From contig NZ_CP015105.1 in assembly GCF_002214545.1 (NCBI RefSeq), positions 868,001-932,000 on the forward strand: a stretch of 64,000 nt of DNA. The letters run 5' to 3'. Below are positions 1-64,000 of the stretch, one piece after another (position 1 is the stretch's first letter; each line of letters opens with the position of its first letter). Both the position numbers and the translations under genes were made by a program. This DNA comes from Thermococcus thioreducens. Its GTDB lineage: Archaea; Methanobacteriota_B; Thermococci; Thermococcales; Thermococcaceae. The notes under the pieces were generated by a model. It had not been told where the DNA came from. It was given only the letters and a program-made list of their open reading frames with translations, and ran no database searches.

Positions 1-1
1 T

Positions 2-559
2 ATGAAGGAATTCGCGGTAGTGCTACTTTTGATTTTTGGGACGTTGGCCGCCGGGTGCACGTCCCAAGAAAAGCCCGAAGGAGGGGTTGGTATGGATTTG
101 GAGATCGGTTCGATATTTCACAACGGGGAGTACATACCAGTTGAGTTCACGTGCGACGGTGAGAACGTCAATCCTCCCATCTTCATCGGCCACATAGACT
201 CCAGGGCCAAAAGCCTGGTCATCATCATGGACGACCCCGACGCCCCAGGAGGAACTTTCACCCACTGGATAGCCTGGAATATCCCCCCGCTTGGGGAGAT
301 TCCCAAAGGCGTGCCCCCTCAGCCGGAGGTCGATGCCCCGGTGCATGTTGTTCAGGGGCGCAATGACTTCGGAAGGATAGGCTATGGTGGGCCGTGTCCG
401 CCGAGGGGTCATGGGGTGCACCATTACCACTTCAAGGTCTATGCGCTTGACACGACCCTCAACCTAAAACCCGGCTCAAGCAGGGAAGAACTGGAAAAGG
501 CCATGGAAGGCCACGTTATCCAGTGGGGAGAGCTCGTCGGGCTCTACGAGAGGAAATGA
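2..559 (+). CDS. YbhB/YbcL (PEBP)-family lipoprotein
   Basis: A phosphatidylethanolamine-binding protein / Raf-kinase-inhibitor-like fold. The diagnostic stretch is visible near residues 75-95 (DDPDAPGG followed by HWIAWNIPP), and a GPCPPRGHGVHHY segment follows near residue 130. The N-terminus is a hydrophobic signal ending in a lipobox-like LAAGC, so the protein is probably secreted and lipid-anchored at Cys19. The ATG lies at the very edge of the window, so its ribosome binding site cannot be checked, but the signal peptide supports this start. At 185 residues it is family length plus a signal. The ligand and role of archaeal members are unknown. Confidence 0.85.
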   Translation: MKEFAVVLLLIFGTLAAGCTSQEKPEGGVGMDLEIGSIFHNGEYIPVEFTCDGENVNPPIFIGHIDSRAKSLVIIMDDPDAPGGTFTHWIAWNIPPLGEIPKGVPPQPEVDAPVHVVQGRNDFGRIGYGGPCPPRGHGVHHYHFKVYALDTTLNLKPGSSREELEKAMEGHVIQWGELVGLYERK

Positions 560-561
560 CC

Positions 562-819
562 CTATCTTTTCTTTTCCATTAACTTTACGGTAAGGTTTAT
601 GGCGCTCTGGAACGCTGCCAGGAAGTTCAGGGCGAAGAATATCCAGTCCCCTATCAGGTAGGAGTATATCGTGAGCAGCGTCGAGGCCGTCACGTAGATC
701 AGTATGAACTGCATGTTGAGCGGGCACTTCCTCGTCTTTATGGTCTCCCACGTCTGGGGAACCCACGAGCTCACCAGGAGAAGCATTCCTATGAGTCCTA
801 TTATCGCTCCACCTTCCAT
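562..819 (-). CDS. SemiSWEET / PQ-loop small membrane protein
   Basis: An 85-residue protein with three predicted membrane helices and a PQ-loop signature (WVPQTWETIKTRKCPLN) at the end of helix 1, typical of the half-size SWEET family. Bacterial SemiSWEETs dimerise to move small sugars. The substrate here cannot be told from sequence. It converges on the PEBP lipoprotein gene with 2 bases between stops. An alternative is an uncharacterised PQ-loop protein without transport activity. Confidence 0.75.
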   Translation of the reverse strand: MEGGAIIGLIGMLLLVSSWVPQTWETIKTRKCPLNMQFILIYVTASTLLTIYSYLIGDWIFFALNFLAAFQSAINLTVKLMEKKR

Positions 820-929
820 TTTCTCTCACCTCCAACGGGAGGAAAAGGATGAGGGAAGCGTAAAAAAGCCTTGTGGATGGGTTGGTGTTAAAATTTCCGG
901 AAAATCGTGAAAAAATAGACAGAATTAAG

Positions 930-1394
930 CTAAAGCTGGCTAGCGAGCCTCGACATTGCCCAGGTTTTAACGTCCTCATCGAGGATTCCGTTGATGATTT
1001 CCATGGCCTCAGAAATATTTCCGGCTTTTGCGAGAGCGAGTGCTACCTCGGCCTCAACCTTTGACCTGTTGGAAAGATCGGTAATGTATCGGGATATATG
1101 AAGGGCATCGTCCGGTTTGCCCATGTTCAGGAACTCAAAGGCCAGGCTCATCAGGGCCTTTGTACTTTCCTCGTGGTTCTCTATGTCCAGTGCTGCCTCG
1201 ATGGCATGATTTAGGGCTTCTTTGTAGTTAGGACTCTTCCGTGCGACTTCAACGGCTATGTGGGAGAAGGCTTTTGAGCGAATCACTTTGTCTGGTATGC
1301 CACCGGCCATCTCGATGGCCTCTTTCACTTTTCCTGAATTAACGAGCTTAAGAACAGCCTCATAGAGCGCCCGGGAGCGGTACCATTCCTGCAT
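930..1394 (-). CDS. TPR-like helical repeat protein
   Basis: About 154 residues made almost wholly of paired amphipathic helices with TPR-like spacing (for example AVLKLVNSGKVKEAIEMAG and ALMSLAFEFLNMGKPDDAL). There is no signal peptide or catalytic motif. The frame opens upstream at a TTG, but a TATA-like element near 1421-1430 puts the transcript start close to the ATG at 1394, so that start is preferred. Small TPR-like proteins of this kind are common in Thermococcales and probably scaffold protein contacts. The partner is unknown. Confidence 0.6.
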   Translation of the reverse strand: MQEWYRSRALYEAVLKLVNSGKVKEAIEMAGGIPDKVIRSKAFSHIAVEVARKSPNYKEALNHAIEAALDIENHEESTKALMSLAFEFLNMGKPDDALHISRYITDLSNRSKVEAEVALALAKAGNISEAMEIINGILDEDVKTWAMSRLASQL

Positions 1395-1486
1395 GAGTAT
1401 CCCCAAAACTTTTGCAACTCCCAGGATTTAAGCTTTCCGCGGCCAAAGTTTATAACTCCCCATGAGAATAAGGCTCAGGTGAGAAA

Positions 1487-2086
1487 ATGAAGAAGTTGGT
1501 GTTGTTTTTCATATGGTTGCTGGTGTTCTCAACGGTCTCCTACGCCCTCGTCGAAACCCAGATCGACCCAGGCAAGCTCCATTTTTACATGTACGGTCTG
1601 GAGACATGTCCCCACTGTCAAAAAATGAAGGAAGAGATTCCCAAGTTCTACGGGGAGAACAGCCTAACGTACTACGAGCTGATCAACAACGACGAGAACA
1701 ACAAGCTCTTTTCGGCCCAGTACAAGTACACCGGTATAGCCGGAGTGCCCGCCATAGGTATAGCGTACGACGGAAAGCTTGTGGCAATAGTTGAAGGAGA
1801 ATACAACGTCTCAGCTACGCCAAAGATTGTGCAGGCGGCCCTTGACAACGGGGGCTTAATACTCTTCACCGGTGGGCAGGCGTACATAATCAAGAACGAA
1901 ACAATAATCCAGGAGCTTCAGGCGATATACGTTGAGCACAGAATGCCCGGGGAGGGCCAGACCACAACGACCACCGCATCGGAAACAACATCCACTACAA
2001 CAAATCCTGGCAGTGAAATCTGCGGTCCCGGAATAGCGGTCGTTCTCGCTGTTCTTCCGCTGGTTCTGTGGAAGAAAAGGCGCTGA
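1487..2086 (+). CDS. Secreted thioredoxin-like protein with CGP-CTERM anchor
   Basis: It has an N-terminal signal peptide (about residues 1-20), then a thioredoxin/glutaredoxin domain with a CPHC active site (TCPHCQKMK near residue 43) and a cis-Pro-type GVPAIG motif near residue 86. A Thr/Ser-rich stalk (TTTTTASETTSTTT) leads into a C-terminal CGPGIAVVLAVLPLVLW-KKRR tail. That tail is the CGP-CTERM signal, believed to be a protein-sorting and anchoring element in Thermococcales. The protein should therefore face outward, tethered to the membrane. The start has a good site (CAGGTGAG) and TATA near 1446. The adjacent CcdA gene is its probable electron donor. Confidence 0.85.
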   Translation: MKKLVLFFIWLLVFSTVSYALVETQIDPGKLHFYMYGLETCPHCQKMKEEIPKFYGENSLTYYELINNDENNKLFSAQYKYTGIAGVPAIGIAYDGKLVAIVEGEYNVSATPKIVQAALDNGGLILFTGGQAYIIKNETIIQELQAIYVEHRMPGEGQTTTTTASETTSTTTNPGSEICGPGIAVVLAVLPLVLWKKRR

Positions 2087-2147
2087 CCTTTCGTTCCCAA
2101 CTTTTTGTTTTAGAAAGCCACAAAAAGCCCTGTGAGAACTTTCTCCC

Positions 2148-2876
2148 ATGAGAAGTGAGATAAAGGGACTGGCGATAATCCTTCTGGCATCCTTCGGGGT
2201 GAGTTCCCTTGCGCTGTGGGCGCTGGGTATGGTGGACTTTGTACCCAAGTTCTTCGCTTTAGCTATGAGCGACTCGATAAACCCGTGCACCTTCGTCATA
2301 TACACCATGCTCCTCATAGCACTCTCCGTAAGGGAGATATCAAAGAAGAGGCTGTATTTCATAGGCTCAGCGTTCATAGCCGCGGTCTACATATCATACT
2401 ACCTTCTTGGCGTTGGACTGCTGTACTTCGCCGGCTACCTTCCCCTCTGGGTCGCTGGAGTTGCGGCGATAGTATTCGGTGCTTACACCATAGCCACAGG
2501 TCTGATGGAGAAGTCCCGCGTCGGCGACAAAAGCAAAATTAGAAGGAAAATATTCAGCAGCGACGCGACAGCCATAGGCGCCTTTACGCTTGGAGTTATA
2601 GTATCAACTACGCTGTTGCCCTGCTCGGCCGGTAGCTACCTCGTCTATGCGATAATAATCTCCAAGGCCGGGAAAGCACTTGCATTCCTCCTCCTGGCGC
2701 TCTACAACCTCGTCTTTGTCCTACCACTGGTCGTCATACTGCTCGCCATGGGGAGTGTCACCGAGAGCAAGCGCTTCTCCCAGGCCATGGTGCGGCACAG
2801 CAGGGAGCTCTCGGTCATAGCCGGTCTGCTCCTGATAGCCATCGGAGTCTGGGTTCTTGCGGGCGCTTCACTTTAG
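2148..2876 (+). CDS. ccdA: CcdA/DsbD-family thiol electron transporter
   Basis: A 242-residue polytopic membrane protein of the cytochrome c biogenesis CcdA / DsbD transmembrane family, which passes electrons from cytosolic thioredoxin to thiols outside the membrane. The two redox cysteines sit in the expected duplicated helices: SINPCTF near residue 50 and TLLPCSAGSY near residue 160. It lies 61 bases after the secreted CPHC thioredoxin and overlaps by 9 bases the convergent cytosolic CPYC thioredoxin, so the three can form an outward thiol-redox relay. No c-type cytochrome genes are seen here, so a role in disulfide handling is more likely than cytochrome maturation. Confidence 0.88.
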   Translation: MRSEIKGLAIILLASFGVSSLALWALGMVDFVPKFFALAMSDSINPCTFVIYTMLLIALSVREISKKRLYFIGSAFIAAVYISYYLLGVGLLYFAGYLPLWVAGVAAIVFGAYTIATGLMEKSRVGDKSKIRRKIFSSDATAIGAFTLGVIVSTTLLPCSAGSYLVYAIIISKAGKALAFLLLALYNLVFVLPLVVILLAMGSVTESKRFSQAMVRHSRELSVIAGLLLIAIGVWVLAGASL

Positions 2877-3215
2877 GCCGAGCTTTTCCCTCACCCTTTT
2901 CTCGAATTCGGCGAAGTTCGGAACCCCTATGAACTCCACCCTGTTGTCTATGAGTATCGTTGGAGTGCCCATTATGTTGTGCTCCATGGCCTTCCTCTGG
3001 CCTTCGGGAGTGGCCACACTCAGTTCTCTCGCTACGACTCCCTCGTATTTTCTCTCAAGCTCCTGAGCCATTGCCCAGGCTATCGGGCAGTAGGGACAGC
3101 CGGGCGACGTTATGACCTCAATGACCACCTTTCTCTTTGGCTTCACATCTATCATCCCGGCCCGCTTCATGAGTTCGAGCATCTTTTTCCTCCGTATCAT
3201 CTCAAGCTCGTCCAT
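2868..3215 (-). CDS. Cytosolic thioredoxin-fold protein (CPYC)
   Basis: A 115-residue thioredoxin-fold protein with a SPGCPYCPIAW active site near residue 40 and the cis-proline loop MGTPTILIDN near residue 85. An N-terminal charged helix of about 28 residues precedes the domain. No signal peptide is present, so it is cytosolic and could reduce CcdA. It converges on ccdA with a 9-base overlap of 3' ends. The CPYC motif is glutaredoxin-like, but the overall length and loop fit the archaeal small thioredoxin group. Confidence 0.8.
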   Translation of the reverse strand: MDELEMIRRKKMLELMKRAGMIDVKPKRKVVIEVITSPGCPYCPIAWAMAQELERKYEGVVARELSVATPEGQRKAMEHNIMGTPTILIDNRVEFIGVPNFAEFEKRVREKLGLK

Positions 3216-3286
3216 ACCCTCACCCCGTTAGAAAAGAAAAGTGAGGGGATTTAAAAAGAAATTTTTGAAAAAGAGTTCATGGGACA

Positions 3287-3856
3287 TTAATCACCAGTTG
3301 CAAGGTGGATGGCCAGCAGTATCGCAAAGAGCACGGCCAGGGCTATGTGGACTTTTTTCCAGTGGCCCAGTATGCCCACGAACTTCTTTGCCATTTTCCT
3401 GTCGTGCTTCTTCGCCGCGAGGAGAACCTTTCCATGTATGTACCTGCCGATGAACCCGTTCAGGTTCAGCAGAACCAGTACGATGCCCATCGCGAGCCCC
3501 GTGCCCCCCGTGAGTCCTGCGTAGTTGTCGCATGAGAAGAAGTGGACAAAGACCAGCAGCGTTCCTGTTATGGTGAGGACGTGGTGGATGGTGAGGGGAT
3601 ACACCGGGCCAAATATCGTCATGTACGGGTGCTCCGGCCTTATCTCAAAGCCCCACTCACTGGACTTCTTGTGCACTATGACGAGCTTTCTCTTTGTCAG
3701 GGAGTAGTAGACGACACCGGCAGCAATAAGGCCCACTCCAAGGGCCGCGAGCCCGCCGTAGCCTGCCTCATACTCGTTTTCCTCACCGTTGTCGTCCGCA
3801 ATTACAAGGGGGGCCATCATAAGGATCAAAAGGAAGAAAACGAGAGCCCGCTTCAC
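3287..3856 (-). CDS. Four- to five-helix membrane protein, cytochrome b-like
   Basis: The GTG at 3856 is chosen because GAGGTGAT lies just upstream. The longer frame would run into the preceding gene. The 189-residue product has a signal-like first helix, an acidic outward loop (DDNGEENEYE), and four further helices. Histidine pairs stand inside membrane segments (IHHVL with LLVFVHF, and KKVHIAL with LAIHLA), a spacing reminiscent of b-type heme-binding or ferric-reductase-like membrane domains. Heme binding is an inference. It is 10 bases after the 3867-4679 gene and probably co-transcribed with it. Its placement near CcdA and thioredoxins hints at membrane redox work. Confidence 0.55.
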   Translation of the reverse strand: MKRALVFFLLILMMAPLVIADDNGEENEYEAGYGGLAALGVGLIAAGVVYYSLTKRKLVIVHKKSSEWGFEIRPEHPYMTIFGPVYPLTIHHVLTITGTLLVFVHFFSCDNYAGLTGGTGLAMGIVLVLLNLNGFIGRYIHGKVLLAAKKHDRKMAKKFVGILGHWKKVHIALAVLFAILLAIHLATGD

Positions 3857-3866
3857 TACTATCACC

Positions 3867-4679
3867 TCAGAAAGCGCCGCTCCCGAGGCCGCATATCTTG
3901 GCGAACGGACAGACCGAGCAGTCCTCGGTGTAGGGCTTGAGGTAGGGCTCACCCTTGACCGCTTTGGTTATCTCCTTCGCCCTCTCCATTGCCTCGTCGT
4001 CCCCCTCAAGGACGAGGGTGACGCTTCCTTCAGCTCCGCCCGCTCCGCCGGCCGCTATCGGTATGGCCTCGACACCTGCCAGAATCCTGTAAGCTTCAAC
4101 CTCCGTAACGGGATGGGAGTGGGGTATCGGTACGAGTGCGGAGTAAAGCCCGGTTCCCCAGTCGAAGGAGTAGATGCCGGTGAGCTTTGCGCTCTCCTCG
4201 ACCGGCGTCGGCACGAACTTCTCAAGGCTGACCGGCGTTATCGTGAAGACCCCCTTCGTTATCGTCCATCCGAAGGTCTTCCCTATGGTTCCGCCGTCGG
4301 GAGCGGCGGCGAAAACAGCGACGTTCCAGTTGATGTCTATCGCGTTGGCACCTTTGATAAAGACGTCCTTCGGCCCCATCCTCTTGAGGGCCTCAAGCGG
4401 GTCGTCGAAGGGCTCGCCCTTGTAGAGGACGAGGTGCTTGGGCCAGGTCTGTTTTGGTGTAACACACGTCCGTCCTTTGCTTATAACGCCGACGGTCCAT
4501 TTCTCCTTTTCAATTTCCTCTCCCAGTATCTCCTCGGCCACATAGGCCGCTGTTGTACCGGTGGCTATGTACACGAAGCCGTGCTTGAGGGCGTGTTGGA
4601 CTTCGGGCATTGCCACAACTGCCTTGGCGATCAGCCTCTTGCTCTCCGGCGGTGTGAGGGTTACAAGCGCTCTTTTCAT
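3867..4679 (-). CDS. Conserved archaeal protein with C-terminal Cys cluster
   Basis: 270 residues from the ATG at 4679, which has a well-spaced AGGTGAT. A longer frame to 4694 would place the start over that site. The sequence is Gly/Thr-rich with YIATGTTAAYVAEE near residue 38, an AAGGAGGAEGSVTLV turn near 210, and ends in a CSVCPFAKICG cluster that could bind a metal or Fe-S centre. I do not recognise a characterised family. It appears to be a conserved archaeal unknown. It is the first gene of a two-gene unit with the cytochrome b-like membrane protein. Confidence 0.6.
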   Translation of the reverse strand: MKRALVTLTPPESKRLIAKAVVAMPEVQHALKHGFVYIATGTTAAYVAEEILGEEIEKEKWTVGVISKGRTCVTPKQTWPKHLVLYKGEPFDDPLEALKRMGPKDVFIKGANAIDINWNVAVFAAAPDGGTIGKTFGWTITKGVFTITPVSLEKFVPTPVEESAKLTGIYSFDWGTGLYSALVPIPHSHPVTEVEAYRILAGVEAIPIAAGGAGGAEGSVTLVLEGDDEAMERAKEITKAVKGEPYLKPYTEDCSVCPFAKICGLGSGAF

Positions 4680-4751
4680 CCCAATCACCTCCATTAAAAT
4701 CGGCGTCGAAAGGTATTAAACCTTGCTTTAGTCAAGCCGAGAAGACTTAGC

Positions 4752-5138
4752 TCATCCGAAAAGTTCTAGGCAGATGTTACACTCCCCCGGGTCGACCTCG
4801 GGGTCGACTTTGGAGTGGATGGAGCAGGCGTATCCCTTTCCGAGCATTTCCAGAGATATCTCCACTATTCTCCGGTGTATCTCGTATTCACCCGGCTTCT
4901 TCTCGACTATGTTTCGGGCGAGGGACTGGAGTTTCTCCTCTATGTCTGGATAGCTGGAGACGTCCATCAACGCGCCCCTGTCCATCCGAAGATAGCGGGA
5001 AACCGCCGACTGGGTTATGTGGAGAAGCTGAGCTATCTCGGTCTGCTTCAGGCCGTTTTCGTAGAGTATCTCAACGAGCCTCCGCCTGAGTGATGGGTAC
5101 ACGTAGCGCGAGGCCACTTCAAAGGCGTTGGTCTTCAT
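4752..5138 (-). CDS. HTH regulator with C-terminal Cys/His cluster
   Basis: The product is 128 residues. An XRE-type helix-turn-helix (LKQTEIAQLLHITQSAVSRYLRM) occupies roughly residues 30-55, and the C-terminus carries CSIH then CNIC, a possible metal or Fe-S sensor site. It resembles the archaeal COG2522-type predicted regulators. A TATA-like element at 5159-5168 predicts a transcript beginning at or next to the ATG at 5138, so a leaderless start is preferred to the frame opening at 5213. It is divergent from hcp. The palindrome at 5200-5213 lies upstream of its TATA and a second copy lies in the hcp leader, so it is the best candidate for the factor binding them. Confidence 0.75.
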   Translation of the reverse strand: MKTNAFEVASRYVYPSLRRRLVEILYENGLKQTEIAQLLHITQSAVSRYLRMDRGALMDVSSYPDIEEKLQSLARNIVEKKPGEYEIHRRIVEISLEMLGKGYACSIHSKVDPEVDPGECNICLELFG

Positions 5139-5199
5139 GGTATCCTTTATGACGCGTGGAATATTTAAACCTTTCTGCCAAGTCCCCCGGGGTTTTGAC

Positions 5200-5213
5200 A
5201 TGACATAAGTCAT
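5200..5213. promoter_or_regulatory. Palindromic operator ATGAC-N4-GTCAT, copy 1
   Basis: ATGACATAAGTCAT, with perfect 5-base arms around ATAA, stands between the divergent regulator and hcp genes. It shares arms with 5279-5294 and 9516-9531 and, with one mismatch, with 9453-9468. The function as an operator is inferred from recurrence beside functionally related genes. Confidence 0.6.
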
Positions 5214-5278
5214 AAAACCGCTTTAGGTTATTAAACCGCAAAACTTTTATGAAGGTCACTTCATCTATAACCGAAGGA

Positions 5279-5294
5279 TATGACACGTGTCATA
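5279..5294. promoter_or_regulatory. Palindromic operator TATGACACGTGTCATA, copy 2
   Basis: A perfect 16-base palindrome 20 bases before the hcp ATG. A TATA-like AACTTTTATG at about 5241-5250 would place transcription start near 5275, so a bound protein would sit at the start site and most simply repress. It is the best-matching member of the four-site set. Confidence 0.7.
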
Positions 5295-5313
5295 AAAATG
5301 GAGGTTGATGGAT

Positions 5314-6684
5314 ATGGCGATACGCGTTCCGGAAGCGTTTGATATGCTCTGCAACCAGTGTTCGATGAGTTTGGCGGGAGGGTGTACTATAAGGGGAGTC
5401 TGCGGCAAAGACCCCGACCTCAACTCGCTCCAGGAGGCCCTGCTCTACGGCATAAAGGGAACATCGGCCTACTACTACCACGCCCTTGAGGTCGGCTACG
5501 ACGACCCGAGGATAGGCCACTTTTTGGCTGAGGCCCTCTACTCGACCCTGACCAACGTCAACTTCGACAAGAACCGCTTCCTTGAGCTCATCCTTGAGAA
5601 CGGAAGGGTTCACCTTGAGGCGATGAAGCTCCTCGATAAGGCCTACGTTGAGACCTTCGGAAGGCCGGAGCCGGTTGAAGTCCCGACCGGAACTGCGGAG
5701 GGACACGGCATACTCGTCACCGGCCACAGCTACAAGGCTCTGTATGAACTCCTCAGGCAGATCGAGGAGATGGGCCTTGAGGAGGAGCTCAAGGTCTACA
5801 CCCACGCGGAGATGTTTCCGGCACATGCATACCCCGAGCTGAGGAAGTTCAAAGCGCTCTACGGCAACTGGGGAGGCTCGTGGCTCTACCAGAAGAAGGA
5901 ATTCGCGGAGTTCCCGGGCGTCATTCTGGGCACAAGCAACTGTGTCCAGCAGCCGACGAAGGCTTACGCCGACAGAATCTTCACCGTTGGGATAGCGGGC
6001 CTTGAAGGGGTTCCCCACATCGAGGACTACAACTTCGAGCCGCTCATAAAGCGCGCCCTTGAAACCCCCAGGATGGAGGCTTACGACGGCGGAAAGCTCC
6101 TCACCGGCTTCCACCACACCAACGTTTTGGCGATGAAGGACAAACTGATAGAGCTAATCCAGGAGGGCAAGATAAGGCACATCTTCGTCGTGGGCGGTTG
6201 TGACACCCCGCACAAGGGCATGGGCTACTACGAGAAGCTCACTGGGCTGATTCCAAAGGATGCGCTGATACTCTCTGCGGCATGCGGCAAGTTCCGCTAC
6301 AACGCGAGGGACTACGGCACCATTGAGGGCATTCCACGGTTCCTCGACTTCGGCCAGTGCAACAACGTGTACTCGATAATCGAGATTGCAATAGCACTCG
6401 CCAATGAACTCGGGACGGATGTGAACTCCCTGCCGGTGAGCATAGTCCTGAGCTGGATGGAGCAGAAAGCCATAGCGATACTCTACTCGCTCCTCTACCT
6501 GGGAATCAAGGGCATCTACATCGGACCAAGGCCGCCAGAGTTCCTGACTCCCAATGTGTTTGAGATCCTCAGGAGGCAGTTTGACCTCAGGCTCACCGGC
6601 GACCCGGAGGCTGACCTCAGGGACATGCTCGGCAAGGGAATAAGCGTGGAGGAGGGTTCACCCCTCGCGGAGGAGCTGGATTAA
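5314..6684 (+). CDS. hcp: Hybrid-cluster protein (hydroxylamine/NO reductase), short class
   Basis: A 456-residue hybrid-cluster protein. The N-terminal cubane ligands are C13, C16, C24 and C30 (CX2CX7CX5C). Downstream, the hybrid-cluster ligand motifs are all present: VTGHSYKAL, EMFPAHAYPEL, TSNCVQQP, VGGCDTPHKG, SAACGKFRYN and LSWMEQKAIA. It is about 100 residues shorter than enteric Hcp, as expected for the class lacking the helical insert after the N-terminal cysteines. Hcp reduces hydroxylamine in vitro and acts as an NO reductase under nitrosative stress in enteric bacteria. The ATG at 5314 is preferred, being 8 bases after GGAGGT. TTG 5305 and ATG 5308 are alternatives. The palindrome at 5279-5294 probably controls it. 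Confidence 0.93.
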   Translation: MAIRVPEAFDMLCNQCSMSLAGGCTIRGVCGKDPDLNSLQEALLYGIKGTSAYYYHALEVGYDDPRIGHFLAEALYSTLTNVNFDKNRFLELILENGRVHLEAMKLLDKAYVETFGRPEPVEVPTGTAEGHGILVTGHSYKALYELLRQIEEMGLEEELKVYTHAEMFPAHAYPELRKFKALYGNWGGSWLYQKKEFAEFPGVILGTSNCVQQPTKAYADRIFTVGIAGLEGVPHIEDYNFEPLIKRALETPRMEAYDGGKLLTGFHHTNVLAMKDKLIELIQEGKIRHIFVVGGCDTPHKGMGYYEKLTGLIPKDALILSAACGKFRYNARDYGTIEGIPRFLDFGQCNNVYSIIEIAIALANELGTDVNSLPVSIVLSWMEQKAIAILYSLLYLGIKGIYIGPRPPEFLTPNVFEILRRQFDLRLTGDPEADLRDMLGKGISVEEGSPLAEELD

Positions 6685-6910
6685 ACTAACTCTTCTTTTT
6701 CTCTTTGGGTTATTGGTGTTTGAGTTATTGGATTTGGATTCTGTCAGGCTTCTGGCTGTTCTTAGATTGTCATGTTTCGGCGGTTGTAATCTGAACTCCC
6801 TGTGGAGTAGTGACCTAATTTTAATTGTCACTGCTTTGTTAATACTAATAGTAGAAAATTTTTTAAGGCTTGGATTTGTTATCCTTATGAGTAACACTGG
6901 AGGTGCCCTT

Positions 6911-7996
6911 ATGGGCTGGAGGAGGTTTCTTGCTCTGGCTTTGGTGTTTCTCTTCCTTGGAATGACGGTCAGTGGAGCCAGCGCGACTGCCAGCTTCGTA
7001 AACTCGACTACTAACAGCACCGTGAAGGTTCCGCATGAGCTCGGTCCGGGGAAGCCTGGGGATGAGGTCCAGCCCCAGGCTGTTCCGGGAATTGTTCTGG
7101 TGATAGGTGCAATCCTCGTGGACAATGCGTTAAGTCTTGCCATCGAACATTACGTCTCTCCTGAGGCGGCAATGGCGTATGATGCACTATCTGCAATCCT
7201 TGCTCCAGATCCAACAGACATCGTTCGCGGTGGAAAATGGGGAATCAAGATACTCGCGAAGGACGGGGATGAAATATCCAGGTTTTCAATGGGCATCGTA
7301 AAGGACTACCTGGGACATAAAATAATGGTTAGGGAATTCACGAAAGTCAGCAGAGAAAACGCCAGGTGGGTGGTAAACGAACTGGGCAAGCAGTACCTCG
7401 AGGAGATAGGCGAGAAATATGTAAAAAGGCGTGGCATGGACTTTGATGAGGTTGTTGGTAGCCTCAGAAGGATCAGGAAATGGTTAACTAACAAGAATGC
7501 ATTTAAGGAGGTTATTCGCCGAGACTGGGACGTTAAGAAGCTTGAAGAAGTACTCAACGACGCAAGCAACGTTAAGCACGGAGGAAGCAAGCTAATTAAG
7601 AGAGTCAATGCGGATCTTAGGGATGACAAGACACTGGGCCCACTCTACGAGGCGGAAGTGGTTAGCTACCTCAAGAAAAATCGGTGGACAATCAAGGAAG
7701 TTGAGAAAGACGTGATAACCTCAATCGGAAAAACTGAAATTGACATAATTGTTAAGAAAAGAGGAAGGGAGGTTTACATAGAGTGCAAAAGGAGCTTCAG
7801 TCAAATCAAGAAGAATCAACTATTAATTCAAGCCGAATACGCCAAGAAAAATGGCGTTGATAAAATCTACGTGTACTACTCAAGGGGTACATCAAATCCC
7901 AGGGGGTATTATGATGTCATGTCAGCCATACGAGAGGCGAAGTCTAAGTTTGGGGTTGATATTGAGTTAGTCCAGAAGATTTCGGAATTTAATTAA
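6911..7996 (+). CDS. Secreted protein with C-terminal PD-(D/E)XK nuclease domain (putative toxin)
   Basis: The 361-residue product starts at the ATG at 6911, 5 bases after GGAGGTG, giving a textbook signal peptide (MGWRRFLALALVFLFLGMTVSGASA). A Pro/Gly-rich linker, a hydrophobic stretch (about 57-77) and a Lys/Arg-rich helical middle follow. The last 119 residues carry a restriction-endonuclease fold pattern: YEAEVVSYLKKN with E247, TEIDIIV with D278 and YIECKRS with E291 and K293. An exported nuclease followed closely by a cytosolic gene matches the layout of toxin-immunity pairs, but this role is inferred. The region is visibly more AT-rich than its surroundings, and a 226-base leader with TATA near 6858 precedes it. 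Alternative: a surface nuclease used for scavenging DNA. Confidence 0.65.
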   Translation: MGWRRFLALALVFLFLGMTVSGASATASFVNSTTNSTVKVPHELGPGKPGDEVQPQAVPGIVLVIGAILVDNALSLAIEHYVSPEAAMAYDALSAILAPDPTDIVRGGKWGIKILAKDGDEISRFSMGIVKDYLGHKIMVREFTKVSRENARWVVNELGKQYLEEIGEKYVKRRGMDFDEVVGSLRRIRKWLTNKNAFKEVIRRDWDVKKLEEVLNDASNVKHGGSKLIKRVNADLRDDKTLGPLYEAEVVSYLKKNRWTIKEVEKDVITSIGKTEIDIIVKKRGREVYIECKRSFSQIKKNQLLIQAEYAKKNGVDKIYVYYSRGTSNPRGYYDVMSAIREAKSKFGVDIELVQKISEFN

Positions 7997-8031
7997 CTCT
8001 TTACAATTTTTGAACCATTGGAGGTGAATGT

Positions 8032-8829
8032 ATGGGGGATTGCAAGAGTGTCGTTGCGGTGTTTGATGAGCCTTGGGGAATAGTGTTGGAAAAATTTAGA
8101 GAGGAATTTGAGTTCCTCGGCGAGAAGCAGTACGGGAACGAGAGGGAAAACATGGAGTGGTTTAAGTTTGAGGACACAAGGGGATTCAAACTAATGCTTA
8201 AAGGCCACATCCACTTTACACTGAACACAATCGAAGATTGGGGTCCTCACGACTACTTTGACATCGAAGTATTCTCAAAAGACGGCGTGACAGTTATTGA
8301 CCTCGAAACCTGCATGAGCAAATTTGATTTCATCTTAAGTTCTGAATTCCTTAAATTCCTCAAAAAACTAACGGAGATCGGAGCGGTTCTCATTTGTGGA
8401 TACATCTACGGATATGAACGTCTTGAGAGGGTGTTTGGTGATACCAATCGATTCTTGCTCTATGAATGGTCAGTTGGGATTGTGAAGCGGGGAAAGCTTG
8501 AAGTTATTCCCTCTGGCGTTACTGTTGTGAAGAGAGAACTCTTGGACTTGGAGGATGGTCTCTACGAGCTGATTGAAAGACCTGGAAGAGGGGAGAGAGA
8601 GTACGTGCTGGTTAAAAGCATGGATGGGTATAACATACTCGTCACGGTAAGGGAGAGCGATCTGACGGACGAAGAATGCTACCAAGACTTACTCGAGGAC
8701 AAAGCATGGTTCAGTCTGCACATGACTGCAACGGTTTTCAAGCGTGTTGGAAAGAAAATTGAAAACGAATTCCTAACCAGGAGGGCCGAGGAATACTTTA
8801 AAGCTCAAACGGGGGCTGAACCATATTGA
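8032..8829 (+). CDS. Unknown cytosolic protein, candidate immunity partner
   Basis: A 265-residue acidic protein without signal or membrane segments, starting 35 bases after the secreted nuclease with a strong GGAGGTGA site. I do not recognise the family. It is rich in Glu, Asp and aromatic residues (for example EFEFLGEKQYGNEREN and CGYIYGYERLERVFGD), and there is no catalytic motif I can name. Its position directly behind an exported nuclease, shared strand and shared AT-rich composition make it a candidate inhibitor of that nuclease. It might equally be an unrelated gene of the same mobile cassette. Confidence 0.55.
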   Translation: MGDCKSVVAVFDEPWGIVLEKFREEFEFLGEKQYGNERENMEWFKFEDTRGFKLMLKGHIHFTLNTIEDWGPHDYFDIEVFSKDGVTVIDLETCMSKFDFILSSEFLKFLKKLTEIGAVLICGYIYGYERLERVFGDTNRFLLYEWSVGIVKRGKLEVIPSGVTVVKRELLDLEDGLYELIERPGRGEREYVLVKSMDGYNILVTVRESDLTDEECYQDLLEDKAWFSLHMTATVFKRVGKKIENEFLTRRAEEYFKAQTGAEPY

Positions 8830-8952
8830 GCGAGCAGCAGCCTCGCCAAAGTCTAAAAGTCTAGTGGCTTTAAGAATTAACAAAAATAATCCATCATAGG
8901 TTGAGATTACTGAAAAAACAAATAACTTCAATAGGAAATGCTTTGAACTGAA

Positions 8953-9432
8953 CTATCTGTCCTCTTCCAGCTCTTTCAGCTCCTCCATCATCTCCCTGAA
9001 CTTCTCGTCCCCCATCCCAATGAGCTCCTTCGCCTGCTTCAACGTAATCGTCCTCGCGAGCGTCTTCCTCATCTCGGGGTTCTCAAGGGGGGAGAATCCG
9101 TACTTCACAAGTATCTTCAGAGATTCGGGATAGGCCTTCAGGAGTTTGCCCACGTTGGTTTCCTCCGTTATCTCGTCCAGCTTATCGTCGCACTCCCTGA
9201 TTTCCATCCTAAGCTCCCTGGAGTCCTCGGTCTTCATAATCCTGAGCACGAATGCCCCGCCAACTTCTTTCAGTTCAACCCGATAACCTGCCTCCTCAAG
9301 TCTCCCCAGCATGTCAACGAAGGGCTTGTCTCCTATAACTTCAAGAGTCTCCCCCACCGGGAGCTTTCCAAGGGCCTCCATAATCATGACCGCCGGCTGG
9401 GGAGGCTGTAATCCACGAACGTCGAGCATCAT
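8953..9432 (-). CDS. DUF2249-DUF1858 fusion protein
   Basis: 159 residues with two small domains. Residues 1-70 form a TusA/DUF2249-like alpha-beta unit (LDVRGLQPPQPAVMIMEAL, then GETLEVIGDKPFVDML). Residues 85-155 match DUF1858 (VGKLLKAYPESLKILVKYGF, then ARTITLKQAKELIGM). Such proteins commonly accompany DUF438/hemerythrin and hybrid-cluster proteins in genomes coping with NO or oxygen. Their biochemical role is not settled. The ATG at 9432 follows GGTGAT. A minus-strand TATA-like CTTTATATG at 9464-9472 overlaps the near-operator at 9453-9468, so repression by the same factor as hcp is likely. It is divergent from the DUF438 gene. Confidence 0.8.
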   Translation of the reverse strand: MMLDVRGLQPPQPAVMIMEALGKLPVGETLEVIGDKPFVDMLGRLEEAGYRVELKEVGGAFVLRIMKTEDSRELRMEIRECDDKLDEITEETNVGKLLKAYPESLKILVKYGFSPLENPEMRKTLARTITLKQAKELIGMGDEKFREMMEELKELEEDR

Positions 9433-9452
9433 TTTTCATCACCGCTCCCTTC

Positions 9453-9468
9453 TATGACGTGCGACATA
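9453..9468. promoter_or_regulatory. Operator-like TATGACGTGCGACATA, copy 3
   Basis: It matches TATGAC-N4-GTCATA at all but one arm position. It overlaps the minus-strand TATA box of the DUF2249-DUF1858 gene, a position suited to blocking TBP. It lies 48 bases from copy 4, so one divergent promoter region carries two sites. Confidence 0.5.
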
Positions 9469-9515
9469 TAAAGATTGTTGGGCAAATCTGCCCAGAAACG
9501 CTTAAAAGTACCCAC

Positions 9516-9531
9516 TATGACACTCGTCATG
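9516..9531. promoter_or_regulatory. Operator TATGACACTCGTCATG, copy 4
   Basis: Arms ATGAC and GTCAT around ACTC, lying between a TATA-like CTTAAAAG at about 9501-9508 and the DUF438 start at 9544. This is the expected transcription start region of the DUF438-cupin-M24 operon, so binding here should repress it. Confidence 0.6.
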
Positions 9532-9543
9532 AAGGTGATAAAG

Positions 9544-10884
9544 ATGACTGAGTTGCTGAACAATCGCGAATACAAGAAGGAGCAGCTGAAGAAGCTTCTC
9601 CTCAGGATTCACGAAGGGGAAGATGTCAATAAACTCAAGGAAGAGTTCCGCCAGGTCTTGAGCGGCATTTCACCCCTCGAGATTCCCATCATAGAGCAGG
9701 AGCTCGTGAAGGAGGGAATCTCGGCAAAAGACATAGCGAAGATGTGTGATTTACACGTTGAACTCTTCAGAGAAGCGGTTGCCGGGACGGAAGAGGTTGA
9801 GGAGAAAGACCTTCCGGACGGGCACCCGCTCAAGACGCTCTACCTCGAAAACAAGGAGATAATGAAGGACGCCGAGATGCTCAACCTCTATGCGAGGACT
9901 TTGGCGACTACCAAAGATGAGCGCATGAAAGCTGAAATCCTCGGTGTCTTGGAGGAGATAGTGGGCAACCTCAGAAAGGTCGGCTTCACACACTACAACA
10001 GGGAGGAGATGCTCACCTTCCCCTACATTGAGCGCAGGGGTTTGACTGCCATAGCGACGGTTCTCTGGACGAAGCACGACGAAATCAGGTTCATGGTAAA
10101 GAGGATTGCTGAGCTTTTGGGGAAGAAGGACGAGATGCCCTGGGAAGAGTTCGTTGAGCGCTTTAAGGAGAAAGCCAGCGAGGTTTCCTTCGCGCTGAGC
10201 GATATGGTCTTCAGGGAGAACAACATCTATTATCCAACGCTCAAAGCGTTGCTAAGCGAGGGCGAGTGGAAGGCAATAAGGATGCAGGAGGATGAGATCG
10301 GCTATTACAAGGTCAACCCACCCGCCTGGAACCCCGGTGAGGACGTTAAACCGCTCCATCCATGGGAAATCAACCCTGAACTGAGCGTTGAGGAACTTTT
10401 GAACCTTCCAAAGGAAGTTCAGCAGGCCCTGAAAGGCCGTCCTCTGGAGTTTGACAAAAGCCAGCTGAAGCGCGAGGGCGACATCGACCTCGGAACGGGC
10501 TTCGTTAGCATAGAAGAGCTGAAGGCGATATTCGAGGCCCTTCCGGTTGACGTGACTTTCATCGACAAGGACGACCGCGTTAGGTTCTTCTCTCCTGGAG
10601 AGAGGATATTCACAAGGACGCCGTCGGTTCTCGGAAGGCCGGTCCAGCTCTGCCACCCGCCGAAGAGCGTCCATATAGTCAACAAGATACTCAGGGCATT
10701 CAAGGAGGGCAGGAAGAGCGAGGCAACGTTCTGGCTCAGGCTCGGGCCGAAGTACGTTTACATAAAATACGTGCCCCTCTTTGACAGGGACGGAAACTAC
10801 ATCGGGACGCTTGAGATGACAATGGACATCGAGCCCTACAGGAAGATTAAGGGTGAGAAGAGACTGCTGGACTGGAGGGACTGA
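9544..10884 (+). CDS. DUF438 / hemerythrin / PAS sensor-like protein
   Basis: 446 residues in three parts. DUF438 is at about 1-75 (LLLRIHEGEDVNKLKEEF, then EGISAKDIAKMCDLHVELF). A hemerythrin-like helical region at about 95-230 has spaced metal-ligand candidates (HPLKTLYLENKE, HYNREEMLTFPYIE, KHDEI). A C-terminal PAS-like domain at about 325-440 contains PVDVTFIDKDDRVRFFSPGE and LGRPVQLCHPP. Proteins of this architecture are thought to bind diiron and respond to O2 or NO. The direct activity is unproved. The ATG at 9544 is preferred because AAGGTGAT sits 5-6 bases upstream and the operator at 9516-9531 is then in the leader region. It is the first gene of an operon with the cupin (1 base gap) and M24 protein. 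Confidence 0.85.
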   Translation: MTELLNNREYKKEQLKKLLLRIHEGEDVNKLKEEFRQVLSGISPLEIPIIEQELVKEGISAKDIAKMCDLHVELFREAVAGTEEVEEKDLPDGHPLKTLYLENKEIMKDAEMLNLYARTLATTKDERMKAEILGVLEEIVGNLRKVGFTHYNREEMLTFPYIERRGLTAIATVLWTKHDEIRFMVKRIAELLGKKDEMPWEEFVERFKEKASEVSFALSDMVFRENNIYYPTLKALLSEGEWKAIRMQEDEIGYYKVNPPAWNPGEDVKPLHPWEINPELSVEELLNLPKEVQQALKGRPLEFDKSQLKREGDIDLGTGFVSIEELKAIFEALPVDVTFIDKDDRVRFFSPGERIFTRTPSVLGRPVQLCHPPKSVHIVNKILRAFKEGRKSEATFWLRLGPKYVYIKYVPLFDRDGNYIGTLEMTMDIEPYRKIKGEKRLLDWRD

Positions 10885-10885
10885 G

Positions 10886-11197
10886 ATGAAGGTTGTTGGG
10901 GTTGAAGAGGCCGAGAGGGTTGAAAATCCTCACGGGGTGGACGTGAGAAAGCTGATGGACGGGGAAAGCGCCCAGATATTTTACATAACCCTGAAGCCCG
11001 GGGAGAGTCTGAAGAGACATACAACGCCGGTTGATGCGTTCATCTACGTCCTCAAGGGCAGGGGCATCGTGGAGGTCGGTGATGAAAGGGCAGAGGTTAA
11101 GAAGGGAACCGCCGTATACCTGCCTAAGGGAGTGCCGCACGCGGTCTCCAACGGGGGGAGCCTCGACATGGCATTCCTCGTTATCAAGGTGGTGTGA
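10886..11197 (+). CDS. Small cupin-domain protein
   Basis: A 103-residue single-domain cupin. The two conserved cupin motifs are recognisable: PGESLKRHTTPVDAFIYVLKG near residues 38-58 and PKGVPHAVSNGG near residues 82-93, with His and Glu residues able to hold one metal. It begins 1 base after the DUF438 stop (GGAGGGACTGAG upstream), so the genes are translationally coupled. Metal and ligand are unknown. Its place in a putative NO/O2 response operon fits a small-molecule binding or detoxifying role. Confidence 0.82.
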   Translation: MKVVGVEEAERVENPHGVDVRKLMDGESAQIFYITLKPGESLKRHTTPVDAFIYVLKGRGIVEVGDERAEVKKGTAVYLPKGVPHAVSNGGSLDMAFLVIKVV

Positions 11198-11200
11198 AAG

Positions 11201-12277
11201 ATGAGGGGTGACCCCGAGGTATTTCGAAAACGTGTGGAGCGCTTTCAGGAGCTCCTCAGGGAGAACGAGATAGACGGGGCCGTCGTAAGGACCCTCTCCA
11301 GCTTCATATACTTCACCGGAACCAAGTGGCTCAGGCCGAGCCTCCTCATCCCTTCAGAGGGTGAACCGGTAGTTTACGTCGTCAAAGGTGAAGCGGAGCT
11401 TTTCCGGGAGAAGAGCTGGATCGAAAACGTCGTGGAGTTCCAGCGAGTTGAGGACCTCATGGCGGGTATAGTAACGTGGATACACGGGAACGGAATGACG
11501 AGAGTAGGCCTTGAGTTCGGCATAGAGCGTGACGCCTACCTGATATTCCTCAAGATATTCGAGCGCCTCAATCCCACCGTGGAAATAGTTGACATCCTTG
11601 ACCTCACCATGGGGCTGAGGATGATAAAGGACGAGTGGGAGCTGGACAACATCAGAAAGGCAGGGAAGGTAGCCGTTAAGGGGATGGGGGTCGCTGAGGA
11701 GATTATAAAGCCAGGCCTCAGCGAGCTTGAGATAGCGGCCGAGGTGGTCAGGGAGCTCATGCTCAACGGAAGCGAGGATCCCAAGGTCTACGTTTCCGTG
11801 ACGCCCAGAGCCCATGCCGAACCGTTCCGCGACCTGAGGGTTCCGGAGAACGGCGTCGTTACCATCGTCATCGGGGCGGACTGGAACCACTACTACGCCA
11901 ACATGGCGAGAACCTTCATCGTCGGAGAGCCGGGGCGAAGGGTCAGAAGGGCCATCGAAGTCAAGGAAGAGGCCTACAGGATTGCGCTTGAGGAAACCAG
12001 GGTTGGCGTTGCATTGAGCGCCGTCGAGAAGAGGCTCGCTGAGTTCTTCAGGGAAAAGGGATTCGGTGATGCTTATCTGGCCGGCTACACCCACGGCGTC
12101 GGCCTTCTCATCGAGGAGCCGCCAATAACCACAATAGTCGTCCCCCAGAGGGCCACGAAGGTCCAGGAGAACATGGTTCTGACGATAATACACCCGCCCC
12201 TCATGATTCCTGAGGGGGCGATAAAGCACGAGGACACCTACATAGTGAAGAAGAACGGGCTGGAGAGGGTCACCTAA
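11201..12277 (+). CDS. M24-family (prolidase-like) protein lacking most metal ligands
   Basis: 358 residues with the creatinase-like N-domain (FQELLRENEIDGAVV) and pita-bread C-domain of Xaa-Pro aminopeptidases. Against the P. furiosus prolidase pattern, as I recall it, the five metal positions read V223, N234, H298, I330 and E344 instead of D, D, H, E, E. The second active-site His is E305. Three of five ligands are thus gone, so ordinary dinuclear peptidase activity is unlikely. The gene follows the cupin by 3 bases and ends with a 4-base stop-codon overlap with the convergent Lrp gene. It may be a binding or regulatory pseudoenzyme, or may use another chemistry. Confidence 0.8.
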   Translation: MRGDPEVFRKRVERFQELLRENEIDGAVVRTLSSFIYFTGTKWLRPSLLIPSEGEPVVYVVKGEAELFREKSWIENVVEFQRVEDLMAGIVTWIHGNGMTRVGLEFGIERDAYLIFLKIFERLNPTVEIVDILDLTMGLRMIKDEWELDNIRKAGKVAVKGMGVAEEIIKPGLSELEIAAEVVRELMLNGSEDPKVYVSVTPRAHAEPFRDLRVPENGVVTIVIGADWNHYYANMARTFIVGEPGRRVRRAIEVKEEAYRIALEETRVGVALSAVEKRLAEFFREKGFGDAYLAGYTHGVGLLIEEPPITTIVVPQRATKVQENMVLTIIHPPLMIPEGAIKHEDTYIVKKNGLERVT

Positions 12278-12735
12278 AAGACCCTCGCGTAGCCCCATTT
12301 GCGTACGCTCGTCAGGATAGAGGTTTCCGTGCTCCTTATCCCCTCCACTCTTCCGAGCTTCTCAATGAGGAAGCTCTCCAGCTCCTGGAGGTCTTTTACC
12401 GTGACCTGCATGAGTATGTCGTGCGCCCCGGTTGCTATGCCTAGGACGTCCACCTCCGGCAGTTTGCTAAGCTCTTCCGCCGCTTTCTTCACCCTGCTTG
12501 GCTCGACATCAACCGCTATAAAAGCAACGATTGAGTAACCCGCTTTAAAGGGGTTTATCAGCGCCGCGAACTTCCTGACGACGCCCCGCTCCATCAGCTT
12601 CTTCACACGGAGCCTGACCGTCGATTCTGGAACCCTTAGACGTCTGGCTATCTCCGAGTAGCTGGCCCTTCCGTCCTCCTGAAGGATGTGGAGTATCATC
12701 CTGTCCAGCTCGTCAAGATGTCCATTACTCCGCAT
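12274..12735 (-). CDS. Lrp/AsnC-family transcriptional regulator
   Basis: A 153-residue feast/famine regulator. The winged HTH is at residues 5-55 (DELDRMILHILQEDGRASYS, then VPESTVRLRVKKLMERG) and the RAM/ligand domain follows (AFIAVDVEPSRVKKAAEEL, then GAHDILMQVTVKDLQELE). The ATG at 12735 is preferred: AGGTGGGG precedes it and a TATA-like ATTTAAAAGG at about 12774-12783 predicts a start near 12750. It is divergent from the class III aminotransferase gene, its most likely target, and an 18-base inverted repeat at 12808-12825 lies between them. Confidence 0.9.
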   Translation of the reverse strand: MRSNGHLDELDRMILHILQEDGRASYSEIARRLRVPESTVRLRVKKLMERGVVRKFAALINPFKAGYSIVAFIAVDVEPSRVKKAAEELSKLPEVDVLGIATGAHDILMQVTVKDLQELESFLIEKLGRVEGIRSTETSILTSVRKWGYARVF

Positions 12736-12807
12736 TATTCCCCACCTATTTTTGCCAGTTTGATGCCATCCTTTTAAATATTTCCACGGAATCCGCAAAA
12801 TTTAGGC

Positions 12808-12825
12808 GAAATTGCTATTAATTTC
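12808..12825. promoter_or_regulatory. Inverted repeat between lrp-like gene and aminotransferase
   Basis: GAAATT-GCTATT-AATTTC with perfect 6-base arms. It stands between the divergent Lrp and aminotransferase promoters, where Lrp-family autoregulatory sites are usual. AT-rich arms of this length can arise by chance, so confidence is moderate. Confidence 0.4.
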
Positions 12826-12852
12826 AAACGCATATAGCAGTACGGTGAGAGC

Positions 12853-14196
12853 ATGGAATATCCTAAGGACAAGGGGCAAGTTCTGGAGCGCTATTCGCGG
12901 GTTTTCCCGAGGTCGGCACGCGTTACCTACGCCCCGATAGTCGGGGTGAAAGCCCGAAACGCCCTCGTCTGGGACATCGAGGGCCGGGAGTACATAGACT
13001 TCCTGAGCGATGCGGCGGTGCAGAACATCGGTCACAACAACCCCCGTGTTGTCCAAGCAATAAAAGACCAGGCGGAAAGGCTGATCCACTTCACGTTCAT
13101 CTACGGCTTCCCGGTTGAGCCTCTCCTCCTGGCCGAGAAGCTCGCCGAGATAGCACCGATTGAAAGTCCCAAGGTCAGCTTCGGAATGACGGGGAGCGAT
13201 GCCAACGACGGTGCAATAAAGTTCGCGAGGGCTTACACAGGTAGGAGAGCGATTTTAAGCTACCTCAGGAGCTACTACGGGGCAACCTACGGTGCTATGA
13301 GCATAACTGGACTCGACTTCGAGGTTCGTTCGGTGGTGGGCGAGCTGAGCGACGTTCACTACATTCCCTACCCCAACTGCTACCGCTGTCCCTTCGGGAA
13401 GGAGCCAAAGGCCTGCAAAATGGAGTGCGTCTCCTACCTCAAGGAAAAGTTCGAAGGGGAGGTTTACGCGGAGGGAACCGCTGCACTCTTTGCCGAGCCG
13501 ATACAGGGCGATGCGGGAATGGTCGTCCCACCGGATGGCTACTTCAAAAGAGTGAAGAAAATCCTCGATGAACACGGCATCCTCCTGGCTGTGGACGAGG
13601 TTCAGAGCGGAATGGGGAGAACCGGCAAATGGTTCGCAATAGAGCACTTCGGGGTCAGGCCGGACATAATAACCCTCGCAAAGCCCCTCGGCGGTGGACT
13701 GCCCATAAGCGCAGTAATCGGCCGGGGAGAGATCCTCGATTCCCTGCCGTCCCTGGGCCACACGTTCACACTGAGCGGCAATCCCCTGGCGAGCAGAGCG
13801 GCTTTAGCCGTCATCGAGGAGATTGAGGAGAAGGACCTTCTCAGAAGGGCGGAGAAGCTCGGAAAACACACGAAAAAGAGGCTGGAGGAGATGAAGAAGG
13901 AGCACGAGCTCATAGGTGACGTCCGCGGCCTTGGCCTGATGCTCGGCGTTGACCTCGTGAAGGACAGGGAGACCAAGGAGAGGGCCTACGAGGAGGCCAG
14001 AAAGATCGTCTGGCGCGCCTACGAGCTGGGTTTAGTTCTTGCGTTCCTCCAGGGCAACGTGCTGAGGATTCAGCCGCCCCTCACGATAGAGGAGGAACTC
14101 CTGGAGGAAGGCCTCAACAGGTTGGAACAGGCCATAGCCGATGTTGAGGAGGGCAGGGTTCCGGACGATGTCCTGACGAAGGTTCAGGGCTGGTGA
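12853..14196 (+). CDS. Class III PLP aminotransferase / amino acid racemase
   Basis: 447 residues with the class III fold. The PLP Asp is in [15 protein letters not shown] and the Schiff-base Lys in [17 protein letters not shown] (near residue 280). A cysteine-bearing insertion ([17 protein letters not shown]) near residue 175 is typical of Thermococcales members. In this order the group includes ornithine aminotransferase and broad-specificity or leucine/methionine racemases, so the substrate cannot be fixed by eye. The start has GGTGAGAGC upstream. Divergence from an Lrp regulator points to amino acid metabolism. Confidence 0.85.
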
Positions 14197-14272
14197 TTGA
14201 CATTTTTCTGTCCATTTTTTCAGCTTCCGAAATCTTTTTAAACAAACTTTTACACAGGTTGAGCGGGCTTCA

Positions 14273-15574
14273 ATGGAAACCCTTGAAACCATGAAGGGAC
14301 CTGTACTGAAGGTTGGAATCGAGGAGAGGGTTGAACCTTCAAAGGCTTTGGTTTTTGGCCTTCAGCACGTTCTCGCGATGTTTGGGGCGACGGTCACAGT
14401 GCCGCTCGTTGTTGGAAGTGCCATTGGGCTGAGCGGCTCCGAAATTGCCCTCATGATACAGGCAGTTCTGCTGGCGATGGGGATAGCGACTCTCCTCCAG
14501 ACCATAATAGGGTCGCGCTACCCGATAGTGCAGGGATCGAGCTTCGCCTTTATTCCCGGGCTGATAGCCATAGGTTCCTCCCTGGGAATGGCGGCGGTGC
14601 AAGGGGCATTGATAGTCGGCGGCCTAATCGAGGCCGCAATAGGCTGGCTTGGGATAATCGGGAAGGTCAGGAAGCTCTTCACACCGCTGGTCACAGGCGT
14701 CACGATAACGCTGATAGGCTTCAGTCTAGCAGATGTTGCTGTAAAGAACTTCTTCAATTTCTATGCCGACCCCTCCGGCGGAGCGGTTGTCAAGGCCGCC
14801 CTGGTGGCAATGATAACCTTCCTGACGACCGTCTTCGTGGCCCTCAGGGCGAGTGGGAGCCTGAAGGCGATGCCCGTCGTTGTCGGCGCAGTTGTTGGCT
14901 ATCTCGTCAGCGTCCCTCTGGGACTGGTGGACTCCGGGCTGGTAAAAACCCTGCCCGTGGTAAGCGTTCCCACACTCTTTCCGTGGGGCAGTCCGGTCTT
15001 TGACACAACCGCAATAATCCTGCTCCTCTTCGCATTCATGGTGAGCATCATAGAGAGCGTCGGGGACTACCACGCGATAGCGGCCGTTACGGGCTCCGAG
15101 ATAAACGAAAAGCGGATAGCGAGGGGAATAGGCAGCGAAGGCCTGGCCTGCTCGATAGCGGGCCTCCTCGGGGCGTGCGGGACGACGAGCTACTCCGAGA
15201 ACATAGGAGTCGTGGCGCTCACCAAAGTGGGCAGCAGGTACGTGGTGCAGATGGGGGCGGTTATCCTCATACTGCTCTCGCTGGTTCCCAAATTCGCTGG
15301 AATACTGGCCTCAATGCCGGCGCCGGTTCTTGGGGGTCTGACCTTGGCCCTGTACGGAATGATCAGCGTCACCGGCTTGAGGCTGATAAAGGAGAGGGTC
15401 GAGTTTAACGACAGAAACACCCTTATCCTTGCCGCTTCACTCATAGCCGGTCTCGGCGCGCCCCAGTTGCCCCCGGAGTTCCTGGCGGCCTTCCCGAAGA
15501 TAATCGCCAGCATCCTGGAGTCGGGGATGGCCGTTGGTGCACTAACGGCGATAATCCTTGAGAGGGTTCTCTGA
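14273..15574 (+). CDS. NCS2-family uracil/xanthine permease
   Basis: A 433-residue permease of the nucleobase:cation symporter-2 (UraA/PurA) family with about 14 hydrophobic segments. The N-terminal GLQHVLAMFGATVTVPLVVG, the QGSSFAFIPG loop and the GACGTTSYSENIGVVALTKV signature of the substrate site are all visible. It imports uracil, uric acid or xanthine with a cation. Which one is not decided. A TATA-like CTTTTTAAAC at 14232-14241 predicts a very short leader before the ATG at 14273. Confidence 0.9.
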   Translation: METLETMKGPVLKVGIEERVEPSKALVFGLQHVLAMFGATVTVPLVVGSAIGLSGSEIALMIQAVLLAMGIATLLQTIIGSRYPIVQGSSFAFIPGLIAIGSSLGMAAVQGALIVGGLIEAAIGWLGIIGKVRKLFTPLVTGVTITLIGFSLADVAVKNFFNFYADPSGGAVVKAALVAMITFLTTVFVALRASGSLKAMPVVVGAVVGYLVSVPLGLVDSGLVKTLPVVSVPTLFPWGSPVFDTTAIILLLFAFMVSIIESVGDYHAIAAVTGSEINEKRIARGIGSEGLACSIAGLLGACGTTSYSENIGVVALTKVGSRYVVQMGAVILILLSLVPKFAGILASMPAPVLGGLTLALYGMISVTGLRLIKERVEFNDRNTLILAASLIAGLGAPQLPPEFLAAFPKIIASILESGMAVGALTAIILERVL

Positions 15575-15610
15575 TCCCTTCAAATTTTTAAAAATGAGAG
15601 AAAAACACGC

Positions 15611-16249
15611 TCAGATTATGGGGGAGTCTACAATAAAATCCCCGGTCCCTTTTTGTTCCAGCTCCTTTGGCATGTTGGAGAAGCCCAGTATGACGAATAT
15701 CCTGCCTATGAACATCAGCAAAAATCCCACGAGAATAATGGCCGTTATCGCTCCCCATTTGTACCAGGTGGAGGCATCGTTAAACTCTTTGGTGCCTGTT
15801 ATCTCGTACATTGCGCCCCAGGTCTTCATCTCGAAGTACGCAACGACTATCATTACCACCAGGAAGAACAGAAAGACGCCGGCTATCACGAAGGTAGGTG
15901 AGCTATGCTGGACTTCATGGGGAGGCATCACAACCGTTTCTCCCTCAGGTGTTGTCACTAGGGAATGCGTCTCTTCGATAACACCGAAGCCACTGAACGC
16001 AAAGAGGCTCGTGAAGACCACGATGGCAAATATAACAACCACCCCTATCGCGGAGATGAAGGCAAGGAGGTAGTACTTGAATGGCCTGTCATCTTTAACC
16101 TTGTCGCCTATCCCTTTGAGCGCGACCAGCACCAAAATAAATCCAACCAGAGCAAGCACGCTTCCTAGGTACGGGACGAAGGCACCGACGAGGCCTATGA
16201 TCGACCCCCACAGTCCAAGATTTTTCTCACTGCTGACGTCTACCCCCAC
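15611..16249 (-). CDS. DUF996 membrane protein A
   Basis: A 212-residue membrane protein with four to five hydrophobic segments and the DUF996 opening (SSEKNLGLWGSIIGLVGAFV, then LVALKGIGDKVKDDRPFKYYL). The GTG at 16249 is chosen because GGTGGT spacing and N-terminal length then match the neighbouring paralogue. The frame itself opens at 16258. The family has no known function. It follows the DUF996 protein B gene and the two are clear duplicates. Confidence 0.75.
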   Translation of the reverse strand: MGVDVSSEKNLGLWGSIIGLVGAFVPYLGSVLALVGFILVLVALKGIGDKVKDDRPFKYYLLAFISAIGVVVIFAIVVFTSLFAFSGFGVIEETHSLVTTPEGETVVMPPHEVQHSSPTFVIAGVFLFFLVVMIVVAYFEMKTWGAMYEITGTKEFNDASTWYKWGAITAIILVGFLLMFIGRIFVILGFSNMPKELEQKGTGDFIVDSPII

Positions 16250-16312
16250 AGACACCACCGGAAATAAAAACGGCGTTCATTCTTAAAAGGCTTACCTGAA
16301 AAAGTGGGAAAT

Positions 16313-16915
16313 TCAGAGGGCGTTTATAGTTTCGGTCTGGGGCTTTCCTTCCAGTTCCTCTGGCAGCTTTGCAAAGGCTATTATCTGATAGATTGCCGCG
16401 ATGAAGAGGAGCACGATTCCCACGAGGAGTATCGCGGTTATTGCCCCCCACTTTATGAAAGTTGCAGTTTTGTCGAACTCCTCAACGCCCGTTAGCTCAT
16501 AGGTGGCCCTCCAGGTCTTTACAGCGTAGTAGATGCCGACCACGACTGCGGCCAGTATAAGAGCCATACCGAGAAATATCATCCCTATTCCCAGGGCCCC
16601 GAGAACCTGCTCAGGGGTTTCGTTGAACGTCATGCCGGTGCTTGCCATCGCAACGATGCCCACCACCATGAAGATTATCGCAATGACCGCTATGCCTATC
16701 GTGGCTATCACCGAGTAGAGGTAGTACCTGAAGGGTCTATCGTCTTTGAGCTTGTCGCCGAGGCCTTTCAGCGCTATCAGCACGAGTATTTCCCCGACGA
16801 GGGATAGACCTCCAGCCACCATCCCCCAGTAGGGGATGATGCCGGTAAAGCTCCCGACAAGAACCAGAACCGAGCCTATAAGCCCGAGATTCCTCTCGCT
16901 CCTCAGCTCCACCAT
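16313..16915 (-). CDS. DUF996 membrane protein B
   Basis: A 200-residue paralogue of the preceding protein (RSERNLGLIGSVLVLVGSF, then LIALKGLGDKLKDDRPFRYYL). It has five hydrophobic segments and a short hydrophilic tail. The ATG is 3 bases after GGTGGTCAC. Function is unknown. The strongest shared block, ALKG(I/L)GDK-KDDRPF, lies in the loop after helix 2 and is probably the functional element. Confidence 0.78.
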   Translation of the reverse strand: MVELRSERNLGLIGSVLVLVGSFTGIIPYWGMVAGGLSLVGEILVLIALKGLGDKLKDDRPFRYYLYSVIATIGIAVIAIIFMVVGIVAMASTGMTFNETPEQVLGALGIGMIFLGMALILAAVVVGIYYAVKTWRATYELTGVEEFDKTATFIKWGAITAILLVGIVLLFIAAIYQIIAFAKLPEELEGKPQTETINAL

Positions 16916-16996
16916 GTGACCACCGGAGGTTAGTTGGGATTAAAACTTTAAAAGGTTACGCTGGATACTGTCCGGGAGAAAAGGGAGAAAAGGAAT

Positions 16997-17647
16997 TCAC
17001 TCCTTATTCTCCTCGGTCTTTTCGGCGGGTTCGGCTTCCTTCTTCTCGGCAGGCTTAGCCGCTGGCTTCTTGGGCGGTCTTATGCCGTAGCCCAGTATCT
17101 TGAACTTGAACACGGTGCCGTCCCTGAGGTGGTAGGTAACTTCCTTGGTCTCTTTGTTGAACTCTATCTTCTCGACCGGGAAGCGGTAGTCGCCGTATTC
17201 GTCCTGATACTTCCTGAACTCGTCGGGGTGTATCGGAACCCAGTCAAACACCTCAAGCTGCTCCTCCTGCCAGGTGGTGGTTATCATGAAGGTCTCGATG
17301 AAGCCCAGGGCTCCGGTGGGGCACACGTCAACACAGAACTGGCAGTAGGTGCACCTTCCGTAGTCTATCTTGGGGTGCGGCCTCTTCTCCATCTGGCCGT
17401 CCTTTTCGAGCCAGGTCATCTCTATGGCCCTCGCCGGACATATCTGGCCGCAGAAGTTACAGCCGACGCACTTCTTCCAGTCGAGGGTGTGGAGACCGCG
17501 GTACTCCTTGGCAATCTGGGTCTTTTCCTGGGGTATCTTTATGGTGACCGGCTTCTTGAAGAGGTACTTCAGCCCCATCCAGGGCTTTATGTAGGACGGC
17601 TTCTTCCTGATCTTGCTCTCCGGGGCGACCTTAAAATCGACCTCCAT
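16997..17647 (-). CDS. mbsN: Mbs/Mbx ferredoxin-like subunit N (NuoI-like)
   Basis: A 216-residue subunit with two 4Fe-4S motifs (CVGCNFCGQICPARAIEM and CTYCQFCVDVCPTGALGF), equivalent to NuoI/MbhN, carrying electrons from ferredoxin into the membrane complex. The C-terminus has a Lys/Glu/Pro/Ala-rich tail (KPAAKPAEKKEAEPAEKTE), likely disordered. The ATG at 17647 follows AGGTGATGG. The longer GTG start overlaps the end of mbsL. It is the last gene of the 13-gene operon. Confidence 0.92.
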   Translation of the reverse strand: MEVDFKVAPESKIRKKPSYIKPWMGLKYLFKKPVTIKIPQEKTQIAKEYRGLHTLDWKKCVGCNFCGQICPARAIEMTWLEKDGQMEKRPHPKIDYGRCTYCQFCVDVCPTGALGFIETFMITTTWQEEQLEVFDWVPIHPDEFRKYQDEYGDYRFPVEKIEFNKETKEVTYHLRDGTVFKFKILGYGIRPPKKPAAKPAEKKEAEPAEKTEENKE

Positions 17648-17652
17648 TTCCA

Positions 17653-18828
17653 TCACCTGTCTATGTCCGGTGGGCAGTTGTCAAGGCTTACGAGTATCAC
17701 GGGCACGTCGGCTATTCTCGCTCCGACGAGTAGCTGTTCGATGACCCTGATTCCGTGGGATATGCTCGGCCCCCTGAGCTGCAGCCTGTACGGCTTGTTC
17801 TTTCCGTCGCTGACGACGTAGGCGCCGAAGTCACCCTTTGTGCTCTCAACGTGGGCAAAGGCGTCCCCGGCCGGAACCTTGAACCTCGGCAGGTTCTTGA
17901 GCCTCGGGTCTTCGACCTTGTATGGCCCGCTCGGCGGCCCCATGTCGAGTAGCTGTTCGAGTATGTAGAGGTCCTGCTCTATCTCAAAGCGCCTCACCAT
18001 GACCCTCGCGAGGGCATCTCCGTCCCTCAGGACGGGCACCTCGAAGTCGAGCTCCGGATAGAGGAGGTACGGGTCAACGCGCCTCACGTCGTAGGGGACT
18101 CCGGTGGCACGGAGGTTGGGCCCGGTAACGCCCTCATCAAGGGCGAACTTCCTGTCCATCACACCTATCCCTTCAAGCCTGCGGTGGGTTATGTAGTTCT
18201 CGAAGAGTATCTCGTCGAAGTCGGGGAGCTTGCTCTTTATGTACTCCACCGTGTCCCTGAGGCGCCTCAGCCAGGCGTCGCTGGGTATATCCCTTCTCAC
18301 ACCTCCAGGGATTGTGTAGATGTGGTAGACCCTGGCCCCGGTGAGCTGTTCGAAGAGCGCCATAAACCTCTCACGGTAGGCGGCAGCCCACTGGCCGGCG
18401 GTGTAGACACCGAGCTTGAAGGCCATACCCATCGTCCAGAACAGATACGCTGAGACCCTCGCCATCTCAAGGACGGTTGTCCTGATCCACTGTGCCCTGT
18501 CCGGGACTTCCCAGCCGAGTATTTCCTCGACGGCCATTGAGTATATGACCTCCGGGACATCGGGCTCGGGAACACAGACTCTAAGCAGTAAGGCTATGTT
18601 CGTGTACCACGGTCTGTACTCGGCCAGCTTCTCGAATCCCCTGTGGAGGAAGCCGGGGTTGGCTATGGCCTTAACGACCCTGTTGCCGTCCATCTTGAGG
18701 ATTATGCTGTAGTTCTCGGTTGCCATGTGCTGGGGCCCGAAGAACAGTTCGTAGGTGTCCTTGTCTATTGGAAGCAGCTCCATCCCGTTCTCTCTTGCCT
18801 CTTTAACAAGCTCGCTCTGTGAAACCAT
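17653..18828 (-). CDS. mbsL: Mbs/Mbx large subunit L (NuoD-like), NiFe ligands partly lost
   Basis: 391 residues homologous to the NiFe large subunit and NuoD. Each former metal motif keeps a single cysteine: RVCVPE (C85) and DNCPPD (C385) replace the CxxC pairs of true hydrogenases. This fits the membrane-bound sulfane sulfur reductase, which reduces polysulfide rather than protons. The ATG at 18828 is set by GAGGTGAGG. The longer GTG frame starts inside that site. The stop overlaps the upstream codons of mbsN. Confidence 0.93.
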   Translation of the reverse strand: MVSQSELVKEARENGMELLPIDKDTYELFFGPQHMATENYSIILKMDGNRVVKAIANPGFLHRGFEKLAEYRPWYTNIALLLRVCVPEPDVPEVIYSMAVEEILGWEVPDRAQWIRTTVLEMARVSAYLFWTMGMAFKLGVYTAGQWAAAYRERFMALFEQLTGARVYHIYTIPGGVRRDIPSDAWLRRLRDTVEYIKSKLPDFDEILFENYITHRRLEGIGVMDRKFALDEGVTGPNLRATGVPYDVRRVDPYLLYPELDFEVPVLRDGDALARVMVRRFEIEQDLYILEQLLDMGPPSGPYKVEDPRLKNLPRFKVPAGDAFAHVESTKGDFGAYVVSDGKNKPYRLQLRGPSISHGIRVIEQLLVGARIADVPVILVSLDNCPPDIDR

Positions 18829-18838
18829 TATCCTCACC

Positions 18839-19354
18839 TCAGATCACATAGGTGTCCTTATCCTCATCGAACCTGTCCAGTATCTTATACTTCCTCTTCA
18901 CGTAGCCGAGCATGTCGAAGTCCTTCCTGTAGGAGAGGCCGGCCTCTTTGTCTTCCTCCTCCAGTATCCAGGGCATCTTGAGTTTTGGATTGCCCTCAAA
19001 GACGACCTGGAAGAACTCATGAGCATCCCTCTCGTAGGTCTCCGCAACCGGATAGATGTCCATGACGGTGGGCACCACTGAGTTATCCCTCGGTATGGCG
19101 GTTCTGACGAAGGTATGTGTCCTGTGGGTTATGCTGAAGACCTGGTAAATCAGCTCGATTTCTCCCCTGTCGGGCCAGTCAACGGCCGTAATTTGGAGCA
19201 GGAGCTCAAAGTCGTTGTCCTTGAGGAGCTTGAGGAAGTCCCTTATCCTGTCTGCGGGAATAGTGAACTCTATTCTCCTCTCCCGTCTGACTTTTCCTTC
19301 AGCATAGGGCGCCTTTTCAGTGATGGTTGAAACGAGAGCTTCGTAGTCAGTCAT
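18839..19354 (-). CDS. mbsK: Mbs/Mbx subunit K (NuoC-like)
   Basis: A 171-residue NuoC/MbhK-type subunit of the 30-kDa family, with the conserved block FSITHRTHTFVRTAIPRDNS, VVPTVMDIYPVAETYERDAHEFF, and the C-terminal LSYRKDF. It joins J, L and N in the cytosolic arm. The start at 19354 is 10 bases after AAGGAG and overlaps the end of mbsJ by 8 bases. The GTG at 19363 is the alternative. Confidence 0.9.
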   Translation of the reverse strand: MTDYEALVSTITEKAPYAEGKVRRERRIEFTIPADRIRDFLKLLKDNDFELLLQITAVDWPDRGEIELIYQVFSITHRTHTFVRTAIPRDNSVVPTVMDIYPVAETYERDAHEFFQVVFEGNPKLKMPWILEEEDKEAGLSYRKDFDMLGYVKRKYKILDRFDEDKDTYVI

Positions 19355-19940
19355 TCTTCTCACGCTCCTTTTCGACCCTCTTGAGGTCGTCCATTATCCA
19401 TGGAAGCCATCTCTTGGCCTCCCTCTCGCGCCATCCCTCTCCGAACAGTTCATCCTGGTTCTTCTTATACCACTCGTAGTTCTCCTTGTAGCGCTTCCAG
19501 CTGTCGGCCGTGCCGTTCTCGATCATCTCCATCATCTTGTTGATTCCCTCCATGACGGACTCGGGCCTCGGCATACAGCCGGCTATGTAGACATCGACCG
19601 GTATGTAGGCGTCAAGCCTCTTGATGGCGTTGTAGGCGTCCCAGTAGATGCCTCCGTTGATGGTGCACGAGCCGTGCGCTATGACGTACTTTGGATCCGG
19701 CTGCATCTCGTAGGTTATGATTATCCTCTTGAGGGTCTTTGGCGTGACGTAGCCGGTAATGAGGAACAGGTCTGCCATTCTCGGGGCTGGGTTCGGCATC
19801 ATACCGAAGCGCTCCAGGTCATATCTGGAGGTCATGAGCGGCGGCATTTCTATACCGCCGCATCCCGTACAGAAGGACACTATCCAAAGGCTTCTTTTCC
19901 TTGCGAATTCAATAAGCGGTTCCCAGAGCTTCCAATCCAT
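19347..19940 (-). CDS. mbsJ: Mbs/Mbx small subunit J (NuoB-like)
   Basis: A 197-residue NuoB/MbhJ homologue holding the proximal 4Fe-4S cluster next to subunit L. Ligand motifs are visible: FCTGCGGIEM, AHGSCTINGG and IAGCMPRPE. The C-terminal third is charged and helical. It has a good GAGGTGGTGAG start signal and sits between mbsM and mbsK as in Pyrococcus. Confidence 0.93.
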   Translation of the reverse strand: MDWKLWEPLIEFARKRSLWIVSFCTGCGGIEMPPLMTSRYDLERFGMMPNPAPRMADLFLITGYVTPKTLKRIIITYEMQPDPKYVIAHGSCTINGGIYWDAYNAIKRLDAYIPVDVYIAGCMPRPESVMEGINKMMEMIENGTADSWKRYKENYEWYKKNQDELFGEGWREREAKRWLPWIMDDLKRVEKEREKND

Positions 19941-19951
19941 TTCTCACCACC

Positions 19952-20881
19952 TCACAGACTCGCTAACACGGCACCGAGGGCCGCTATGATGGTCGGCCAC
20001 TTCCAGTAGAACTTGGCCGCCTGGTCTATGGTGAACCTCGGGAAGATGTTGCCGATGAATATTGCAATCATGAGCACCGCTATCTGCTTGATGAGCAGGA
20101 TTCCGAGGCCTGCTATGGTGTTGAGCACCGGGCTGGCGAATGCCATAACCACCGCACCGCCGAGGAAGATGTTGCTGAAGAACAGCGTTTCGGCGAAGAG
20201 GGCTATGGCGTGCTGTATCTGGAGGATACCCATGTGCTTGCCGCCGAACTCGACCATTGGACCGAGGGATATCTCACCCGGTGCGATCATGATGTCGAAG
20301 GGCTCCTTTCCGAACATTGCCTGGAGCACTATGTCGTACGCTATAGCCGCCAGCAGGAGGGGTATGTGGATTATGCTCCACCCGCTGACCTGCTGGGCCA
20401 TGACTATCTGGTACGTGCTGAACGTTCCGTAGAACTCCGCAAGAGCGACTATGGCGAAGCCGAGCGGAACCTGTATGGCAAGCAGTGTGAGCAGTGCACG
20501 CTGGGCACCGAGACCTGCCCACGGGTTCCCTGAGCTCATTGCGGCGAACATTATTCCGAGCATCGGTATCTCAAGCAGGAACGTGATGAGGATGAGGTCA
20601 CCGTAGGCCCTGAGTATGCTGACGCTGCCTATCGGAATGAACATCAATGCCAGTATCGTTGCCCCAAGGGCGTAGATGATTCCGAAGTCGTAGATGAGGC
20701 CGTGGGTTATGTTGCTCTTCTTTGAGAGGAGCTTTATGGTATCGAGTATCGGCTGATAGAGCGGCGGACCGACTCTCCTGTGTATTCTCGCTGAGACCTT
20801 CCTTATGATGCCCATGAAGATGAACCCTACGAAGGTCGCGTAAAGTAATAGGAAGAGGGCTTTCAGCGCAACTTCAAACAT
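19952..20881 (-). CDS. mbsM: Mbs/Mbx membrane subunit M (NuoH-like)
   Basis: A 309-residue NuoH/MbhM homologue with about eight membrane helices. It links the redox arm to the ion-translocating membrane arm. Family landmarks are RIHRRVGPPLYQPILDTIKL near residue 34, EIPMLGIMFAAMSSGNPWAG near 104 and EPFDIMIAPGEISLGPMVEF near 195. It starts 3 bases after the mbsH' stop. Confidence 0.93.
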   Translation of the reverse strand: MFEVALKALFLLLYATFVGFIFMGIIRKVSARIHRRVGPPLYQPILDTIKLLSKKSNITHGLIYDFGIIYALGATILALMFIPIGSVSILRAYGDLILITFLLEIPMLGIMFAAMSSGNPWAGLGAQRALLTLLAIQVPLGFAIVALAEFYGTFSTYQIVMAQQVSGWSIIHIPLLLAAIAYDIVLQAMFGKEPFDIMIAPGEISLGPMVEFGGKHMGILQIQHAIALFAETLFFSNIFLGGAVVMAFASPVLNTIAGLGILLIKQIAVLMIAIFIGNIFPRFTIDQAAKFYWKWPTIIAALGAVLASL

Positions 20882-20884
20882 CCT

Positions 20885-22747
20885 TCACACCCCCCACATT
20901 GCCAGTATCAGGAGTATTATGGCCAGATACCAGGCATAGCTCTGAACGTTTCCATTGTAGACATAGTTCCTAAGGGTGTCGGCAAAATCTTCCGTGGTCT
21001 TGGCGATGTCCCTGTAGAGCTTGTCGAAGCTTATCCTGAGCCAGAAGGACAGGGCCTCCTTGAGCGGGAGGAAGAAGTTCCTCCTTATGGTGAGGTTGTA
21101 GTCCATGGTCACTGGGTTGCCAGACTGGTAGGTGTCGGTGACCGGGACCCTCCTGACCCTTGCGCCGAGGAAGTATATTATTGCCGCCACCAGCAGGCCG
21201 ATGACGAGCCAGATTGTGATGAGAAGCCCGTTGTACTTGCCGACGCCGATGTCAAGCTCCCAGATGGTTCCGCCGATGACATCTTTGCCTATTATCTTGT
21301 TGAGCTCCCCCGCGACGAGACCCGGGGCGATACCGAAGACCACGTTGAGTAAAGCCAGTATGCCCATGCCTATCGCGAGCGGAAGCGGGGCGTCTTTGAC
21401 GTCGTTGAGGTCAGTCGGCCTCTGTCCGAACCAGACGGCGTAGGTGAACCTGATGAGGTATACGAAGCCGATGGCGCTTCCGAAGAACACCATGCCTCCC
21501 AGGATTGGCATGTTCTGGCTTATCACAGCCTCGAATATCAGCCACTTGCTGGCGAAGCCGACGAGGGGTGGTATTCCTGCCAGGCTGAGGATTGCAACAA
21601 ACGCCATGGCGAAGGTTAAGGGCATTTTCTCGGCCAGACCGCCCATGTCCTTGAACTCGGTCTTGCCGGTGCGGTATATTATCGTCGCCACGATGAGGAA
21701 GAACAGCCCCTTGAAGAGGGCGTGGCTTATAGCGTGGTATATACCGGCCTCGATGCTGAGGGCACTGCCGACGCCGATGGCAACGAGGATGTAGCCTATC
21801 TGGCTTATACTGGAATAAGCGAAGAGCTTTCTGATGTCCTCCTGGAGGGCAGCCAGAAGACCGCCCACGATTATCGTCAGACCTCCGAGGAAGGCAATTA
21901 TGTAGCCGAACTTCGGAACGCTCCTGAAGGTTCCGAACTCCGCCATAAGTCTGTACCCCATCAGCATATAGAGGAGTATGAATCCATAAACCCCCGTCTT
22001 GCTGAGGACGCCGCTGAACATCGCGGTGTAGCTCTGGTTGGTCTCGCTGTACGCATCGGGCGCCCAGACGTGGAGCGGGAAGGTTCCTGCCTTGACGCCG
22101 AACGCTACCAGGAAGAGGCCAAATATGGCCGCCATCTCGCCCCTGCTGAACAGGGTTTCTCCCCCAACCATTCCGAGGGCGGCGTCCTGGGCGAAGGCGT
22201 TGTAAACTTGGATGAAGCTGAAGGAGCCGACTCTGGCGTAGATGATGCCTATGGCGATCAGCATGGCGTAGGCGCCTATGACGCTCAGGATGAAGTACTT
22301 GAGCGAGGCGGATTTATTGTACTTGAGCACCATCATGAAGCTTCCAAAGGTCATGACCTCCCAGAATATGAAGAACGCCAGCAGGTCGTAGGACAGGAAT
22401 ATCCCAAAGACACCGGTGAGGCTCATGAGGGCGAAAAGCCACTCGTAGCTGCTCCTTGCGGTTGAGGCCATGCCGAGCACCGCGGCCAGACCAACGACAC
22501 CTGCCATCATGGCAAAGATCCAGCTGAGCTGGGTCAGAGCGAAGTTGAATTTAAAGCCAGCGAAGCTGGCAGTGTACTGTATGGTCTTTCCTGCGTCGAT
22601 TGTGGGGTACAGGTAAATCAGGTAAGAGAGGGGAATAACCGCACCGACTATGCCGGTTAGCTCCCTCAATATCTTGATGTCGAGCGCCCACGCTATGACC
22701 CCCGCTATGAGGGGCGCGAAAATGATGATCAAGAGTTCGTTAATCAT
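20885..22747 (-). CDS. mbsH': Mbs/Mbx antiporter-like subunit H' (NuoL/MrpD-like)
   Basis: A 620-residue member of the NuoL/M/N-MrpA/D family with about 16 helices. Signature elements are the helix-5 Glu region (FFIFWEVMTFGSFMMVL), the Lys-containing broken helices (HVWAPDAYSETNQSYTAMFSG) and RKLFAYSSISQIGYILVA. It has a C-terminal lateral-helix-like extension (about 520-600) missing from mbsH. A 4-base overlap joins it to mbsH. Two tandem antiporter-like subunits distinguish Mbs from Mbh. Confidence 0.92.
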   Translation of the reverse strand: MINELLIIIFAPLIAGVIAWALDIKILRELTGIVGAVIPLSYLIYLYPTIDAGKTIQYTASFAGFKFNFALTQLSWIFAMMAGVVGLAAVLGMASTARSSYEWLFALMSLTGVFGIFLSYDLLAFFIFWEVMTFGSFMMVLKYNKSASLKYFILSVIGAYAMLIAIGIIYARVGSFSFIQVYNAFAQDAALGMVGGETLFSRGEMAAIFGLFLVAFGVKAGTFPLHVWAPDAYSETNQSYTAMFSGVLSKTGVYGFILLYMLMGYRLMAEFGTFRSVPKFGYIIAFLGGLTIIVGGLLAALQEDIRKLFAYSSISQIGYILVAIGVGSALSIEAGIYHAISHALFKGLFFLIVATIIYRTGKTEFKDMGGLAEKMPLTFAMAFVAILSLAGIPPLVGFASKWLIFEAVISQNMPILGGMVFFGSAIGFVYLIRFTYAVWFGQRPTDLNDVKDAPLPLAIGMGILALLNVVFGIAPGLVAGELNKIIGKDVIGGTIWELDIGVGKYNGLLITIWLVIGLLVAAIIYFLGARVRRVPVTDTYQSGNPVTMDYNLTIRRNFFLPLKEALSFWLRISFDKLYRDIAKTTEDFADTLRNYVYNGNVQSYAWYLAIILLILAMWGV

Positions 22748-24231
22748 GCTCCCACCCCCATCAGTGGCACGTTTTTAATGTAGCTGGCGACGTTGAAGAT
22801 GTCGTTTCCAGCCTTCTGGGCAAGGCTCCATACGTAGTCCGGGTAGATGCCTATGACGACAACCAGAGCCGCAAGGAAGAGCACCATGAGCCCTATTGCC
22901 AGGTTCTCGTTTATCTTCTCACCGTCCCCTTCGAACCATATGACGTGGAGCAGTCTGAAGTAATAAACCGCCTCCACGACGCTCGCTGCCAGTACAAGCA
23001 CTGCCGCCCAGGTATAGCCAACCTGCAGTGTTGCGAGGATTATTCTGACCTTGCTCCAGAATATGTTGAAGAGCGGTATTCCGACGGTGGCTATGGCGCC
23101 GACGGATATCGCGAAGGCCATTAGGGGCATTCTTCTGCCCAGTCCCTTGAAGTTCTCAATCTCCGCCCCTCCAAGGGTCATGGCAACGTAGCCCACAGCG
23201 AGGAAGAGCATGGCCTTCACAATGGCGTGGTTGACCATGTGGAAGACTCCGGCATCAACGCCGCTCTGGGTGCCGAGGGCAAAGGCGAGTGCAATGAGAC
23301 CGATCTGGGCGATACTGGAGTATGCTATCATCCTCTTTACGTCCCTCTGTCTGAGAGCTGCAAGCTCGGCAACAATAACCGTGAGGGTTGCCAGCACGAC
23401 GAGGAGCTTTAGAACCGAGCCCCAGCTTCCTACATCCTGCATCAGGTAGATGATCCTGGCCATCGCGTAGAGACCAGCCTTGACGACGAAGGCGGAGAAC
23501 ATTGCGGTTATCGGGTGCGGTGCGGCCTGGTAGGCGTCCGGCGCCCATGCGTTGAGCGGGAATATCTCGGCCTCAACTGCCAGTCCAAAGATTATCAGGG
23601 CGAGTCCGACCTGTGCAACGGTCGGGTTCATTGTTGCAGCCAGCTGGGCTATCTGGGCCATGTTGAGGGTTCCAAGGGAGCCGTAGATAAGGGCCACACC
23701 TATGAGGAAGAAGCTTGAGCCTATCCCACCGAGGACTATGTACTTCATTGAAGCCTCCGCGGCTTCGCCGGTCTTGTTGTAGGCTGTGAGTGCGTAGGCG
23801 CTGATTGCGGTTATTTCCATGAAGACGAAGAGGTTGAAGATGTCTCCAGTCGCTATCATGCCCGTTGCACCGAGCATGAGGAGCAGGAACAGCATGGCGT
23901 ACTTGTCTATCGGTTCGACCTTGATTGACTCAAGGCTGAAAATTGCCATCAGGAAGCTGACGACCGCCACTATCAGCACGAACAGCGCCGCGAAGTGACC
24001 GAAGTACAGGTTGATTCCAACGGGCGGCTTCCAGCCTCCGGCCATGACGATTATCGGCTGGCCGGTGGTATAGACCTGCTGGAAGACTAGCGCGGCTATT
24101 CCAGTCTGAAGTGCCGTGACTGCTATGAGGAAGTACTTGATGGCGTTCTTCCCAGCGCCCTTCAGCAGGGGCACGAAGAACGCGCTGATGAGGGGCACGG
24201 CTATGAGCAGAGCGGCATACTGCCCGTTCAT
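22744..24231 (-). CDS. mbsH: Mbs/Mbx antiporter-like subunit H (MrpD-like)
   Basis: A 495-residue proton-conducting antiporter-family protein with about 14 helices. Landmarks are the helix-5 Glu (IFNLFVFMEITAISAYALTAY), the PLNAWAPDAYQAAPHPITAMF segment and KRMIAYSSIAQIGLIALA. It is likely to move H+ or Na+ across the membrane, driven by ferredoxin oxidation. It overlaps its neighbours by 4 bases on both sides. Confidence 0.92.
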   Translation of the reverse strand: MNGQYAALLIAVPLISAFFVPLLKGAGKNAIKYFLIAVTALQTGIAALVFQQVYTTGQPIIVMAGGWKPPVGINLYFGHFAALFVLIVAVVSFLMAIFSLESIKVEPIDKYAMLFLLLMLGATGMIATGDIFNLFVFMEITAISAYALTAYNKTGEAAEASMKYIVLGGIGSSFFLIGVALIYGSLGTLNMAQIAQLAATMNPTVAQVGLALIIFGLAVEAEIFPLNAWAPDAYQAAPHPITAMFSAFVVKAGLYAMARIIYLMQDVGSWGSVLKLLVVLATLTVIVAELAALRQRDVKRMIAYSSIAQIGLIALAFALGTQSGVDAGVFHMVNHAIVKAMLFLAVGYVAMTLGGAEIENFKGLGRRMPLMAFAISVGAIATVGIPLFNIFWSKVRIILATLQVGYTWAAVLVLAASVVEAVYYFRLLHVIWFEGDGEKINENLAIGLMVLFLAALVVVIGIYPDYVWSLAQKAGNDIFNVASYIKNVPLMGVGA

Positions 24232-24572
24232 CCTCTCAACCTCCTTATCTCCTCAATGTTGAGTGTTCCGTACTTCTCGTAGATCAGCATGGCAACGCTA
24301 AGGGCCATGGCCGTGGTTGCGACGCCGATAACTATCGCCGTAAGAACCAGCGCCTGCGGAATCGGATCAACGGCCTGGCTCGGGCCTATCCCCTCGCTCA
24401 GTATAGGTGCGCTCCTTCCGGACACGTAGCCGATGCTGATGAGGAGAAGGTTGACCCCGGTTTCCATTATGCTGAGCCCAATGAGTATCTTAAGCAGGTT
24501 CTTCTTGACGAGGATGGCGTAGAGACCTATCAGAACCAGGGCTATGGCCCCGAAGTAGTAGACGCTGATCAT
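24228..24572 (-). CDS. mbsG: Mbs/Mbx subunit G (MrpC/NuoK-like)
   Basis: A 114-residue, three-helix MrpC/MnhC/NuoK homologue with the helix-2 Glu region (ILIGLSIMETGVNLLLISIG) and VDPIPQALVLTAIVIGVATT. The start is at 24572: GGAGGTGAGCG is upstream and the ATGA overlaps the mbsF stop. A longer open frame to 24719 lies within mbsF and is not used. Confidence 0.92.
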   Translation of the reverse strand: MISVYYFGAIALVLIGLYAILVKKNLLKILIGLSIMETGVNLLLISIGYVSGRSAPILSEGIGPSQAVDPIPQALVLTAIVIGVATTAMALSVAMLIYEKYGTLNIEEIRRLRG

Positions 24573-25276
24573 TCGCTCACCTCCTCCTTTATCATGCCGT
24601 CGATGATCCCGCTGAGCTCCGTACCGACCTTGATTCCGATTATGGTGTAGATTATCGGTATGAAGCCGCCGCTGAGGAGCCTTCCAACGTTCTCCGTGCC
24701 GAAGTTCCATGTCTGCCATATCCAGTCGAAGAGGAAGTAGCCACCTATTGCAAGTCCAATGAGGCCGACAAGGACGTAGCCCATTCCTGCTAGCCCCTCG
24801 GTCTTCTCGAAGCCCCTGTGGGGTATCTCATAGGTTATGAACGCCAGGTAGAGCAGCAAGAAGGCCGTGGCTATGGTGGCTCCGCCGGGGAATCCTCCAC
24901 CCGGTGTGAGGTGGCCGTGGATGAAGATGTATGTGCCGAAGAGCATTACGAATGGCACCAGAAGTCTTGTTCCGGTTGTGAGGACTATTGAGCCCTCGGT
25001 CTTAGCGCTCCTCTTCTTCTTTCTCTTCCAGAGGAGTGCCCCGACACCGGTTGATGCGATGAACAGGACGGTGACCTCACCGAGTGTATCAAAACCACGG
25101 TAGTTGACGACAACGGCCGTTACCGCGTTAACTGCCCCGGTCTGTTGCTTTACGTTGTCGAGGTAGTACTGTCCAACGAGCATCTTATCCTGACCGAAGG
25201 GGACACCGGCTAGACCCTGGGCGAGCCAGTAACCCACGATGAGGAGCAGGATTATTGCAAGGAGGCGCTTCATCAT
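24569..25276 (-). CDS. mbsF: Mbs/Mbx subunit F (MrpB-like with N-terminal extension)
   Basis: A 235-residue membrane protein. The N-terminal third (three helices with FDTLGEVTVLFIASTGVGALL) corresponds to the MbhE/MrpA C-terminal part. The rest is MrpB/MnhB (FIHGHLTPGGGFPGGATIATAFLLL). It is thus a natural fusion of what are two subunits in Mbh. The ATG at 25276 is preferred after GAGGTGGTG and overlaps the mbsD stop by design of coupled translation. Confidence 0.88.
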   Translation of the reverse strand: MMKRLLAIILLLIVGYWLAQGLAGVPFGQDKMLVGQYYLDNVKQQTGAVNAVTAVVVNYRGFDTLGEVTVLFIASTGVGALLWKRKKKRSAKTEGSIVLTTGTRLLVPFVMLFGTYIFIHGHLTPGGGFPGGATIATAFLLLYLAFITYEIPHRGFEKTEGLAGMGYVLVGLIGLAIGGYFLFDWIWQTWNFGTENVGRLLSGGFIPIIYTIIGIKVGTELSGIIDGMIKEEVSE

Positions 25277-25278
25277 TT

Positions 25279-25563
25279 TCACCACCTCACCCACCAGCCG
25301 GGCTTTTCTTCCTCCTCTGTCTCAAAGCGCTGGGTTCTCTTAATGGCGAATATGAACACCGCCGCACTGAGCGCCGCGCCTATGGCAGCCTCGGTCATTG
25401 CAACGTCCGGGGCCTGGAGCATGAAGAACAGCAGCGATGCGAACAGGCTTACCGCCGCCATCCCGACGGCGGCCGCGAGCAGGTCCCTCCATTCGACCGC
25501 AAGTATTGCGGAGACTACCATTAAGCCAACTATGAGGTACTCGATGAATGTTATACCGTTCAT
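25279..25563 (-). CDS. mbsD: Mbs/Mbx subunit D (DUF4040-type)
   Basis: A 94-residue, three-helix protein of the DUF4040/MbhD type (FFMLQAPDVAMTEAAIGAALSAAVF), matching a segment of MrpA. Acidic and basic residues in the helices probably form part of the ion path. It overlaps mbsC by 4 bases. Confidence 0.9.
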   Translation of the reverse strand: MNGITFIEYLIVGLMVVSAILAVEWRDLLAAAVGMAAVSLFASLLFFMLQAPDVAMTEAAIGAALSAAVFIFAIKRTQRFETEEEEKPGWWVRW

Positions 25564-25976
25564 TCTACACCACCCTCCTTTATGGGGGTCTCATCGGGGT
25601 TCTTAGGTGAGCCGGCCTCCTTTTCCTTTGCCTCTAGGTGCTCCCTGTATCTGTCAACAACACTGCCCTCCCAGAGAGGTATGCCGCTCTTATAGGCCGC
25701 CCTTATGAGTGCGTGGGCGCTTATCGGGTTGGTGAGCAGGAGGAAGACCGCGATGACTATCGTCTTGGTGAGCCAGGCGGCGCTTCCGAAGTCGGTTCCA
25801 AGGGCCCAGATGCCGACACCGATAATAACGCCGAGCGAACCCAGGGTGGCGCTCTTGGTGGCAGTCTGCATCCTGTTGTAGACGTCCGGCATTCTGATGA
25901 GGCCCAGTGATGAGAGTATGTAGAAGAACGTTCCAAGGAGGACCAGAATTTCTCCAACAGCGGTGAGCGCGTTCAT
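25560..25976 (-). CDS. mbsC: Mbs/Mbx subunit C (MrpG-like)
   Basis: A 138-residue MrpG/MnhG homologue with three helices and the family segment IRMPDVYNRMQTATKSATLG near residue 27. The C-terminal 45 residues are charged and cytosolic (SVVDRYREHLEAKEKEAGSP). It overlaps mbsB and mbsD by 4 bases each. Confidence 0.92.
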   Translation of the reverse strand: MNALTAVGEILVLLGTFFYILSSLGLIRMPDVYNRMQTATKSATLGSLGVIIGVGIWALGTDFGSAAWLTKTIVIAVFLLLTNPISAHALIRAAYKSGIPLWEGSVVDRYREHLEAKEKEAGSPKNPDETPIKEGGVE

Positions 25977-26227
25977 AGGCCTCCCTCCATGTAGCGCGCG
26001 AAGGCTATGACCCCACCGAAGGCGAGTATCGCGTAAACGAGTGCAACGTCAAGGAATATCATTCTCCCGTAGTACAGCGCAAAGAGAACCATGAGGCCCG
26101 TGGTGATGGTCGTCATAATGTCGACCGCAACGAGCCTGTCAACGGTGGTCGGTCCTCTGAAGACCCTGTACATGCTGAGAAGCGTCGCTATGGCTATAAG
26201 CGCGAGATAAACGTTTATCCCTATCAT
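25973..26227 (-). CDS. mbsB: Mbs/Mbx subunit B (MrpF-like)
   Basis: An 84-residue, three-helix MrpF/MnhF homologue. FRGPTTVDRLVAVDIMTTITT near residue 23 is the family core with its buried Asp. It overlaps mbsA by 4 bases, continuing the tightly coupled operon. Confidence 0.92.
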   Translation of the reverse strand: MIGINVYLALIAIATLLSMYRVFRGPTTVDRLVAVDIMTTITTGLMVLFALYYGRMIFLDVALVYAILAFGGVIAFARYMEGGL

Positions 26228-26730
26228 CCGAAGATCACCCTCAGGAACTTTTCAAAGGGTTCGGTTATGTTCTTAGATGCACCCTCAACGCTCGAATCCT
26301 TGACGTCTATCCAGTGTATGAAGTACCTGTCCCCGTCGACGTCGAGGGTTATGGTTCCCGGTGTCAGGGTGATTGAGTTGGCGAGGCTGAGCTTTCCAAC
26401 GTCGCTCTTGAGAACGGTTCTGCACTCAACGATTCCCGGGTTTATGGGCCTCTTGGGGTGCAGAACCCTGTATGCGACATCGAGGTTTGCCATTATCATG
26501 GCCCACAGAAAGTACGGGATGTAAGCTATTGCGTAGGCGATCCTCTTTGGGCTGAGGTTTGCGAGGCCGTTGGTGGTGAATATCTCGTAGGTGAACGCAC
26601 CGACGATGAGCGACAGCAGCAGGCCGAATCCTAGCTCCTGTGGATCCAAACTGGCTGTTAGAAACAGCCATATCAGGAACAGTACGATAACCGTGTACAG
26701 GTAGCGGCTTATCTTGCTTGCTTCTCCCAT
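26224..26730 (-). CDS. mbsA: Mbs/Mbx subunit A (MrpE-like), first gene of operon
   Basis: A 168-residue MrpE/MnhE homologue with two N-terminal helices and a soluble domain (PGIVECRTVLKSDVGKLSLA, then NSITLTPGTITLDVDGDRYF). It opens the 13-gene mbs operon (A-B-C-D-F-G-H-H'-M-J-K-L-N), whose gene order matches that reported for Pyrococcus furiosus mbx. The start has GGAGGGTTG upstream. The promoter with SurR-type sites lies at 26780-26852. Confidence 0.92.
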   Translation of the reverse strand: MGEASKISRYLYTVIVLFLIWLFLTASLDPQELGFGLLLSLIVGAFTYEIFTTNGLANLSPKRIAYAIAYIPYFLWAMIMANLDVAYRVLHPKRPINPGIVECRTVLKSDVGKLSLANSITLTPGTITLDVDGDRYFIHWIDVKDSSVEGASKNITEPFEKFLRVIFG

Positions 26731-26792
26731 TCAGCAACCCTCCACAGGTTGATGGAAGTGCTCCTTACAGAGTTAAGCGAAGCTAATTTTTG

Positions 26793-26801
26793 GTTTAAAA
26801 C
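26793..26801 (-). promoter_or_regulatory. SurR half-site in mbs promoter (GTTn3AAC)
   Basis: GTTTAAAAC fits GTTn3AAC, the core of the SurR recognition sequence. It lies just downstream of the minus-strand TATA-like GTTTATAAG (26806-26814) and near the expected transcription start, a position suited to repression. The extended GTT after 5 bases is not present here (CTT instead). Confidence 0.6.
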
Positions 26802-26835
26802 AATTGCTTATAAACGTTACCTACGAAGAACAAAG

Positions 26836-26852
26836 GTTTAAAACGTTTGGTT
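26836..26852 (+). promoter_or_regulatory. Full SurR consensus site upstream of mbs
   Basis: The bases read GTT-TAA-AAC-GTTTG-GTT, a complete match to the extended SurR motif GTTn3AACn5GTT. It is about 22 bases upstream of the mbs TATA box. In Pyrococcus, reduced SurR binds such sites and represses sulfur-response genes including mbx, releasing when oxidised by sulfur. Confidence 0.75.
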
Positions 26853-26995
26853 AAAATAGAGGCACCAGGTTTGTTCTCTAATGTTAAAAAGGGTTCCTCA
26901 TGGCGCATAGCTTGAGAGGAGTCAGGGAGTTCCCAAATTTGGTTACAGTGAGTGTGAAAAATTGAGGGAAATTTCAATCAAAAAGAAGAGGCGGG

Positions 26996-27496
26996 TCAGT
27001 AGATGGATATCCTCTTGACTCCCTCAAGCTTGGAGAGCTCGTTGATAAGGTCGCCCGGAATTGGTTTCTCCGTGATTATGGTGAGCGTTGCCTCCGGATA
27101 AAGCTCCGGATCCTCTGCGACCACCTGGATTATGTTGATGTCCCTCTCGGCTATCTTCTGGGCGATCTTTGCAAGTATGCCTATCGCCCTCGGCTCCGGC
27201 TCGATCTCTATGACGCCGTAGCCAACGTGCCTGCCGACATACTTCATGTGAACGGTCGGTTCAAGGTTTACGTAGATCTCCTTCAGCTCGGGTATCTTGA
27301 GTATCATCCCCACGGTTTCCTTAACAACCCTTCTGTCGACATCAAGGGCCTTCGCGATCTTTGTGTATGGAACTTCTATATCCCCGGCCTTAATCTTCAT
27401 ATCCTCTGAAACCCTGAGGCCGTACTTGAGGAGCGTCTTAGCGATCTGCTTCCTCACAGGATACTCGTCAAAGTAATGCTCGATCTTTCCCCACAT
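26996..27496 (-). CDS. HTH-ACT domain regulator of amino acid metabolism
   Basis: 166 residues. An HTH-like N-half (YPVRKQIAKTLLKYGLRVSE, then VPYTKIAKALDVDRRVVKET) is followed by an ACT domain (GVIEIEPEPRAIGILAKIAQ, then ITEKPIPGDLINELSKLEGV). It matches the archaeal COG2061-type ACT regulators predicted to sense an amino acid. The ATG at 27496 begins MWGKIEHYF. No neighbour identifies the target. It diverges from the radical SAM gene. Confidence 0.8.
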   Translation of the reverse strand: MWGKIEHYFDEYPVRKQIAKTLLKYGLRVSEDMKIKAGDIEVPYTKIAKALDVDRRVVKETVGMILKIPELKEIYVNLEPTVHMKYVGRHVGYGVIEIEPEPRAIGILAKIAQKIAERDINIIQVVAEDPELYPEATLTIITEKPIPGDLINELSKLEGVKRISIY

Positions 27497-27685
27497 TACC
27501 GATCACCCACACTAGTCCATCACTAGACTGTTTAATTCAATAATATTAAAATGTTTCCATGCCCGCATGACTCCAAAAGGTCTCTCCTTAAAAACCTTTG
27601 GGCGGGAGTGGGCATGGACGCCCCACTAATGGCCGGATTTTTTATCCATCGGCGGATTTTTAAAATCTCCGCTGAACCCGCAAAT

Positions 27686-28945
27686 ATGATTGAGGTCAGG
27701 TTGCCCCATACACGTTTCGAGGACGCCGGTGAGAACATTAGGCTCATATGGCGTGAGACTCTTTATGCAGAATTTGAAAAAAGAGAGCTTTCCAGAGTGA
27801 TCAGGCGAAAGTATCGTGTATTACCGGAAATAACAGTGAAAGACGGCGCTATGGTTATTGATACCGACTATCCTGATGTGGAAAAGTACATCGCTATCTA
27901 CATCCAGAACAACCTCGGTGCCCTTCTCAAAAACCGCTACACCGGCAGGAAGGTTCTCTACATCCACGAGGGTATGGACGTTCCCCTCCTCGGATACAAC
28001 GCCTTTGGTTTAATTGACCGGGGGACAAACCTCATCCAGGTGAGGGGCGTAAGCGGCTGCAACCTCAGCTGCGTCTTCTGCTCCGTTGATGAGGGGCCCT
28101 ACTCAAGGACAAGGAAGCTCGACTACGTTGTTGACATCGACTACCTGATGACGTGGTTCAATGATGTCGCGCGCATAAAGGGGAGGGGTTTGGAGGCCCA
28201 CCTCGACGGCCAGGGAGAACCGCTGATCTATCCCTTCCGCGTCGAACTGGTGCAGGCCCTCCGCGAGCACCCGAACGTCTCTGTAATCTCCATGCAGAGC
28301 AACGGCACATTGCTGAACGATAAGCTCGTCGAAGAGCTGGCCGAGGCAGGTCTGGACCGGGTGAACCTATCCCTCCACTCCCTAGATCCGGACAAGGCGA
28401 GGATGCTCATGGGGATAAAAAACTACGACCTGGAGCACGTCCTCGATATGGCGGAGGCACTGGTAAACGCTGGAATCGACGTGCTCATTGCTCCGGTCAT
28501 AATATTTGGGATAAACGACGACGAGGCAGAGGCCTTCATAGAGTTTGCAATGAAGATAGGCGCCGGGAAGCGCTGGCCGGCCCTCGGCTTCCAGAACTAC
28601 ATCCCATACAAGTTCGGGAGGAACCCCACGATAGCCAAGCTCGTCCCGTTCAAGGAGTTCTACGCCTGGCTCAGAAAACTTGAGGAGAAGACCGGGATGA
28701 GGCCCCTCGTCCTGAAGCCAAAGCACTTTGGAATGGAGAAGAGGGAATTTATCCCCCTGGTCTTCCGTCCGGGTGAAACCGTCAGGGCAGAGGTAGTCCT
28801 TCCGGGTAGGATCCGGGGGGAGATGCTGGCTAAGGCAAGGAACAGGCTCATAGAGGTAATAAACACTGATGCGGAAGTCGGCGATAGGGTGAGGGTCAAG
28901 ATCGTCAGGACAAGACATGGAATTTACATCGGAACCCCAGTTTAG
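27686..28945 (+). CDS. Radical SAM protein with C-terminal TRAM-like domain
   Basis: 419 residues. The radical SAM cluster motif CNLSCVFC is at C125, C129 and C132, after an N-terminal domain of about 110 residues. SAM-barrel motifs follow (HLDGQGEPL, SMQSNGTLL, VNLSLHSLD). The last 60 residues (FRPGETVRAEVVLPGRIRGE to YIGTPV) look like a TRAM/OB RNA-binding module, suggesting an RNA or translation-related substrate. The ATG at 27686 is preferred as leaderless: GATTTTTAAAATC at 27655-27667 is a good TATA about 25 bases upstream. A longer frame starts at 27551. The reaction is unknown. Confidence 0.75.
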   Translation: MIEVRLPHTRFEDAGENIRLIWRETLYAEFEKRELSRVIRRKYRVLPEITVKDGAMVIDTDYPDVEKYIAIYIQNNLGALLKNRYTGRKVLYIHEGMDVPLLGYNAFGLIDRGTNLIQVRGVSGCNLSCVFCSVDEGPYSRTRKLDYVVDIDYLMTWFNDVARIKGRGLEAHLDGQGEPLIYPFRVELVQALREHPNVSVISMQSNGTLLNDKLVEELAEAGLDRVNLSLHSLDPDKARMLMGIKNYDLEHVLDMAEALVNAGIDVLIAPVIIFGINDDEAEAFIEFAMKIGAGKRWPALGFQNYIPYKFGRNPTIAKLVPFKEFYAWLRKLEEKTGMRPLVLKPKHFGMEKREFIPLVFRPGETVRAEVVLPGRIRGEMLAKARNRLIEVINTDAEVGDRVRVKIVRTRHGIYIGTPV

Positions 28946-28982
28946 GGCCTCACCACTTTGATAACTAATTTATAATCCCCTT

Positions 28983-29035
28983 ATGCATCGTCTTGTCATG
29001 ACTCCAAAAAGTTTAAATTATCAGCGCCGATGCAT
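28983..29035. promoter_or_regulatory. 8-base inverted repeats flanking a TATA box
   Basis: ATGCATCG (28983-28990) and CGATGCAT (29028-29035) are perfect inverted arms separated by 37 bases. The TATA-like GTTTAAATTA at 29011-29020 lies between them, ahead of the secreted-protein pair at 29051. This may be a paired operator. No matching regulator is identified. Confidence 0.35.
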
Positions 29036-29050
29036 TGACCGGGGAGTGTT

Positions 29051-29629
29051 ATGAGGAAAACCTACGGGGTTGTCTTAACTCTGGCCGTCCTTTCGCTCGT
29101 GTTCTACTTCGGCAGCTTTACCCTGGCTAACTCGGAAACCCACGTCAGTGTCCAAACTGGAAGCATGAGAAACGTCAATGCTACCTTCAACGAGGGTTTC
29201 TGCGTTTACCCTGACTCCCCTTTTGGAAAAATGGTGGCCACCGAACTGAAAGGCAGAGGGCATAAGGTCATGACTCTGTCCTCTCCCGTTGAGTGCGACG
29301 GCCAGTTTCTGGCTGTCTGGGTTGAGTGGTTCAACGTCAGCTATTCCCCTATACTTGCGGAGGGACAGGTAAGGGTCGTTGCCATATATTCAAGCGCCGG
29401 CGATCCAGCCCACTATCTGAGTTACAGGAACGCCACCGATAAGGAAAAAGCCCTGATGGCCTTTAGCAGAACAGAGAGGCCCCAGTTCCAAGCTTACATC
29501 CTCCTCGACATCTCTGATGAATCCAGGGGCATCATCGGTCTCAGGGGCTACCAAAATCACCTCTTGAGAGAGGCGGTAAAAGCTACCGTCGACCGTATTG
29601 AGAGCCTCTCACATGGTGAGGCCGGATGA
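29051..29629 (+). CDS. Secreted/membrane-anchored unknown protein A
   Basis: 192 residues with one N-terminal hydrophobic segment (GVVLTLAVLSLVFYFGSFTLA) serving as signal or anchor. The exported part has two cysteines (EGFCVYPDS and SPVECDG) and several Asn-x-Ser/Thr sites. I do not recognise the family. It seems lineage-restricted. It overlaps protein B by 4 bases (ATGA), so the two are translated together and probably function together. The start has GGGGAGTGTT upstream. Confidence 0.6.
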   Translation: MRKTYGVVLTLAVLSLVFYFGSFTLANSETHVSVQTGSMRNVNATFNEGFCVYPDSPFGKMVATELKGRGHKVMTLSSPVECDGQFLAVWVEWFNVSYSPILAEGQVRVVAIYSSAGDPAHYLSYRNATDKEKALMAFSRTERPQFQAYILLDISDESRGIIGLRGYQNHLLREAVKATVDRIESLSHGEAG

Positions 29630-30339
29630 ATCGCCAGGGGATTAGCCTCGCACTCCTTATCGTTGTGGTCTATGCCTTCGTCTTTTACTTCTCCCTCTCA
29701 ACTGGAGTGTCCTGGGACTCAAGGGGTGAGTTCAATCATCTCGCCAACGTTACTGCTCCGGGAAAGGTTGTTGTTGACATGCCCCCTGAGCTTGAGCTGA
29801 TTTCCGGTGTTTACCCAGAGCTTGACTACCACGGGCAGTTTGAGGACTCCCTGAAGAGTGCTATGGCAGAGGTTTTGGAATCGGAAACTCTCTACTCCGA
29901 GTTCGCACACGTGAGGCCGGTCATGGTCTTTCCGGGCGAGGGGTTGCCCTCAAGGATAAACAACTCGGTTGTTATCATTTTCGTTCCGTTTTACGGCCAC
30001 GAAAACAGGGTCTACTACGAAAACTGCTACGCGAGCATACTCGTTTACATGAACTCTAATGGCGACGTTGGGAGTTATCTGTCGGTGGAGGAAAAATACT
30101 CCGGCGATTCAAGAAAAACAGACGACCTGCAGTATTTTGCCGCCGACCTTTTCCGTACCGCCAAAGCAAGGGCTGACCTCGATGGAAGCCCCTATTCGCT
30201 GAAGGTGGTTTACTGGAACGTCCTTGAGGTAAGGCGCGGCAAGCTGGCCGATAAGAGCTGCTGGGATATCCTGGCCGGGGAGGTGGGAAAGGAAATTCAA
30301 GAATGGGCCCGAACCCTCAGGCCCTCAGATGAACCTTGA
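29626..30339 (+). CDS. Secreted/membrane-anchored unknown protein B
   Basis: 237 residues with an N-terminal hydrophobic anchor (ISLALLIVVVYAFVFYFSL) and an exported domain with two cysteines (ENCYASI and KSCWDIL). The last residues overlap the convergent wecB gene by 15 bases. Protein A and B share layout (anchor, a loosely similar central region on ageing or stress-free secondary structure grounds is not claimed), but no clear sequence identity is seen. Function unknown. Confidence 0.58.
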   Translation: MNRQGISLALLIVVVYAFVFYFSLSTGVSWDSRGEFNHLANVTAPGKVVVDMPPELELISGVYPELDYHGQFEDSLKSAMAEVLESETLYSEFAHVRPVMVFPGEGLPSRINNSVVIIFVPFYGHENRVYYENCYASILVYMNSNGDVGSYLSVEEKYSGDSRKTDDLQYFAADLFRTAKARADLDGSPYSLKVVYWNVLEVRRGKLADKSCWDILAGEVGKEIQEWARTLRPSDEP

Positions 30340-31458
30340 GCTCCTGACCTTCAGTTCTCCCTTCTTGTGAAGCTCCAGGAGTATCTCCGCTATCCTCTCC
30401 CCGGCCTTTCCGTCACCGAACGGGTTAGGTGCGTTTGCCATCTTTAGATAGAACTCCTCATCCTCAAGCAGTTTGTTCAGGTAGCGAAGGACACGCTCCT
30501 TTTCCAGCCCCACCAGGATGTTGCCGCCCGCCTTTACAGTTTCCGGCCTCTCGGTGTTGTAACGCAGCGTTAGGCACGGTACGTTGAGGATTATGCTCTC
30601 CTCCTGTATTCCGCCGGAGTCTGTCATTATTGCGAAGGCGCTCTTCTCCAGCTTGAGGAAGTCAAGGTATCCGAGGGGCTTGGTGATTGTCAGGTTCTCA
30701 ATCGAGTTTATCCTCTCCCATAGACCGAACTCCTTAAGCCTGTTTTTCGTGCGCGGGTGCATCGGGTAGATTGCCCTCATGGGAAGGGCTTCGAGTATCT
30801 CGACGAGCTTTGTTAGGTTTTCCCTGCTGTCCGTGTTCTCCGCCCTGTGGGCGGTTATCAGTATGTATTTTTTCGGCTTAAGGTCGAACCTCCCAAGAAC
30901 GTCGCTCTTTCTCTCGGCTACCTCGGCGTTCTGGAGGACGGCGTCAACTATCGTGTTGCCGACCACATAGACCCCCTCGGTTATCCCTTCCCTCTCTAGG
31001 TTCTTCCCCGCCTCTTCCGTTGGGGCGAAGAGAACTTCACTCGCATGGTCGGCCAGGATTCTGTTTATCTCCTCGGGCATCGTTCTGTCAAAGCTCCTCA
31101 GTCCTGCCTCAACGTGGGCAACCGGTATCTTCAGTTTGACGGCCGCTAAGGCACCGGCTAGGACGGTGTTGGTATCGCCTTGCACAAGCGTTACGTCCGG
31201 CTTTTCCTTCATCAGAACCCTCTCGATATTTATCATTGCCTTTCCAGTCTGTTCCGCCTGGCTTCCAGAGCCGACCTCAAGGTGGTAGTCTATGGGTGGG
31301 AGCTCAAGCTCCTCTAGGAAGACCGCGCTCATCTCGTAGTCGTAGTGCTGACCGGTATGGATTAAAAGCGGCTCCACGCTCCTCTCAATGAATGCCCTTA
31401 TCACCGGTGCGAGCTTTATTATCTCCGGCCTCGTTCCGAAGACGAAGGCTGGCTTCAA
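30325..31458 (-). CDS. wecB: UDP-N-acetylglucosamine 2-epimerase
   Basis: 377 residues of the non-hydrolysing UDP-GlcNAc 2-epimerase family, giving UDP-ManNAc. Seen are the N-terminal GTRPEIIKLAPVIRA, the LIHTGQHYDYEMS loop, VQGDTNT, VAHVEAGLRSFD, TAHRAENTD and the TDSGGIQEE sugar-nucleotide loop. It overlaps wecC by 4 bases, forming an operon that makes UDP-ManNAcA for surface glycans or protein glycosylation. Confidence 0.93.
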   Translation of the reverse strand: MKPAFVFGTRPEIIKLAPVIRAFIERSVEPLLIHTGQHYDYEMSAVFLEELELPPIDYHLEVGSGSQAEQTGKAMINIERVLMKEKPDVTLVQGDTNTVLAGALAAVKLKIPVAHVEAGLRSFDRTMPEEINRILADHASEVLFAPTEEAGKNLEREGITEGVYVVGNTIVDAVLQNAEVAERKSDVLGRFDLKPKKYILITAHRAENTDSRENLTKLVEILEALPMRAIYPMHPRTKNRLKEFGLWERINSIENLTITKPLGYLDFLKLEKSAFAIMTDSGGIQEESIILNVPCLTLRYNTERPETVKAGGNILVGLEKERVLRYLNKLLEDEEFYLKMANAPNPFGDGKAGERIAEILLELHKKGELKVRSSRFI

Positions 31459-32741
31459 TACCTTCCCCTCCCAACGCCCCGGAAGATAAAGCCTCGCGGC
31501 GGCTCATCGATGACGTGCCTGCCGTCCACCAGAACCCGTGTTCTCATAAGCATGCCCAGCTTCTCCCAGTCGAGGGACCTGAAAGCGGTGTGGTCGGTTG
31601 CTATGACGACGGCATCCGCTCCCTTTAGAGCGGCCTCAAGGTTTTTGTGGGTTCCACCGACGAAGGGGTCGTAGGTTCTCACCTCGGCGACATCGTCCCG
31701 TATGGCTCCGATGAAGGCAAGTGCCGGTGAATTTCTCGTGTCGTCGCTGTTGCCCTTATATGCTAAGCCAAGAACTGCAACAACAGCCCTATTCGGGGGA
31801 ACGTTGGCCTCATGGAGGGCGTTGAACAGGAGTTCCCTTGTAAGCAGGGGCATCGAATCGTTTATCTCCCTTGCCAGCCGTATCAGCCCAAAGTCCCTCT
31901 CGGCGGGCCAGACGAGAAGATGCGGGTCCTTCGGAAGGCAGTGGCCGCCGACCCCTATGCCGGGCACATGGATCTTGACCCTTGGGTGGGTGTTGGCCAG
32001 CTCGATGGCCTCGAAAACGTCTATCCCGTACTGGTGAGCCAAGAGGGCGAACTCGTTGGCGAGGGCTATGTTGACGTCCCGGAAGGTGTTCTCCATGAGC
32101 TTAACGACCTCGCTGACGGTTGAGCTCGTTTTGAACGTCTGCCCCTTCACGAAGGAGCGGTATAGCCTTTCAGCAAGTTCGGCGCTTTCAGGGGTTATTC
32201 CTCCGAAAATGCGGGAGTTGTAAACCAGCTCCTTGAATATCCTGCCTGGCATTACCCTTTCGGGGGCATGAACCATATAAAAGTCCTCACCCGGCGTGAG
32301 TCCGGTGATCCTCTCCACCAGTTCAGCCATTTTAGCAGTTGTGAGCGGAGGGACTGTGCTCTCAATTATTATAAGCGAGCCCTTTTTCATGACCTTTGCA
32401 ACGGTTTCAATGGCATTCTGTAGGTACTCCAGATTTGGAGTTTTGTCTTCCTTGAGGGGTGTCTGGACGCATATTATGTAAACGTCCTTGTTTTTGATCT
32501 CTCCCGGATCGGAAGTTGCACGGAGGGTTCCGTTCTCAATTGCCTTTTTGAGGAGGTCGTCTATCTCGGGCTCAACTATATGGGCCTTTCCGGAGTTTAT
32601 TTTCTCCACCACATCTCTTCGTATTTCATAGCCCGTAACGTGAAAACCTGCGTTGGCGAACATTATGGCCGTCGGAAGGCCGATGTATCCCAGGCCAATT
32701 ACGGCTATCTCTGCTTTCCTGCCCTCTATTTTCTCCAGCAT
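31455..32741 (-). CDS. wecC: UDP-N-acetyl-D-mannosamine dehydrogenase
   Basis: A 428-residue nucleotide-sugar dehydrogenase. The Rossmann motif is AVIGLGYIGLPTA near residue 13, followed by ESTVPPLTT, VHAPERVMPG, the Lys/Asn block VKLMENTFRDVNIALANE and GGHCLPKDP containing the catalytic Cys. It oxidises UDP-ManNAc to UDP-ManNAcA, the product of the next gene being the substrate. The ATG at 32741 is preferred since GGTGA precedes it. GTG 32750 overlaps that site. Confidence 0.92.
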   Translation of the reverse strand: MLEKIEGRKAEIAVIGLGYIGLPTAIMFANAGFHVTGYEIRRDVVEKINSGKAHIVEPEIDDLLKKAIENGTLRATSDPGEIKNKDVYIICVQTPLKEDKTPNLEYLQNAIETVAKVMKKGSLIIIESTVPPLTTAKMAELVERITGLTPGEDFYMVHAPERVMPGRIFKELVYNSRIFGGITPESAELAERLYRSFVKGQTFKTSSTVSEVVKLMENTFRDVNIALANEFALLAHQYGIDVFEAIELANTHPRVKIHVPGIGVGGHCLPKDPHLLVWPAERDFGLIRLAREINDSMPLLTRELLFNALHEANVPPNRAVVAVLGLAYKGNSDDTRNSPALAFIGAIRDDVAEVRTYDPFVGGTHKNLEAALKGADAVVIATDHTAFRSLDWEKLGMLMRTRVLVDGRHVIDEPPRGFIFRGVGRGRY

Positions 32742-33026
32742 GCCCTTCACCCATTACCCTAGTGCCACCGCCTGAATAAAAGTCTTTTCCAGAAAACGAT
32801 TTCTGGCCGGATTTCCTGGATGTGCACAATTTTGTGGTGCTTCCCGCGTAATTTCATTCTCTCAGCGGGATGCCCTCCAACAATGTCTTTAATTTCACCG
32901 AAAGAAAGCGTTCTAAACGTTTGTTCGCTTTGAAACGGCATGAAAAAACTTTGAAAAGAAGGCTTCACAATCGTTTTTGGGAAAGCCTTATATTGAACAG
33001 AGTTGTCCAGTAAATTGGTGGATGAG
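32742..33026. other. 285-base intergenic region, no supported gene
   Basis: It separates the divergent wecC and DUF354 genes and must hold both promoters. A TATA-like CCTTATATTG near 32984-32993 serves the DUF354 gene. A minus-strand open frame (32759-33049) encodes a Lys/Arg/His-rich C-terminus, but it lacks a convincing start and family, so it is not called. Confidence 0.5.
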
Positions 33027-34160
33027 ATGAAGGTATGGATTGACATCACGAACGCTCCTCACGTTCACTTTTTCAAGGGTATAATAAAGGAGCTCGAAAA
33101 GGCCGGTCACGAGATTCTCGTCACCACGCGGGAGTTTGACGGGTTAACCGGTATTCTGGACATGTTTGGAGTCGACTACTATGTGGTCGGGAAGCACGGC
33201 GGTGCAACGCTTGAGGGCAAGCTCCTGGCGAGCACCGAGAGAATGTACAAGCTGTCCAAGCTTATCATTGAAGAAAAGCCGGACCTGGCGATTTACAAGC
33301 ACTCCGCCGAGGCACCAAGGGTCGCCTTCGGCCTCCAGATGCCGGCAATAGGTTTCGTTGACAACGAAACGGCCGTTGCACAGAACAAGCTCATCCTACC
33401 GTACACCACGCTCCTTCTCTACCCCACCGCAATAGACGCATACGAGCTCCTCAGATGCGGTGCGGATCCAAACGGCATGAGGCCGGTTAAGGGCTTCTCC
33501 GAGCTGGCGCACCTCTACGGTTTCCTTCCAAGCAGATCTGTCTTGAAAGAACTCGGAGTAAGGCCTGGAGAGTACCTAGTCATGCGCACCGAGCCTATAA
33601 AGGCCAACTACTTCAACGGGCCGCCAAAGAGCGTGCTTGAGGATGTTATCCCGCTCCTTCCTGAGGTCCCCATAGTTCTCTTCCCCCGTACGGAAGAGCA
33701 AAGGGAGCGTTTCGAGCGCTTCGACAACGTGATAATGCCCGAAAGGCCCGTTGATAGCCTCAGCCTCCTCTACTATGCCAGGCTCATGATAGGTGCTGGT
33801 GGAACCATGAACAGGGAAGCTATAGCCCTCGGAACCCCGACGATCTCGACGTATCCCGGAAGGCTGCTGGCCGTTACAAGGTGGCTCGTGGAGAAGGGCC
33901 TGAAGTTCCACTCAACCGACCCAGTGAAGGTTGCCAGAATGGCGGAGCGCATGATGGAGATGAACGGGAGCTACCGCGCCTACATAAGGAGCGTTGTAAG
34001 CGGTTTCGAGAACCCCATGGACGTCATTCTCCGGGAGATAGAGACCTACGAGGAGTTTGGAACCTTCGTGACAATAAAAGTGGAGGAACCGTCAGATACC
34101 AGCAACGCGCGGGGTTACGTAGGCCTCAATAACGGCCGCCACAAGGAGGAGCAGCACTGA
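33027..34160 (+). CDS. DUF354 glycosyltransferase-like protein
   Basis: 377 residues of the DUF354 family, with a GT-B/UDP-GlcNAc-epimerase-like fold. Landmarks are the opening WIDITNAPHVHFFKGIIKEL, FVDNETAVAQNKLILPYTT, and the C-terminal GAGGTMNREAIALGTPTIST nucleotide-sugar loop. It is divergent from wecC/wecB, so a role in surface glycan assembly is likely. The acceptor is unknown. The start at 33027 follows GGTGG. Its last 69 bases overlap the convergent SpoIIM-like gene. Confidence 0.78.
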   Translation: MKVWIDITNAPHVHFFKGIIKELEKAGHEILVTTREFDGLTGILDMFGVDYYVVGKHGGATLEGKLLASTERMYKLSKLIIEEKPDLAIYKHSAEAPRVAFGLQMPAIGFVDNETAVAQNKLILPYTTLLLYPTAIDAYELLRCGADPNGMRPVKGFSELAHLYGFLPSRSVLKELGVRPGEYLVMRTEPIKANYFNGPPKSVLEDVIPLLPEVPIVLFPRTEEQRERFERFDNVIMPERPVDSLSLLYYARLMIGAGGTMNREAIALGTPTISTYPGRLLAVTRWLVEKGLKFHSTDPVKVARMAERMMEMNGSYRAYIRSVVSGFENPMDVILREIETYEEFGTFVTIKVEEPSDTSNARGYVGLNNGRHKEEQH

Positions 34161-34661
34161 AAGTGCAAAGAGCTTTAGTGCCTTCACCGCTCCCCTTTTG
34201 AACCGCTCCCCCGTTTCTCCCTCGCCCTTTATTATCTCCCGGTACCAGATGATACCTGAAACCCCCGCGAGCGCTATTGCCGGTATTTCAATGATTCCAT
34301 GGGGCACCAGACCCAGGATTATCTGGGGGAATGAAAGCTCCCCGCTCTCCTGAACGGCCCTGACGACGAGGCCGACCATAAATCCGTTGAAGGCCATTAT
34401 CAGCCACGGTCCCAGGCCGAAGAAGAGGCCCGATAGGAGCATGAAGAGTGCCACCATCGAGTTGTTGGTGAATATCTTGACGAAGTTCTCAAAGCTGGAA
34501 TCTGAGGTTGGATCTATTTGTTCGGCCAGCTTTTTGACGGCATCCATGGCCGCTCCGGGATTTCCAATGGCGAAGAGATATCCGGCGAATGAAGCTGCAA
34601 GAAATACGATGAGCAGGTAGCCGAGGATCCTTCTGGGAACCTCCACCTTGAGCCCGAGCAT
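34092..34661 (-). CDS. SpoIIM-like (DUF95) membrane protein
   Basis: A 189-residue membrane protein with about five helices and the stage II sporulation protein M family core (GLGPWLIMAFNGFMVGLVVR, then GLVPHGIIEIPAIALAGVSG). Archaeal members have no sporulation link, and their function is not known. The C-terminus is encoded opposite the C-terminus of the DUF354 gene, an unusually long convergent overlap for this genome. It ends the unit begun by the 34949 gene (9-base gap). Confidence 0.8.
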   Translation of the reverse strand: MLGLKVEVPRRILGYLLIVFLAASFAGYLFAIGNPGAAMDAVKKLAEQIDPTSDSSFENFVKIFTNNSMVALFMLLSGLFFGLGPWLIMAFNGFMVGLVVRAVQESGELSFPQIILGLVPHGIIEIPAIALAGVSGIIWYREIIKGEGETGERFKRGAVKALKLFALSVLLLLVAAVIEAYVTPRVAGI

Positions 34662-34670
34662 ACCCCCACC

Positions 34671-34949
34671 TCACTCCCTGAGGGCGTTCTTGAGGGCAAT
34701 CTTGAAGTCTTCAACGTTAACATAGGGCATCTCTATGTCCATCCTCACCGCGAAGAACTCGTCTATAATCTGCTCCAGTTCTTCGAGTTTGTGTCCCTCA
34801 AGCTTCTTTTCAAGCTCCTGGACTGCCTCTTCTGGATGCATGAAGAAGTCTCCGGTGATCTTCACGTGTTCTGCTTTTCCGTCTCTCTCGTCGAACTCTA
34901 TCCTAATCAGGCCCTTTCTGGCCTTGTGCTCTCCAACGTGGTGCTTCAT
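34671..34949 (-). CDS. Small protein resembling lipoate ligase C-terminal domain
   Basis: 92 residues with the pattern of the stand-alone C-terminal domain of archaeal lipoate-protein ligase: an opening strand set (GLIRIEFDERDGKAEHVKIT, then GDFFMHPEEAVQELEKKLEG) and the ending YVNVEDFKIALKNALRE. In archaea this domain acts with a separate ligase subunit, which is not adjacent here. The start is set by the TATA at 34980-34990 and GGGGATGG. A longer open frame to 35063 crosses that promoter and is rejected. Confidence 0.62.
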   Translation of the reverse strand: MKHHVGEHKARKGLIRIEFDERDGKAEHVKITGDFFMHPEEAVQELEKKLEGHKLEELEQIIDEFFAVRMDIEMPYVNVEDFKIALKNALRE

Positions 34950-34979
34950 ACCCATCCCCAAAGTAAATGGTTCGGAGAA

Positions 34980-34990
34980 CTTTTTAAAGG
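34980..34990. promoter_or_regulatory. Near-symmetric TATA shared by two divergent genes
   Basis: CTTTTTAAAGG reads as a good TATA box on both strands. It is about 30 bases from the argS ATG (35019) and about 31 from the ATG at 34949, so a single TBP site probably serves both directions. Confidence 0.55.
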
Positions 34991-35000
34991 TTGGGTATAA

Positions 35001-36947
<1,947 letters not shown>

Positions 36948-38021
36948 TCACTCCCTCAACACTTTTTCCACCACGGGGTCTATTATTCTGTATCCGCCGT
37001 TCTCCTTCTTTATCCACCCCATCTTTTCCAAGTTCCTGAGGAGATTGGTCAGCCTGGCGTTCGTTATGGGGCCACTCTTTGCTTCCACGTAGTCCCTTAT
37101 CCCAGACCACCTCGATAGTCCGATGGAGACCGCACGCAGGATGAGGGCGTACCTCGGGGAGCGCCTTTCAAGTTCTAGTAGCTCCTCCCGTATCATGCTC
37201 CTCGCCTTTGCCATCGTGGTTTCCAGGGCCTTTTCTGGGTCCCCCTTTTTCCAGTAATTGAATCCAAACTCAACGAGCCATCCGGGTATTCCATCCAGCT
37301 CGTCAACGGCCCTTTTGATGTCATCCTGCGGTACGTTCAACCCAACCTCCGAGAAGCCCACCCTAAGGAACTCCTCGGAAAGCTCCCTCGGAAACGGTCT
37401 GACCTCAACCTCCTCGTAGATTCTTCCGTAGAGGGGGCTTGAGTAGTCATCCAGTCCCAGAAAGTCGTGGAGAAGTCCAACCTCCGAGCCTGTGAATACA
37501 AAACCCAAGTTAGGCATTGAGTCGTAGGCGTGGGCTATGGCAGCCAGCAGATCCTTTCCGCCCCTGGAACCGTAGAATCTTAGATACTGGGCCTCGTCAA
37601 AGGCCAGGATGACCTTATGGCCCGTTTTTTCCCCAATTCTGTTGATAACCTCAAGGATGTCCATAAACCCCATGTCGCGGGGTTTGATCTGGATTCCCCC
37701 GATGTTCACCTTCTCAATGCTAATGCCCCGGAGAAATCCAAAACGGCCCCTTCCAATGAGTATTCTACTGAGCTCGTCCGTTATCACTGAGGCGCTTATG
37801 TTTCCGCTCCCTGCCGCGTAGAGCCTGCGGGCATCGAGGTAGAGTCCGATTCCCTGATATTCGTTAAGGGCCGCCTTTAGAAGGGAGCTCTTACCCACGC
37901 GGCGGATTCCTATGATAAGGGTTATTGGATACTCCCCCATGCCTCTGAGGATGGCTTCAAGTTCCTCCTCTCTGTCAAACATCTCCTCCCTTCTCTCCTT
38001 TGGTCTCGGGTCAAAGAGCAT
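36948..38021 (-). CDS. Archaeal STAND/AAA-type ATPase (PF01637-like)
   Basis: 357 residues. Walker A is LIIGIRRVGKSSLLKAAL near residue 35, and Walker B is KVILAFDEAQYLRFYGS near residue 137. A sensor-like GFVFTGSEVGLLHDFLG and a C-terminal winged-helix (IRDYVEAKSGPITNARLTNL) follow. This family is abundant in Thermococcales, often carried by mobile regions, and its job is usually unknown. The leader contains a striking set of inverted repeats (38023-38053) over the probable transcription start, suggesting autoregulation or control by a dedicated factor. Confidence 0.82.
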   Translation of the reverse strand: MLFDPRPKERREEMFDREEELEAILRGMGEYPITLIIGIRRVGKSSLLKAALNEYQGIGLYLDARRLYAAGSGNISASVITDELSRILIGRGRFGFLRGISIEKVNIGGIQIKPRDMGFMDILEVINRIGEKTGHKVILAFDEAQYLRFYGSRGGKDLLAAIAHAYDSMPNLGFVFTGSEVGLLHDFLGLDDYSSPLYGRIYEEVEVRPFPRELSEEFLRVGFSEVGLNVPQDDIKRAVDELDGIPGWLVEFGFNYWKKGDPEKALETTMAKARSMIREELLELERRSPRYALILRAVSIGLSRWSGIRDYVEAKSGPITNARLTNLLRNLEKMGWIKKENGGYRIIDPVVEKVLRE

Positions 38022-38022
38022 A

Positions 38023-38053
38023 GGTATCGCCCCCGATACCAGGTATCGGTACC
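38023..38053. promoter_or_regulatory. Tandem inverted repeats in ATPase promoter
   Basis: GGTATCG-CCCC-CGATACC (38023-38040) is a perfect 18-base inverted repeat. Right beside it, GGTATCGGTACC (38042-38053) repeats the same half-site, and GGTACCGG follows. A TATA-like TTTTAAGTA on the minus strand at 38056-38064 puts these at the transcription start and leader, so they look like a repressor operator. Confidence 0.6.
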
Positions 38054-38116
38054 GGTACTTAAAACCTTTTCCGGAACCCTAAAATACTCCTTTCTCCAAA
38101 ATCCCCCGGTGGTTCC

Positions 38117-38998
38117 ATGCGCGGCGTTATAGTACCCCTTGTGACACCTTTCAATGAGGACTATTCTATCGATGTTCCGGCCCTTGAGGAGCACGTTGAG
38201 TTCCTCCTGAAGGCTGGAGTGCACGGAGTATTTATCAACGCGACGACCGGAGAGTTCACGAGCCTGAGCACTGACGAGAAAAAGTTTCTGGCCGAGAAGG
38301 GACGAGAACTCGTAACCTCTGCCTTCTACCTCGTCGGCACCGCATCGTCAAATACTTTCGAGGTCATCGAGCTGACGAAGCATGCCCAGGACATAGGGGC
38401 TGACTACGCCGTTATAGCCCCGCCGTACTACTGTCCCCTCAATGACGATGCCCTTTTCAGGCACTACTCGATAGTCGCCGAGAGAACTGATATTCCTATT
38501 ATACTCTACAACATCCCTTCCTGCGCCAATCCCCTCAGCGTTTCCCTCATCAAGCGCCTTGCCCTGGAGTACTCAAACATCGCAGGTGTAAAGGAGACGA
38601 TAGACAGCGTTAACCACGTCCGCGATGTAATCCTTGAGGTGAAGGGAGAGAGAAAGGACTTCAGGGTCTTCACCGGTCTAGACCAGCACTTTCTGAACAC
38701 CCTTATCCTCGGCGGCGACGGCGGTATAATGGCCTGCGCCAACTTCGCGCCTGAGATTCACCTCGCAGTGTGGAAGGCGTTTCAGGAGAAGCGCTTCGAG
38801 GATGCCCTTGGGTATGCCCGCAGACTGGCAAAACTGTCCAAGGTCTACGACATGGCTTCTTCCTTTGGCTCCGCGATAAAGCTGGCGATGTCGGTAAGGG
38901 GCTTCTCGATAAAACCCGTCCTCAGACCTCCATACATGATGGATGGAGACGAAGTGAAGGAGGATATAAGAAAACTGCTCGCCGAGGTGCTGGGCTAG
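38117..38998 (+). CDS. DHDPS/NAL-family aldolase
   Basis: 293 residues of the dihydrodipicolinate synthase / N-acetylneuraminate lyase superfamily. The catalytic Lys is in IAGVKETIDS (near 160) and the Tyr in IILYNIPSCANP (near 134). GVFINATTGEFTSLSTDEK is the substrate loop. Thermococcales make lysine by the aminoadipate route, so a true dapA role is doubtful. A 2-keto acid or sugar acid aldolase is more likely. The start has CCCCGGTGG upstream. Confidence 0.82.
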   Translation: MRGVIVPLVTPFNEDYSIDVPALEEHVEFLLKAGVHGVFINATTGEFTSLSTDEKKFLAEKGRELVTSAFYLVGTASSNTFEVIELTKHAQDIGADYAVIAPPYYCPLNDDALFRHYSIVAERTDIPIILYNIPSCANPLSVSLIKRLALEYSNIAGVKETIDSVNHVRDVILEVKGERKDFRVFTGLDQHFLNTLILGGDGGIMACANFAPEIHLAVWKAFQEKRFEDALGYARRLAKLSKVYDMASSFGSAIKLAMSVRGFSIKPVLRPPYMMDGDEVKEDIRKLLAEVLG

Positions 38999-38999
38999 T

Positions 39000-40247
39000 T
39001 CACTGAATCTTGTACCTGAGGAAGGCCCCTAATCCACCAAAGGCCTTGTAGAACTGCTGGCCCTCGTCCGTGTCAAGGGAGATTATCTCCACCTCGGAGC
39101 CGCTCTCCTCCGCCATTTTTATAAGCTCCTCGGCAACGTCCCACTTCTCAAAGCTGATGTTCTGACTTCCACATTTTGGACAGTGAGTGAGCTTCTTCCT
39201 GTATATGTGGAACTCCTGCTCGCTCATCGTTTTCTCCTCGCTCCAGCCGCAGGCATTACACTTCGCCCTAACCCTGACCTTATCGTATCCCTCACTTATC
39301 AGGAGTGTGTCAACGGCACCGAGCTCAAGGGCGGTTCTGACTTCCTTCTCGCCGTATGTTATCATCCCTGTGTCCTTGACGAGGTGCCTGAAGAAGTTCT
39401 GAATCAGATGCCTCTCCTTGACGGCCTCATGGTCTTTGAGTATGTCGCTGGCCTTCTCCACGAGCTCTCTGAGCCCGTACTCGCCGTGATAGCTTATGTC
39501 AACAACACCGATTACCTTCTTCCTGAGCTCGTGGTGGAGGTAGTCGCCTTCAACGAACTCCTCCTTGGTCGGCCCCGGGCCGCCTATGATTATACCTCTC
39601 AGCTCGCCCTTCTCAAGGAGCGGGAGAAAGGCCTTGTTGGCATGCTCACCTATACGCTTCATGAACTCATGCGTTTCCTGCTCTCTAATGCGTTCGTAAC
39701 GCCTCGCGGACTGACCTCCAGCTCTCGTCTTTCCTGGAACGTTTGATGTCAGCTCGTCGATGACGTCTATCCTCTTCCCGCGCAGGAGGCCTATCGTTGC
39801 TTCGTTCTTCTCGACCGTTATCAGGCCGTAGGCGTCTTTAACGCGGAGCATCTCCTCAAGGGGCTCGGTAACGAAGGTCTGGTCACAGCGGTAAAGTCTG
39901 ACCTTGAGCGGTTCGGGAGGGATCACCGCCCAGAGCTTTATGTCGCTTACCCCTTCCTGCTCGCTGACGTTGCCGACGAAGAGGGCCAGGCCCGTTTCGG
40001 GTGTCTTCCTGTAGAGCTTGAGGTGCTGCATGGCTCTCTCCAGTGCACCCAAAACGTTCTTTCGCGTGGATTTGCTCTTGATGTTCTGTGCCGTTCCGTA
40101 CTCCTCTCTGAGCTGCTGCATGACTTTGTTTATGTCGTAGCCCGCTGGGATATACAGGCTGACGAGTTCGGTCGCACGACCTCGATAGCTTTTGAGTTCC
40201 TCCACCTTTTTCTTGAGTTCATACATCTCGGCTGATTTGTGAGACAT
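39000..40247 (-). CDS. prf1: Peptide chain release factor aRF1
   Basis: A 415-residue class I release factor. The stop-codon reading NIKS motif is in [14 protein letters not shown] near residue 55, and the GGQ hydrolysis motif is in [18 protein letters not shown] near 180. The C-domain mini-domain contains CNACGW and CPKCGS zinc-type pairs. It terminates translation at all three stops. The ATG at 40247 follows GGGGTGAT. The two upstream starts lie inside that site. It abuts the convergent aldolase gene. Confidence 0.95.
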
Positions 40248-40313
40248 GAGCATCACCCCTGAAACTTCTCGCCGTTAAGGGCACGAAAAGGGAATTTATA
40301 AAGGTTTGGAGGC

Positions 40314-40559
40314 CTATACGAGGGATAACAGCACTAAGATGAAGACCCCCAAAACGCCACCGACGGCAACTATCAGCAGGCTCAGTGGTGTTATTTCGAT
40401 GTTTGTTACTCCCAGGAAGTTGAGGAGCCCTATAAGGACGAGCCCAACTATCGTGTTGACGGCCAGCCACTTCACTACCGCCAGCGTCAGCTTAAGGACT
40501 ATATAACCGACGAGGGCCAGCAGGAGGAGGAAAACCAGTATCTCAACCATCTCTACCAC
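40314..40559 (-). CDS. BofA-like small membrane protein
   Basis: 81 residues, almost entirely two to three hydrophobic helices, with the NTIVGLVLIGLLNFLGV block typical of the pro-sigmaK processing inhibitor BofA family. In archaea the partner is unknown. An S2P-type protease is encoded 2 kb away (42311-43567), though no link is proved. It follows the HEAT-repeat gene by 1 base, so they are probably co-transcribed. Confidence 0.75.
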   Translation of the reverse strand: MVEMVEILVFLLLLALVGYIVLKLTLAVVKWLAVNTIVGLVLIGLLNFLGVTNIEITPLSLLIVAVGGVLGVFILVLLSLV

Positions 40560-40560
40560 C

Positions 40561-41118
40561 TCAGAGCTTTTCGAGGGCCTCCTTTGCTATCTCCCCCAGG
40601 GGAACCCACTTTTTACCCTCGAATGGGAGTATCACCTTGTCCTCAACGTTGACTAGCTCTTCAATGTACTCCTTGGCTCCAACTGCACCGATCTCTCCCA
40701 GGAGTATTAAAGCGAATCCTTTAGTATTTTTGTCCCCTTCCCTCAGTTCATTTATGAGATCCTCAACGATGGTGTCCCTGAGACCCATTACCTTACCAGG
40801 AAATCTGCGTGTGATTTCATACGATAAAATCATTGCATTTTCCTTTACGTAGGGGTTCCTGTTCTTGGTTAACTCAATGGCTTTTGGGAGTATCTTTCCC
40901 ACGTGGGGCTCGATAACCTCCCCCCTCTGCTCAATCACCATCCCTAGAAGGAGCAGTGCATCTCCCCGAATACCCGGAGCGGGATCATCCAGAAGCTCGA
41001 TGAGTGCATTCAGGGCCTTTTTATCCTTTACTGCCATTGATACAATCTCGTCGAAGCGCTCTCTTTCTATGAGTTTTTTTATTTTATCTTTTTTTGAGCC
41101 AAAGGAGAGGAATCCCAT
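40561..41118 (-). CDS. HEAT-repeat protein
   Basis: A 185-residue helical-repeat protein with at least three HEAT-like units (ALNALIELLDDPAPGIRGDA, LPKAIELTKNRNPYVKENAM, and LINELREGDKNTKGFALILL). The N-terminus is basic (FGSKKDKIKKLIERER). There is no signal peptide. It probably mediates protein contacts, possibly with the BofA-like neighbour. Confidence 0.7.
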   Translation of the reverse strand: MGFLSFGSKKDKIKKLIERERFDEIVSMAVKDKKALNALIELLDDPAPGIRGDALLLLGMVIEQRGEVIEPHVGKILPKAIELTKNRNPYVKENAMILSYEITRRFPGKVMGLRDTIVEDLINELREGDKNTKGFALILLGEIGAVGAKEYIEELVNVEDKVILPFEGKKWVPLGEIAKEALEKL

Positions 41119-41182
41119 GTGGCATCACCTTGAAATAGAACTAAATACCTATTTCACTAATTCACTAAAAAGGTTTGCTCTA

Positions 41183-41374
41183 TCATTGGTTCGATATATT
41201 GCTTAAATTCTGAAAGCCTTCTGTAATCTCTTTGCCTGTACTATTCATTTGGCTCCCTGCCCATTTGGCAAGTCCTTTAATCCCTATCAGCCGGTAGATT
41301 ATTATGGCCGCAATAAGCATGCCTACCGCGAACATCATAATATACTCCAAAGACGCTTGGGCGTTCCTATTCAC
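41183..41374 (-). CDS. Class III signal peptide protein (pilin-like) 1
   Basis: 63 residues beginning VNRNAQASLEYIMMFAVGML from a GTG at 41374 with AGGTGG upstream. The basic lead, Gln-x-Ser-Leu-Glu-Tyr cleavage region and following hydrophobic helix are the class III (type IV pilin-like) export signal of DUF361 proteins. The mature part is short and Ser/Asn-rich. The open frame extends to 41452 but lacks support there. Confidence 0.72.
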   Translation of the reverse strand: MNRNAQASLEYIMMFAVGMLIAAIIIYRLIGIKGLAKWAGSQMNSTGKEITEGFQNLSNISNQ

Positions 41375-41459
41375 CACTGACCACCTATGTATTTTAATAC
41401 GACAAACTAAAAGCATGCTCATAATGGGTTTTATATAAAAATAAAAAGACACTTTAAAA

Positions 41460-41636
41460 TCAGCCGCTCTTATTCAGCTCGCCAAGAGTAGTGTTCAGTT
41501 CCTGGCTGGCGTTTCCTATGGTGCTAGTGGCACTCTGAGTCCTACCTCTAAGCTGCCTGACCACAATCAGGATTATTATCAGGGCAGCCGCAATCATAAA
41601 CAGGTACTCGATGGCACCCTGGGCCTTCCTCTTCAT
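41460..41636 (-). CDS. Class III signal peptide protein (pilin-like) 2
   Basis: 58 residues beginning MKRKAQGAIEYLFMIAAAL, a class III signal with AQGAIEY. The start at 41636 follows GGGGGTGAG. It is adjacent to pilin-like protein 1 (about 85 bases) and divergent from an HTH protein across a near-symmetric TATA at 41681-41697. No assembly ATPase or platform gene is nearby, so these pilins must use machinery encoded elsewhere. Confidence 0.75.
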   Translation of the reverse strand: MKRKAQGAIEYLFMIAAALIIILIVVRQLRGRTQSATSTIGNASQELNTTLGELNKSG

Positions 41637-41680
41637 GATACTCACCCCCAAAGGATTACTTCATACATTAATGTACTGAA

Positions 41681-41697
41681 AAAGCTTATATAGCTTT
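41681..41697. promoter_or_regulatory. Symmetric TATA region between pilin and HTH genes
   Basis: AAAGCT-TATAT-AGCTTT has perfect 6-base arms around a TATA core. It lies 45 bases from the pilin ATG and 57 from the GTG of the HTH gene, so it may act as a bidirectional promoter or an operator overlapping TATA. Confidence 0.45.
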
Positions 41698-41753
41698 CTC
41701 CTCAAATTTAAGTCAAATCTCCCCAATACTGTAGAAAGCACAGGGGTGGTTAT

Positions 41754-42314
41754 GTGGAATTATTGGCTGTCCAATCCGAATCAGTCAATATTGAAGATTG
41801 TGTAAAGGATATAGTTTCAAAGTCGCAGAACATCTTATCATCCAAGCATGGCATTATACGTTCTTCAAAAATACGTCTGACATTTGGTGCTTTTATGAAC
41901 CTTACAGTAACACTCCTACTCGACTCCAGTGGTAACAACCGAAAGGGAATCCTAGCTGATTACTCCCCTGGGAAACACAAGGAGGATGCAATACAAAGAA
42001 CTCTGGAAAAACTTAACTCTGCGCTGCCTAGAGGTGCTCAAATTGTAGACTTTGAGATTGGGACCTACACAACCCCCGTGACAAGACGAACGTATGCGGT
42101 GGGAATTGTTGTCTACAACGCCCCTCTTGAGATAAAATCGTTCACCGAATATACAATCAAAGAGCGCAGAGAGCTATTGGCTAAAGTTCTCGAAAACTTC
42201 AACTATAATCCCAGGGTTCTTAACATCTCAGAGATAGCCAGAATGTTTGGAGTGTCCAGGGACTCCATATATTACGACATCGAACAGATTCTCAGGGACA
42301 GGAAAAGGCACTAG
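41754..42314 (+). CDS. Unknown protein with C-terminal HTH
   Basis: 186 residues from a GTG at 41754 (GGGGTGG upstream). The first 130 residues form an unrecognised alpha/beta domain. The C-terminal 35 residues are a clear helix-turn-helix (LNISEIARMFGVSRDSIYYD). Codon use is more AT-rich than in neighbours. Its divergence from the two pilin-like genes suggests it regulates them. It overlaps the S2P protease gene by 4 bases at the 3' end. Confidence 0.65.
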   Translation: MELLAVQSESVNIEDCVKDIVSKSQNILSSKHGIIRSSKIRLTFGAFMNLTVTLLLDSSGNNRKGILADYSPGKHKEDAIQRTLEKLNSALPRGAQIVDFEIGTYTTPVTRRTYAVGIVVYNAPLEIKSFTEYTIKERRELLAKVLENFNYNPRVLNISEIARMFGVSRDSIYYDIEQILRDRKRH

Positions 42315-43567
42315 CCGGGGACCCACAGGGGTCTCGGCGTTGCCGAGATTACGAAGATTATAAACGCCAGAATCGCAAGCGCAAGCCGCTTCTTTGAAAT
42401 TGGGGAGACCTCATCAAGCGCACCAGGATTGCCGGCTGAACCCATCAGGAGGACCAGCATGCCCCATATAAGCCAGCCGACCCAGAGAAAGCTCATGCCA
42501 ATAAGAACAAGCCCCACGACCATCGTAAGATATCGATGGGTCTTTTCACCGAGGAATGAGCGGGCAATGTGTCCTCCATCCAGCTGGGCCGCTGGAATGA
42601 GGTTCAAAAACGTCACCAAGATTCCAACCCATCCAGCGATGGCAACCGGATGAAGGAACACGACAGTGTTCTCGGGGAACGTAACGATATACTTCTCAAT
42701 GAGCAGGAACAGAAGGTTCTCACCGAAGGCTATTCCCCCCTGGGTTTGAGGAATTAAGTTTTGGGGCACCGGAACCGAGAGTCTGAGGCCGATTATACTA
42801 ACTGGAATCGCAACTAAAAAACCCGCTATTGGACCGCTGACCCCCAAGTCTATGGCGGCGTTTCTTGTGGGCAGGGGGGACTTAACCCGTATCACCGCTC
42901 CCAGAGTTCCAAGCATGCTTGGGAAGGGTATGAAATACGGCATCGTCGCTCTAACGCCGTGATATGCAGCTGCTATCTTGTGTCCAAGCTCGTGGGTGCC
43001 GAGTATTGCCATAACACTTATCGAAAACGCGATGGCATTGATGTAGGGATTCCGTATCCCGGGAATACCGTAATAGTCCAGAACTTGAATGTATGTTAAT
43101 GAAAGGTAATATCCCGCAAGTAGGGTGGTGAGGATTGTGGCTATCAGGAACAACCAGGGGAGCCACTTGTTGTCATCTTTCACTTCCCCCGCGGGAAATA
43201 CGAAAAGCATGACACCATCATCACGCTTTTTGAGGGCTGCCCAGTACCCCATTTCCTCCAGTTCCCGCAGAACCTTTTCAAAATCGCTCTCAAGGATCTC
43301 ACGAACCTTGAAAACGAAAACATTGCCCTCTATTCTCTCCAGATCAACGAGGTAGAACTCTCTGAGCTTGCTCTCAAGGGTCTCTGGAAGTGCTGGGGAC
43401 TTTGGTTGATGGGCCGTCTGGAGGGCAAGTTCATCGGAATCGGTTTGAAACTCAACAAGAACCATGTCTCCTCCGCAAACGGGACAGCTCTTTTCGAGAA
43501 GGGCTTCAGTGGAATCCAGCGTTTCCCTGTGCTTGCAGTTGATGCACTCGTAGATTCCCCTTGGCAC
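42311..43567 (-). CDS. Site-2 protease family (M50) metalloprotease with zinc ribbon
   Basis: 418 residues. An N-terminal zinc ribbon (CINCKHR and CPVCGG) precedes a small cytosolic domain. The membrane domain has the HEXXH zinc site (GTHELGHKIAAAYHG near residue 195) and the third-ligand segment IPAAQLDGGH near 325. It is expected to cleave membrane-embedded substrates. The substrate is unknown. It is flanked by a regulator and by the mevalonate-pathway genes without evident functional link. Confidence 0.88.
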   Translation of the reverse strand: MPRGIYECINCKHRETLDSTEALLEKSCPVCGGDMVLVEFQTDSDELALQTAHQPKSPALPETLESKLREFYLVDLERIEGNVFVFKVREILESDFEKVLRELEEMGYWAALKKRDDGVMLFVFPAGEVKDDNKWLPWLFLIATILTTLLAGYYLSLTYIQVLDYYGIPGIRNPYINAIAFSISVMAILGTHELGHKIAAAYHGVRATMPYFIPFPSMLGTLGAVIRVKSPLPTRNAAIDLGVSGPIAGFLVAIPVSIIGLRLSVPVPQNLIPQTQGGIAFGENLLFLLIEKYIVTFPENTVVFLHPVAIAGWVGILVTFLNLIPAAQLDGGHIARSFLGEKTHRYLTMVVGLVLIGMSFLWVGWLIWGMLVLLMGSAGNPGALDEVSPISKKRLALAILAFIIFVISATPRPLWVPG

Positions 43568-43609
43568 TTGGCTCCCCTGAATCTGAATAGTCCGGATGGC
43601 TTAAAAAGT

Positions 43610-44002
43610 CTATTCCTCAATTTCGACCAGCCCGCTGTCGGCATCCACACGGGCACGTTTTCCGGTGATGAGCTTTGAGACATCTATTCCGTCCACCATG
43701 GGTATCCCGGCTATTATTGCACCCGTAGCAACTATTGTCTCGGCCTCGCCGACGATTATTGCCTTTGGGGCCTTTCCGTTCTTCTTTAGAGCATAGATGA
43801 CATATGAACCTACAGTTGAGCCCTTACCGCGCGGAAAGGCGAGTATTTTCCCGGCTATGCTCTGTCCCCGTATATCGCTTTCAGCGTCCGTCACAATTCC
43901 TGTTTCGGGGTCAACTCCACCTAGGAATGATAGGGGTTTTTGGGAGACTACCAGTTCTCCCTCCGCCTTTCCACCGACTATTTTTCTGCCTTTGAGCATC
44001 AT
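43610..44002 (-). CDS. Phosphomevalonate dehydratase small subunit (aconitase X swivel)
   Basis: 130 residues of the DUF126 family, with LSFLGGVDPETGIVTDAES near 28 and FPRGKGSTVGSYVIYAL near 57. Together with the large subunit this forms the archaeal aconitase X-type enzyme that dehydrates (R)-5-phosphomevalonate to trans-anhydromevalonate 5-phosphate in the archaeal isoprenoid pathway. It starts 9 bases after the large-subunit stop. Confidence 0.88.
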   Translation of the reverse strand: MMLKGRKIVGGKAEGELVVSQKPLSFLGGVDPETGIVTDAESDIRGQSIAGKILAFPRGKGSTVGSYVIYALKKNGKAPKAIIVGEAETIVATGAIIAGIPMVDGIDVSKLITGKRARVDADSGLVEIEE

Positions 44003-44011
44003 TATCCCACC

Positions 44012-45172
44012 TCACGGAGCGTTATTAATAAGGTTCTCCACGTTATCCAGCCGTACGCTGAAGCCGAATGAACGGAAGTAGAACGCGCTCTTTCCGCTGT
44101 TGGTCGCTATCCCCCTGTACCATCCCTTGATCGGGGACACCACAAAACAGGCATCCGGAATTATTCTGCCATTGTACCTCTCTATGATGTCCGTATAACC
44201 AAGCGAGTCCGCCAGAGCTTTAACAGCCCTGCTGGCTGTTACAAACATGGGGATTCTAAGAGGTCTCCCCCGCATTTTGAGGAGTTCTGCGATTTCTTTA
44301 ATCTCCGCTAGGGATGCGTGGGGACAGCCTATGAGTATCATGTCAATTTCGCTCCATTCGTCTGAGAACTGCTCTCTGACGGCTTGGATGTCAGAGTCCT
44401 CAACCGTTATCGTCTCGATTTTGTCTACGATGGCATTGCGGTATTCGGGAGTTTCCCCCTCAACATGGTAGAGGGCTATGCTTCCGCTGGCGGCCATCGC
44501 AGCGCCGAGCTCTTTGAGAAAATCCGGATTTTTCGGATTCAACCCAACAAAGTAGGGGACATCGTTTCCCAGAGCCTTTCCGAGGTGATAGCCAAGGGCG
44601 GAGTAGTCAACGAATGTCTCGACTTTGGCCTCAACGCTGATCCTGATTGTTGCCTTCCTGTTTTCTTCCAGGTGGAGGCCGTAGTTGGGGGTCTTGCCAA
44701 CTATTGCCGCGGCCAGGCTTGAGGGCCCCCCTTCTCTGTTTGTCCTTGCCCCCAGGATGGAGTTTGCAAAGCTGACGGCTGAGCTTTCACTCCATGCCAG
44801 ATGGTCGCCGAACTTTGGGAGATTCGCTCCGTAGTAAGGTGTGCAGGTTGAGGTTATCTCAATTCCCATCCTGCGGTAGAGCTCAAGAACCTCAATCTGC
44901 TTCTCCATAAAGTCCTCGTCACCTATCCCTGCTGGATTCAGGGTTGTATAGACGCTGACCTTTGCACCTGCATCCACAAAATCACGGAGGAATTCAACAC
45001 CCGCTTTCCCTATGTTCTTGTACGAAACACCTGCTATCTGGGCGCTTTTGATCGGAATGAGCCTGTCGGCACCGTATATCTCGCCGAGGGCGACAAGTAT
45101 CTCCATCGCCTTTTGAAGCGCATACCCGTATTCCCCAGTGAGTATGAGCTCCTCTTCCTTTGTCAGGTACAT
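44012..45172 (-). CDS. Phosphomevalonate dehydratase large subunit (aconitase X catalytic)
   Basis: 386 residues of the DUF521 / aconitase X catalytic family. It opens with LTGEYGYALQKAMEILVALG. Cluster-ligand candidates are in TSTCTPYYGANLP and LIGCPHASLAEI, and near the C-terminus in IPDACFVVSP. It binds an Fe-S cluster and works with the small subunit. The product feeds archaeal membrane lipid synthesis. The pair is a two-gene operon. Confidence 0.88.
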   Translation of the reverse strand: MYLTKEEELILTGEYGYALQKAMEILVALGEIYGADRLIPIKSAQIAGVSYKNIGKAGVEFLRDFVDAGAKVSVYTTLNPAGIGDEDFMEKQIEVLELYRRMGIEITSTCTPYYGANLPKFGDHLAWSESSAVSFANSILGARTNREGGPSSLAAAIVGKTPNYGLHLEENRKATIRISVEAKVETFVDYSALGYHLGKALGNDVPYFVGLNPKNPDFLKELGAAMAASGSIALYHVEGETPEYRNAIVDKIETITVEDSDIQAVREQFSDEWSEIDMILIGCPHASLAEIKEIAELLKMRGRPLRIPMFVTASRAVKALADSLGYTDIIERYNGRIIPDACFVVSPIKGWYRGIATNSGKSAFYFRSFGFSVRLDNVENLINNAP

Positions 45173-45310
45173 CTAACCACCACTATCTAAGGGACTTCTC
45201 TGCTTATAAGCCCTTGCTTCTATCGGCTAAAGTCAGGGTTCATGGGGTTTTATAACGGAAATTTTATAACCTTTTATGATAATAATTAATGCCCAATGGG
45301 GGTGTTGCCT

Positions 45311-45760
45311 ATGGGAAGCCGGAGTAAGAAGGCAGCCTTGCTACTGTTTTTGGTGTTCAGTAGCATAACTGCAGGGCAGGTGGCGGCAGATTTCTGGGGA
45401 GGCACGTACGACGTGGTTCTGTCGGACACGGGAGCATCCTTCTACGATACTGATATTGTTGGACTGTGGCCCAACTACTATGCCTTTGTGATGAGGGGGG
45501 AAGTGGAGTCTTACTCTACGTCTTGGTATGAAGGTGAGGGACATTCCAGTATCGCGGTGATAGTGCTTGGAGTCTATTTCTTGGACTACTCCTCAGTGAA
45601 ACTCACAAATACCCAGGGCTTTTCTCTGTCAAGGACATATACTCAAGCGAGCTTTACGGGGAGCTTCTATTATCCATTCCTTGATGACTATGACGGCGGA
45701 CCCCGCTCCACAATGACTATGCGGTGGCACTACAAACTCGTTGGTGCAGGAACGTTTTAA
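45311..45760 (+). CDS. Secreted unknown protein
   Basis: 149 residues starting at the ATG at 45311, 6 bases after GGGGGTG. The signal peptide is KKAALLLFLVFSSITAGQVAA. The mature part is rich in Tyr, Ser, Asp and Trp with beta-strand character (FWGGTYDVVLSDTGASFYDT). I do not recognise it. The TATA-rich leader (TTTTATAACC near 45262) gives it a strong promoter. The 45774 gene follows by 13 bases and is likely co-transcribed. Confidence 0.6.
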   Translation: MGSRSKKAALLLFLVFSSITAGQVAADFWGGTYDVVLSDTGASFYDTDIVGLWPNYYAFVMRGEVESYSTSWYEGEGHSSIAVIVLGVYFLDYSSVKLTNTQGFSLSRTYTQASFTGSFYYPFLDDYDGGPRSTMTMRWHYKLVGAGTF

Positions 45761-45773
45761 GGGGGTGATGTGA

Positions 45774-46484
45774 GTGAGGAGGTATCTCTTTCCGGTTGTT
45801 GTAGTTCTCATCGTCCTTGGGGGTATTCTGAGCACTGCCTACGCCCTCTCCCAGCCACCCTCTCAGAGAACCTTGGCACTAGCTCTGGAAAACACGAAGA
45901 GGTACCAGTTTTCCCGTAGCGTTGAATTCAAGCAGTACAGGGTTTATATAGTCCACAACGGAAACTCGAAGAACATCCGGCGGGAGTTCTTATACAAGGG
46001 CAGGACTGTGACAAAAGGTACCGTGGATCTCACCAAAGGTGTCGTCACTGAATACGATGAGCTTTACATAAACGGTTCACTTGTGATGAAAGGTGAGGTT
46101 GTTTTTGACCTCAATACAGGAAAGATTTCCGGAACTGTAACCCTCGCCAACGGAACTAAGATGGACATACTTCAGTTCTGGGAGAGGTACTACGGAATCA
46201 ATCCGGAGCAGGCTATGGCGATGATGAGGGCGAACCTGCCCACCCTGCTGCTACGCGATGTTGCCCTTGGATCCAAGAACTTCCAGGCCCTTAAGGATTC
46301 CGTTTCACTGACAGACAGGATACTTATGGGGCTTGGACTCAAGGAAAAGCTCTTTGAATATCGCTTTACTGCCAGAAACGGAGCGGAATGGAGAGTGTTT
46401 GTAAACAGTAATGGAATCCCCGTCAGATTTGAATACGACAGTGAAGACGCCAAAGTAGTGGTGGACGTAACACCGCTCGACTGA
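45774..46484 (+). CDS. Membrane-anchored or secreted unknown protein
   Basis: 236 residues from a GTG with GGGGGTGAT upstream. The N-terminal hydrophobic segment (LFPVVVVLIVLGGILSTAYA) is a signal or anchor. The exported domain is strand-rich with repeated motifs of the form GTVDLTKG, GEVVFDLNTGKISGTVTLAN, resembling a lipoprotein-carrier-like (LolA/DUF4412-type) beta sheet, but this is only a resemblance. It probably works with the secreted protein before it. Confidence 0.58.
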   Translation: MRRYLFPVVVVLIVLGGILSTAYALSQPPSQRTLALALENTKRYQFSRSVEFKQYRVYIVHNGNSKNIRREFLYKGRTVTKGTVDLTKGVVTEYDELYINGSLVMKGEVVFDLNTGKISGTVTLANGTKMDILQFWERYYGINPEQAMAMMRANLPTLLLRDVALGSKNFQALKDSVSLTDRILMGLGLKEKLFEYRFTARNGAEWRVFVNSNGIPVRFEYDSEDAKVVVDVTPLD

Positions 46485-46584
46485 CGCTCTCCCCTCTTTC
46501 TCCCTATTTTTGGCGGTTTGGCATAACTTCGTCCCGCCACAAAATTTATAAACCCTCCCCGGTTCACTAACTAACGGGTCGAGC

Positions 46585-46662
46585 AGCGGGGTGGGGCAGC
46601 TAGGAGTGCCCGCCGGGCTCATAACCCGGAGGTCGGAGGTTCAAATCCTCCCCCCGCTACCA
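46585..46662 (+). tRNA. Initiator tRNA-Met (CAT)
   Basis: A full cloverleaf is readable: acceptor AGCGGGG with CCCCGCT, D stem GGGC/GCCC, anticodon arm CCGGG-CTCATAA-CCCGG with anticodon CAT, T arm GGAGG-TTCAAAT-CCTCC, then discriminator A and encoded CCA. The A1-U72 pair and the three G-C pairs at the base of the anticodon stem mark it as the initiator. A TATA-like AAAATTTATAAACC is about 35 bases upstream. No intron. Confidence 0.97.
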
Positions 46663-46779
46663 GGTTCATTTTTGTGCGTTGGGGTTCATTGTTGGTGACT
46701 GATACATGCCTTTTGACACTCCCGCGCGTGCGGAGGAGCAAGGTTTTTATATTCTCTGTATTTACTGTGATTGATGGTT

Positions 46780-47695
46780 ATGAGAAGACTTAAGGACCTC
46801 GATGTCAATGAACTTCAGGAGGTAATAGATAAGGTGAGGGCGTTTCGTTCTCAGGGGCACAGTTATGGAAAAATTGTTGAGGTGATGTCGGATGAATACA
46901 ATGTTCAAATATCAAAGGCGACAGTTATTCGCTGGTGTAAAGGGACACACAGCCCCTTTAACAGAATTAAGCATGTTTCAACAGAACCCTCCCCAGAGCT
47001 TTCCTATGTAATCGGGGTTTTACATGGGTGATGGTAGTATCCACAAGAAAAGCAATGGACGCTACCTTATCAAACTTAAAGTTGTTGATAAAGAGTTTGC
47101 GGAGGCGTTTGCCAGCTCCCTTGAAAGTCTCGGGATCAAAGCCACTCTGGGTTTTGAAAGGGATTCAACGCGCGTGGACAGGTTTTATGTTGAAGGGAGC
47201 AACAAGACATTATTTCAACTCTTGAGTAGTTCAAAAGAGAATTTGTTTTTCTTGGCCGAAAAATATCCGAGGGAATTCCTCAGGGGATTTTTGATAGTGA
47301 AGGGTTCCCAACGATATACGCAGGAAAATCCTTTGAGGTTAAAGTTGGTGTGGTGAACTCAGATGTGGGCACTTTGAAATTTACTAAAAAACTCCTCCAA
47401 CAATTAGGGATGAGTTCAAAGATTAGAAGGCTATACTCGAGGGGTTACAAACTTACAATTCGGGGGAGAGAATACACCTCGAACGTTGATATGTTTATCC
47501 TGCGGATTTCCCGATTTAGAGACGTTCTCCTTTTTTCCGAGAAGGTTGGATTTACCGCATTCAGGAAATCAGAAAAACTCCAAAGAGCCATCGAACTAAA
47601 AACGAACTATCCATCCTCAGAGGCCATTAATTTGTGGCTACAAGAATACACAAAGGTTGGAAGGACTACGTTAAACGAGGCAAACCTTTTTAAAC
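46780..47695 (+). pseudogene. LAGLIDADG homing endonuclease, broken by two frameshifts
   Basis: Three successive frames make one protein. Frame one (to 47031) has an HTH (SYGKIVEVMSDEYNVQISKA, TVIRWCKGTHSPF) and ends in ELSYVIGVLHG. Frame two (from about 47024) resumes with MGDGSIHKK. One extra base at about 47019-47024 thus splits the first LAGLIDADG motif (expected YVIGVLMGDGSI). Frame two continues to REFLRGF, then one base is missing in the T run at 47288-47293. Frame three resumes as FDSEGFPTIYAGKSFEVKVG, splitting the second motif. The third frame stays open into the S15 gene, so the 3' end is set at the S15 promoter. It is a freestanding endonuclease remnant, or sequencing errors. Confidence 0.75.
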
Positions 47696-47761
47696 CTCCC
47701 CTCAATTTCCAACGCGAAGGGGCGGCTGGCGGGAGCTGGCCGTCACCGGGAGGTGTATGGT

Positions 47762-48217
47762 ATGGCAAGGATACACGCGAGAAAGAGGGGTAAGTCTGGT
47801 TCTAAGAGGCCACCGAGGACCGCTCCACCGACCTGGGTCGAGTACACGGCGGAGGAGGTCGAGGGGCTCGTTATCAAGCTCAGGAAGGAAGGCTACAGCG
47901 CTGCCATGATAGGGACGATCCTCAGGGACCAGTACGGCATTCCGAGCGTCAAGCTCATCACCGGCAAGAAGATAACCAAGATCCTTGAGGAGAACGGCCT
48001 CGCCCCGGAGATCCCGGAGGACCTCATGGCCCTCATCAGGAAGGCCGTCAAGCTCAGGAAGCACCTTGAGATGCACCCGAAGGACAAGCACTCCAGGAGA
48101 GGTCTCCAGCTCACCGAGAGCAAGATCAGGAGGCTCGTCAAGTACTACAGGAGAACCGGCAAGCTGCCCGCCAAGTGGCGCTACGATCCGGAGCAGGCCA
48201 AGCTCTTGGTCCGCTGA
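47762..48217 (+). CDS. rps15: 30S ribosomal protein S15
   Basis: A 151-residue archaeal/eukaryal-type S15 (uS15) with the N-terminal extension [20 protein letters not shown] and the conserved [20 protein letters not shown]. The ATG at 47762 is preferred, with GGGAGGTG upstream, over one at 47753. TATA CTTTTTAAAC is at 47686-47695. It leads a cluster with GAN, Pcc1 and S3Ae, an arrangement I recall from other Thermococcales. Confidence 0.96.
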
Positions 48218-48245
48218 TTCCCTTTCCTTCTTATAAGGTGGTAAA

Positions 48246-49673
48246 ATGGACAGGGGCGCTTTCTTGGAGAAGGCCCGCGAGGGAGCAGAGCTAATCGGGA
48301 TGCACATCGAGCTAGGGCACACTATCAGGATAGTCTCCCATCGAGACGCCGATGGTATAACCGCCGGGGCGGTTCTTGCCAAGGCCGTTGCCAGGGAAGG
48401 GGGGAGTTTCCAGCTCAGCATAGTCAAACAGCTCAGCGAGGAGCTCATAAAGGAGCTTGCTGCAGAGAAGCACAGAATATACGTCTTTACCGACCTTGGA
48501 AGCGGTTCCATGGAGCTGATAGAGCGGTATCTCGACTTCGCCACGGTTGTCGTCGCAGACCACCACCCCCCTGAGAAGGAGGAGTTTTCCACGGACTCTC
48601 ACGTGCTGGTAAACCCCGTTCCCTTTGGCGCCAACAGTGTTCGAGACCTCAGCGGTTCTGGCGTCGCCTACTTCGTGGCCAGGGAGATGAACGAGAGGAA
48701 CATGGACATGGCCTATATCGCCCTCGTCGGTGCCGTCGGAGATATGCAGGAAATAGACGGAACCTTCCACGGTCTTAACCTCGATATCATTGAGTACGGC
48801 AGGAAGCTGGATATCCTGGAAATCAGAAAGGAGCTCCGCCTCTTCGGAAGGGAGAGCAGGCCGCTCTATCAGATGCTGGCTTACGCCACCCACCCGGAGA
48901 TCCCAGAGATAACCGGCGACGAAAGGAGGGCCATAGAATGGCTCCGGGCTAAGGGCTTCGACCCTGACATGAAGTACTGGCAGTTGAGGGAAGAGGAAAA
49001 GAGGAAACTCCACGACGCTCTTGTGATTCACCTCATCAAGCACGGTGCCCCCAAAGAGGCCATAGACAGGCTCATAGGGGATGTTGTTATAAGCCCCCTC
49101 TATCCCGAGGGCGATCCACGGCACGAGGCCAGGGAGTTCGCGACGCTCCTCAACGCCACCGGTCGCTTAAACGCCGGAACCCTGGGCGTTGCCATATGCC
49201 TCGGCGACGAGGATGCTTACCGAAAGGCAAGAAAGATGCTGGAGGACTACAAGCGGGAGCAAATCGAGGCAAGAAAGTTCCTCATCCAGAACTGGAGCAT
49301 GGCCGACGAGGGAGAGCATGCGTACGTCTTCTACGCCGGCAGGAACATAAGGGACACGCTCGTGGGCATAGCGGCCAACATAGCGATAAACGCCGGCCTC
49401 GCCGACCCGGAGAAGCCCGTCGTTGTGCTGGCCGATAGCGACGAGGATCCAGACCTCGTAAAGGGCTCCGCCAGAACCACAGAGAAGGCATTGGCCAAGG
49501 GCTACCACCTGGGAGAGGCGCTCAGAGAAGTTGCAGAGAAGCTCGGCGGTGAAGGGGGCGGCCACGCTATCGCAGCGGGAATCCGCTTCCCTAAGGACAG
49601 GATAGACGAGTTCATACGGCTGTTCAACGAGGCGCTTGGAAGGCAGGTGGGGGGAAAGAGCGGTGAAGATTGA
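48246..49673 (+). CDS. DHH-family ssDNA exonuclease, GAN/RecJ-like
   Basis: A 475-residue DHH phosphoesterase. Motif I is [12 protein letters not shown] near residue 35, motif [16 protein letters not shown] near 100, and the DHHA1-type [16 protein letters not shown] block is near 440. In Thermococcus kodakarensis the homologous GINS-associated nuclease binds the GINS complex at the replication fork and is Cdc45-like, so the same role is likely. It overlaps pcc1 by 11 bases. Confidence 0.88.
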
Positions 49674-49923
49674 GGCCAGGGCGGAGATAGTCTGGCACTA
49701 CGGCGATCCTGGAAGGGCGGGGGCCATAGCCGAGGCACTGGAAGTGGACAACGTGGGCCTTCCTGAAAGCCTAAAGAAAAGTTTAAATGTGCTAACCCGA
49801 TGGGAAAATGGGGACGTCATAACAAAGGTTAAATACTCGGGTGAGATTGAGACACTCATCAAAGCGCTGGACGATTTGGTGTTTTCAATCAAAATCGCCG
49901 AAGATGTTACCGAAAAGGTGTGA
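49663..49923 (+). CDS. pcc1: KEOPS complex subunit Pcc1
   Basis: 86 residues from a GTG at 49663. It fits Pcc1 in size and pattern ([28 protein letters not shown], then [20 protein letters not shown]). Pcc1 dimerises and supports KEOPS in making t6A in tRNA. Starts further upstream (49636) would lie deep in the nuclease gene. Confidence 0.85.
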
Positions 49924-49938
49924 ACTGGAGGTGTTGAG

Positions 49939-50541
49939 ATGGCAAAGGGTAACCCTAGGAAGAGGGCTGCTGCTACCAAGGATAAGTGGAAGATGAAAGA
50001 GTGGTACATAGTTTACGCTCCGGACTTCTTCGGAAGCAAGGAGATCGGCCTCACTCCTGCCGACGAGCCGGAGAAGGTCATCGGTCGCGTTATAGAGACC
50101 ACCCTCAAGGATCTCACCGGTGACTTCACCAAGGGCCAGGTCAAGCTCTACTTCCAGATCTACGACGTCAAGGGCCAGAACGCCTACACCAAGTTCAAGG
50201 GCCACACCCTCGCTAGGAGCTACATAAGAAGCCTCGTCAGGAGGAGAACCACCAGGGTTGACGGCATATTCAACATCACCACCAAGGACGGCTACAAGCT
50301 CCGCGTCATGGGCATGGTCATCGCCTACAGGCGCATCCAGACCAGCCAGGAGAGGGCCATCAGAAAGATTATCCAGGACATCATCTACAAGAAGGCCGAA
50401 GAACTCAACTACAAGGACTTCATCCTTGAGGCCGTCAGCGGCAAGATGGCTGCTGAAATAGCCAAGGAAGCCAGGAAGATATACCCGATCAAGAGGGCCG
50501 AGATCAGGAAGATCAAGGTTCTCGCCGAGCCGGAGGCCTGA
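49939..50541 (+). CDS. rps3ae: 30S ribosomal protein S3Ae (eS1)
   Basis: A 200-residue eS1 protein with the conserved [40 protein letters not shown] and [32 protein letters not shown] precedes the start. It follows pcc1 by 15 bases. Codon use is that of a highly expressed gene. Confidence 0.96.
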
Positions 50542-50641
50542 AGGCCTCTCAATTCTCTATTCTCTGCGTGTCACTAGTCTGAACTTGGCCTTCTCGGCAG
50601 GCTTTTAAACCTCCCGCCGATTCCCCACTGGAGGTGCCGTC

Positions 50642-51697
50642 ATGAAGTTCATAGTCAAAACCCAGCGGGGAATGGAGAGTGTCGCCGCCAACTACATCAG
50701 GGAGGCCATTTCAGACGCCAGCGTTTGGGCGTCTCCCATGGGATATTCTGGCCTCATCATTGTTGAAACAAGCGATGAAAACGCCGGGGAAAAGATACTC
50801 GAAATTCCCGAGGTCGAGCGCCTCATCCCCGTCATCGCTGAAGTTCCCGCCGAGCTTGAGGCGATCGTCACTACTGCCGAAAAAATTGCCCCCCTAATCA
50901 GCGAAAACGAGACCTTTGCCGTGAAGACGAAGAGGCGCGGAAAGCATGGGTTCACCAGTATGGACGTCAACCGTGAGCTGGGTGCTAGGATAAGGGAGCT
51001 TACGAACGCTGACGTGAACCTCAGCTGGCCGGACAGGGTCGTCCAGGTTGAGATAATAGGCGACAAAGCTTACATTTCAGTGGTTCCTGGGGAGGAGTTC
51101 AGAAAGTTCACGCCAGACAAGATAGACGCTAGAAAACTTTTCCGAAAGGTTACACTTGTCCAGATGCCCTACTGGGGCAATCACAAGGCCTGTCGCTCCT
51201 TCGGCGAAAAGATAGGCCGGGCTGCCCAGGCCTTTGAGGTGAAGGAACTGATAATCGCCCCCAAGGAGAAGATGGACGCCTTTGAGCTGGCCGAGTTCAT
51301 AAAAGGCGTTAAAATCGGCCAGGAGAGCAGGCACCAGATACAGCGCGAGGCTTATCCCTGGAAGGTTGAGAAGGTTCCGGTGAGCGTCTGGGATCTCTAT
51401 CAGGTTGTCCGTGATAAGAGGCGGGGCAAGAGACTGCTGATAATAACCGACCCCAAGGGGCCGACGCTCGCCGAGGTGAAGGATAGGCTCGCAAAGGATA
51501 TGTTCTATGCAAAGGAGGTCGTAATCTTCGTTGGCTCCCGTGAGGGCATCCCAAGGGGCCTCTTCCGCTTCGCGGACTACGTGGTTGACCTTGCACCGTA
51601 TATGACGTTTGCTACAGAGCACGGCATTCCGGCCGCGCTCGTTTCACTCTGGGAGGTTTACGAGGAGTACGCTCGGAAGCGGGAGAAAAAAACCTGA
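50642..51697 (+). CDS. THUMP-SPOUT RNA methyltransferase-like protein
   Basis: 351 residues. Residues 1-160 form a THUMP RNA-binding region (ISENETFAVKTKRRGKHGFT, then VNRELGARIRELTNADVNLS). The C-terminal half has a SPOUT-like fold with the knot loops VVIFVGSREGIPRGLFRFAD and YMTFATEHGIPAALVSLWEV. It is related to COG1818 proteins and is likely a tRNA or rRNA methyltransferase of undefined site. TATA GGCTTTTAAACC is at about 50599-50610 and GGAGGTG precedes the ATG. Confidence 0.8.
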   Translation: MKFIVKTQRGMESVAANYIREAISDASVWASPMGYSGLIIVETSDENAGEKILEIPEVERLIPVIAEVPAELEAIVTTAEKIAPLISENETFAVKTKRRGKHGFTSMDVNRELGARIRELTNADVNLSWPDRVVQVEIIGDKAYISVVPGEEFRKFTPDKIDARKLFRKVTLVQMPYWGNHKACRSFGEKIGRAAQAFEVKELIIAPKEKMDAFELAEFIKGVKIGQESRHQIQREAYPWKVEKVPVSVWDLYQVVRDKRRGKRLLIITDPKGPTLAEVKDRLAKDMFYAKEVVIFVGSREGIPRGLFRFADYVVDLAPYMTFATEHGIPAALVSLWEVYEEYARKREKKT

Positions 51698-51742
51698 GTT
51701 TTTCTTTAATTCTTCAATTCTGCAGTTGTGTTTTTATACAAA

Positions 51743-51803
51743 CGGCGTCAGACCCTAAGGTCCTCCTCACCCTTCGGGAATCCGCCGTAGTCATCATCCG
51801 CCG
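51743..51803 (-). ncRNA. C/D box guide sRNA 1
   Basis: The minus strand reads C box ATGATGA (51791-51797), a 13-base spacer guide, D' box CCGA, C' box GTGAGGA, a 12-base guide GGACCTTAGGGT and D box CTGA (51748-51751). The ends CGGCG and CGCCG can pair to close the k-turn stem. A TATA-like GTTTTAAAACC on the minus strand at about 51821-51831 is at the right distance. Archaeal C/D sRNAs guide 2'-O-methylation of rRNA or tRNA. By the fifth-base rule the D guide addresses the U in ACCCUAAGGUCC. The target RNA was not located. Confidence 0.82.
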
Positions 51804-51832
51804 AGAAAAGTTCTTTTTGGGGTTTTAAAACT

Positions 51833-52555
51833 TCATGCAATGAGGTAGAAGAGGACGGCGCCGATGAAGCCACCTAAGAGGCTCGCGAGGAAGTTAGTTG
51901 AGTTGTTGTTGGTTATTCCCTCGTTCTCAAGGGTTGCCCCTATAAGGCTGTCCAGGTTAACGCCGATGAAGCCACCAAGGGTAATGGCGAAGAGCATTGC
52001 TACCTTCTCCGACGTTAGTGGGAGGGCGAAGGGGGCTATTACAAATGCACCCACAACGGCAAAGACTTCCCCCGCCAATGAAACCGCCCCGTTTACTCCT
52101 GGCTTGACGGGTTTAAGGGTCGTGATAAGCTTGGGACTTTTTCCAAAGATTTTGCCAAGCTCACTGGCAAGGGTATCTCCGTTGGCCGTTGCTATGGCCG
52201 CAAAACTGGCCGCCCAGAAGACGTCCATCTGGGAGAAGTGCTCAAAGGCAAGAAAAATTACCGCCGCAAGGCCATTGCCGAGGACGTTTCCCCAGCTCCT
52301 TATTCCACCCCTGCCCTGAGCGGCACCCAGTTTGGCCTTTTCCCCGAATTTGTATTTGGTGGCCAGAACACCCAGAACCACAAAGGTCAGCAGAGCGGCA
52401 AAGGGATATACTCCTCCCAGTTCGATGACGGCCAATCCAAGGAGTGCCGCGGCAATGGCGCCTTTGGCGTCCAGAGCCTTGAACTTATACGAACCGATGC
52501 CGAGTCCTGCGACCACTACTATGTCCACTGCCACTCTCTCAAGCATCTCTGCCAC
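51833..52555 (-). CDS. DUF92 family membrane protein
   Basis: A 240-residue membrane protein with six or more helices. It matches the DUF92/TMEM19 group (KLGAAQGRGGIRSWGNVLGN, then NGDTLASELGKIFGKSPKLI and PGVNGAVSLAGEV). Plant VTE6 in this group phosphorylates phytyl phosphate, so an isoprenyl-phosphate kinase role in archaeal lipid metabolism is possible. The C-box sRNA 1 promoter overlaps its 3' end. Confidence 0.82.
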   Translation of the reverse strand: MAEMLERVAVDIVVVAGLGIGSYKFKALDAKGAIAAALLGLAVIELGGVYPFAALLTFVVLGVLATKYKFGEKAKLGAAQGRGGIRSWGNVLGNGLAAVIFLAFEHFSQMDVFWAASFAAIATANGDTLASELGKIFGKSPKLITTLKPVKPGVNGAVSLAGEVFAVVGAFVIAPFALPLTSEKVAMLFAITLGGFIGVNLDSLIGATLENEGITNNNSTNFLASLLGGFIGAVLFYLIA

Positions 52556-52623
52556 CTGGAAGAAGTGCAGATGGTAGCTTTATTATTCTTTCCCTCGTTG
52601 GTTGACGAAAGGAATAAAGGGGA

Positions 52624-53073
52624 TCAAAGAACCTCAAACTTGACGGTTTCTGTGACAAAAGTTATGTCGAGCTTGTCTATGCCGGGTATCTTCCGGGAGA
52701 CTTCGTTTATGATCCTCTCAAGCTCCTTCATGTCCTTGGGGCCAACGATGTGTATCACGAGGTTGTGTGAACCGAGGGCGCGCTCGACTATCTTGATGTT
52801 TTCGTCCTCAACGAGGGCAGGGATGATCTCGTCAATGCTGACCGAAGGCTTGATAGTGATCCCAAGTATCACATGGACGTATCCGAGGGCATCGTAGTTG
52901 GGTATCACGGTGTACTTCTTTATGACGCCGTTCCTCTCTAGGCGGTCCATCCTCCTGGATATCCTCTGCCGGGTGGTGCCGAGAATTTCAGCAAGCTCCT
53001 TGTAGGTAAGGCGGGCGTTCTTGGCGAGGAGCTTCAAAATCCTTATGTCAATCCCGTTTATTTTATCGGCCAT
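52624..53073 (-). CDS. Lrp/AsnC-family transcriptional regulator 2
   Basis: 149 residues. The HTH is at about 5-50 (NGIDIRILKLLAKNARLTYK, then GTTRQRISRRMDRLERNGV), followed by the RAM ligand domain (GYVHVILGITIKPSVSIDEI, then SHNLVIHIVGPKDMKELERI). The start follows GGGGGAGGTGG. No neighbour clearly identifies its regulon. It is only distantly similar to the Lrp protein at 12274-12735. Confidence 0.9.
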   Translation of the reverse strand: MADKINGIDIRILKLLAKNARLTYKELAEILGTTRQRISRRMDRLERNGVIKKYTVIPNYDALGYVHVILGITIKPSVSIDEIIPALVEDENIKIVERALGSHNLVIHIVGPKDMKELERIINEVSRKIPGIDKLDITFVTETVKFEVL

Positions 53074-53245
53074 GTCTCCACCTCCCCCGAATCATGGTGA
53101 AAGTTGATCGCCCCGATTATAAAAATGTTTCGATAAGTTGGAGGATTTCTAATCAATTAGTCATTCACCTTACCAGGCATCCCCGTTTAATCCAGCAGTA
53201 TGGTAGTTCTTTGTGTTACAACTGACATCATACTTGAATGGGTAT

Positions 53246-53545
53246 TCACCTACTGCTGGGCCATCTCTTCCTGTCACGTTCCCGGTATTTCTCAATGCTC
53301 TTTCCAAGCGCATCCAGGAGGTCTATTTTATAGTAGTTGGCTATGCAGGCAAGTGCGAACATAACGTCACCGAGCTCCTCTTCCAGCTTGCTCCACTTCC
53401 CCTCTCCTTTAATCCCTTCGGCCTTCAGGAGCTCGTCCGCAAGCTCCCCGACCTCCTCTACGAAGGCCGCAAGCATTTGAAAAGGCTCCCAGTAGCCGCC
53501 GAACTCGGTGATAAGCTCATCGACCCGTCTCTGGAGCTCGTTCAT
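53246..53545 (-). CDS. MazG-like nucleotide pyrophosphohydrolase
   Basis: A 99-residue single-domain MazG/all-alpha NTP pyrophosphatase. The metal-binding acidic residues are in FVEEVGELADELLKAEG and KLEEELGDVMFALACIANYY (EExxE ... ExxD). It probably hydrolyses non-canonical or excess NTPs. It begins 4 bases after the ArsR-like gene stops, so the two are co-transcribed. Confidence 0.88.
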   Translation of the reverse strand: MNELQRRVDELITEFGGYWEPFQMLAAFVEEVGELADELLKAEGIKGEGKWSKLEEELGDVMFALACIANYYKIDLLDALGKSIEKYRERDRKRWPSSR

Positions 53546-53549
53546 AACG

Positions 53550-53927
53550 TTACACCAGCTCGGTGTTTATCATGGAAAGGTACCTCTGGAGGATTTCGGT
53601 GTTGGTTCTGTAGAAGTGCATCTTGCCCTCCTTTCTTTCGATTATCAGTCCGAGTGACTTGAGGGTGCGCAGGTGGTGGCTTATCAGAGTCTGATCCTGG
53701 TCAAGTATCTTGGATATCAGGCACACGCAGAGCCAGTTATCCTTGAGGAGCTTGAGTATCTTGAGTCTCAGTGGGTTCGAAAGGGCCTTCAGAAACTTTA
53801 TCATGTCGCCCTCTATCCTGATCTCCACTTCCCTGTCGAGGTCAGGGATACCGCAGGTCTCTGCACAGTGGATAACCGTTTCTTTCTGCTTTGGGTTAAG
53901 CTCATCCAGGAGGTCTCTAATCTTCAT
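53550..53927 (-). CDS. ArsR-family winged-helix regulator
   Basis: 125 residues with an ArsR-type winged helix at about 40-115 (FLKALSNPLRLKILKLLKDN, then QTLISHHLRTLKSLGLIIER). Cysteines at the N-terminus (HCAETCGIPD) and in helix 3 (WLCVCLISK) could form a metal or redox sensor. It is upstream of MazG in one unit. The ligand is not known. Confidence 0.88.
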   Translation of the reverse strand: MKIRDLLDELNPKQKETVIHCAETCGIPDLDREVEIRIEGDMIKFLKALSNPLRLKILKLLKDNWLCVCLISKILDQDQTLISHHLRTLKSLGLIIERKEGKMHFYRTNTEILQRYLSMINTELV

Positions 53928-53985
53928 GGCTCAACACCTATAACGGGATTGTTGGAAGTTTCTTTTTAAGAATTTTTACACGATG

Positions 53986-54357
53986 CTACTTCACAATCTC
54001 TATCCTTAACGGACTCCCATCGCTGCGGTACGCCCTTACGCTGTCCTCCACGAAGGGATAGGCGATTATGATATGCACCCCGCCGAACTTTGAGAAGAAG
54101 TTCAAATCCGCCCGGGACGGCCGTGGATTCGGCCCCGGATGGGAGTGGACAGTTCCTTTAATGCTCTCATCGTAGGGAAGCATCCAGGTGTCAAAGAAGG
54201 CTGAACTCCTTCCGAAGTGTGGGTTTGGGGCTATGAGAACCTCCTCAAATATCCCATCCTTCTCCCTCAGAAAGCCCGCGAACTCATTGGGATAAAAATC
54301 GCGGGCGAGTTCCAAGAGATACTCCAACAGTTCGCGCCGGATTTTTACCTTTTCCAT
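53986..54357 (-). CDS. JAMM/MPN+ metalloprotease
   Basis: 123 residues. The JAMM zinc site HSHPGPNPRPSRADL is near residues 70-85, with the catalytic Glu in YPNEFAGFL near 25. Archaeal JAMM1 proteins remove ubiquitin-like SAMP proteins from targets and activate them for sulfur transfer. The same role is likely here. The ATG at 54357 follows GGTGAGCG. Upstream TTG/GTG starts fall in that site. Confidence 0.85.
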   Translation of the reverse strand: MEKVKIRRELLEYLLELARDFYPNEFAGFLREKDGIFEEVLIAPNPHFGRSSAFFDTWMLPYDESIKGTVHSHPGPNPRPSRADLNFFSKFGGVHIIIAYPFVEDSVRAYRSDGSPLRIEIVK

Positions 54358-54382
54358 CTCGCTCACCAAAAATATTGAAAAG

Positions 54383-54766
54383 CTAGAGAACCGCTATCGC
54401 CTCTATCTCAACCGCTACCCCCTTGGGCAGGTTGGAGACCTCCACGACAGCTCTGGCGGGTTTTGATGTCGAAAAGTACCTCTCGTAGACCTCGTTGAAC
54501 CTGGCGTACGCGCCCATGTCCGTGATGTAGACGGTAACCTTCACGATGTTCTCGGCGCTTCCGCCTGCTGCTTTAACGACCTCTATGAGGTTTTTAATTG
54601 CCTGCTCGGCCTGCTCCTCAATTGGACCAGTCACCAGCTCTCCTGTCTCGGGGTTTATGGGTATCTGCCCTGAAACGAACAGGAACCTGCCCTCGGTGAT
54701 TACTCCCTGACTGTAGGGGCCTATTGGTCTTGGGGCCTTTTCCGTGAAAACTATTTCCTTCTTCAT
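54383..54766 (-). CDS. ridA: RidA-family enamine/imine deaminase
   Basis: 127 residues of the Rid/YjgF family: APRPIGPYSQGVITEG at the start, the VKVTVYITDMGAYARFNEVY core and the binding-pocket Arg in KPARAVVEVSNLPKGVAVEI. It hydrolyses reactive 2-aminoacrylate-type enamines made by PLP enzymes. GGAGGTGG precedes the ATG. Confidence 0.93.
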   Translation of the reverse strand: MKKEIVFTEKAPRPIGPYSQGVITEGRFLFVSGQIPINPETGELVTGPIEEQAEQAIKNLIEVVKAAGGSAENIVKVTVYITDMGAYARFNEVYERYFSTSKPARAVVEVSNLPKGVAVEIEAIAVL

Positions 54767-54794
54767 TTACACCACCTCCAGTTTGTTCCGTTGA

Positions 54795-54851
54795 TCAGCG
54801 AAGCGAAGAGTCCTCATCGGCTTCCCTCAGGTGTCCTCGGCCTCATCATCT
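54795..54851 (-). ncRNA. C/D box guide sRNA 2
   Basis: The minus strand gives C box ATGATGA (54843-54849), 12-base guide GGCCGAGGACAC, D' box CTGA, C' box ATGAGGA, 12-base guide CTCTTCGCTTCG and D box CTGA (54795-54798). Both spacers have the canonical 12-base length. Terminal pairing is short (GA/TC only). It fills the gap between the DUF2666 and ridA genes and may be processed from their shared transcript. Targets were not located. Confidence 0.8.
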
Positions 54852-54868
54852 CCGTTCTGGTACGGCCT

Positions 54869-55669
54869 TCACTTCTTCTCCAGGTACTTCTCAAGGCTCT
54901 TGGCTGGAACGTCGAGGGGCAGACCTATTTTCCCAAGGGCGGTTCTCAGGGCATAGACCCTTGCGTGTTCATGGAAGCCGGTCGGAGCGTAGTTCTCGGC
55001 CGGGAAGTGCCTGTACTTTTCAACGACCCCCGGTATCTCGGCCTTTTTGACCTTCTTGAATTCACCAAACCATGCCTCTATTCCCTTGATGTCAATTCCA
55101 GCGTAGAAGGGCAGTTTGAGCGTGATGCTCTCGTTTATGCTGGCGAGGAGCCTTGCAACGTCTGCCATGGGAGTCTTCTCATCGATAATGAGCCTTCTAA
55201 CAGCCCTCCACTTTGTTTTGCCGCTCACATGGAAGGCTACAAAGTTGATGTGGTCTTCGTTGTATGGGAATACTATTCTAACTTCGCTCAAGGGCTCCTC
55301 TGGGTACTCGACCGGCACTTTTTTGGAGAGCACCTCTCTCACGAGCAGGGCCTTGGCGACCTCAACGAGATGCTTTTTGAGCTTCTTGTCCTCCTCGAAG
55401 ACGAGCTGGCCAAGCTTCCTGGCAGTCCCGGGTGATTTGAGAGCAATGATGGCATCGCCCAGGTCTTTCTTGGCCAGCTCCCCCGCGAGGCTCATTATGC
55501 CTGCGACGTTCATTACCTCCGTGAGGTACTCGGGTATCTTGGCGTTGACAGTATTGGCTATGCTCGCTATGAAGTGGGCAACTTTCTCGTCATCCATATC
55601 CAGGAGCCTGTCAGCCACCTTCCAGCTCCCGTGATGTGCCGTAAACACTATCTGATCCTCAACCTTCAT
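54869..55669 (-). CDS. DUF2666-like protein with internal duplication
   Basis: 266 residues made of two related halves. Each has an opening strand pair and a helical segment: QIVFTAHHGSWKVADRLLDM with VAHFIASIANTVNAKIPEYL, and HINFVAFHVSGKTKWRAVRR with VARLLASINESITLKLPFYA. This fits the archaeal DUF2666 family, of unknown function. The ATG at 55669 is preferred after GGTGA. No catalytic motif is apparent. Confidence 0.65.
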   Translation of the reverse strand: MKVEDQIVFTAHHGSWKVADRLLDMDDEKVAHFIASIANTVNAKIPEYLTEVMNVAGIMSLAGELAKKDLGDAIIALKSPGTARKLGQLVFEEDKKLKKHLVEVAKALLVREVLSKKVPVEYPEEPLSEVRIVFPYNEDHINFVAFHVSGKTKWRAVRRLIIDEKTPMADVARLLASINESITLKLPFYAGIDIKGIEAWFGEFKKVKKAEIPGVVEKYRHFPAENYAPTGFHEHARVYALRTALGKIGLPLDVPAKSLEKYLEKK

Positions 55670-55787
55670 CGCTGTCACCAGTGGTTATGGATGGCAGGCC
55701 CTATTTTAGCTTTTTCTCGACCATCTCAAAAAAAGTTATAAATCGACCCGAGCACTCCAGTTTGAGAGAGTGAAAGAGGGAAGAAAA

Positions 55788-57695
55788 ATGGGGGAAGACA
55801 CGAAGGTTGAGAGGGAAGCCCTGGCCCCCAGGGAATACGGAGAGAGCCTTGATTTAGGGCTGGAGTTCAACACGACCGAGGATATAGAGGTTCCCGAAAA
55901 GCTCATCGATCAGGTTATCGGACAGGAGCACGCGGTGGAGGTCATAAGAACAGCCGCGACGCAGAAAAGGCACGTTCTCCTGATAGGTGAGCCTGGAACG
56001 GGTAAGTCAATGCTCGGTCAGGCGATGGCTGAGCTCCTCCCAACGGAGAGCCTTGAGGACATACTCGTCTTCCCAAACTCCGAAGACGAAAACATGCCCA
56101 GGATAAAAACCGTTCCGGCCTGTCAGGGGAGGAGGATAGTCGAAAAGTACCGCGAGAAGGCCAGGGGTCAGGAGAGCATAAAATCCTACATACTCCTCTT
56201 TGTCATGTTCACGGTGATGCTTGCGCTTTTTATAGAGTTCAGTGCCACAACGCTCCTGATGGGCCTGTTTGTTATTATACTCACCATAATGGCCCTGTCA
56301 AATATGCGTCTCCGCAATACAGTGCTCGTCCCCAAGCTTCTGGTGGATAACTGCGGCAGGACCAAGGCGCCGTTCATCGATGCAACTGGAGCCCACGCGG
56401 GTGCGCTCCTCGGCGACGTACGTCACGACCCGTTCCAGTCGGGTGGCCTCGGGACTCCGGCCCACGAGAGGGTCGAGCCGGGTATGATACACCGCGCCCA
56501 TAAAGGGGTGCTGTTCATAGACGAGATAGCAACTCTCAGCTTGAAGATGCAGCAGAGCCTGCTGACGGCCATGCAGGAGAAGAAGTTCCCGATAACCGGC
56601 CAGAGCGAGATGTCCAGCGGCGCGATGGTCAGGACCGAGCCGGTTCCGTGTGACTTCATTTTAGTTGCGGCCGGAAACCTCGACACCGTTGACAAGATGC
56701 ACCCAGCATTGCGCTCTCGTATCAGGGGCTATGGTTACGAGGTCTACATGCGTACCACGATGCCTGACACTCTAGAGAACAGACGCAAGCTCGTTCAGTT
56801 CGTCGCCCAGGAGGTAAAGCGCGACGGAAAGATTCCGCACTTCAGGCGGGAGGCAGTTGAGGAGATCGTCAGGGAGGCCCAGAAAAGGGCAGGCAGAAAA
56901 GGCCATCTTACACTCCGCCTGCGTGACCTCGGCGGTATCGTGAGAGCCGCCGGCGACATAGCGGTCAAGAAGGGCAAGAAGTACGTGGAGCGTGAGGACG
57001 TCCTTGAAGCGATAAGGATGGCCAAGCCCCTCGAAAAGCAGCTCGCCGACTGGTACATAGAGCGCAAGAAGGAGTACCAGGTCATTAAGACCGAGGGAAG
57101 CGAAATAGGCCGTGTCAACGGATTGGCCGTAATCGGTGAGCAGAGCGGTATCGTCCTGCCCATAGAGGCTGTCGTCGCCTCCGCCGCCAGCAAGGAGGAG
57201 GGCAAGATAATAGTCACAGGAAAGCTCGGAGAGATAGCCAAGGAGGCCGTCCAGAACGTCTCGGCAATAATCAAGCGCTACAAGGGGGAGGACATAAGCC
57301 GCTATGATATTCACGTCCAGTTCCTCCAGACCTACGAAGGGGTAGAAGGTGACTCCGCCAGCATAAGCGTCGCGACAGCCGTCATCTCGGCCCTGGAGGA
57401 GATACCAATAAGGCAGGACGTGGCCATGACAGGTTCACTGAGCGTTCGCGGCGAGGTGCTCCCGATAGGCGGGGCCACTCCGAAGATAGAGGCGGCGATA
57501 GAGGCGGGTATAAAGACCGTCATAATCCCCAAGAGCAACGAGAAGGACGTCTTCCTCAGCAGGGACAAGGCGGAGAGGATTCAGATATTCCCTGTAGAGA
57601 CCATAGACGAGGTGCTTGAGATAGCCCTCGAAGAGAGCGAGAAGAAGAGGGAGCTGCTCAGGCGCATACGGGAGGCCCTTCCTCTTTCTAGTTAA
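55788..57695 (+). CDS. lonB: LonB membrane-anchored ATP-dependent protease
   Basis: A 635-residue archaeal Lon. Walker [20 protein letters not shown] is near residue 70. A two-helix membrane insert (about 125-170) follows, then Walker [20 protein letters not shown]. The proteolytic domain carries the catalytic Ser in [20 protein letters not shown] and the Lys in [12 protein letters not shown]-adjacent [19 protein letters not shown]. It is the main AAA+ membrane protease of archaea. No intein is present at the Walker motifs, unlike some relatives. Confidence 0.95.
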
Positions 57696-57746
57696 TCATA
57701 AGATGTTTGAACGGGTACACTGATTTCAGTGGCATCAAGTTGAAGA

Positions 57747-57754
57747 TTTTTTTT
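57747..57754 (+). terminator. T8 tract after lonB
   Basis: An uninterrupted T8 run 52 bases after the lonB stop, a typical archaeal intrinsic terminator. A small inverted repeat CACTGA-TT-TCAGTG (about 57719-57732) precedes it but is not needed for archaeal termination. Confidence 0.5.
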
Positions 57755-57853
57755 CTTGCGTCTTTAATGTTCCTGGGGAACATTCGGTCTTTCGTTGAAA
57801 AATCCTGGCGAAACGTTTTAACTGTCTTTGGGCCCTCCTCTTTGGTGGTGTCG

Positions 57854-58147
57854 ATGGATGTTATGGCAAAAGCTTTCGAAGAGGCCAGGAAAAATCCGAA
57901 GCTAAGAAAGAGACTCAGGATAAAAGCCGCATTCTCTCTGATACTACTCGTGGGGTTTTTGGGAGTGATATTCATAACGATTGGAACAGTAGTCGCCAGC
58001 AAGAACGGAACCTTCCTCGGGATGACCCAGCTTGACTACCTCAAGCTCCGTGCCCGCTACGGCATCGCGATGATGTTCCTTATAATAATCCACCTGCTCC
58101 TGAACCGGCAGGTGATGAAAAAGGAGCTTGAGATACTGTTTGGCTGA
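57854..58147 (+). CDS. Two-helix membrane protein of unknown function
   Basis: 97 residues from the ATG at 57854, which has GGTGGTG upstream. The frame open to 57707 crosses the lonB terminator and is not used. It has a basic N-terminus (EEARKNPKLRKRLRIKAAF), helix LILLVGFLGVIFITIGTVVA, and a second helix with a His (RYGIAMMFLIIIHLLLNR), the look of DUF4405-like proteins that may bind heme. TATA-like CGTTTTAACTG is near 57814. Confidence 0.6.
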   Translation: MDVMAKAFEEARKNPKLRKRLRIKAAFSLILLVGFLGVIFITIGTVVASKNGTFLGMTQLDYLKLRARYGIAMMFLIIIHLLLNRQVMKKELEILFG

Positions 58148-58180
58148 GACTTTTTAGTTCAATGGTTCTAATTCTTCAAT

Positions 58181-58630
58181 TTAATTCTTACACAGTTTTT
58201 CGACAAGCCTAACGACCTCTGGTAAGGCTTTCTCAACTTCCTCGCTGAGCTCCATTCCGAGGTCTATCTCCTTGGCCACGACGCCGATGAAGTGTATCTC
58301 GGCTCTGGCAAGGCGTTCATCGAGCGACATCAGCAGTTTGAGCCCGTCTATCGCCCCCATGAAGTGGGCGCTCCTTATCTCGCCCTTGAGCTTCTCGAAG
58401 ACCTCCCCGCCCTCCAGATGGACTATCTTTCCGGGGGGGAACTTCTCGCTCAGAATGGCGTCAATGATTATCAGCCTCTCCTCGCCGTTATAGTAGTTTG
58501 AAAGCCTGAAGATGTCAGTACCGACTTCAAGGACGCTGCATCCCCTCTCGATTAGCATCCTCCCGGCTTTGAGGCCGACTCCATCGTCTTTCATGAGCTC
58601 GTTGCCGAGGGCAAGGATAAGGGTTCTCAT
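58181..58630 (-). CDS. Hydrogenase maturation protease (HycI/HyaD-type)
   Basis: 149 residues with the endopeptidase nickel-sensing residues in ALGNELMKDDGVGLKAG (Glu and Asp near 11-16) and IIDAILSEKFPPG, plus SAHFMGAIDGL. It trims the C-terminus of the NiFe large subunit, whose gene HydA (59293-60582) is nearby and ends [13 protein letters not shown], with cleavage expected after the His. A VapBC pair separates the two genes. Confidence 0.9.
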   Translation of the reverse strand: MRTLILALGNELMKDDGVGLKAGRMLIERGCSVLEVGTDIFRLSNYYNGEERLIIIDAILSEKFPPGKIVHLEGGEVFEKLKGEIRSAHFMGAIDGLKLLMSLDERLARAEIHFIGVVAKEIDLGMELSEEVEKALPEVVRLVEKLCKN

Positions 58631-58634
58631 GGAA

Positions 58635-59066
58635 TCACCCCGTTATGATTGGAACGCCTTCATTCTCAGCTGGTAGCTTAAAATCATCGTCCAGCGTCGC
58701 CAGGGCAAAGCCGTGCTCGATGCAGGTTGCAAGAATCAGTGCATCGTTAGGGAGCATAGCGTACTTCTCGATAAGCTCTTTAGCTATTTCAATTGTTCCC
58801 CTGGTGATTTCTACAAAGGCATAATCTGAGAGAACCTGAAAAACCATGTCGAGTTCTTTTGGTAGCCTTTTGGGATTTTCTTTGATTGTTTTGGGGGCCC
58901 TTCCTGAGTAATACCCCATCATCACGTAGATAACTTCGCTGAAAACTGCCGGGTTAATGAAGAGCACATTGTTCCCATCGAGGAGCTTTGAGATGGAGGC
59001 AATAGCTTGTGGATTGCCCTTTAAGTATTCAACTATGACGGATGTATCTACCAACGTGTGCCTCAT
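58635..59066 (-). CDS. vapC: VapC-family PIN-domain toxin
   Basis: 143 residues with PIN-domain acids D7 (LVDTSVIVEYL), E44 (FSEVIYVMM), D109 (PNDALILATC) and D127 (ATLDDDF). VapC toxins cleave RNA, commonly tRNA or rRNA. It overlaps the antitoxin by 38 bases and is 4 bases from the maturation protease gene. Confidence 0.9.
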   Translation of the reverse strand: MRHTLVDTSVIVEYLKGNPQAIASISKLLDGNNVLFINPAVFSEVIYVMMGYYSGRAPKTIKENPKRLPKELDMVFQVLSDYAFVEITRGTIEIAKELIEKYAMLPNDALILATCIEHGFALATLDDDFKLPAENEGVPIITG

Positions 59067-59244
59067 AGTACTCCTCCTTAAGTTCCTTCCAGGACTTGTC
59101 CGTCTTAAGGATTCCTTTTACCTTTTCCATGTTTTCCTTCAGCCTCTCCTTGTTGCGGAGGAACCTGGCCATCTCTTCAACGTGTTTCTTAAATGAATCA
59201 ACGTACTCATCGGGAACCTCAACCTGAATCGTTACCTTACCCAT
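59029..59244 (-). CDS. vapB: VapB-like antitoxin
   Basis: 71 residues from the ATG at 59244 with GGTGAGGGT upstream. A ribbon-helix-like opening (GKVTIQVEVPDEYVDSFKKH) is followed by a helical, charged C-terminal tail (LKTDKSWKELKEEYYEAHVG) able to wrap the toxin. The pairing rests on position and size. A longer frame to 59274 is not supported. Confidence 0.8.
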   Translation of the reverse strand: MGKVTIQVEVPDEYVDSFKKHVEEMARFLRNKERLKENMEKVKGILKTDKSWKELKEEYYEAHVGRYIRHS

Positions 59245-59292
59245 ACCCTCACCGCAACCAGTTTGCCGCAACACCTTAAAAAAGTTGGGAAA

Positions 59293-60582
59293 TCAGAGCC
59301 TCGCCACGTGCACCGAGCAGGAGATGCACGGGTCGTAGGCCCTTACCACCATCTCGGCAAGGAGCTTGAGCCTTTCGGGGTCATCGTTGTAGTGCTTCTC
59401 GGCCATCATCCTGACGTGCTGCTCCATCATGGCGAGGTTGAACGCCGTTGGGGTTATGATGTCGGCGTAAGCTACCCTTCCGTCTTTGACCTCAATGGCA
59501 TAGACGAGGATTCCGCGCGGTGCCTCCGTCGTTGAGACGCCGAAGCCGTCCCTTATCTCAACCTCGTCCCTCGGTCTTACCGGCCACTTCGCGAGTGCCT
59601 CGTCTATGAGGTCAATCGCCTTTTCGGTGAAGTAAACCAGCTCAAGGGCCTGGGCGAGGTTGTTGGCGAAGGGGTTGGTCGGCCTGAGCAGATCCCTGTG
59701 GCTCTCGTAGAGCTCTTTCGCCCTTCCATAGAGCTTGTCAGCGTGGTTGACGACGCGGGATATGGCTCCGGTCATGAAGGGCCTTTCGCCGTTGTAGAAG
59801 CTGTGCTTGGCGAAGCTGTGCTCCACAACGCGCTCGACCATATGCATCTTGTAGTCCTCGCTCGGGAACTCGAAGCCGTCGCTGACGCTTATGGCGTCGC
59901 CGTATATGCCGTAGACGTCCCCCCTTGGCTTCACAGCCATGTGGATTATCGGCCCTTCAACCTCCTCGTACTGTTCAAGCTTTGCGAAGAGTTCGAAGGT
60001 ATACTCGGCCTTCGGGAGTGCCTCGCTGAGGCGCTTCTTCATGAGCTCAAGGGTGGCCTTGTCCGGAAGTTTTCCAAAGCCTCCGAGTACCGCGTTCTCC
60101 TGATGTATCGCCCTGCTTCCAAGCTCGTCCATCATCCAGCTTCCGAGGTTCTTGAGCTCCAGTGCGATGCCTATCTCCTTCTTGTACTCTTCCACCATCT
60201 TGAGGGGGTTGGAGTATCCTAAGTAGTCCGGCAAAACCAGGAGGTACAGGTGGAGCGCGTGGCTCTCTATCATGTCGCCTATGTAGAGCACCTCTCTCAG
60301 GGCCTGAATCTCTTCGCGGGGAGTGAAATCGATGGCCTTCTCCGCCGCCTCCAGCGCCGTGAGCTTGTGCGCCGCGGAACAGAAGGAGCATATTCTCGGG
60401 TAAACCGCCAGAGCCTCGTCGAGCTTCTTGCCAATGGTTATGGCCTCAAAGAACCTTGGCCCCTCGATGATGTTGATCCTGACTTCCTGTACTCCCTCGT
60501 CGCCCACTATGATTTCTACGCCTCCCTTCCCTTCAACCCTCGCTATGTGGTCAACCGTGATTGGAAGGTAAAGGTTCTTCAT
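59293..60582 (-). CDS. hydA: Sulfhydrogenase I alpha subunit (NiFe catalytic)
   Basis: A 429-residue NiFe large subunit. Both metal motifs are complete: [12 protein letters not shown] near residue 64 and [13 protein letters not shown] at the end. The four C-terminal residues after the His are the expected maturation peptide. It interconverts H2 and protons, with NADP(H) used through the gamma subunit. It overlaps hydD by 4 bases. Confidence 0.95.
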
Positions 60583-61373
60583 TCTTCCACCTCCCTGAAA
60601 GCGGCCTCCACCATTTCCTCAACTTTGGGGTTGTGACCGTTGAAGATCTTCATCCTCTCGATGATCTCCTCCTTGGTGTAGCCCTTGTTCTTGAAGGTCT
60701 TTGCCAGCGAGTCAAACCAGGCAACATCGTAGCCTATGGCCCCCCTGCACCCGATGCATGCCACGTTGAAGCCCGGACATCTTGCATCACAGCCGGCCCT
60801 CGTGAGCGGGCCGAGGCACGGCTCGCCCTTCTCGATGAGTATGCAGCTGTTGCCCTTCAGCCTGCACTCGACGCAGACAGGATAGTCTATGTCCTCCGGC
60901 CATGAGCCCACTAGGAAGGTGCCTATCGCGTAGAGGAAGTCGCGCTTTTCCGGCGGACATCCGTAGAGGCGGTAGTCAACCTTGATGTACTCCTCGACTG
61001 GCTTCGCAGGCTTGGGCTGGAACTTGACCTTTGCATCGCCGTAGACAGCCTTCCACAGCTCCTCCAGGCTCTTGTTCTGATCCCAGCTCTGCACTCCTCC
61101 CTGGGTCGCACAGGCTCCAACCGCGACCACTATCTTCGCGTTCTCGCGTATCTTCTTTACGAGCTCGGCCTCCTCCTCGGTGGAGACGCTTCCCTCGATG
61201 AAGGCGATATCGACTGGCTCGTCCTCGTAGGAATCCCTCTCTATCATGTACCAGCACACTATCTCAGCGTTCGGGATGAGCTGGAGTATCTCGTCCATCA
61301 TGGCGAACTGGAGCTGGCAGCCGTAGCATGAGGTGAGAGCATAAAATCCGATGCGAACTTTTCCGTTCTCCAT
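60579..61373 (-). CDS. hydD: Sulfhydrogenase I delta subunit (NiFe small subunit)
   Basis: 264 residues. The proximal cluster ligands are in [23 protein letters not shown] and [10 protein letters not shown]. Two further cluster ligand groups are in [11 protein letters not shown] and [15 protein letters not shown]. It relays electrons from the NiFe site to the flavin and Fe-S subunits. The ATG at 61373 follows GAGGTGGTGG. Confidence 0.94.
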
Positions 61374-61383
61374 CTCCACCACC

Positions 61384-62268
61384 TCAGTCGAGCAGTCCCG
61401 GTGTTGATACTATGTCGAAGTACGTGAAGACCGGGCCGTCCTTGCAGATGTACTTCCAGCTGGTGCTCGTTCCGACGTTGCAGTGGCCGCACTTGCCTAT
61501 CCCGCACTTCATCTTTCTCTCCAGGGTGACGAATATGTTCTCCGGCCTGTAACCATAGTTTATGAGCGACTCAAAGACGGCTTTGTACATCCTCGGCGGG
61601 CCGCATATTGCCACCGCGGTCTTCTTCGGGTTGGTGTTCGCCTCAACGATGAAGTTCTGAGGCCTTCCGTGCCTCCCAGGCCAGTCTGGATCCCTCGTGA
61701 CACTCTGGATTATTTTGACGTTTTCTGCCTCTGCCAGATCCTTCATAGCCTCCAGCTCCTTGTAGAACAGGAGATCCTTTCCGTAGCGGGCGGTGTTGAT
61801 GAAGGTTATGTTGCCGTACTTCCAGCGGTTGTCCATGGCGTATAGGAATACGCTCCTGAGCGGTGCCGTCCCCAATCCGGCGGCTATGAGGAGCAAGTCC
61901 ATACCCTCCCAGTCATCAACCGGAAAGCCGTTTCCGTAGGGGCCCCTCACTAGAACGGTGTCCCCCGGCTTGAGCCTGTGGACGACGGTTGTTACCCTTC
62001 CAGCTTTCCTGATGCACAGCTCAAAGAAGCCCCTCCTCATGGCGGAGGAGCAGATACTTATCGGAACCTCGCCGACGCCGGGTATTGTGAGCTGGACGAA
62101 CTGTCCTGGACGGAAAGTCCACTTTTCTGCTAATACCGGATCCTCGAATCTGAAGAGGAATAGCTTCTCCTTCTCTGTGAGCTGATAAACCTTGAGGACC
62201 TTTGCCCTGTGGAGTGCATAGGGATTCTCATCGGGCATCATAATCTCTCTGGGAACTACCTCGCTCAT
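61384..62268 (-). CDS. hydG: Sulfhydrogenase I gamma subunit (FAD/NADPH reductase)
   Basis: 294 residues of the ferredoxin-NADP reductase-like family. FAD binding is in [13 protein letters not shown], the Rossmann part in [20 protein letters not shown] and [17 protein letters not shown]-terminal 2Fe-2S motif is in [17 protein letters not shown]. It couples the enzyme to NADP(H). It overlaps hydB by 4 bases. Confidence 0.94.
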
Positions 62269-63368
62269 ATGTCCTCACCCCTTATCTCGGTGGCATAGGC
62301 GAAGCCCCTCTTTGGAATCTCCTCACTTATCTCCGAAGGACATGACTTCTCCTCAAGCCCCATGATCGTGCGCAGGTTCTTCACAAAGCTTATGCCAGCG
62401 GGGCAGAAGTAGGTACACCTGCCGCAGCCGACGCAGTAGCTTATGCCGAGCTTCTCGTTGTAGGAGTTCTTGCAGAGGTAGCGGTTCATGAAGCGGCTCT
62501 TCTTGGTCGGCCTGAAGTTGTGGTTTCCCGCAACGAGACCGTGGCTCCTGAGCTGGCAGGAGTCCCAGCGCCTCTCACGGTAGCCGGTGTTCCCGTCAAG
62601 GTTGACTATGTCCTGGACTTCGTAGCAGCGGCAGGTCGGGCAGGTGGTGTTGCAGTTGCCGCAGGCGAGACAGATGGCGGCCTGCTCTTCCCACATCGGG
62701 TGCTCCATCTCAAGCTCAAGGAGATACCTAAGGTTGCTCCAGTCCTCGTGGTACTTGAATGCCTTTGAGCGCTTGTTCTCGAATTCACGGAAGTTGCAGA
62801 TGTCCTCCGTGCTGACTTCCTCAAAGAGCTTGATGTTCTTGTCAACTATCCTGTGGCCTGTTGGCGTGCCGACCCTTACGAGCCAGCCGTCCGGGAGCTC
62901 GTGGAGGAAGAGGTCGAAGCCGTCGTCGGCAAAATCCGTCTCACGGAGGTTGCAGAAGCAGTACTCGTCCGGCATGCAGCTGATGCCTATGATGATGCCC
63001 TTCTCTCTGCGAACCTTGTAGTACTTGTCCGGGAGCTCGTCGAGGTAGATGGTGTCGAGTATCTTGAGGCCGAAGATGTCGCAGGCATGAAGGCCGAAGA
63101 GCACGAAGGGCTCGACCTCTTCAACAACCTCCCTGTACTCCGCCTTCCTGATGTTGAACTCAAAGAGCTTCTCCCTCGGCAGGAAGAAGAACTTCTTCGG
63201 CGGCATTATCGTCCTGTTGTAGTGGAATTCGACCTTTTTGACGTCGTCTATTTCCCTGAAGTCGTAGAACTTTTCGGAGATTTTCACCGGGGCGTAGAGC
63301 TTACCCCACTCCTTGAGCCTTTCAAGGAAGGCATAGGTGTTCTCCTTCGGGAGCTTAACATATCTCAA
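62265..63368 (-). CDS. hydB: Sulfhydrogenase I beta subunit (4Fe-4S)
   Basis: 367 residues. Two 4Fe-4S motifs are seen: [16 protein letters not shown] near 230 and [16 protein letters not shown] near 320, plus a GLHACDIFG motif near 100. A TTG at 63368 is proposed as start, because GGAGGTGG is about 7 bases upstream, giving [12 protein letters not shown]. The TTG at 63383 is within the site. It opens the B-G-D-A operon reported for P. furiosus. Confidence 0.92.
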
Positions 63369-63472
63369 CCCAACCACCTCCAATGAACATAATCATGCAT
63401 GTGCTCATCTCTGTCCCCTCAATTGAGGCTTAGCTGGAGGTTAAAAAAGCGTTTTTAAACCCGAAAATTGTA

Positions 63473-63489
63473 AACCAAAAGTTAACAAC
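63473..63489 (-). promoter_or_regulatory. Full SurR consensus site upstream of hyd operon
   Basis: On the minus strand it reads GTT-GTT-AAC-TTTTG-GTT, a complete GTTn3AACn5GTT. It lies just upstream of a TATA-like GTTTAAAAA (about 63452-63460) and about 105 bases before the hydB start. This is the activating position known for SurR at hydrogenase promoters. Confidence 0.78.
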
Positions 63490-63623
63490 GGACTTTTTGC
63501 AGGAGAACATGGGCCGACCAGCTATTTCGGATGTATGGCCACTTTTCGAGGTGGTTTATCCAGAGCCGTGGTAGTGCTGGAAAAGTTGGGGCTACTGGCT
63601 ATTCCCTGAGAAAAAACTTCGGC

Positions 63624-63800
63624 TCACTGCCCGCCCTGAAGCCTCTTCTCAATCTTCAGGTAGATGAAAAGGACTATCATGAATATCGTGATGTAGTAGC
63701 TCCACTGGAAAGGCACGAGCCCCATTATCCCCATGGTGTATATCACGGTCAGAATGAGAACTATGACGAGCAGTATCCTGTAAACCCTTCTCCTTTCCAT
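63624..63800 (-). CDS. Small two-helix membrane protein (58 aa)
   Basis: A 58-residue protein starting MERRRVYRILLVIVLILTVI from an ATG with GGTGGTTGC upstream and TATA-like GATTTAAACT near 63828-63837. Two hydrophobic helices are separated by GIMGLVPFQW, and the tail is basic (KIEKRLQGGQ). Positive-inside rule places both ends in the cytosol. Function unknown. It is just upstream of the hydrogenase operon but on its own promoter. Confidence 0.65.
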   Translation of the reverse strand: MERRRVYRILLVIVLILTVIYTMGIMGLVPFQWSYYITIFMIVLFIYLKIEKRLQGGQ

Positions 63801-63949
63801 GCAACCACCATGAAAGATAAAGATGATAGTTTAAATCCTTTGCTCAGTATATATCCTCTTCAAAAACCACCATTGCGGAGCTTATCCGTGATGGAAGACC
63901 TCTTGTCCGCCATGTTTTTTCCGCGTTTTTGAGGGAACTCTTTATGAGA

Positions 63950-64000
63950 TTTATAATTTGACCTTCGCTGAGGGACCTCGACTTCCGGGAGATGCCTATG
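63950..64000 (+). promoter_or_regulatory. Promoter and possible gene start at window edge
   Basis: A TATA-like TTTATAATT at about 63950-63958 is followed after about 35-40 bases by GGGAG-ATGCCTATG. This may be the beginning of a plus-strand gene that runs out of the window. The same element is usable on the minus strand. Confidence 0.3.

Follow-up and report, generated by a model that had tools for sequence, protein, structure and literature searches.

A double-guide C/D box sRNA gene in Thermococcus thioreducens with two predicted methylation targets in domain V of 23S rRNA

We report a 61-nt gene on the minus strand of Thermococcus thioreducens, at positions 51743 to 51803 of the window (the whole 64-kb stretch of DNA analyzed), that very probably encodes a double-guide archaeal C/D box sRNA targeting two sites in 23S rRNA for 2′-O-methylation. 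The gene has the boxes, spacing, and closing stem of such an sRNA and two guides complementary to 23S rRNA, both of which are conserved across the family Thermococcaceae, and the host genome encodes fibrillarin. Neither protein annotation nor the curated thresholds of Rfam recover it.

Architecture of the sRNA gene

Read directly on the minus strand, the gene runs CGGCG-G-ATGATGA-CTACGGCGGATTC-CCGA-AGG-GTGAGGA-GGACCTTAGGGT-CTGA-CGCCG (Table 1). An earlier note on this DNA had proposed four boxes, two guide spacers, and a 5-bp CGGCG/CGCCG stem, and each of these lies where it was placed. The features typical of the class are present: a terminal C/D k-turn closed by a short stem, an internal C′/D′ k-loop with a short spacer, and guides of about 12 nt (here 13 and 12). 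The inner four of the five stem pairs and box C are invariant among 19 distinct aligned Thermococcus sequences.

Table 1 Features of the sRNA gene and its surroundings (window positions)
Feature	Position	Strand	Basis or remark
Complete C/D box sRNA gene, 61 nt	51743..51803	-	Sequence, BLAST, model search, alignment
Closing stem, 5′ strand (CGGCG)	51799..51803	-	Sequence; alignment
Unpaired G in k-turn bulge, preceding box C	51798	-	Sequence
Box C (ATGATGA)	51791..51797	-	Sequence; invariant in alignment
D′ guide (CTACGGCGGATTC), 13 nt	51778..51790	-	13/13 Watson-Crick with 23S 2405-2417; predicted Cm2409
Box D′ (CCGA; CTGA in some relatives)	51774..51777	-	Sequence
D′-C′ spacer (k-loop; AGG), 3 nt	51771..51773	-	Sequence comparison; varies among relatives
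Box C′ (GTGAGGA; in Pyrococcus mostly RTGATGA)	51764..51770	-	Sequence comparison
D guide (GGACCTTAGGGT), 12 nt	51752..51763	-	10 Watson-Crick + 1 G-U with 23S 2378-2388; predicted Um2382
Box D (CTGA)	51748..51751	-	Sequence
Closing stem, 3′ strand (CGCCG)	51743..51747	-	Sequence
TATA-like TTTTAAAA	51823..51830	-	Sequence; putative promoter element
DUF92 membrane protein gene (PF01940), upstream on the strand of the sRNA	51833..52555	-	Domain match
THUMP + SPOUT_MTase_2 gene (PF14419; AF2226-like SPOUT methylase), convergent neighbor, not part of the sRNA	50642..51697	+	Domain match

When both strands of the window were scanned for the full box-and-spacing motif, this was the single match, and 200 first-order Markov simulations of the window produced no instance of the motif. 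That the sequence is a chance look-alike yielding no RNA product is therefore hardly credible, the more so because it is kept in 52 of 61 species despite diverged flanks. Its single-strand folding energy is not unusual (z = -0.81), which would fit a chance origin, but strong folding energy is not expected of C/D sRNAs.

Complementarity of the two guides to 23S rRNA

Both guides were searched against the 16S and 23S rRNA genes of T. thioreducens and its 44 tRNA genes. The D′ guide pairs over its whole length with 23S rRNA, and the D guide forms its 10 Watson-Crick pairs at positions 2 to 11 and a G-U pair at position 1, with position 12 unpaired; 16 nt separate the two duplexes. The earlier note had proposed a search of stable RNAs for partners of the guides, and both partners turned up in one molecule. 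Its version of the D guide target, ACCCTAAGGTCC, has to be replaced by the genomic sequence, GCCCTAAGGTCG, because of the wobble at position 1 and the unpaired position 12.

Under the box+5 rule, by which methylation falls on the nucleotide opposite guide position five, counted from each box, the predicted targets are Cm2409 for the D′ guide, in the context GAAU[C]CGCCGUAG, and Um2382 for the D guide, in the context GCCC[U]AAGGUC. Base 1 of this numbering is where the Rfam match to 23S rRNA starts (genome position 1821437, minus strand), and the mature 5′ end may shift the numbers. Pairwise alignment puts the equivalent positions in Escherichia coli rrlB at about 2313 and 2286, respectively, in domain V; the values are approximate since the region has diverged.

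Shuffling the guides gave an estimate of how often such pairing arises by chance. Full 13/13 pairing was reached by 2 of 20,000 shuffled D′ guides and at least 10 contiguous Watson-Crick pairs by 308 of 20,000 shuffled D guides, while just 1 of 20,000 shuffled guide pairs placed both matches within 100 nt of each other at looser thresholds. As a positive control, the D guide of sR45 (54793 to 54853) was found to pair with 23S rRNA near position 2158 at guide positions 2 to 11, the same geometry. The D′ guide also matches a tRNA with a TGT anticodon (L053) over nine contiguous pairs, at guide positions 2 to 10, on the 3′ side of the anticodon stem; at 9 bp this match is weaker than the 13-bp match to 23S rRNA, and we set it aside as likely incidental.

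We propose that the terminal C/D k-turn and the internal C′/D′ k-loop would each bind L7Ae, which would recruit Nop5 and fibrillarin. With the D′ guide paired to 2405-2417 and the D guide to 2378-2388, fibrillarin would then 2′-O-methylate C2409 and U2382, the nucleotides opposite the fifth guide positions. Transcription, RNP assembly, and both methylations are steps that we infer from the sequence.

In the predicted fold of 23S rRNA, both target sites overlap paired strands, and binding of the guides would open them. The sRNA might thus be chiefly a folding chaperone for domain V, clamping two strands of adjacent hairpins while assembly proceeds, with methylation secondary or confined to a single site. 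The two targets share one small subdomain, with 16 nt between them, and a role of this kind is among those proposed for archaeal dual guides in PMC4644070 and PMC7994747. The guide geometry, however, is canonical for methylation at both boxes, and the two roles are compatible; we consider a primarily chaperone function unlikely. We would speculate, with as little confidence, that the two guides form one clamp that keeps two neighboring domain V hairpins (near E. coli 2280-2320) open during 50S assembly at high temperature, and that lineages in which the gene has been lost or broken by a transposon have compensated otherwise.

Conservation and loss in the Thermococcaceae

A model search recovered the sRNA with strong scores in 52 of 61 Thermococcus genomes, in line with the BLAST matches, and alignment of the Thermococcus loci revealed a constant sRNA body between flanks that differ widely. 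The same two guide cores recur in homologues from five other genera of the Thermococcaceae, Pyrococcus included (we take this to be our genus g3, with G064, G066, and G072 presumably P. abyssi GE5, P. horikoshii OT3, and P. yayanosii CH1). The search covered 115 genomes of the phylum and gave no homologue beyond the family, and a scan of named genomes returned only Thermococcus-type MAG contigs and a few bacterial records resembling chance matches. At L134, L135, and L137 (positions 1501-1562), in other genera of the family, model matches identified a different C/D sRNA, with a GCTTGGCCGCTCC-like D′ guide and a AAACCTCGGT-like D guide.

Among the 26 genomes in which the 23S target segment was read, it varies only by one G in one genome. 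Across 33 distinct sRNA variants, D′ guide positions 2 to 9 and D guide positions 3 to 11 are always Watson-Crick paired to the rRNA, a tally that is partly circular because a variant had to contain part of both cores to match the pattern used; alignments from BLAST and the model are free of this circularity. Position 1 of both guides, the D′-C′ spacer, and the far guide ends vary. Fixed pairing positions with drift elsewhere are the pattern expected under selection on rRNA pairing, and this family-wide conservation, together with the pairing itself, bears out the double-guide reading given in the earlier note. We also considered guide-target covariation at position 1 of the D′ guide, where Thermococcus has C and Pyrococcus has G. 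Since the 23S target is invariant at that place, position 1 is a free position and no compensation has occurred.

Several lineages lack the sRNA, and because some of them are represented by near-complete genomes, it is not essential. Intermediate states also exist. G030 retains only the stem, the C box, and the D′ guide. A degenerate copy in G052 (L139) has kept the D′ and D halves and lost the C box. In G075 (L182, C1:1752150-1754450), the orthologous sRNA gene is naturally interrupted by an IS607-like element encoding a MerR-HTH serine resolvase and a TnpB-like protein; the 5′ part of the sRNA adjoins DUF92, and about 1.9 kb separates it from the 3′ part.

In G035, G043, G053, and others, the sRNA has been lost and the SPOUT gene is absent too. 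Many sRNA-less genomes (L172-L177 and L179-L181) are missing the THUMP-SPOUT gene (PF14419; 50642-51697 in the window), and in some such loci DUF92 adjoins the apparent 3′ end of a ribosomal protein gene (49939-50541 in the window). This joint absence probably reflects one deletion. A functional tie between the sRNA and THUMP-SPOUT was considered and rejected, since the two are often absent together but are separable in several genomes: in Pyrococcus, which has the sRNA, the SPOUT gene is at a distance of several kilobases or more, G048, G056, G061, and G062 have the sRNA without the SPOUT gene, and G023 has the SPOUT gene without the sRNA. Given these separations, plain co-deletion is explanation enough.

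Genomic context, published catalogues, and significance

The earlier note described the sRNA as downstream of the THUMP-SPOUT gene, which is true in the convergent sense only; on its own strand, the sRNA follows the DUF92 gene. The TATA-like element mentioned there is present, as TTTTAAAA. It ends 25 nt upstream of box C, and the stem begins 19 nt past it, close to the TATA-to-start distance of about 23 bp given for T. kodakarensis in PMC4247193. The DUF92 stop codon of the window genome is 38 nt upstream of box C, with TTTTAAAA in between. A TATA-like match 33 to 35 nt upstream of box C is present in roughly half of the 30 scanned Thermococcus loci, and none of the loci with such a match has the DUF92 stop in box C. 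Of the 42 loci at which the position of the stop could be assigned, 17 show that second arrangement, with the TGA inside box C, and these 17 include all eight Pyrococcus loci and several from Thermococcus; PMC7994747 describes comparable 3′ overlaps of sRNAs with genes in other archaea. A scan for promoters and terminators with bacterial models, which are ill-suited to archaea, gave no match. In the lineage of the window, a TATA-like promoter belonging to the sRNA itself probably drives its transcription, and Pyrococcus and several Thermococcus species probably release the sRNA by trimming the DUF92 mRNA.

Since the sequence follows DUF92 in the same orientation and the stop falls inside the C box at those 17 of 42 loci, it could alternatively be a k-turn element in the 3′ untranslated region of the DUF92 mRNA, bound by L7Ae and affecting that mRNA, with the rRNA complementarity incidental. 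We regard this as very improbable, for three reasons: 13/13 and 10 Watson-Crick pairs to neighboring 23S sites are far beyond chance, the guides are conserved and not the boxes alone, and G061 and G062 keep the core with no DUF92 nearby.

The methylation guide that we favor reached no sR family of Rfam 15 at the gathering score, and relaxed thresholds gave no family identity either, whereas generic C/D models do match. The best Rfam match was RF00095 (snoPyro_CD, a Pyrococcus C/D box sRNA), at 26.5 bits against a gathering score of 45. RF00095 resembles the window sRNA in box order, spacing, and length, and two Pyrococcus relatives score 35 to 36 bits, but the guide sequences of the model differ from those found here. 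The window also contains sR45 (RF01274; minus strand, 70.5 bits), just after the minus-strand gene at 54869-55678. It shares with the new sRNA its class, its k-turn architecture, and a D guide that pairs with 23S rRNA at positions 2 to 11, but it has other guides and targets and is already catalogued.

An RNA-seq study of seven archaea has catalogued double-guide C/D sRNAs (PMC4644070), and PMC7994747 reviews them. Those described there resemble ours in having two guides with sites within 100 nt on one rRNA; ours differs in having no homologue outside the Thermococcaceae among the genomes of the phylum searched. For T. kodakarensis, PMC9014305 gives 61 C/D sRNAs and PMC4247193 gives 54 C/D sRNAs among 69 small RNAs; a list of 46 Pyrococcus sRNAs is cited in PMC7994747, and a P. 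furiosus RiboMeth-seq data set (GSE153501) is named in PMC7758197. The probable orthologue in T. kodakarensis KOD1 lies at 1100951-1101013 on the minus strand, and the 23S position in the KOD1 genome agrees with the published one. Judged by genome order, this orthologue could be Tko-sR34 or Liu's sR32 or sR33; the copy at 1100951-1101013 is absent from the published table of circular sRNAs. The T. kodakarensis lists of PMC9014305 and PMC4247193 and the Pyrococcus list cited in PMC7994747 probably contain the orthologue, unnamed.

The sRNA is a conventional double guide of an established class and leaves the picture of the field unchanged. It adds a family-wide guide RNA that stands outside the Rfam catalogue and has two precise, testable methylation sites. 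Within one archaeal family, this single sRNA gene is met in several states, namely, embedded at a stop codon, apparently under its own promoter, half deleted, or split by a transposon, and these states illustrate how such genes are rewired and lost.

Follow-up and report, generated by a model that had tools for sequence, protein, structure and literature searches.

The C/D box sRNA gene located between the DUF2666 and ridA genes of Thermococcus thioreducens is a gene of the known guide RNA sR45 (Rfam family RF01274), and is not new. Its presence, conservation, and family membership are shown by the match to the family model and by the copies in related genomes. The reading as a whole, in which sR45 would be cut out of an mRNA and would guide the methylation of G2162 and C2101 of 23S rRNA, seems highly probable.

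Identification of the sRNA Gene

In the window (the whole stretch of DNA analysed, 64,000 nucleotides), a search against Rfam at the gathering cut-offs gave two matches, one tRNA and sR45. The sR45 match scored 70.5 bits, the cut-off being 40, with an E value of 3.5e-15. Both guides of the family, which are common to the relatives, were found in the window copy by alignment to the model, whereas the other C/D families in Rfam all stayed under their own cut-offs for this sRNA. Among these, RF00095 (snoPyro_CD) shares the general Pyrococcus C/D box architecture, but the score was 25.8 bits, under the cut-off of 45. As in archaeal C/D sRNAs, the boxes RUGAUGA, CUGA, RUGAUGA-like, and CUGA follow each other in this order within 50-70 nt, and the guides of 10-12 nt are complementary to rRNA (in 23S, ten of ten core positions for the D guide and nine of ten for the D' guide). 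The features are listed in Table 1.

Table 1. Features of the sR45 locus in the window
Feature	Position	Strand	Basis or remark
sR45 C/D box sRNA	54793..54853	-	RF01274 match, whole model 1-55/55, gathering search
Box C, ATGATGA	54843..54849	-	Sequence and four-box pattern search
D' guide GGCCGAGGACAC	54831..54842	-	Best site 23S 2097-2108, 9/10 core pairs, predicted Cm2101 (own numbering)
Box D', CTGA	54827..54830	-	Sequence and four-box pattern search
D'-C' spacer GGGAAGCCG	54818..54826	-	Predicted 2-bp stem GG/CC, loop GAAG, giving a capped K-turn as the internal motif; covariation over 35 distinct spacers
Box C', ATGAGGA	54811..54817	-	Sequence and four-box pattern search
D guide CTCTTCGCTTCG	54799..54810	-	Best site 23S 2158-2169, 10/10 core pairs, predicted Gm2162 (E. 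coli G2056)
Box D, CTGA	54795..54798	-	Sequence and four-box pattern search
DUF2666 gene (PF10869), upstream	54869..55678	-	Stop codon 19 nt upstream of box C
ridA gene (Ribonuc_L-PSP, PF01042), downstream	54383..54766	-	Start 28 nt after box D

The preliminary description had placed a C/D box sRNA between DUF2666 and ridA, at 54795-54851. The sRNA itself was borne out by the four boxes, both guides, the RF01274 match, and the domains of the neighbouring genes (PF10869 and PF01042). Its extent needs a small correction: the boxes are present, but boxes C to D span 54795-54849 on the minus strand, and position 54851 overshoots box C by two bases. The gap spans 102 nt (54767-54868), between the DUF2666 stop and the start of ridA.

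The boxes are short and rich in TGA, and might have come together by chance inside an intergenic spacer. However, the four-box pattern was found at two sites in the 64 kb and in none of 100 Markov-simulated windows of the same dinucleotide make-up. Together with the E value of the Rfam match and the conservation across genera, which already refutes a chance match, this leaves such an origin a negligible probability.

A second C/D box sRNA was observed at 51748-51797 on the minus strand of the window (ATGATGA, CCGA, GTGAGGA, CTGA); it is likely the "sRNA 1" of the preliminary description. This sRNA is under the Rfam cut-offs (snoPyro_CD, 26.5 of 45 bits), and DNA matches of 85-100% identity were found in 22 of 41 searched genomes, its own included. 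Cm2409 is predicted from its D' guide, which forms 12 of 12 pairs with 23S 2405-2416, and Um2382 from its D guide, which forms all ten core pairs with 23S 2378-2389. These predicted targets are 27 nt apart.

Conservation of Boxes and Guides

RF01274 scored over the cut-off in 76 of the 94 genomes of the Thermococcaceae, the archaeal family of the window, and in 65 of the 74 family genomes with at least 90% completeness and at most 5% contamination. The search of the phylum (115 genomes) gave the same 76 and none outside the family, and the RF01274 search of 14 control genomes gave none. In addition, a scan of the collection with both guides found 13 stretches, from Thermococcus and from other Thermococci MAGs.

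Seventy-six copies were retrieved; 75 were handled by the parser, and the remaining one (L075) was inspected by eye. The D guide is identical from position -1 to -11 in all 75 parsed copies, an invariance due partly to selection, as the parser mostly recognised copies by their D guide core; only one copy of the 76 lay outside it. In that copy, L075, box C is degenerate and the D guide differs by a single C-to-T change. The core of the D' guide, GCCGAGGACAC, is identical in 70 of 75 parsed copies. Position -12 of both guides is free and can be A, C, G, or T. Thus, the "exact 12-base guides" of the preliminary description are both present in the window, but the conserved part is the 11 nt next to the box, and the twelfth drifts. 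The condition under which it would be refuted, a lack of box conservation in syntenic relatives, did not arise: the boxes are kept, and the C' form ATGAGGA is found in 52 of 75 sR45 copies, including that of the window.

In crystal structures of sRNPs, the first and the twelfth guide positions are not paired with the target. The free position -12 fits this rule, although position -1 of the D guide is invariant despite not pairing.

Predicted Targets in 23S rRNA

Targets were searched in the 16S and 23S rRNAs and the 44 tRNA loci of the same genome. The search gave two sites in 23S rRNA, 61 nt apart, the D' site being imperfect; none of the RNAs searched matches either guide exactly over the full 12 nt. 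Both targets are computed predictions. At the D site, where all ten core positions pair (23S 2158-2169), the base opposite the fifth guide base is G2162. It aligns with E. coli G2056, as numbered from A2058, the macrolide-binding position. The G2056 equivalent is two bases from the A2058 position, which is a G in this rRNA. Shuffled D guides reached ten of ten core pairs in 208 of 20,000 trials.

The best D' site is upstream of the D site and points to C2101 (about C1994 in E. coli). The pairing contains an A.C mismatch at position -7, conserved on both sides. Of 20,000 shuffled D' guides, 432 reached at least nine of ten core pairs no farther than 100 nt from the D site, versus 4,188 anywhere in 16S or 23S. 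As a closely spaced pair, the two sites are therefore meaningful; taken alone, the D' site would not be. Because of the mismatch and the latter frequency, the D' target is unproven. A second candidate for this guide was found at 23S 1158 (8.5/10).

An alignment of 12 23S genes from 11 genomes, that is, the own gene and 11 genes from ten of the 12 genomes searched (two gave no 23S), showed no change in either core site. One genome (G002) carries two 23S genes, of 3025 and 3057 nt; the other nine matching genomes carry one each. Since the rRNA sites are invariant in the genomes compared, no covariation between guide and target was found. In the D' guide of genome G078, two A-to-G changes turn A-U pairs into G.U pairs, and one change breaks a pair. 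These changes are consistent with the 23S site, but are not proof of it.

Other targets were also considered. Among the 44 tRNA loci, the D' guide had no match of at least 8/10, and the D guide matched at best with 8.5/10, in tRNA-Cys, which is weaker than its 23S site. The complement of the 10-nt D' core has 21 exact matches in the own genome, one of which is the sRNA itself. Fourteen of the other 20 places were scanned with Rfam, and none was inside an RNA family match; some of the places have HgcG, sR60, sR1, or a tRNA close by, though not covering the match at about position 1501. The C/D box sRNAs sR1 and sR60 are in tandem, at 1836-1892 and 1924-1980 of locus L136, near 95 kb of the own genome.

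These matches bear on a different use of the same RNA: sR45 might be a true C/D sRNA of which only the D guide acts on rRNA, the D' guide having another target or serving as an RNA-chaperone contact. Besides the imperfect D' pairing and the many exact genomic matches, the variation of the D' core in five of 75 copies, as against none for the D guide (plus the C-to-T change in the 76th), would agree with it. On the other hand, the distance between the two sites is within the spacing given for dual guides in a review (PMC7994747), the 14 scanned exact matches led to no RNA family, and no tRNA match of the D' guide reached 8/10. We regard this use as possible but rather doubtful, and prefer the reading in which both guides act on 23S rRNA.

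The literature search, with the target list of Gaspin 2000 lying outside it, gave no account of archaeal methylation at G2056, and it gave none of the Pyrococcus sR45 boxes.

Loss of sR45 in Relatives

Eighteen genomes gave no sR45 match; DUF2666 was located in 14 of these, and the downstream sequence was inspected by eye. In six of them, DUF2666 is followed by a JAB-domain gene, which in the window is the gene after ridA: ridA and sR45 are both gone from this place. Three genomes keep ridA and have no sR45. In one genome (G060), a decaying sR45 remains downstream of DUF2666, with box C lost and the D guide shortened, and ridA is still adjacent. In four genomes, other genes are the neighbours of DUF2666.

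Four of the 12 aligned 23S genes come from three genomes without sR45. Some species without sR45 thus have unaltered rRNA sites, and in these the sRNA is dispensable. Its loss from several relatives suggests either that methylation of the site is not essential or that a different guide has assumed this task. A pattern search for a replacement guide with one mismatch, which would miss a guide with more, gave matches in 18 genomes; in the genomes without sR45, 33 of the matches, mainly with a C[CT]GA end, were inspected, and none was flanked by C/D boxes.

Spacer between Boxes D' and C'

The window copy agrees with RF01274 over the full model, with every box and the two guides included, but differs in the D'-C' spacer. 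The family consensus has a short loop, whereas the spacer of the window copy has 9 nt, with six inserted bases, and is hairpin-like. The spacer is 3-4 nt long in 13 of 75 copies, namely those of one group that is probably Pyrococcus, of T. kodakarensis, and of a few more genomes; the remaining 62 have spacers of 7-17 nt. In the probable Pyrococcus group it is a 3-nt K-loop. The K-loop was reportedly described as general for Pyrococcus guide RNAs by Nolivos in 2005.

Pairing in the long spacers was examined with the base before C' taken as the unpaired base of the K-turn. The first pair forms in each of the 35 distinct long spacers (G-C in 33, C-G in two), and at least two pairs are formed in 27 of the 35, the second being frequently C-G as well as G-C. 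Shuffled spacers averaged 11.2 for the first pair and 3.4 for two pairs, and none of 5,000 shuffles reached either observed value; this overstates the support, as related sequences are not independent, while the double changes are direct. The hairpin spacers have a covarying stem of 1-5 bp, often with a GNRA loop. Judged from these patterns, a capped K-turn seems to replace the K-loop in most relatives. We are inclined to think that, inside the Thermococcaceae, one and the same guide RNA, with its guides constant, has switched its C'/D' motif between the 3-nt K-loop and the K-turn capped by a stem of 1-5 bp. The single-strand fold of the window sRNA is not better than that of shuffled sequences (z = -1.35), which says little for the C/D class. 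The Rfam structure line pairs both guides with each other and was not relied on.

Gene Context and Expression

The sRNA is directly behind DUF2666 and on the same strand in 71 of 72 parsed loci. Three more copies showed this arrangement by eye, and DUF2666 was not found on the contig piece of the L075 copy. In 34 of 72 loci, box C (R-TGA-TGA) contains the TGA stop codon of DUF2666, which in the window lies ahead of the box (Table 1). This arrangement is not new, because the same layout has been reported for archaeal C/D genes: 25% of them overlap the 3' end of a gene (Tripp 2017), and in almost half of the overlapping ones the stop codon is in box C (PMC7994747). In genome G093, sR45 and DUF2666 are encoded on opposite strands and face each other tail to tail, with about 20 nt between the sRNA and the stop codon. 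The DNA before this sR45 is AT-rich and could hold its own promoter.

The gene following sR45 is ridA in 61 of 72 loci, and its start is within 30 nt of box D in 41 of 72. This closeness, along with the translational regulation by L7Ae that has been suggested for archaea (PMC5539422), could mean that the element is a cis-acting K-turn in the DUF2666-ridA mRNA, bound by L7Ae and controlling ridA, besides or instead of guiding. However, sR45 persists without an adjoining ridA in 11 of 72 loci, and in G093 its strand is opposite to that of DUF2666. Such an element would not require conservation of the guides, and a separate circular RNA exists in T. kodakarensis, whose ridA gene is not a neighbour. 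Control of ridA in cis is accordingly an improbable role, and the guide RNA is the preferred reading.

That circular RNA is listed as sR34, which is Tko-sR35, at 1103565-1103626 (PMC9014305, Table 1). The sequence at this position, in a genome whose 23S location also matches the published one, is exactly the sR45 copy. As given in that source, Tko-sR35 had 20,161 aligned reads, 119 of them circular, in the wild type, and no circular reads in the RNA-ligase knockout (PMC9014305). In the literature cited here, expression of sR45 is established for the T. kodakarensis orthologue only. This orthologue has the same guides and the same place behind DUF2666 as the window copy, but a spacer of 3 nt rather than 9 nt and, by our own counting rule, a terminal stem of 7 bp rather than 2 bp. 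In the same data, 16 of 17 non-circular C/D sRNAs had terminal stems of two pairs or fewer (PMC9014305). Because of its short terminal stem, the window copy may be less prone to circularise, and its RNA is predicted to be mainly linear.

Proposed Mechanism and Implications

No TATA-like TTTAWA was found near the start of the window sRNA. Therefore, sR45 is most likely cut out of the DUF2666-ridA transcript. By the steps established for this class of RNA, L7Ae would bind the C/D K-turn and the second K-turn at C'/D', and Nop5 and fibrillarin would then join; the fibrillarin gene is present in the own genome. With the D guide paired to its 23S site, fibrillarin would methylate the 2'-O of G2162, and the D' guide, less perfectly paired upstream, might direct the methylation of C2101. 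We infer that sR45 guides 2'-O-methylation. The standard C/D sRNP mechanism, as outlined in the review (PMC7994747), would account for the features seen.

The previously unexplained gap thus contains the gene of a known housekeeping RNA. The most useful by-products are the prediction at G2056 and the series of K-loops and K-turns. The former can be tested: a 2'-O-methyl group should be present on the nucleotide that corresponds to E. coli G2056, next to the macrolide position and to the peptide-tunnel entrance. The spacer hairpins offer a modest structural lesson on the interchange of K-loop and K-turn; if the switch is true, they would form a natural series for the effect of either motif on sRNP assembly and on methylation of the tunnel site at G2056. 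Finally, the species with and without sR45 provide a natural comparison for the role of this methyl group at high temperature.
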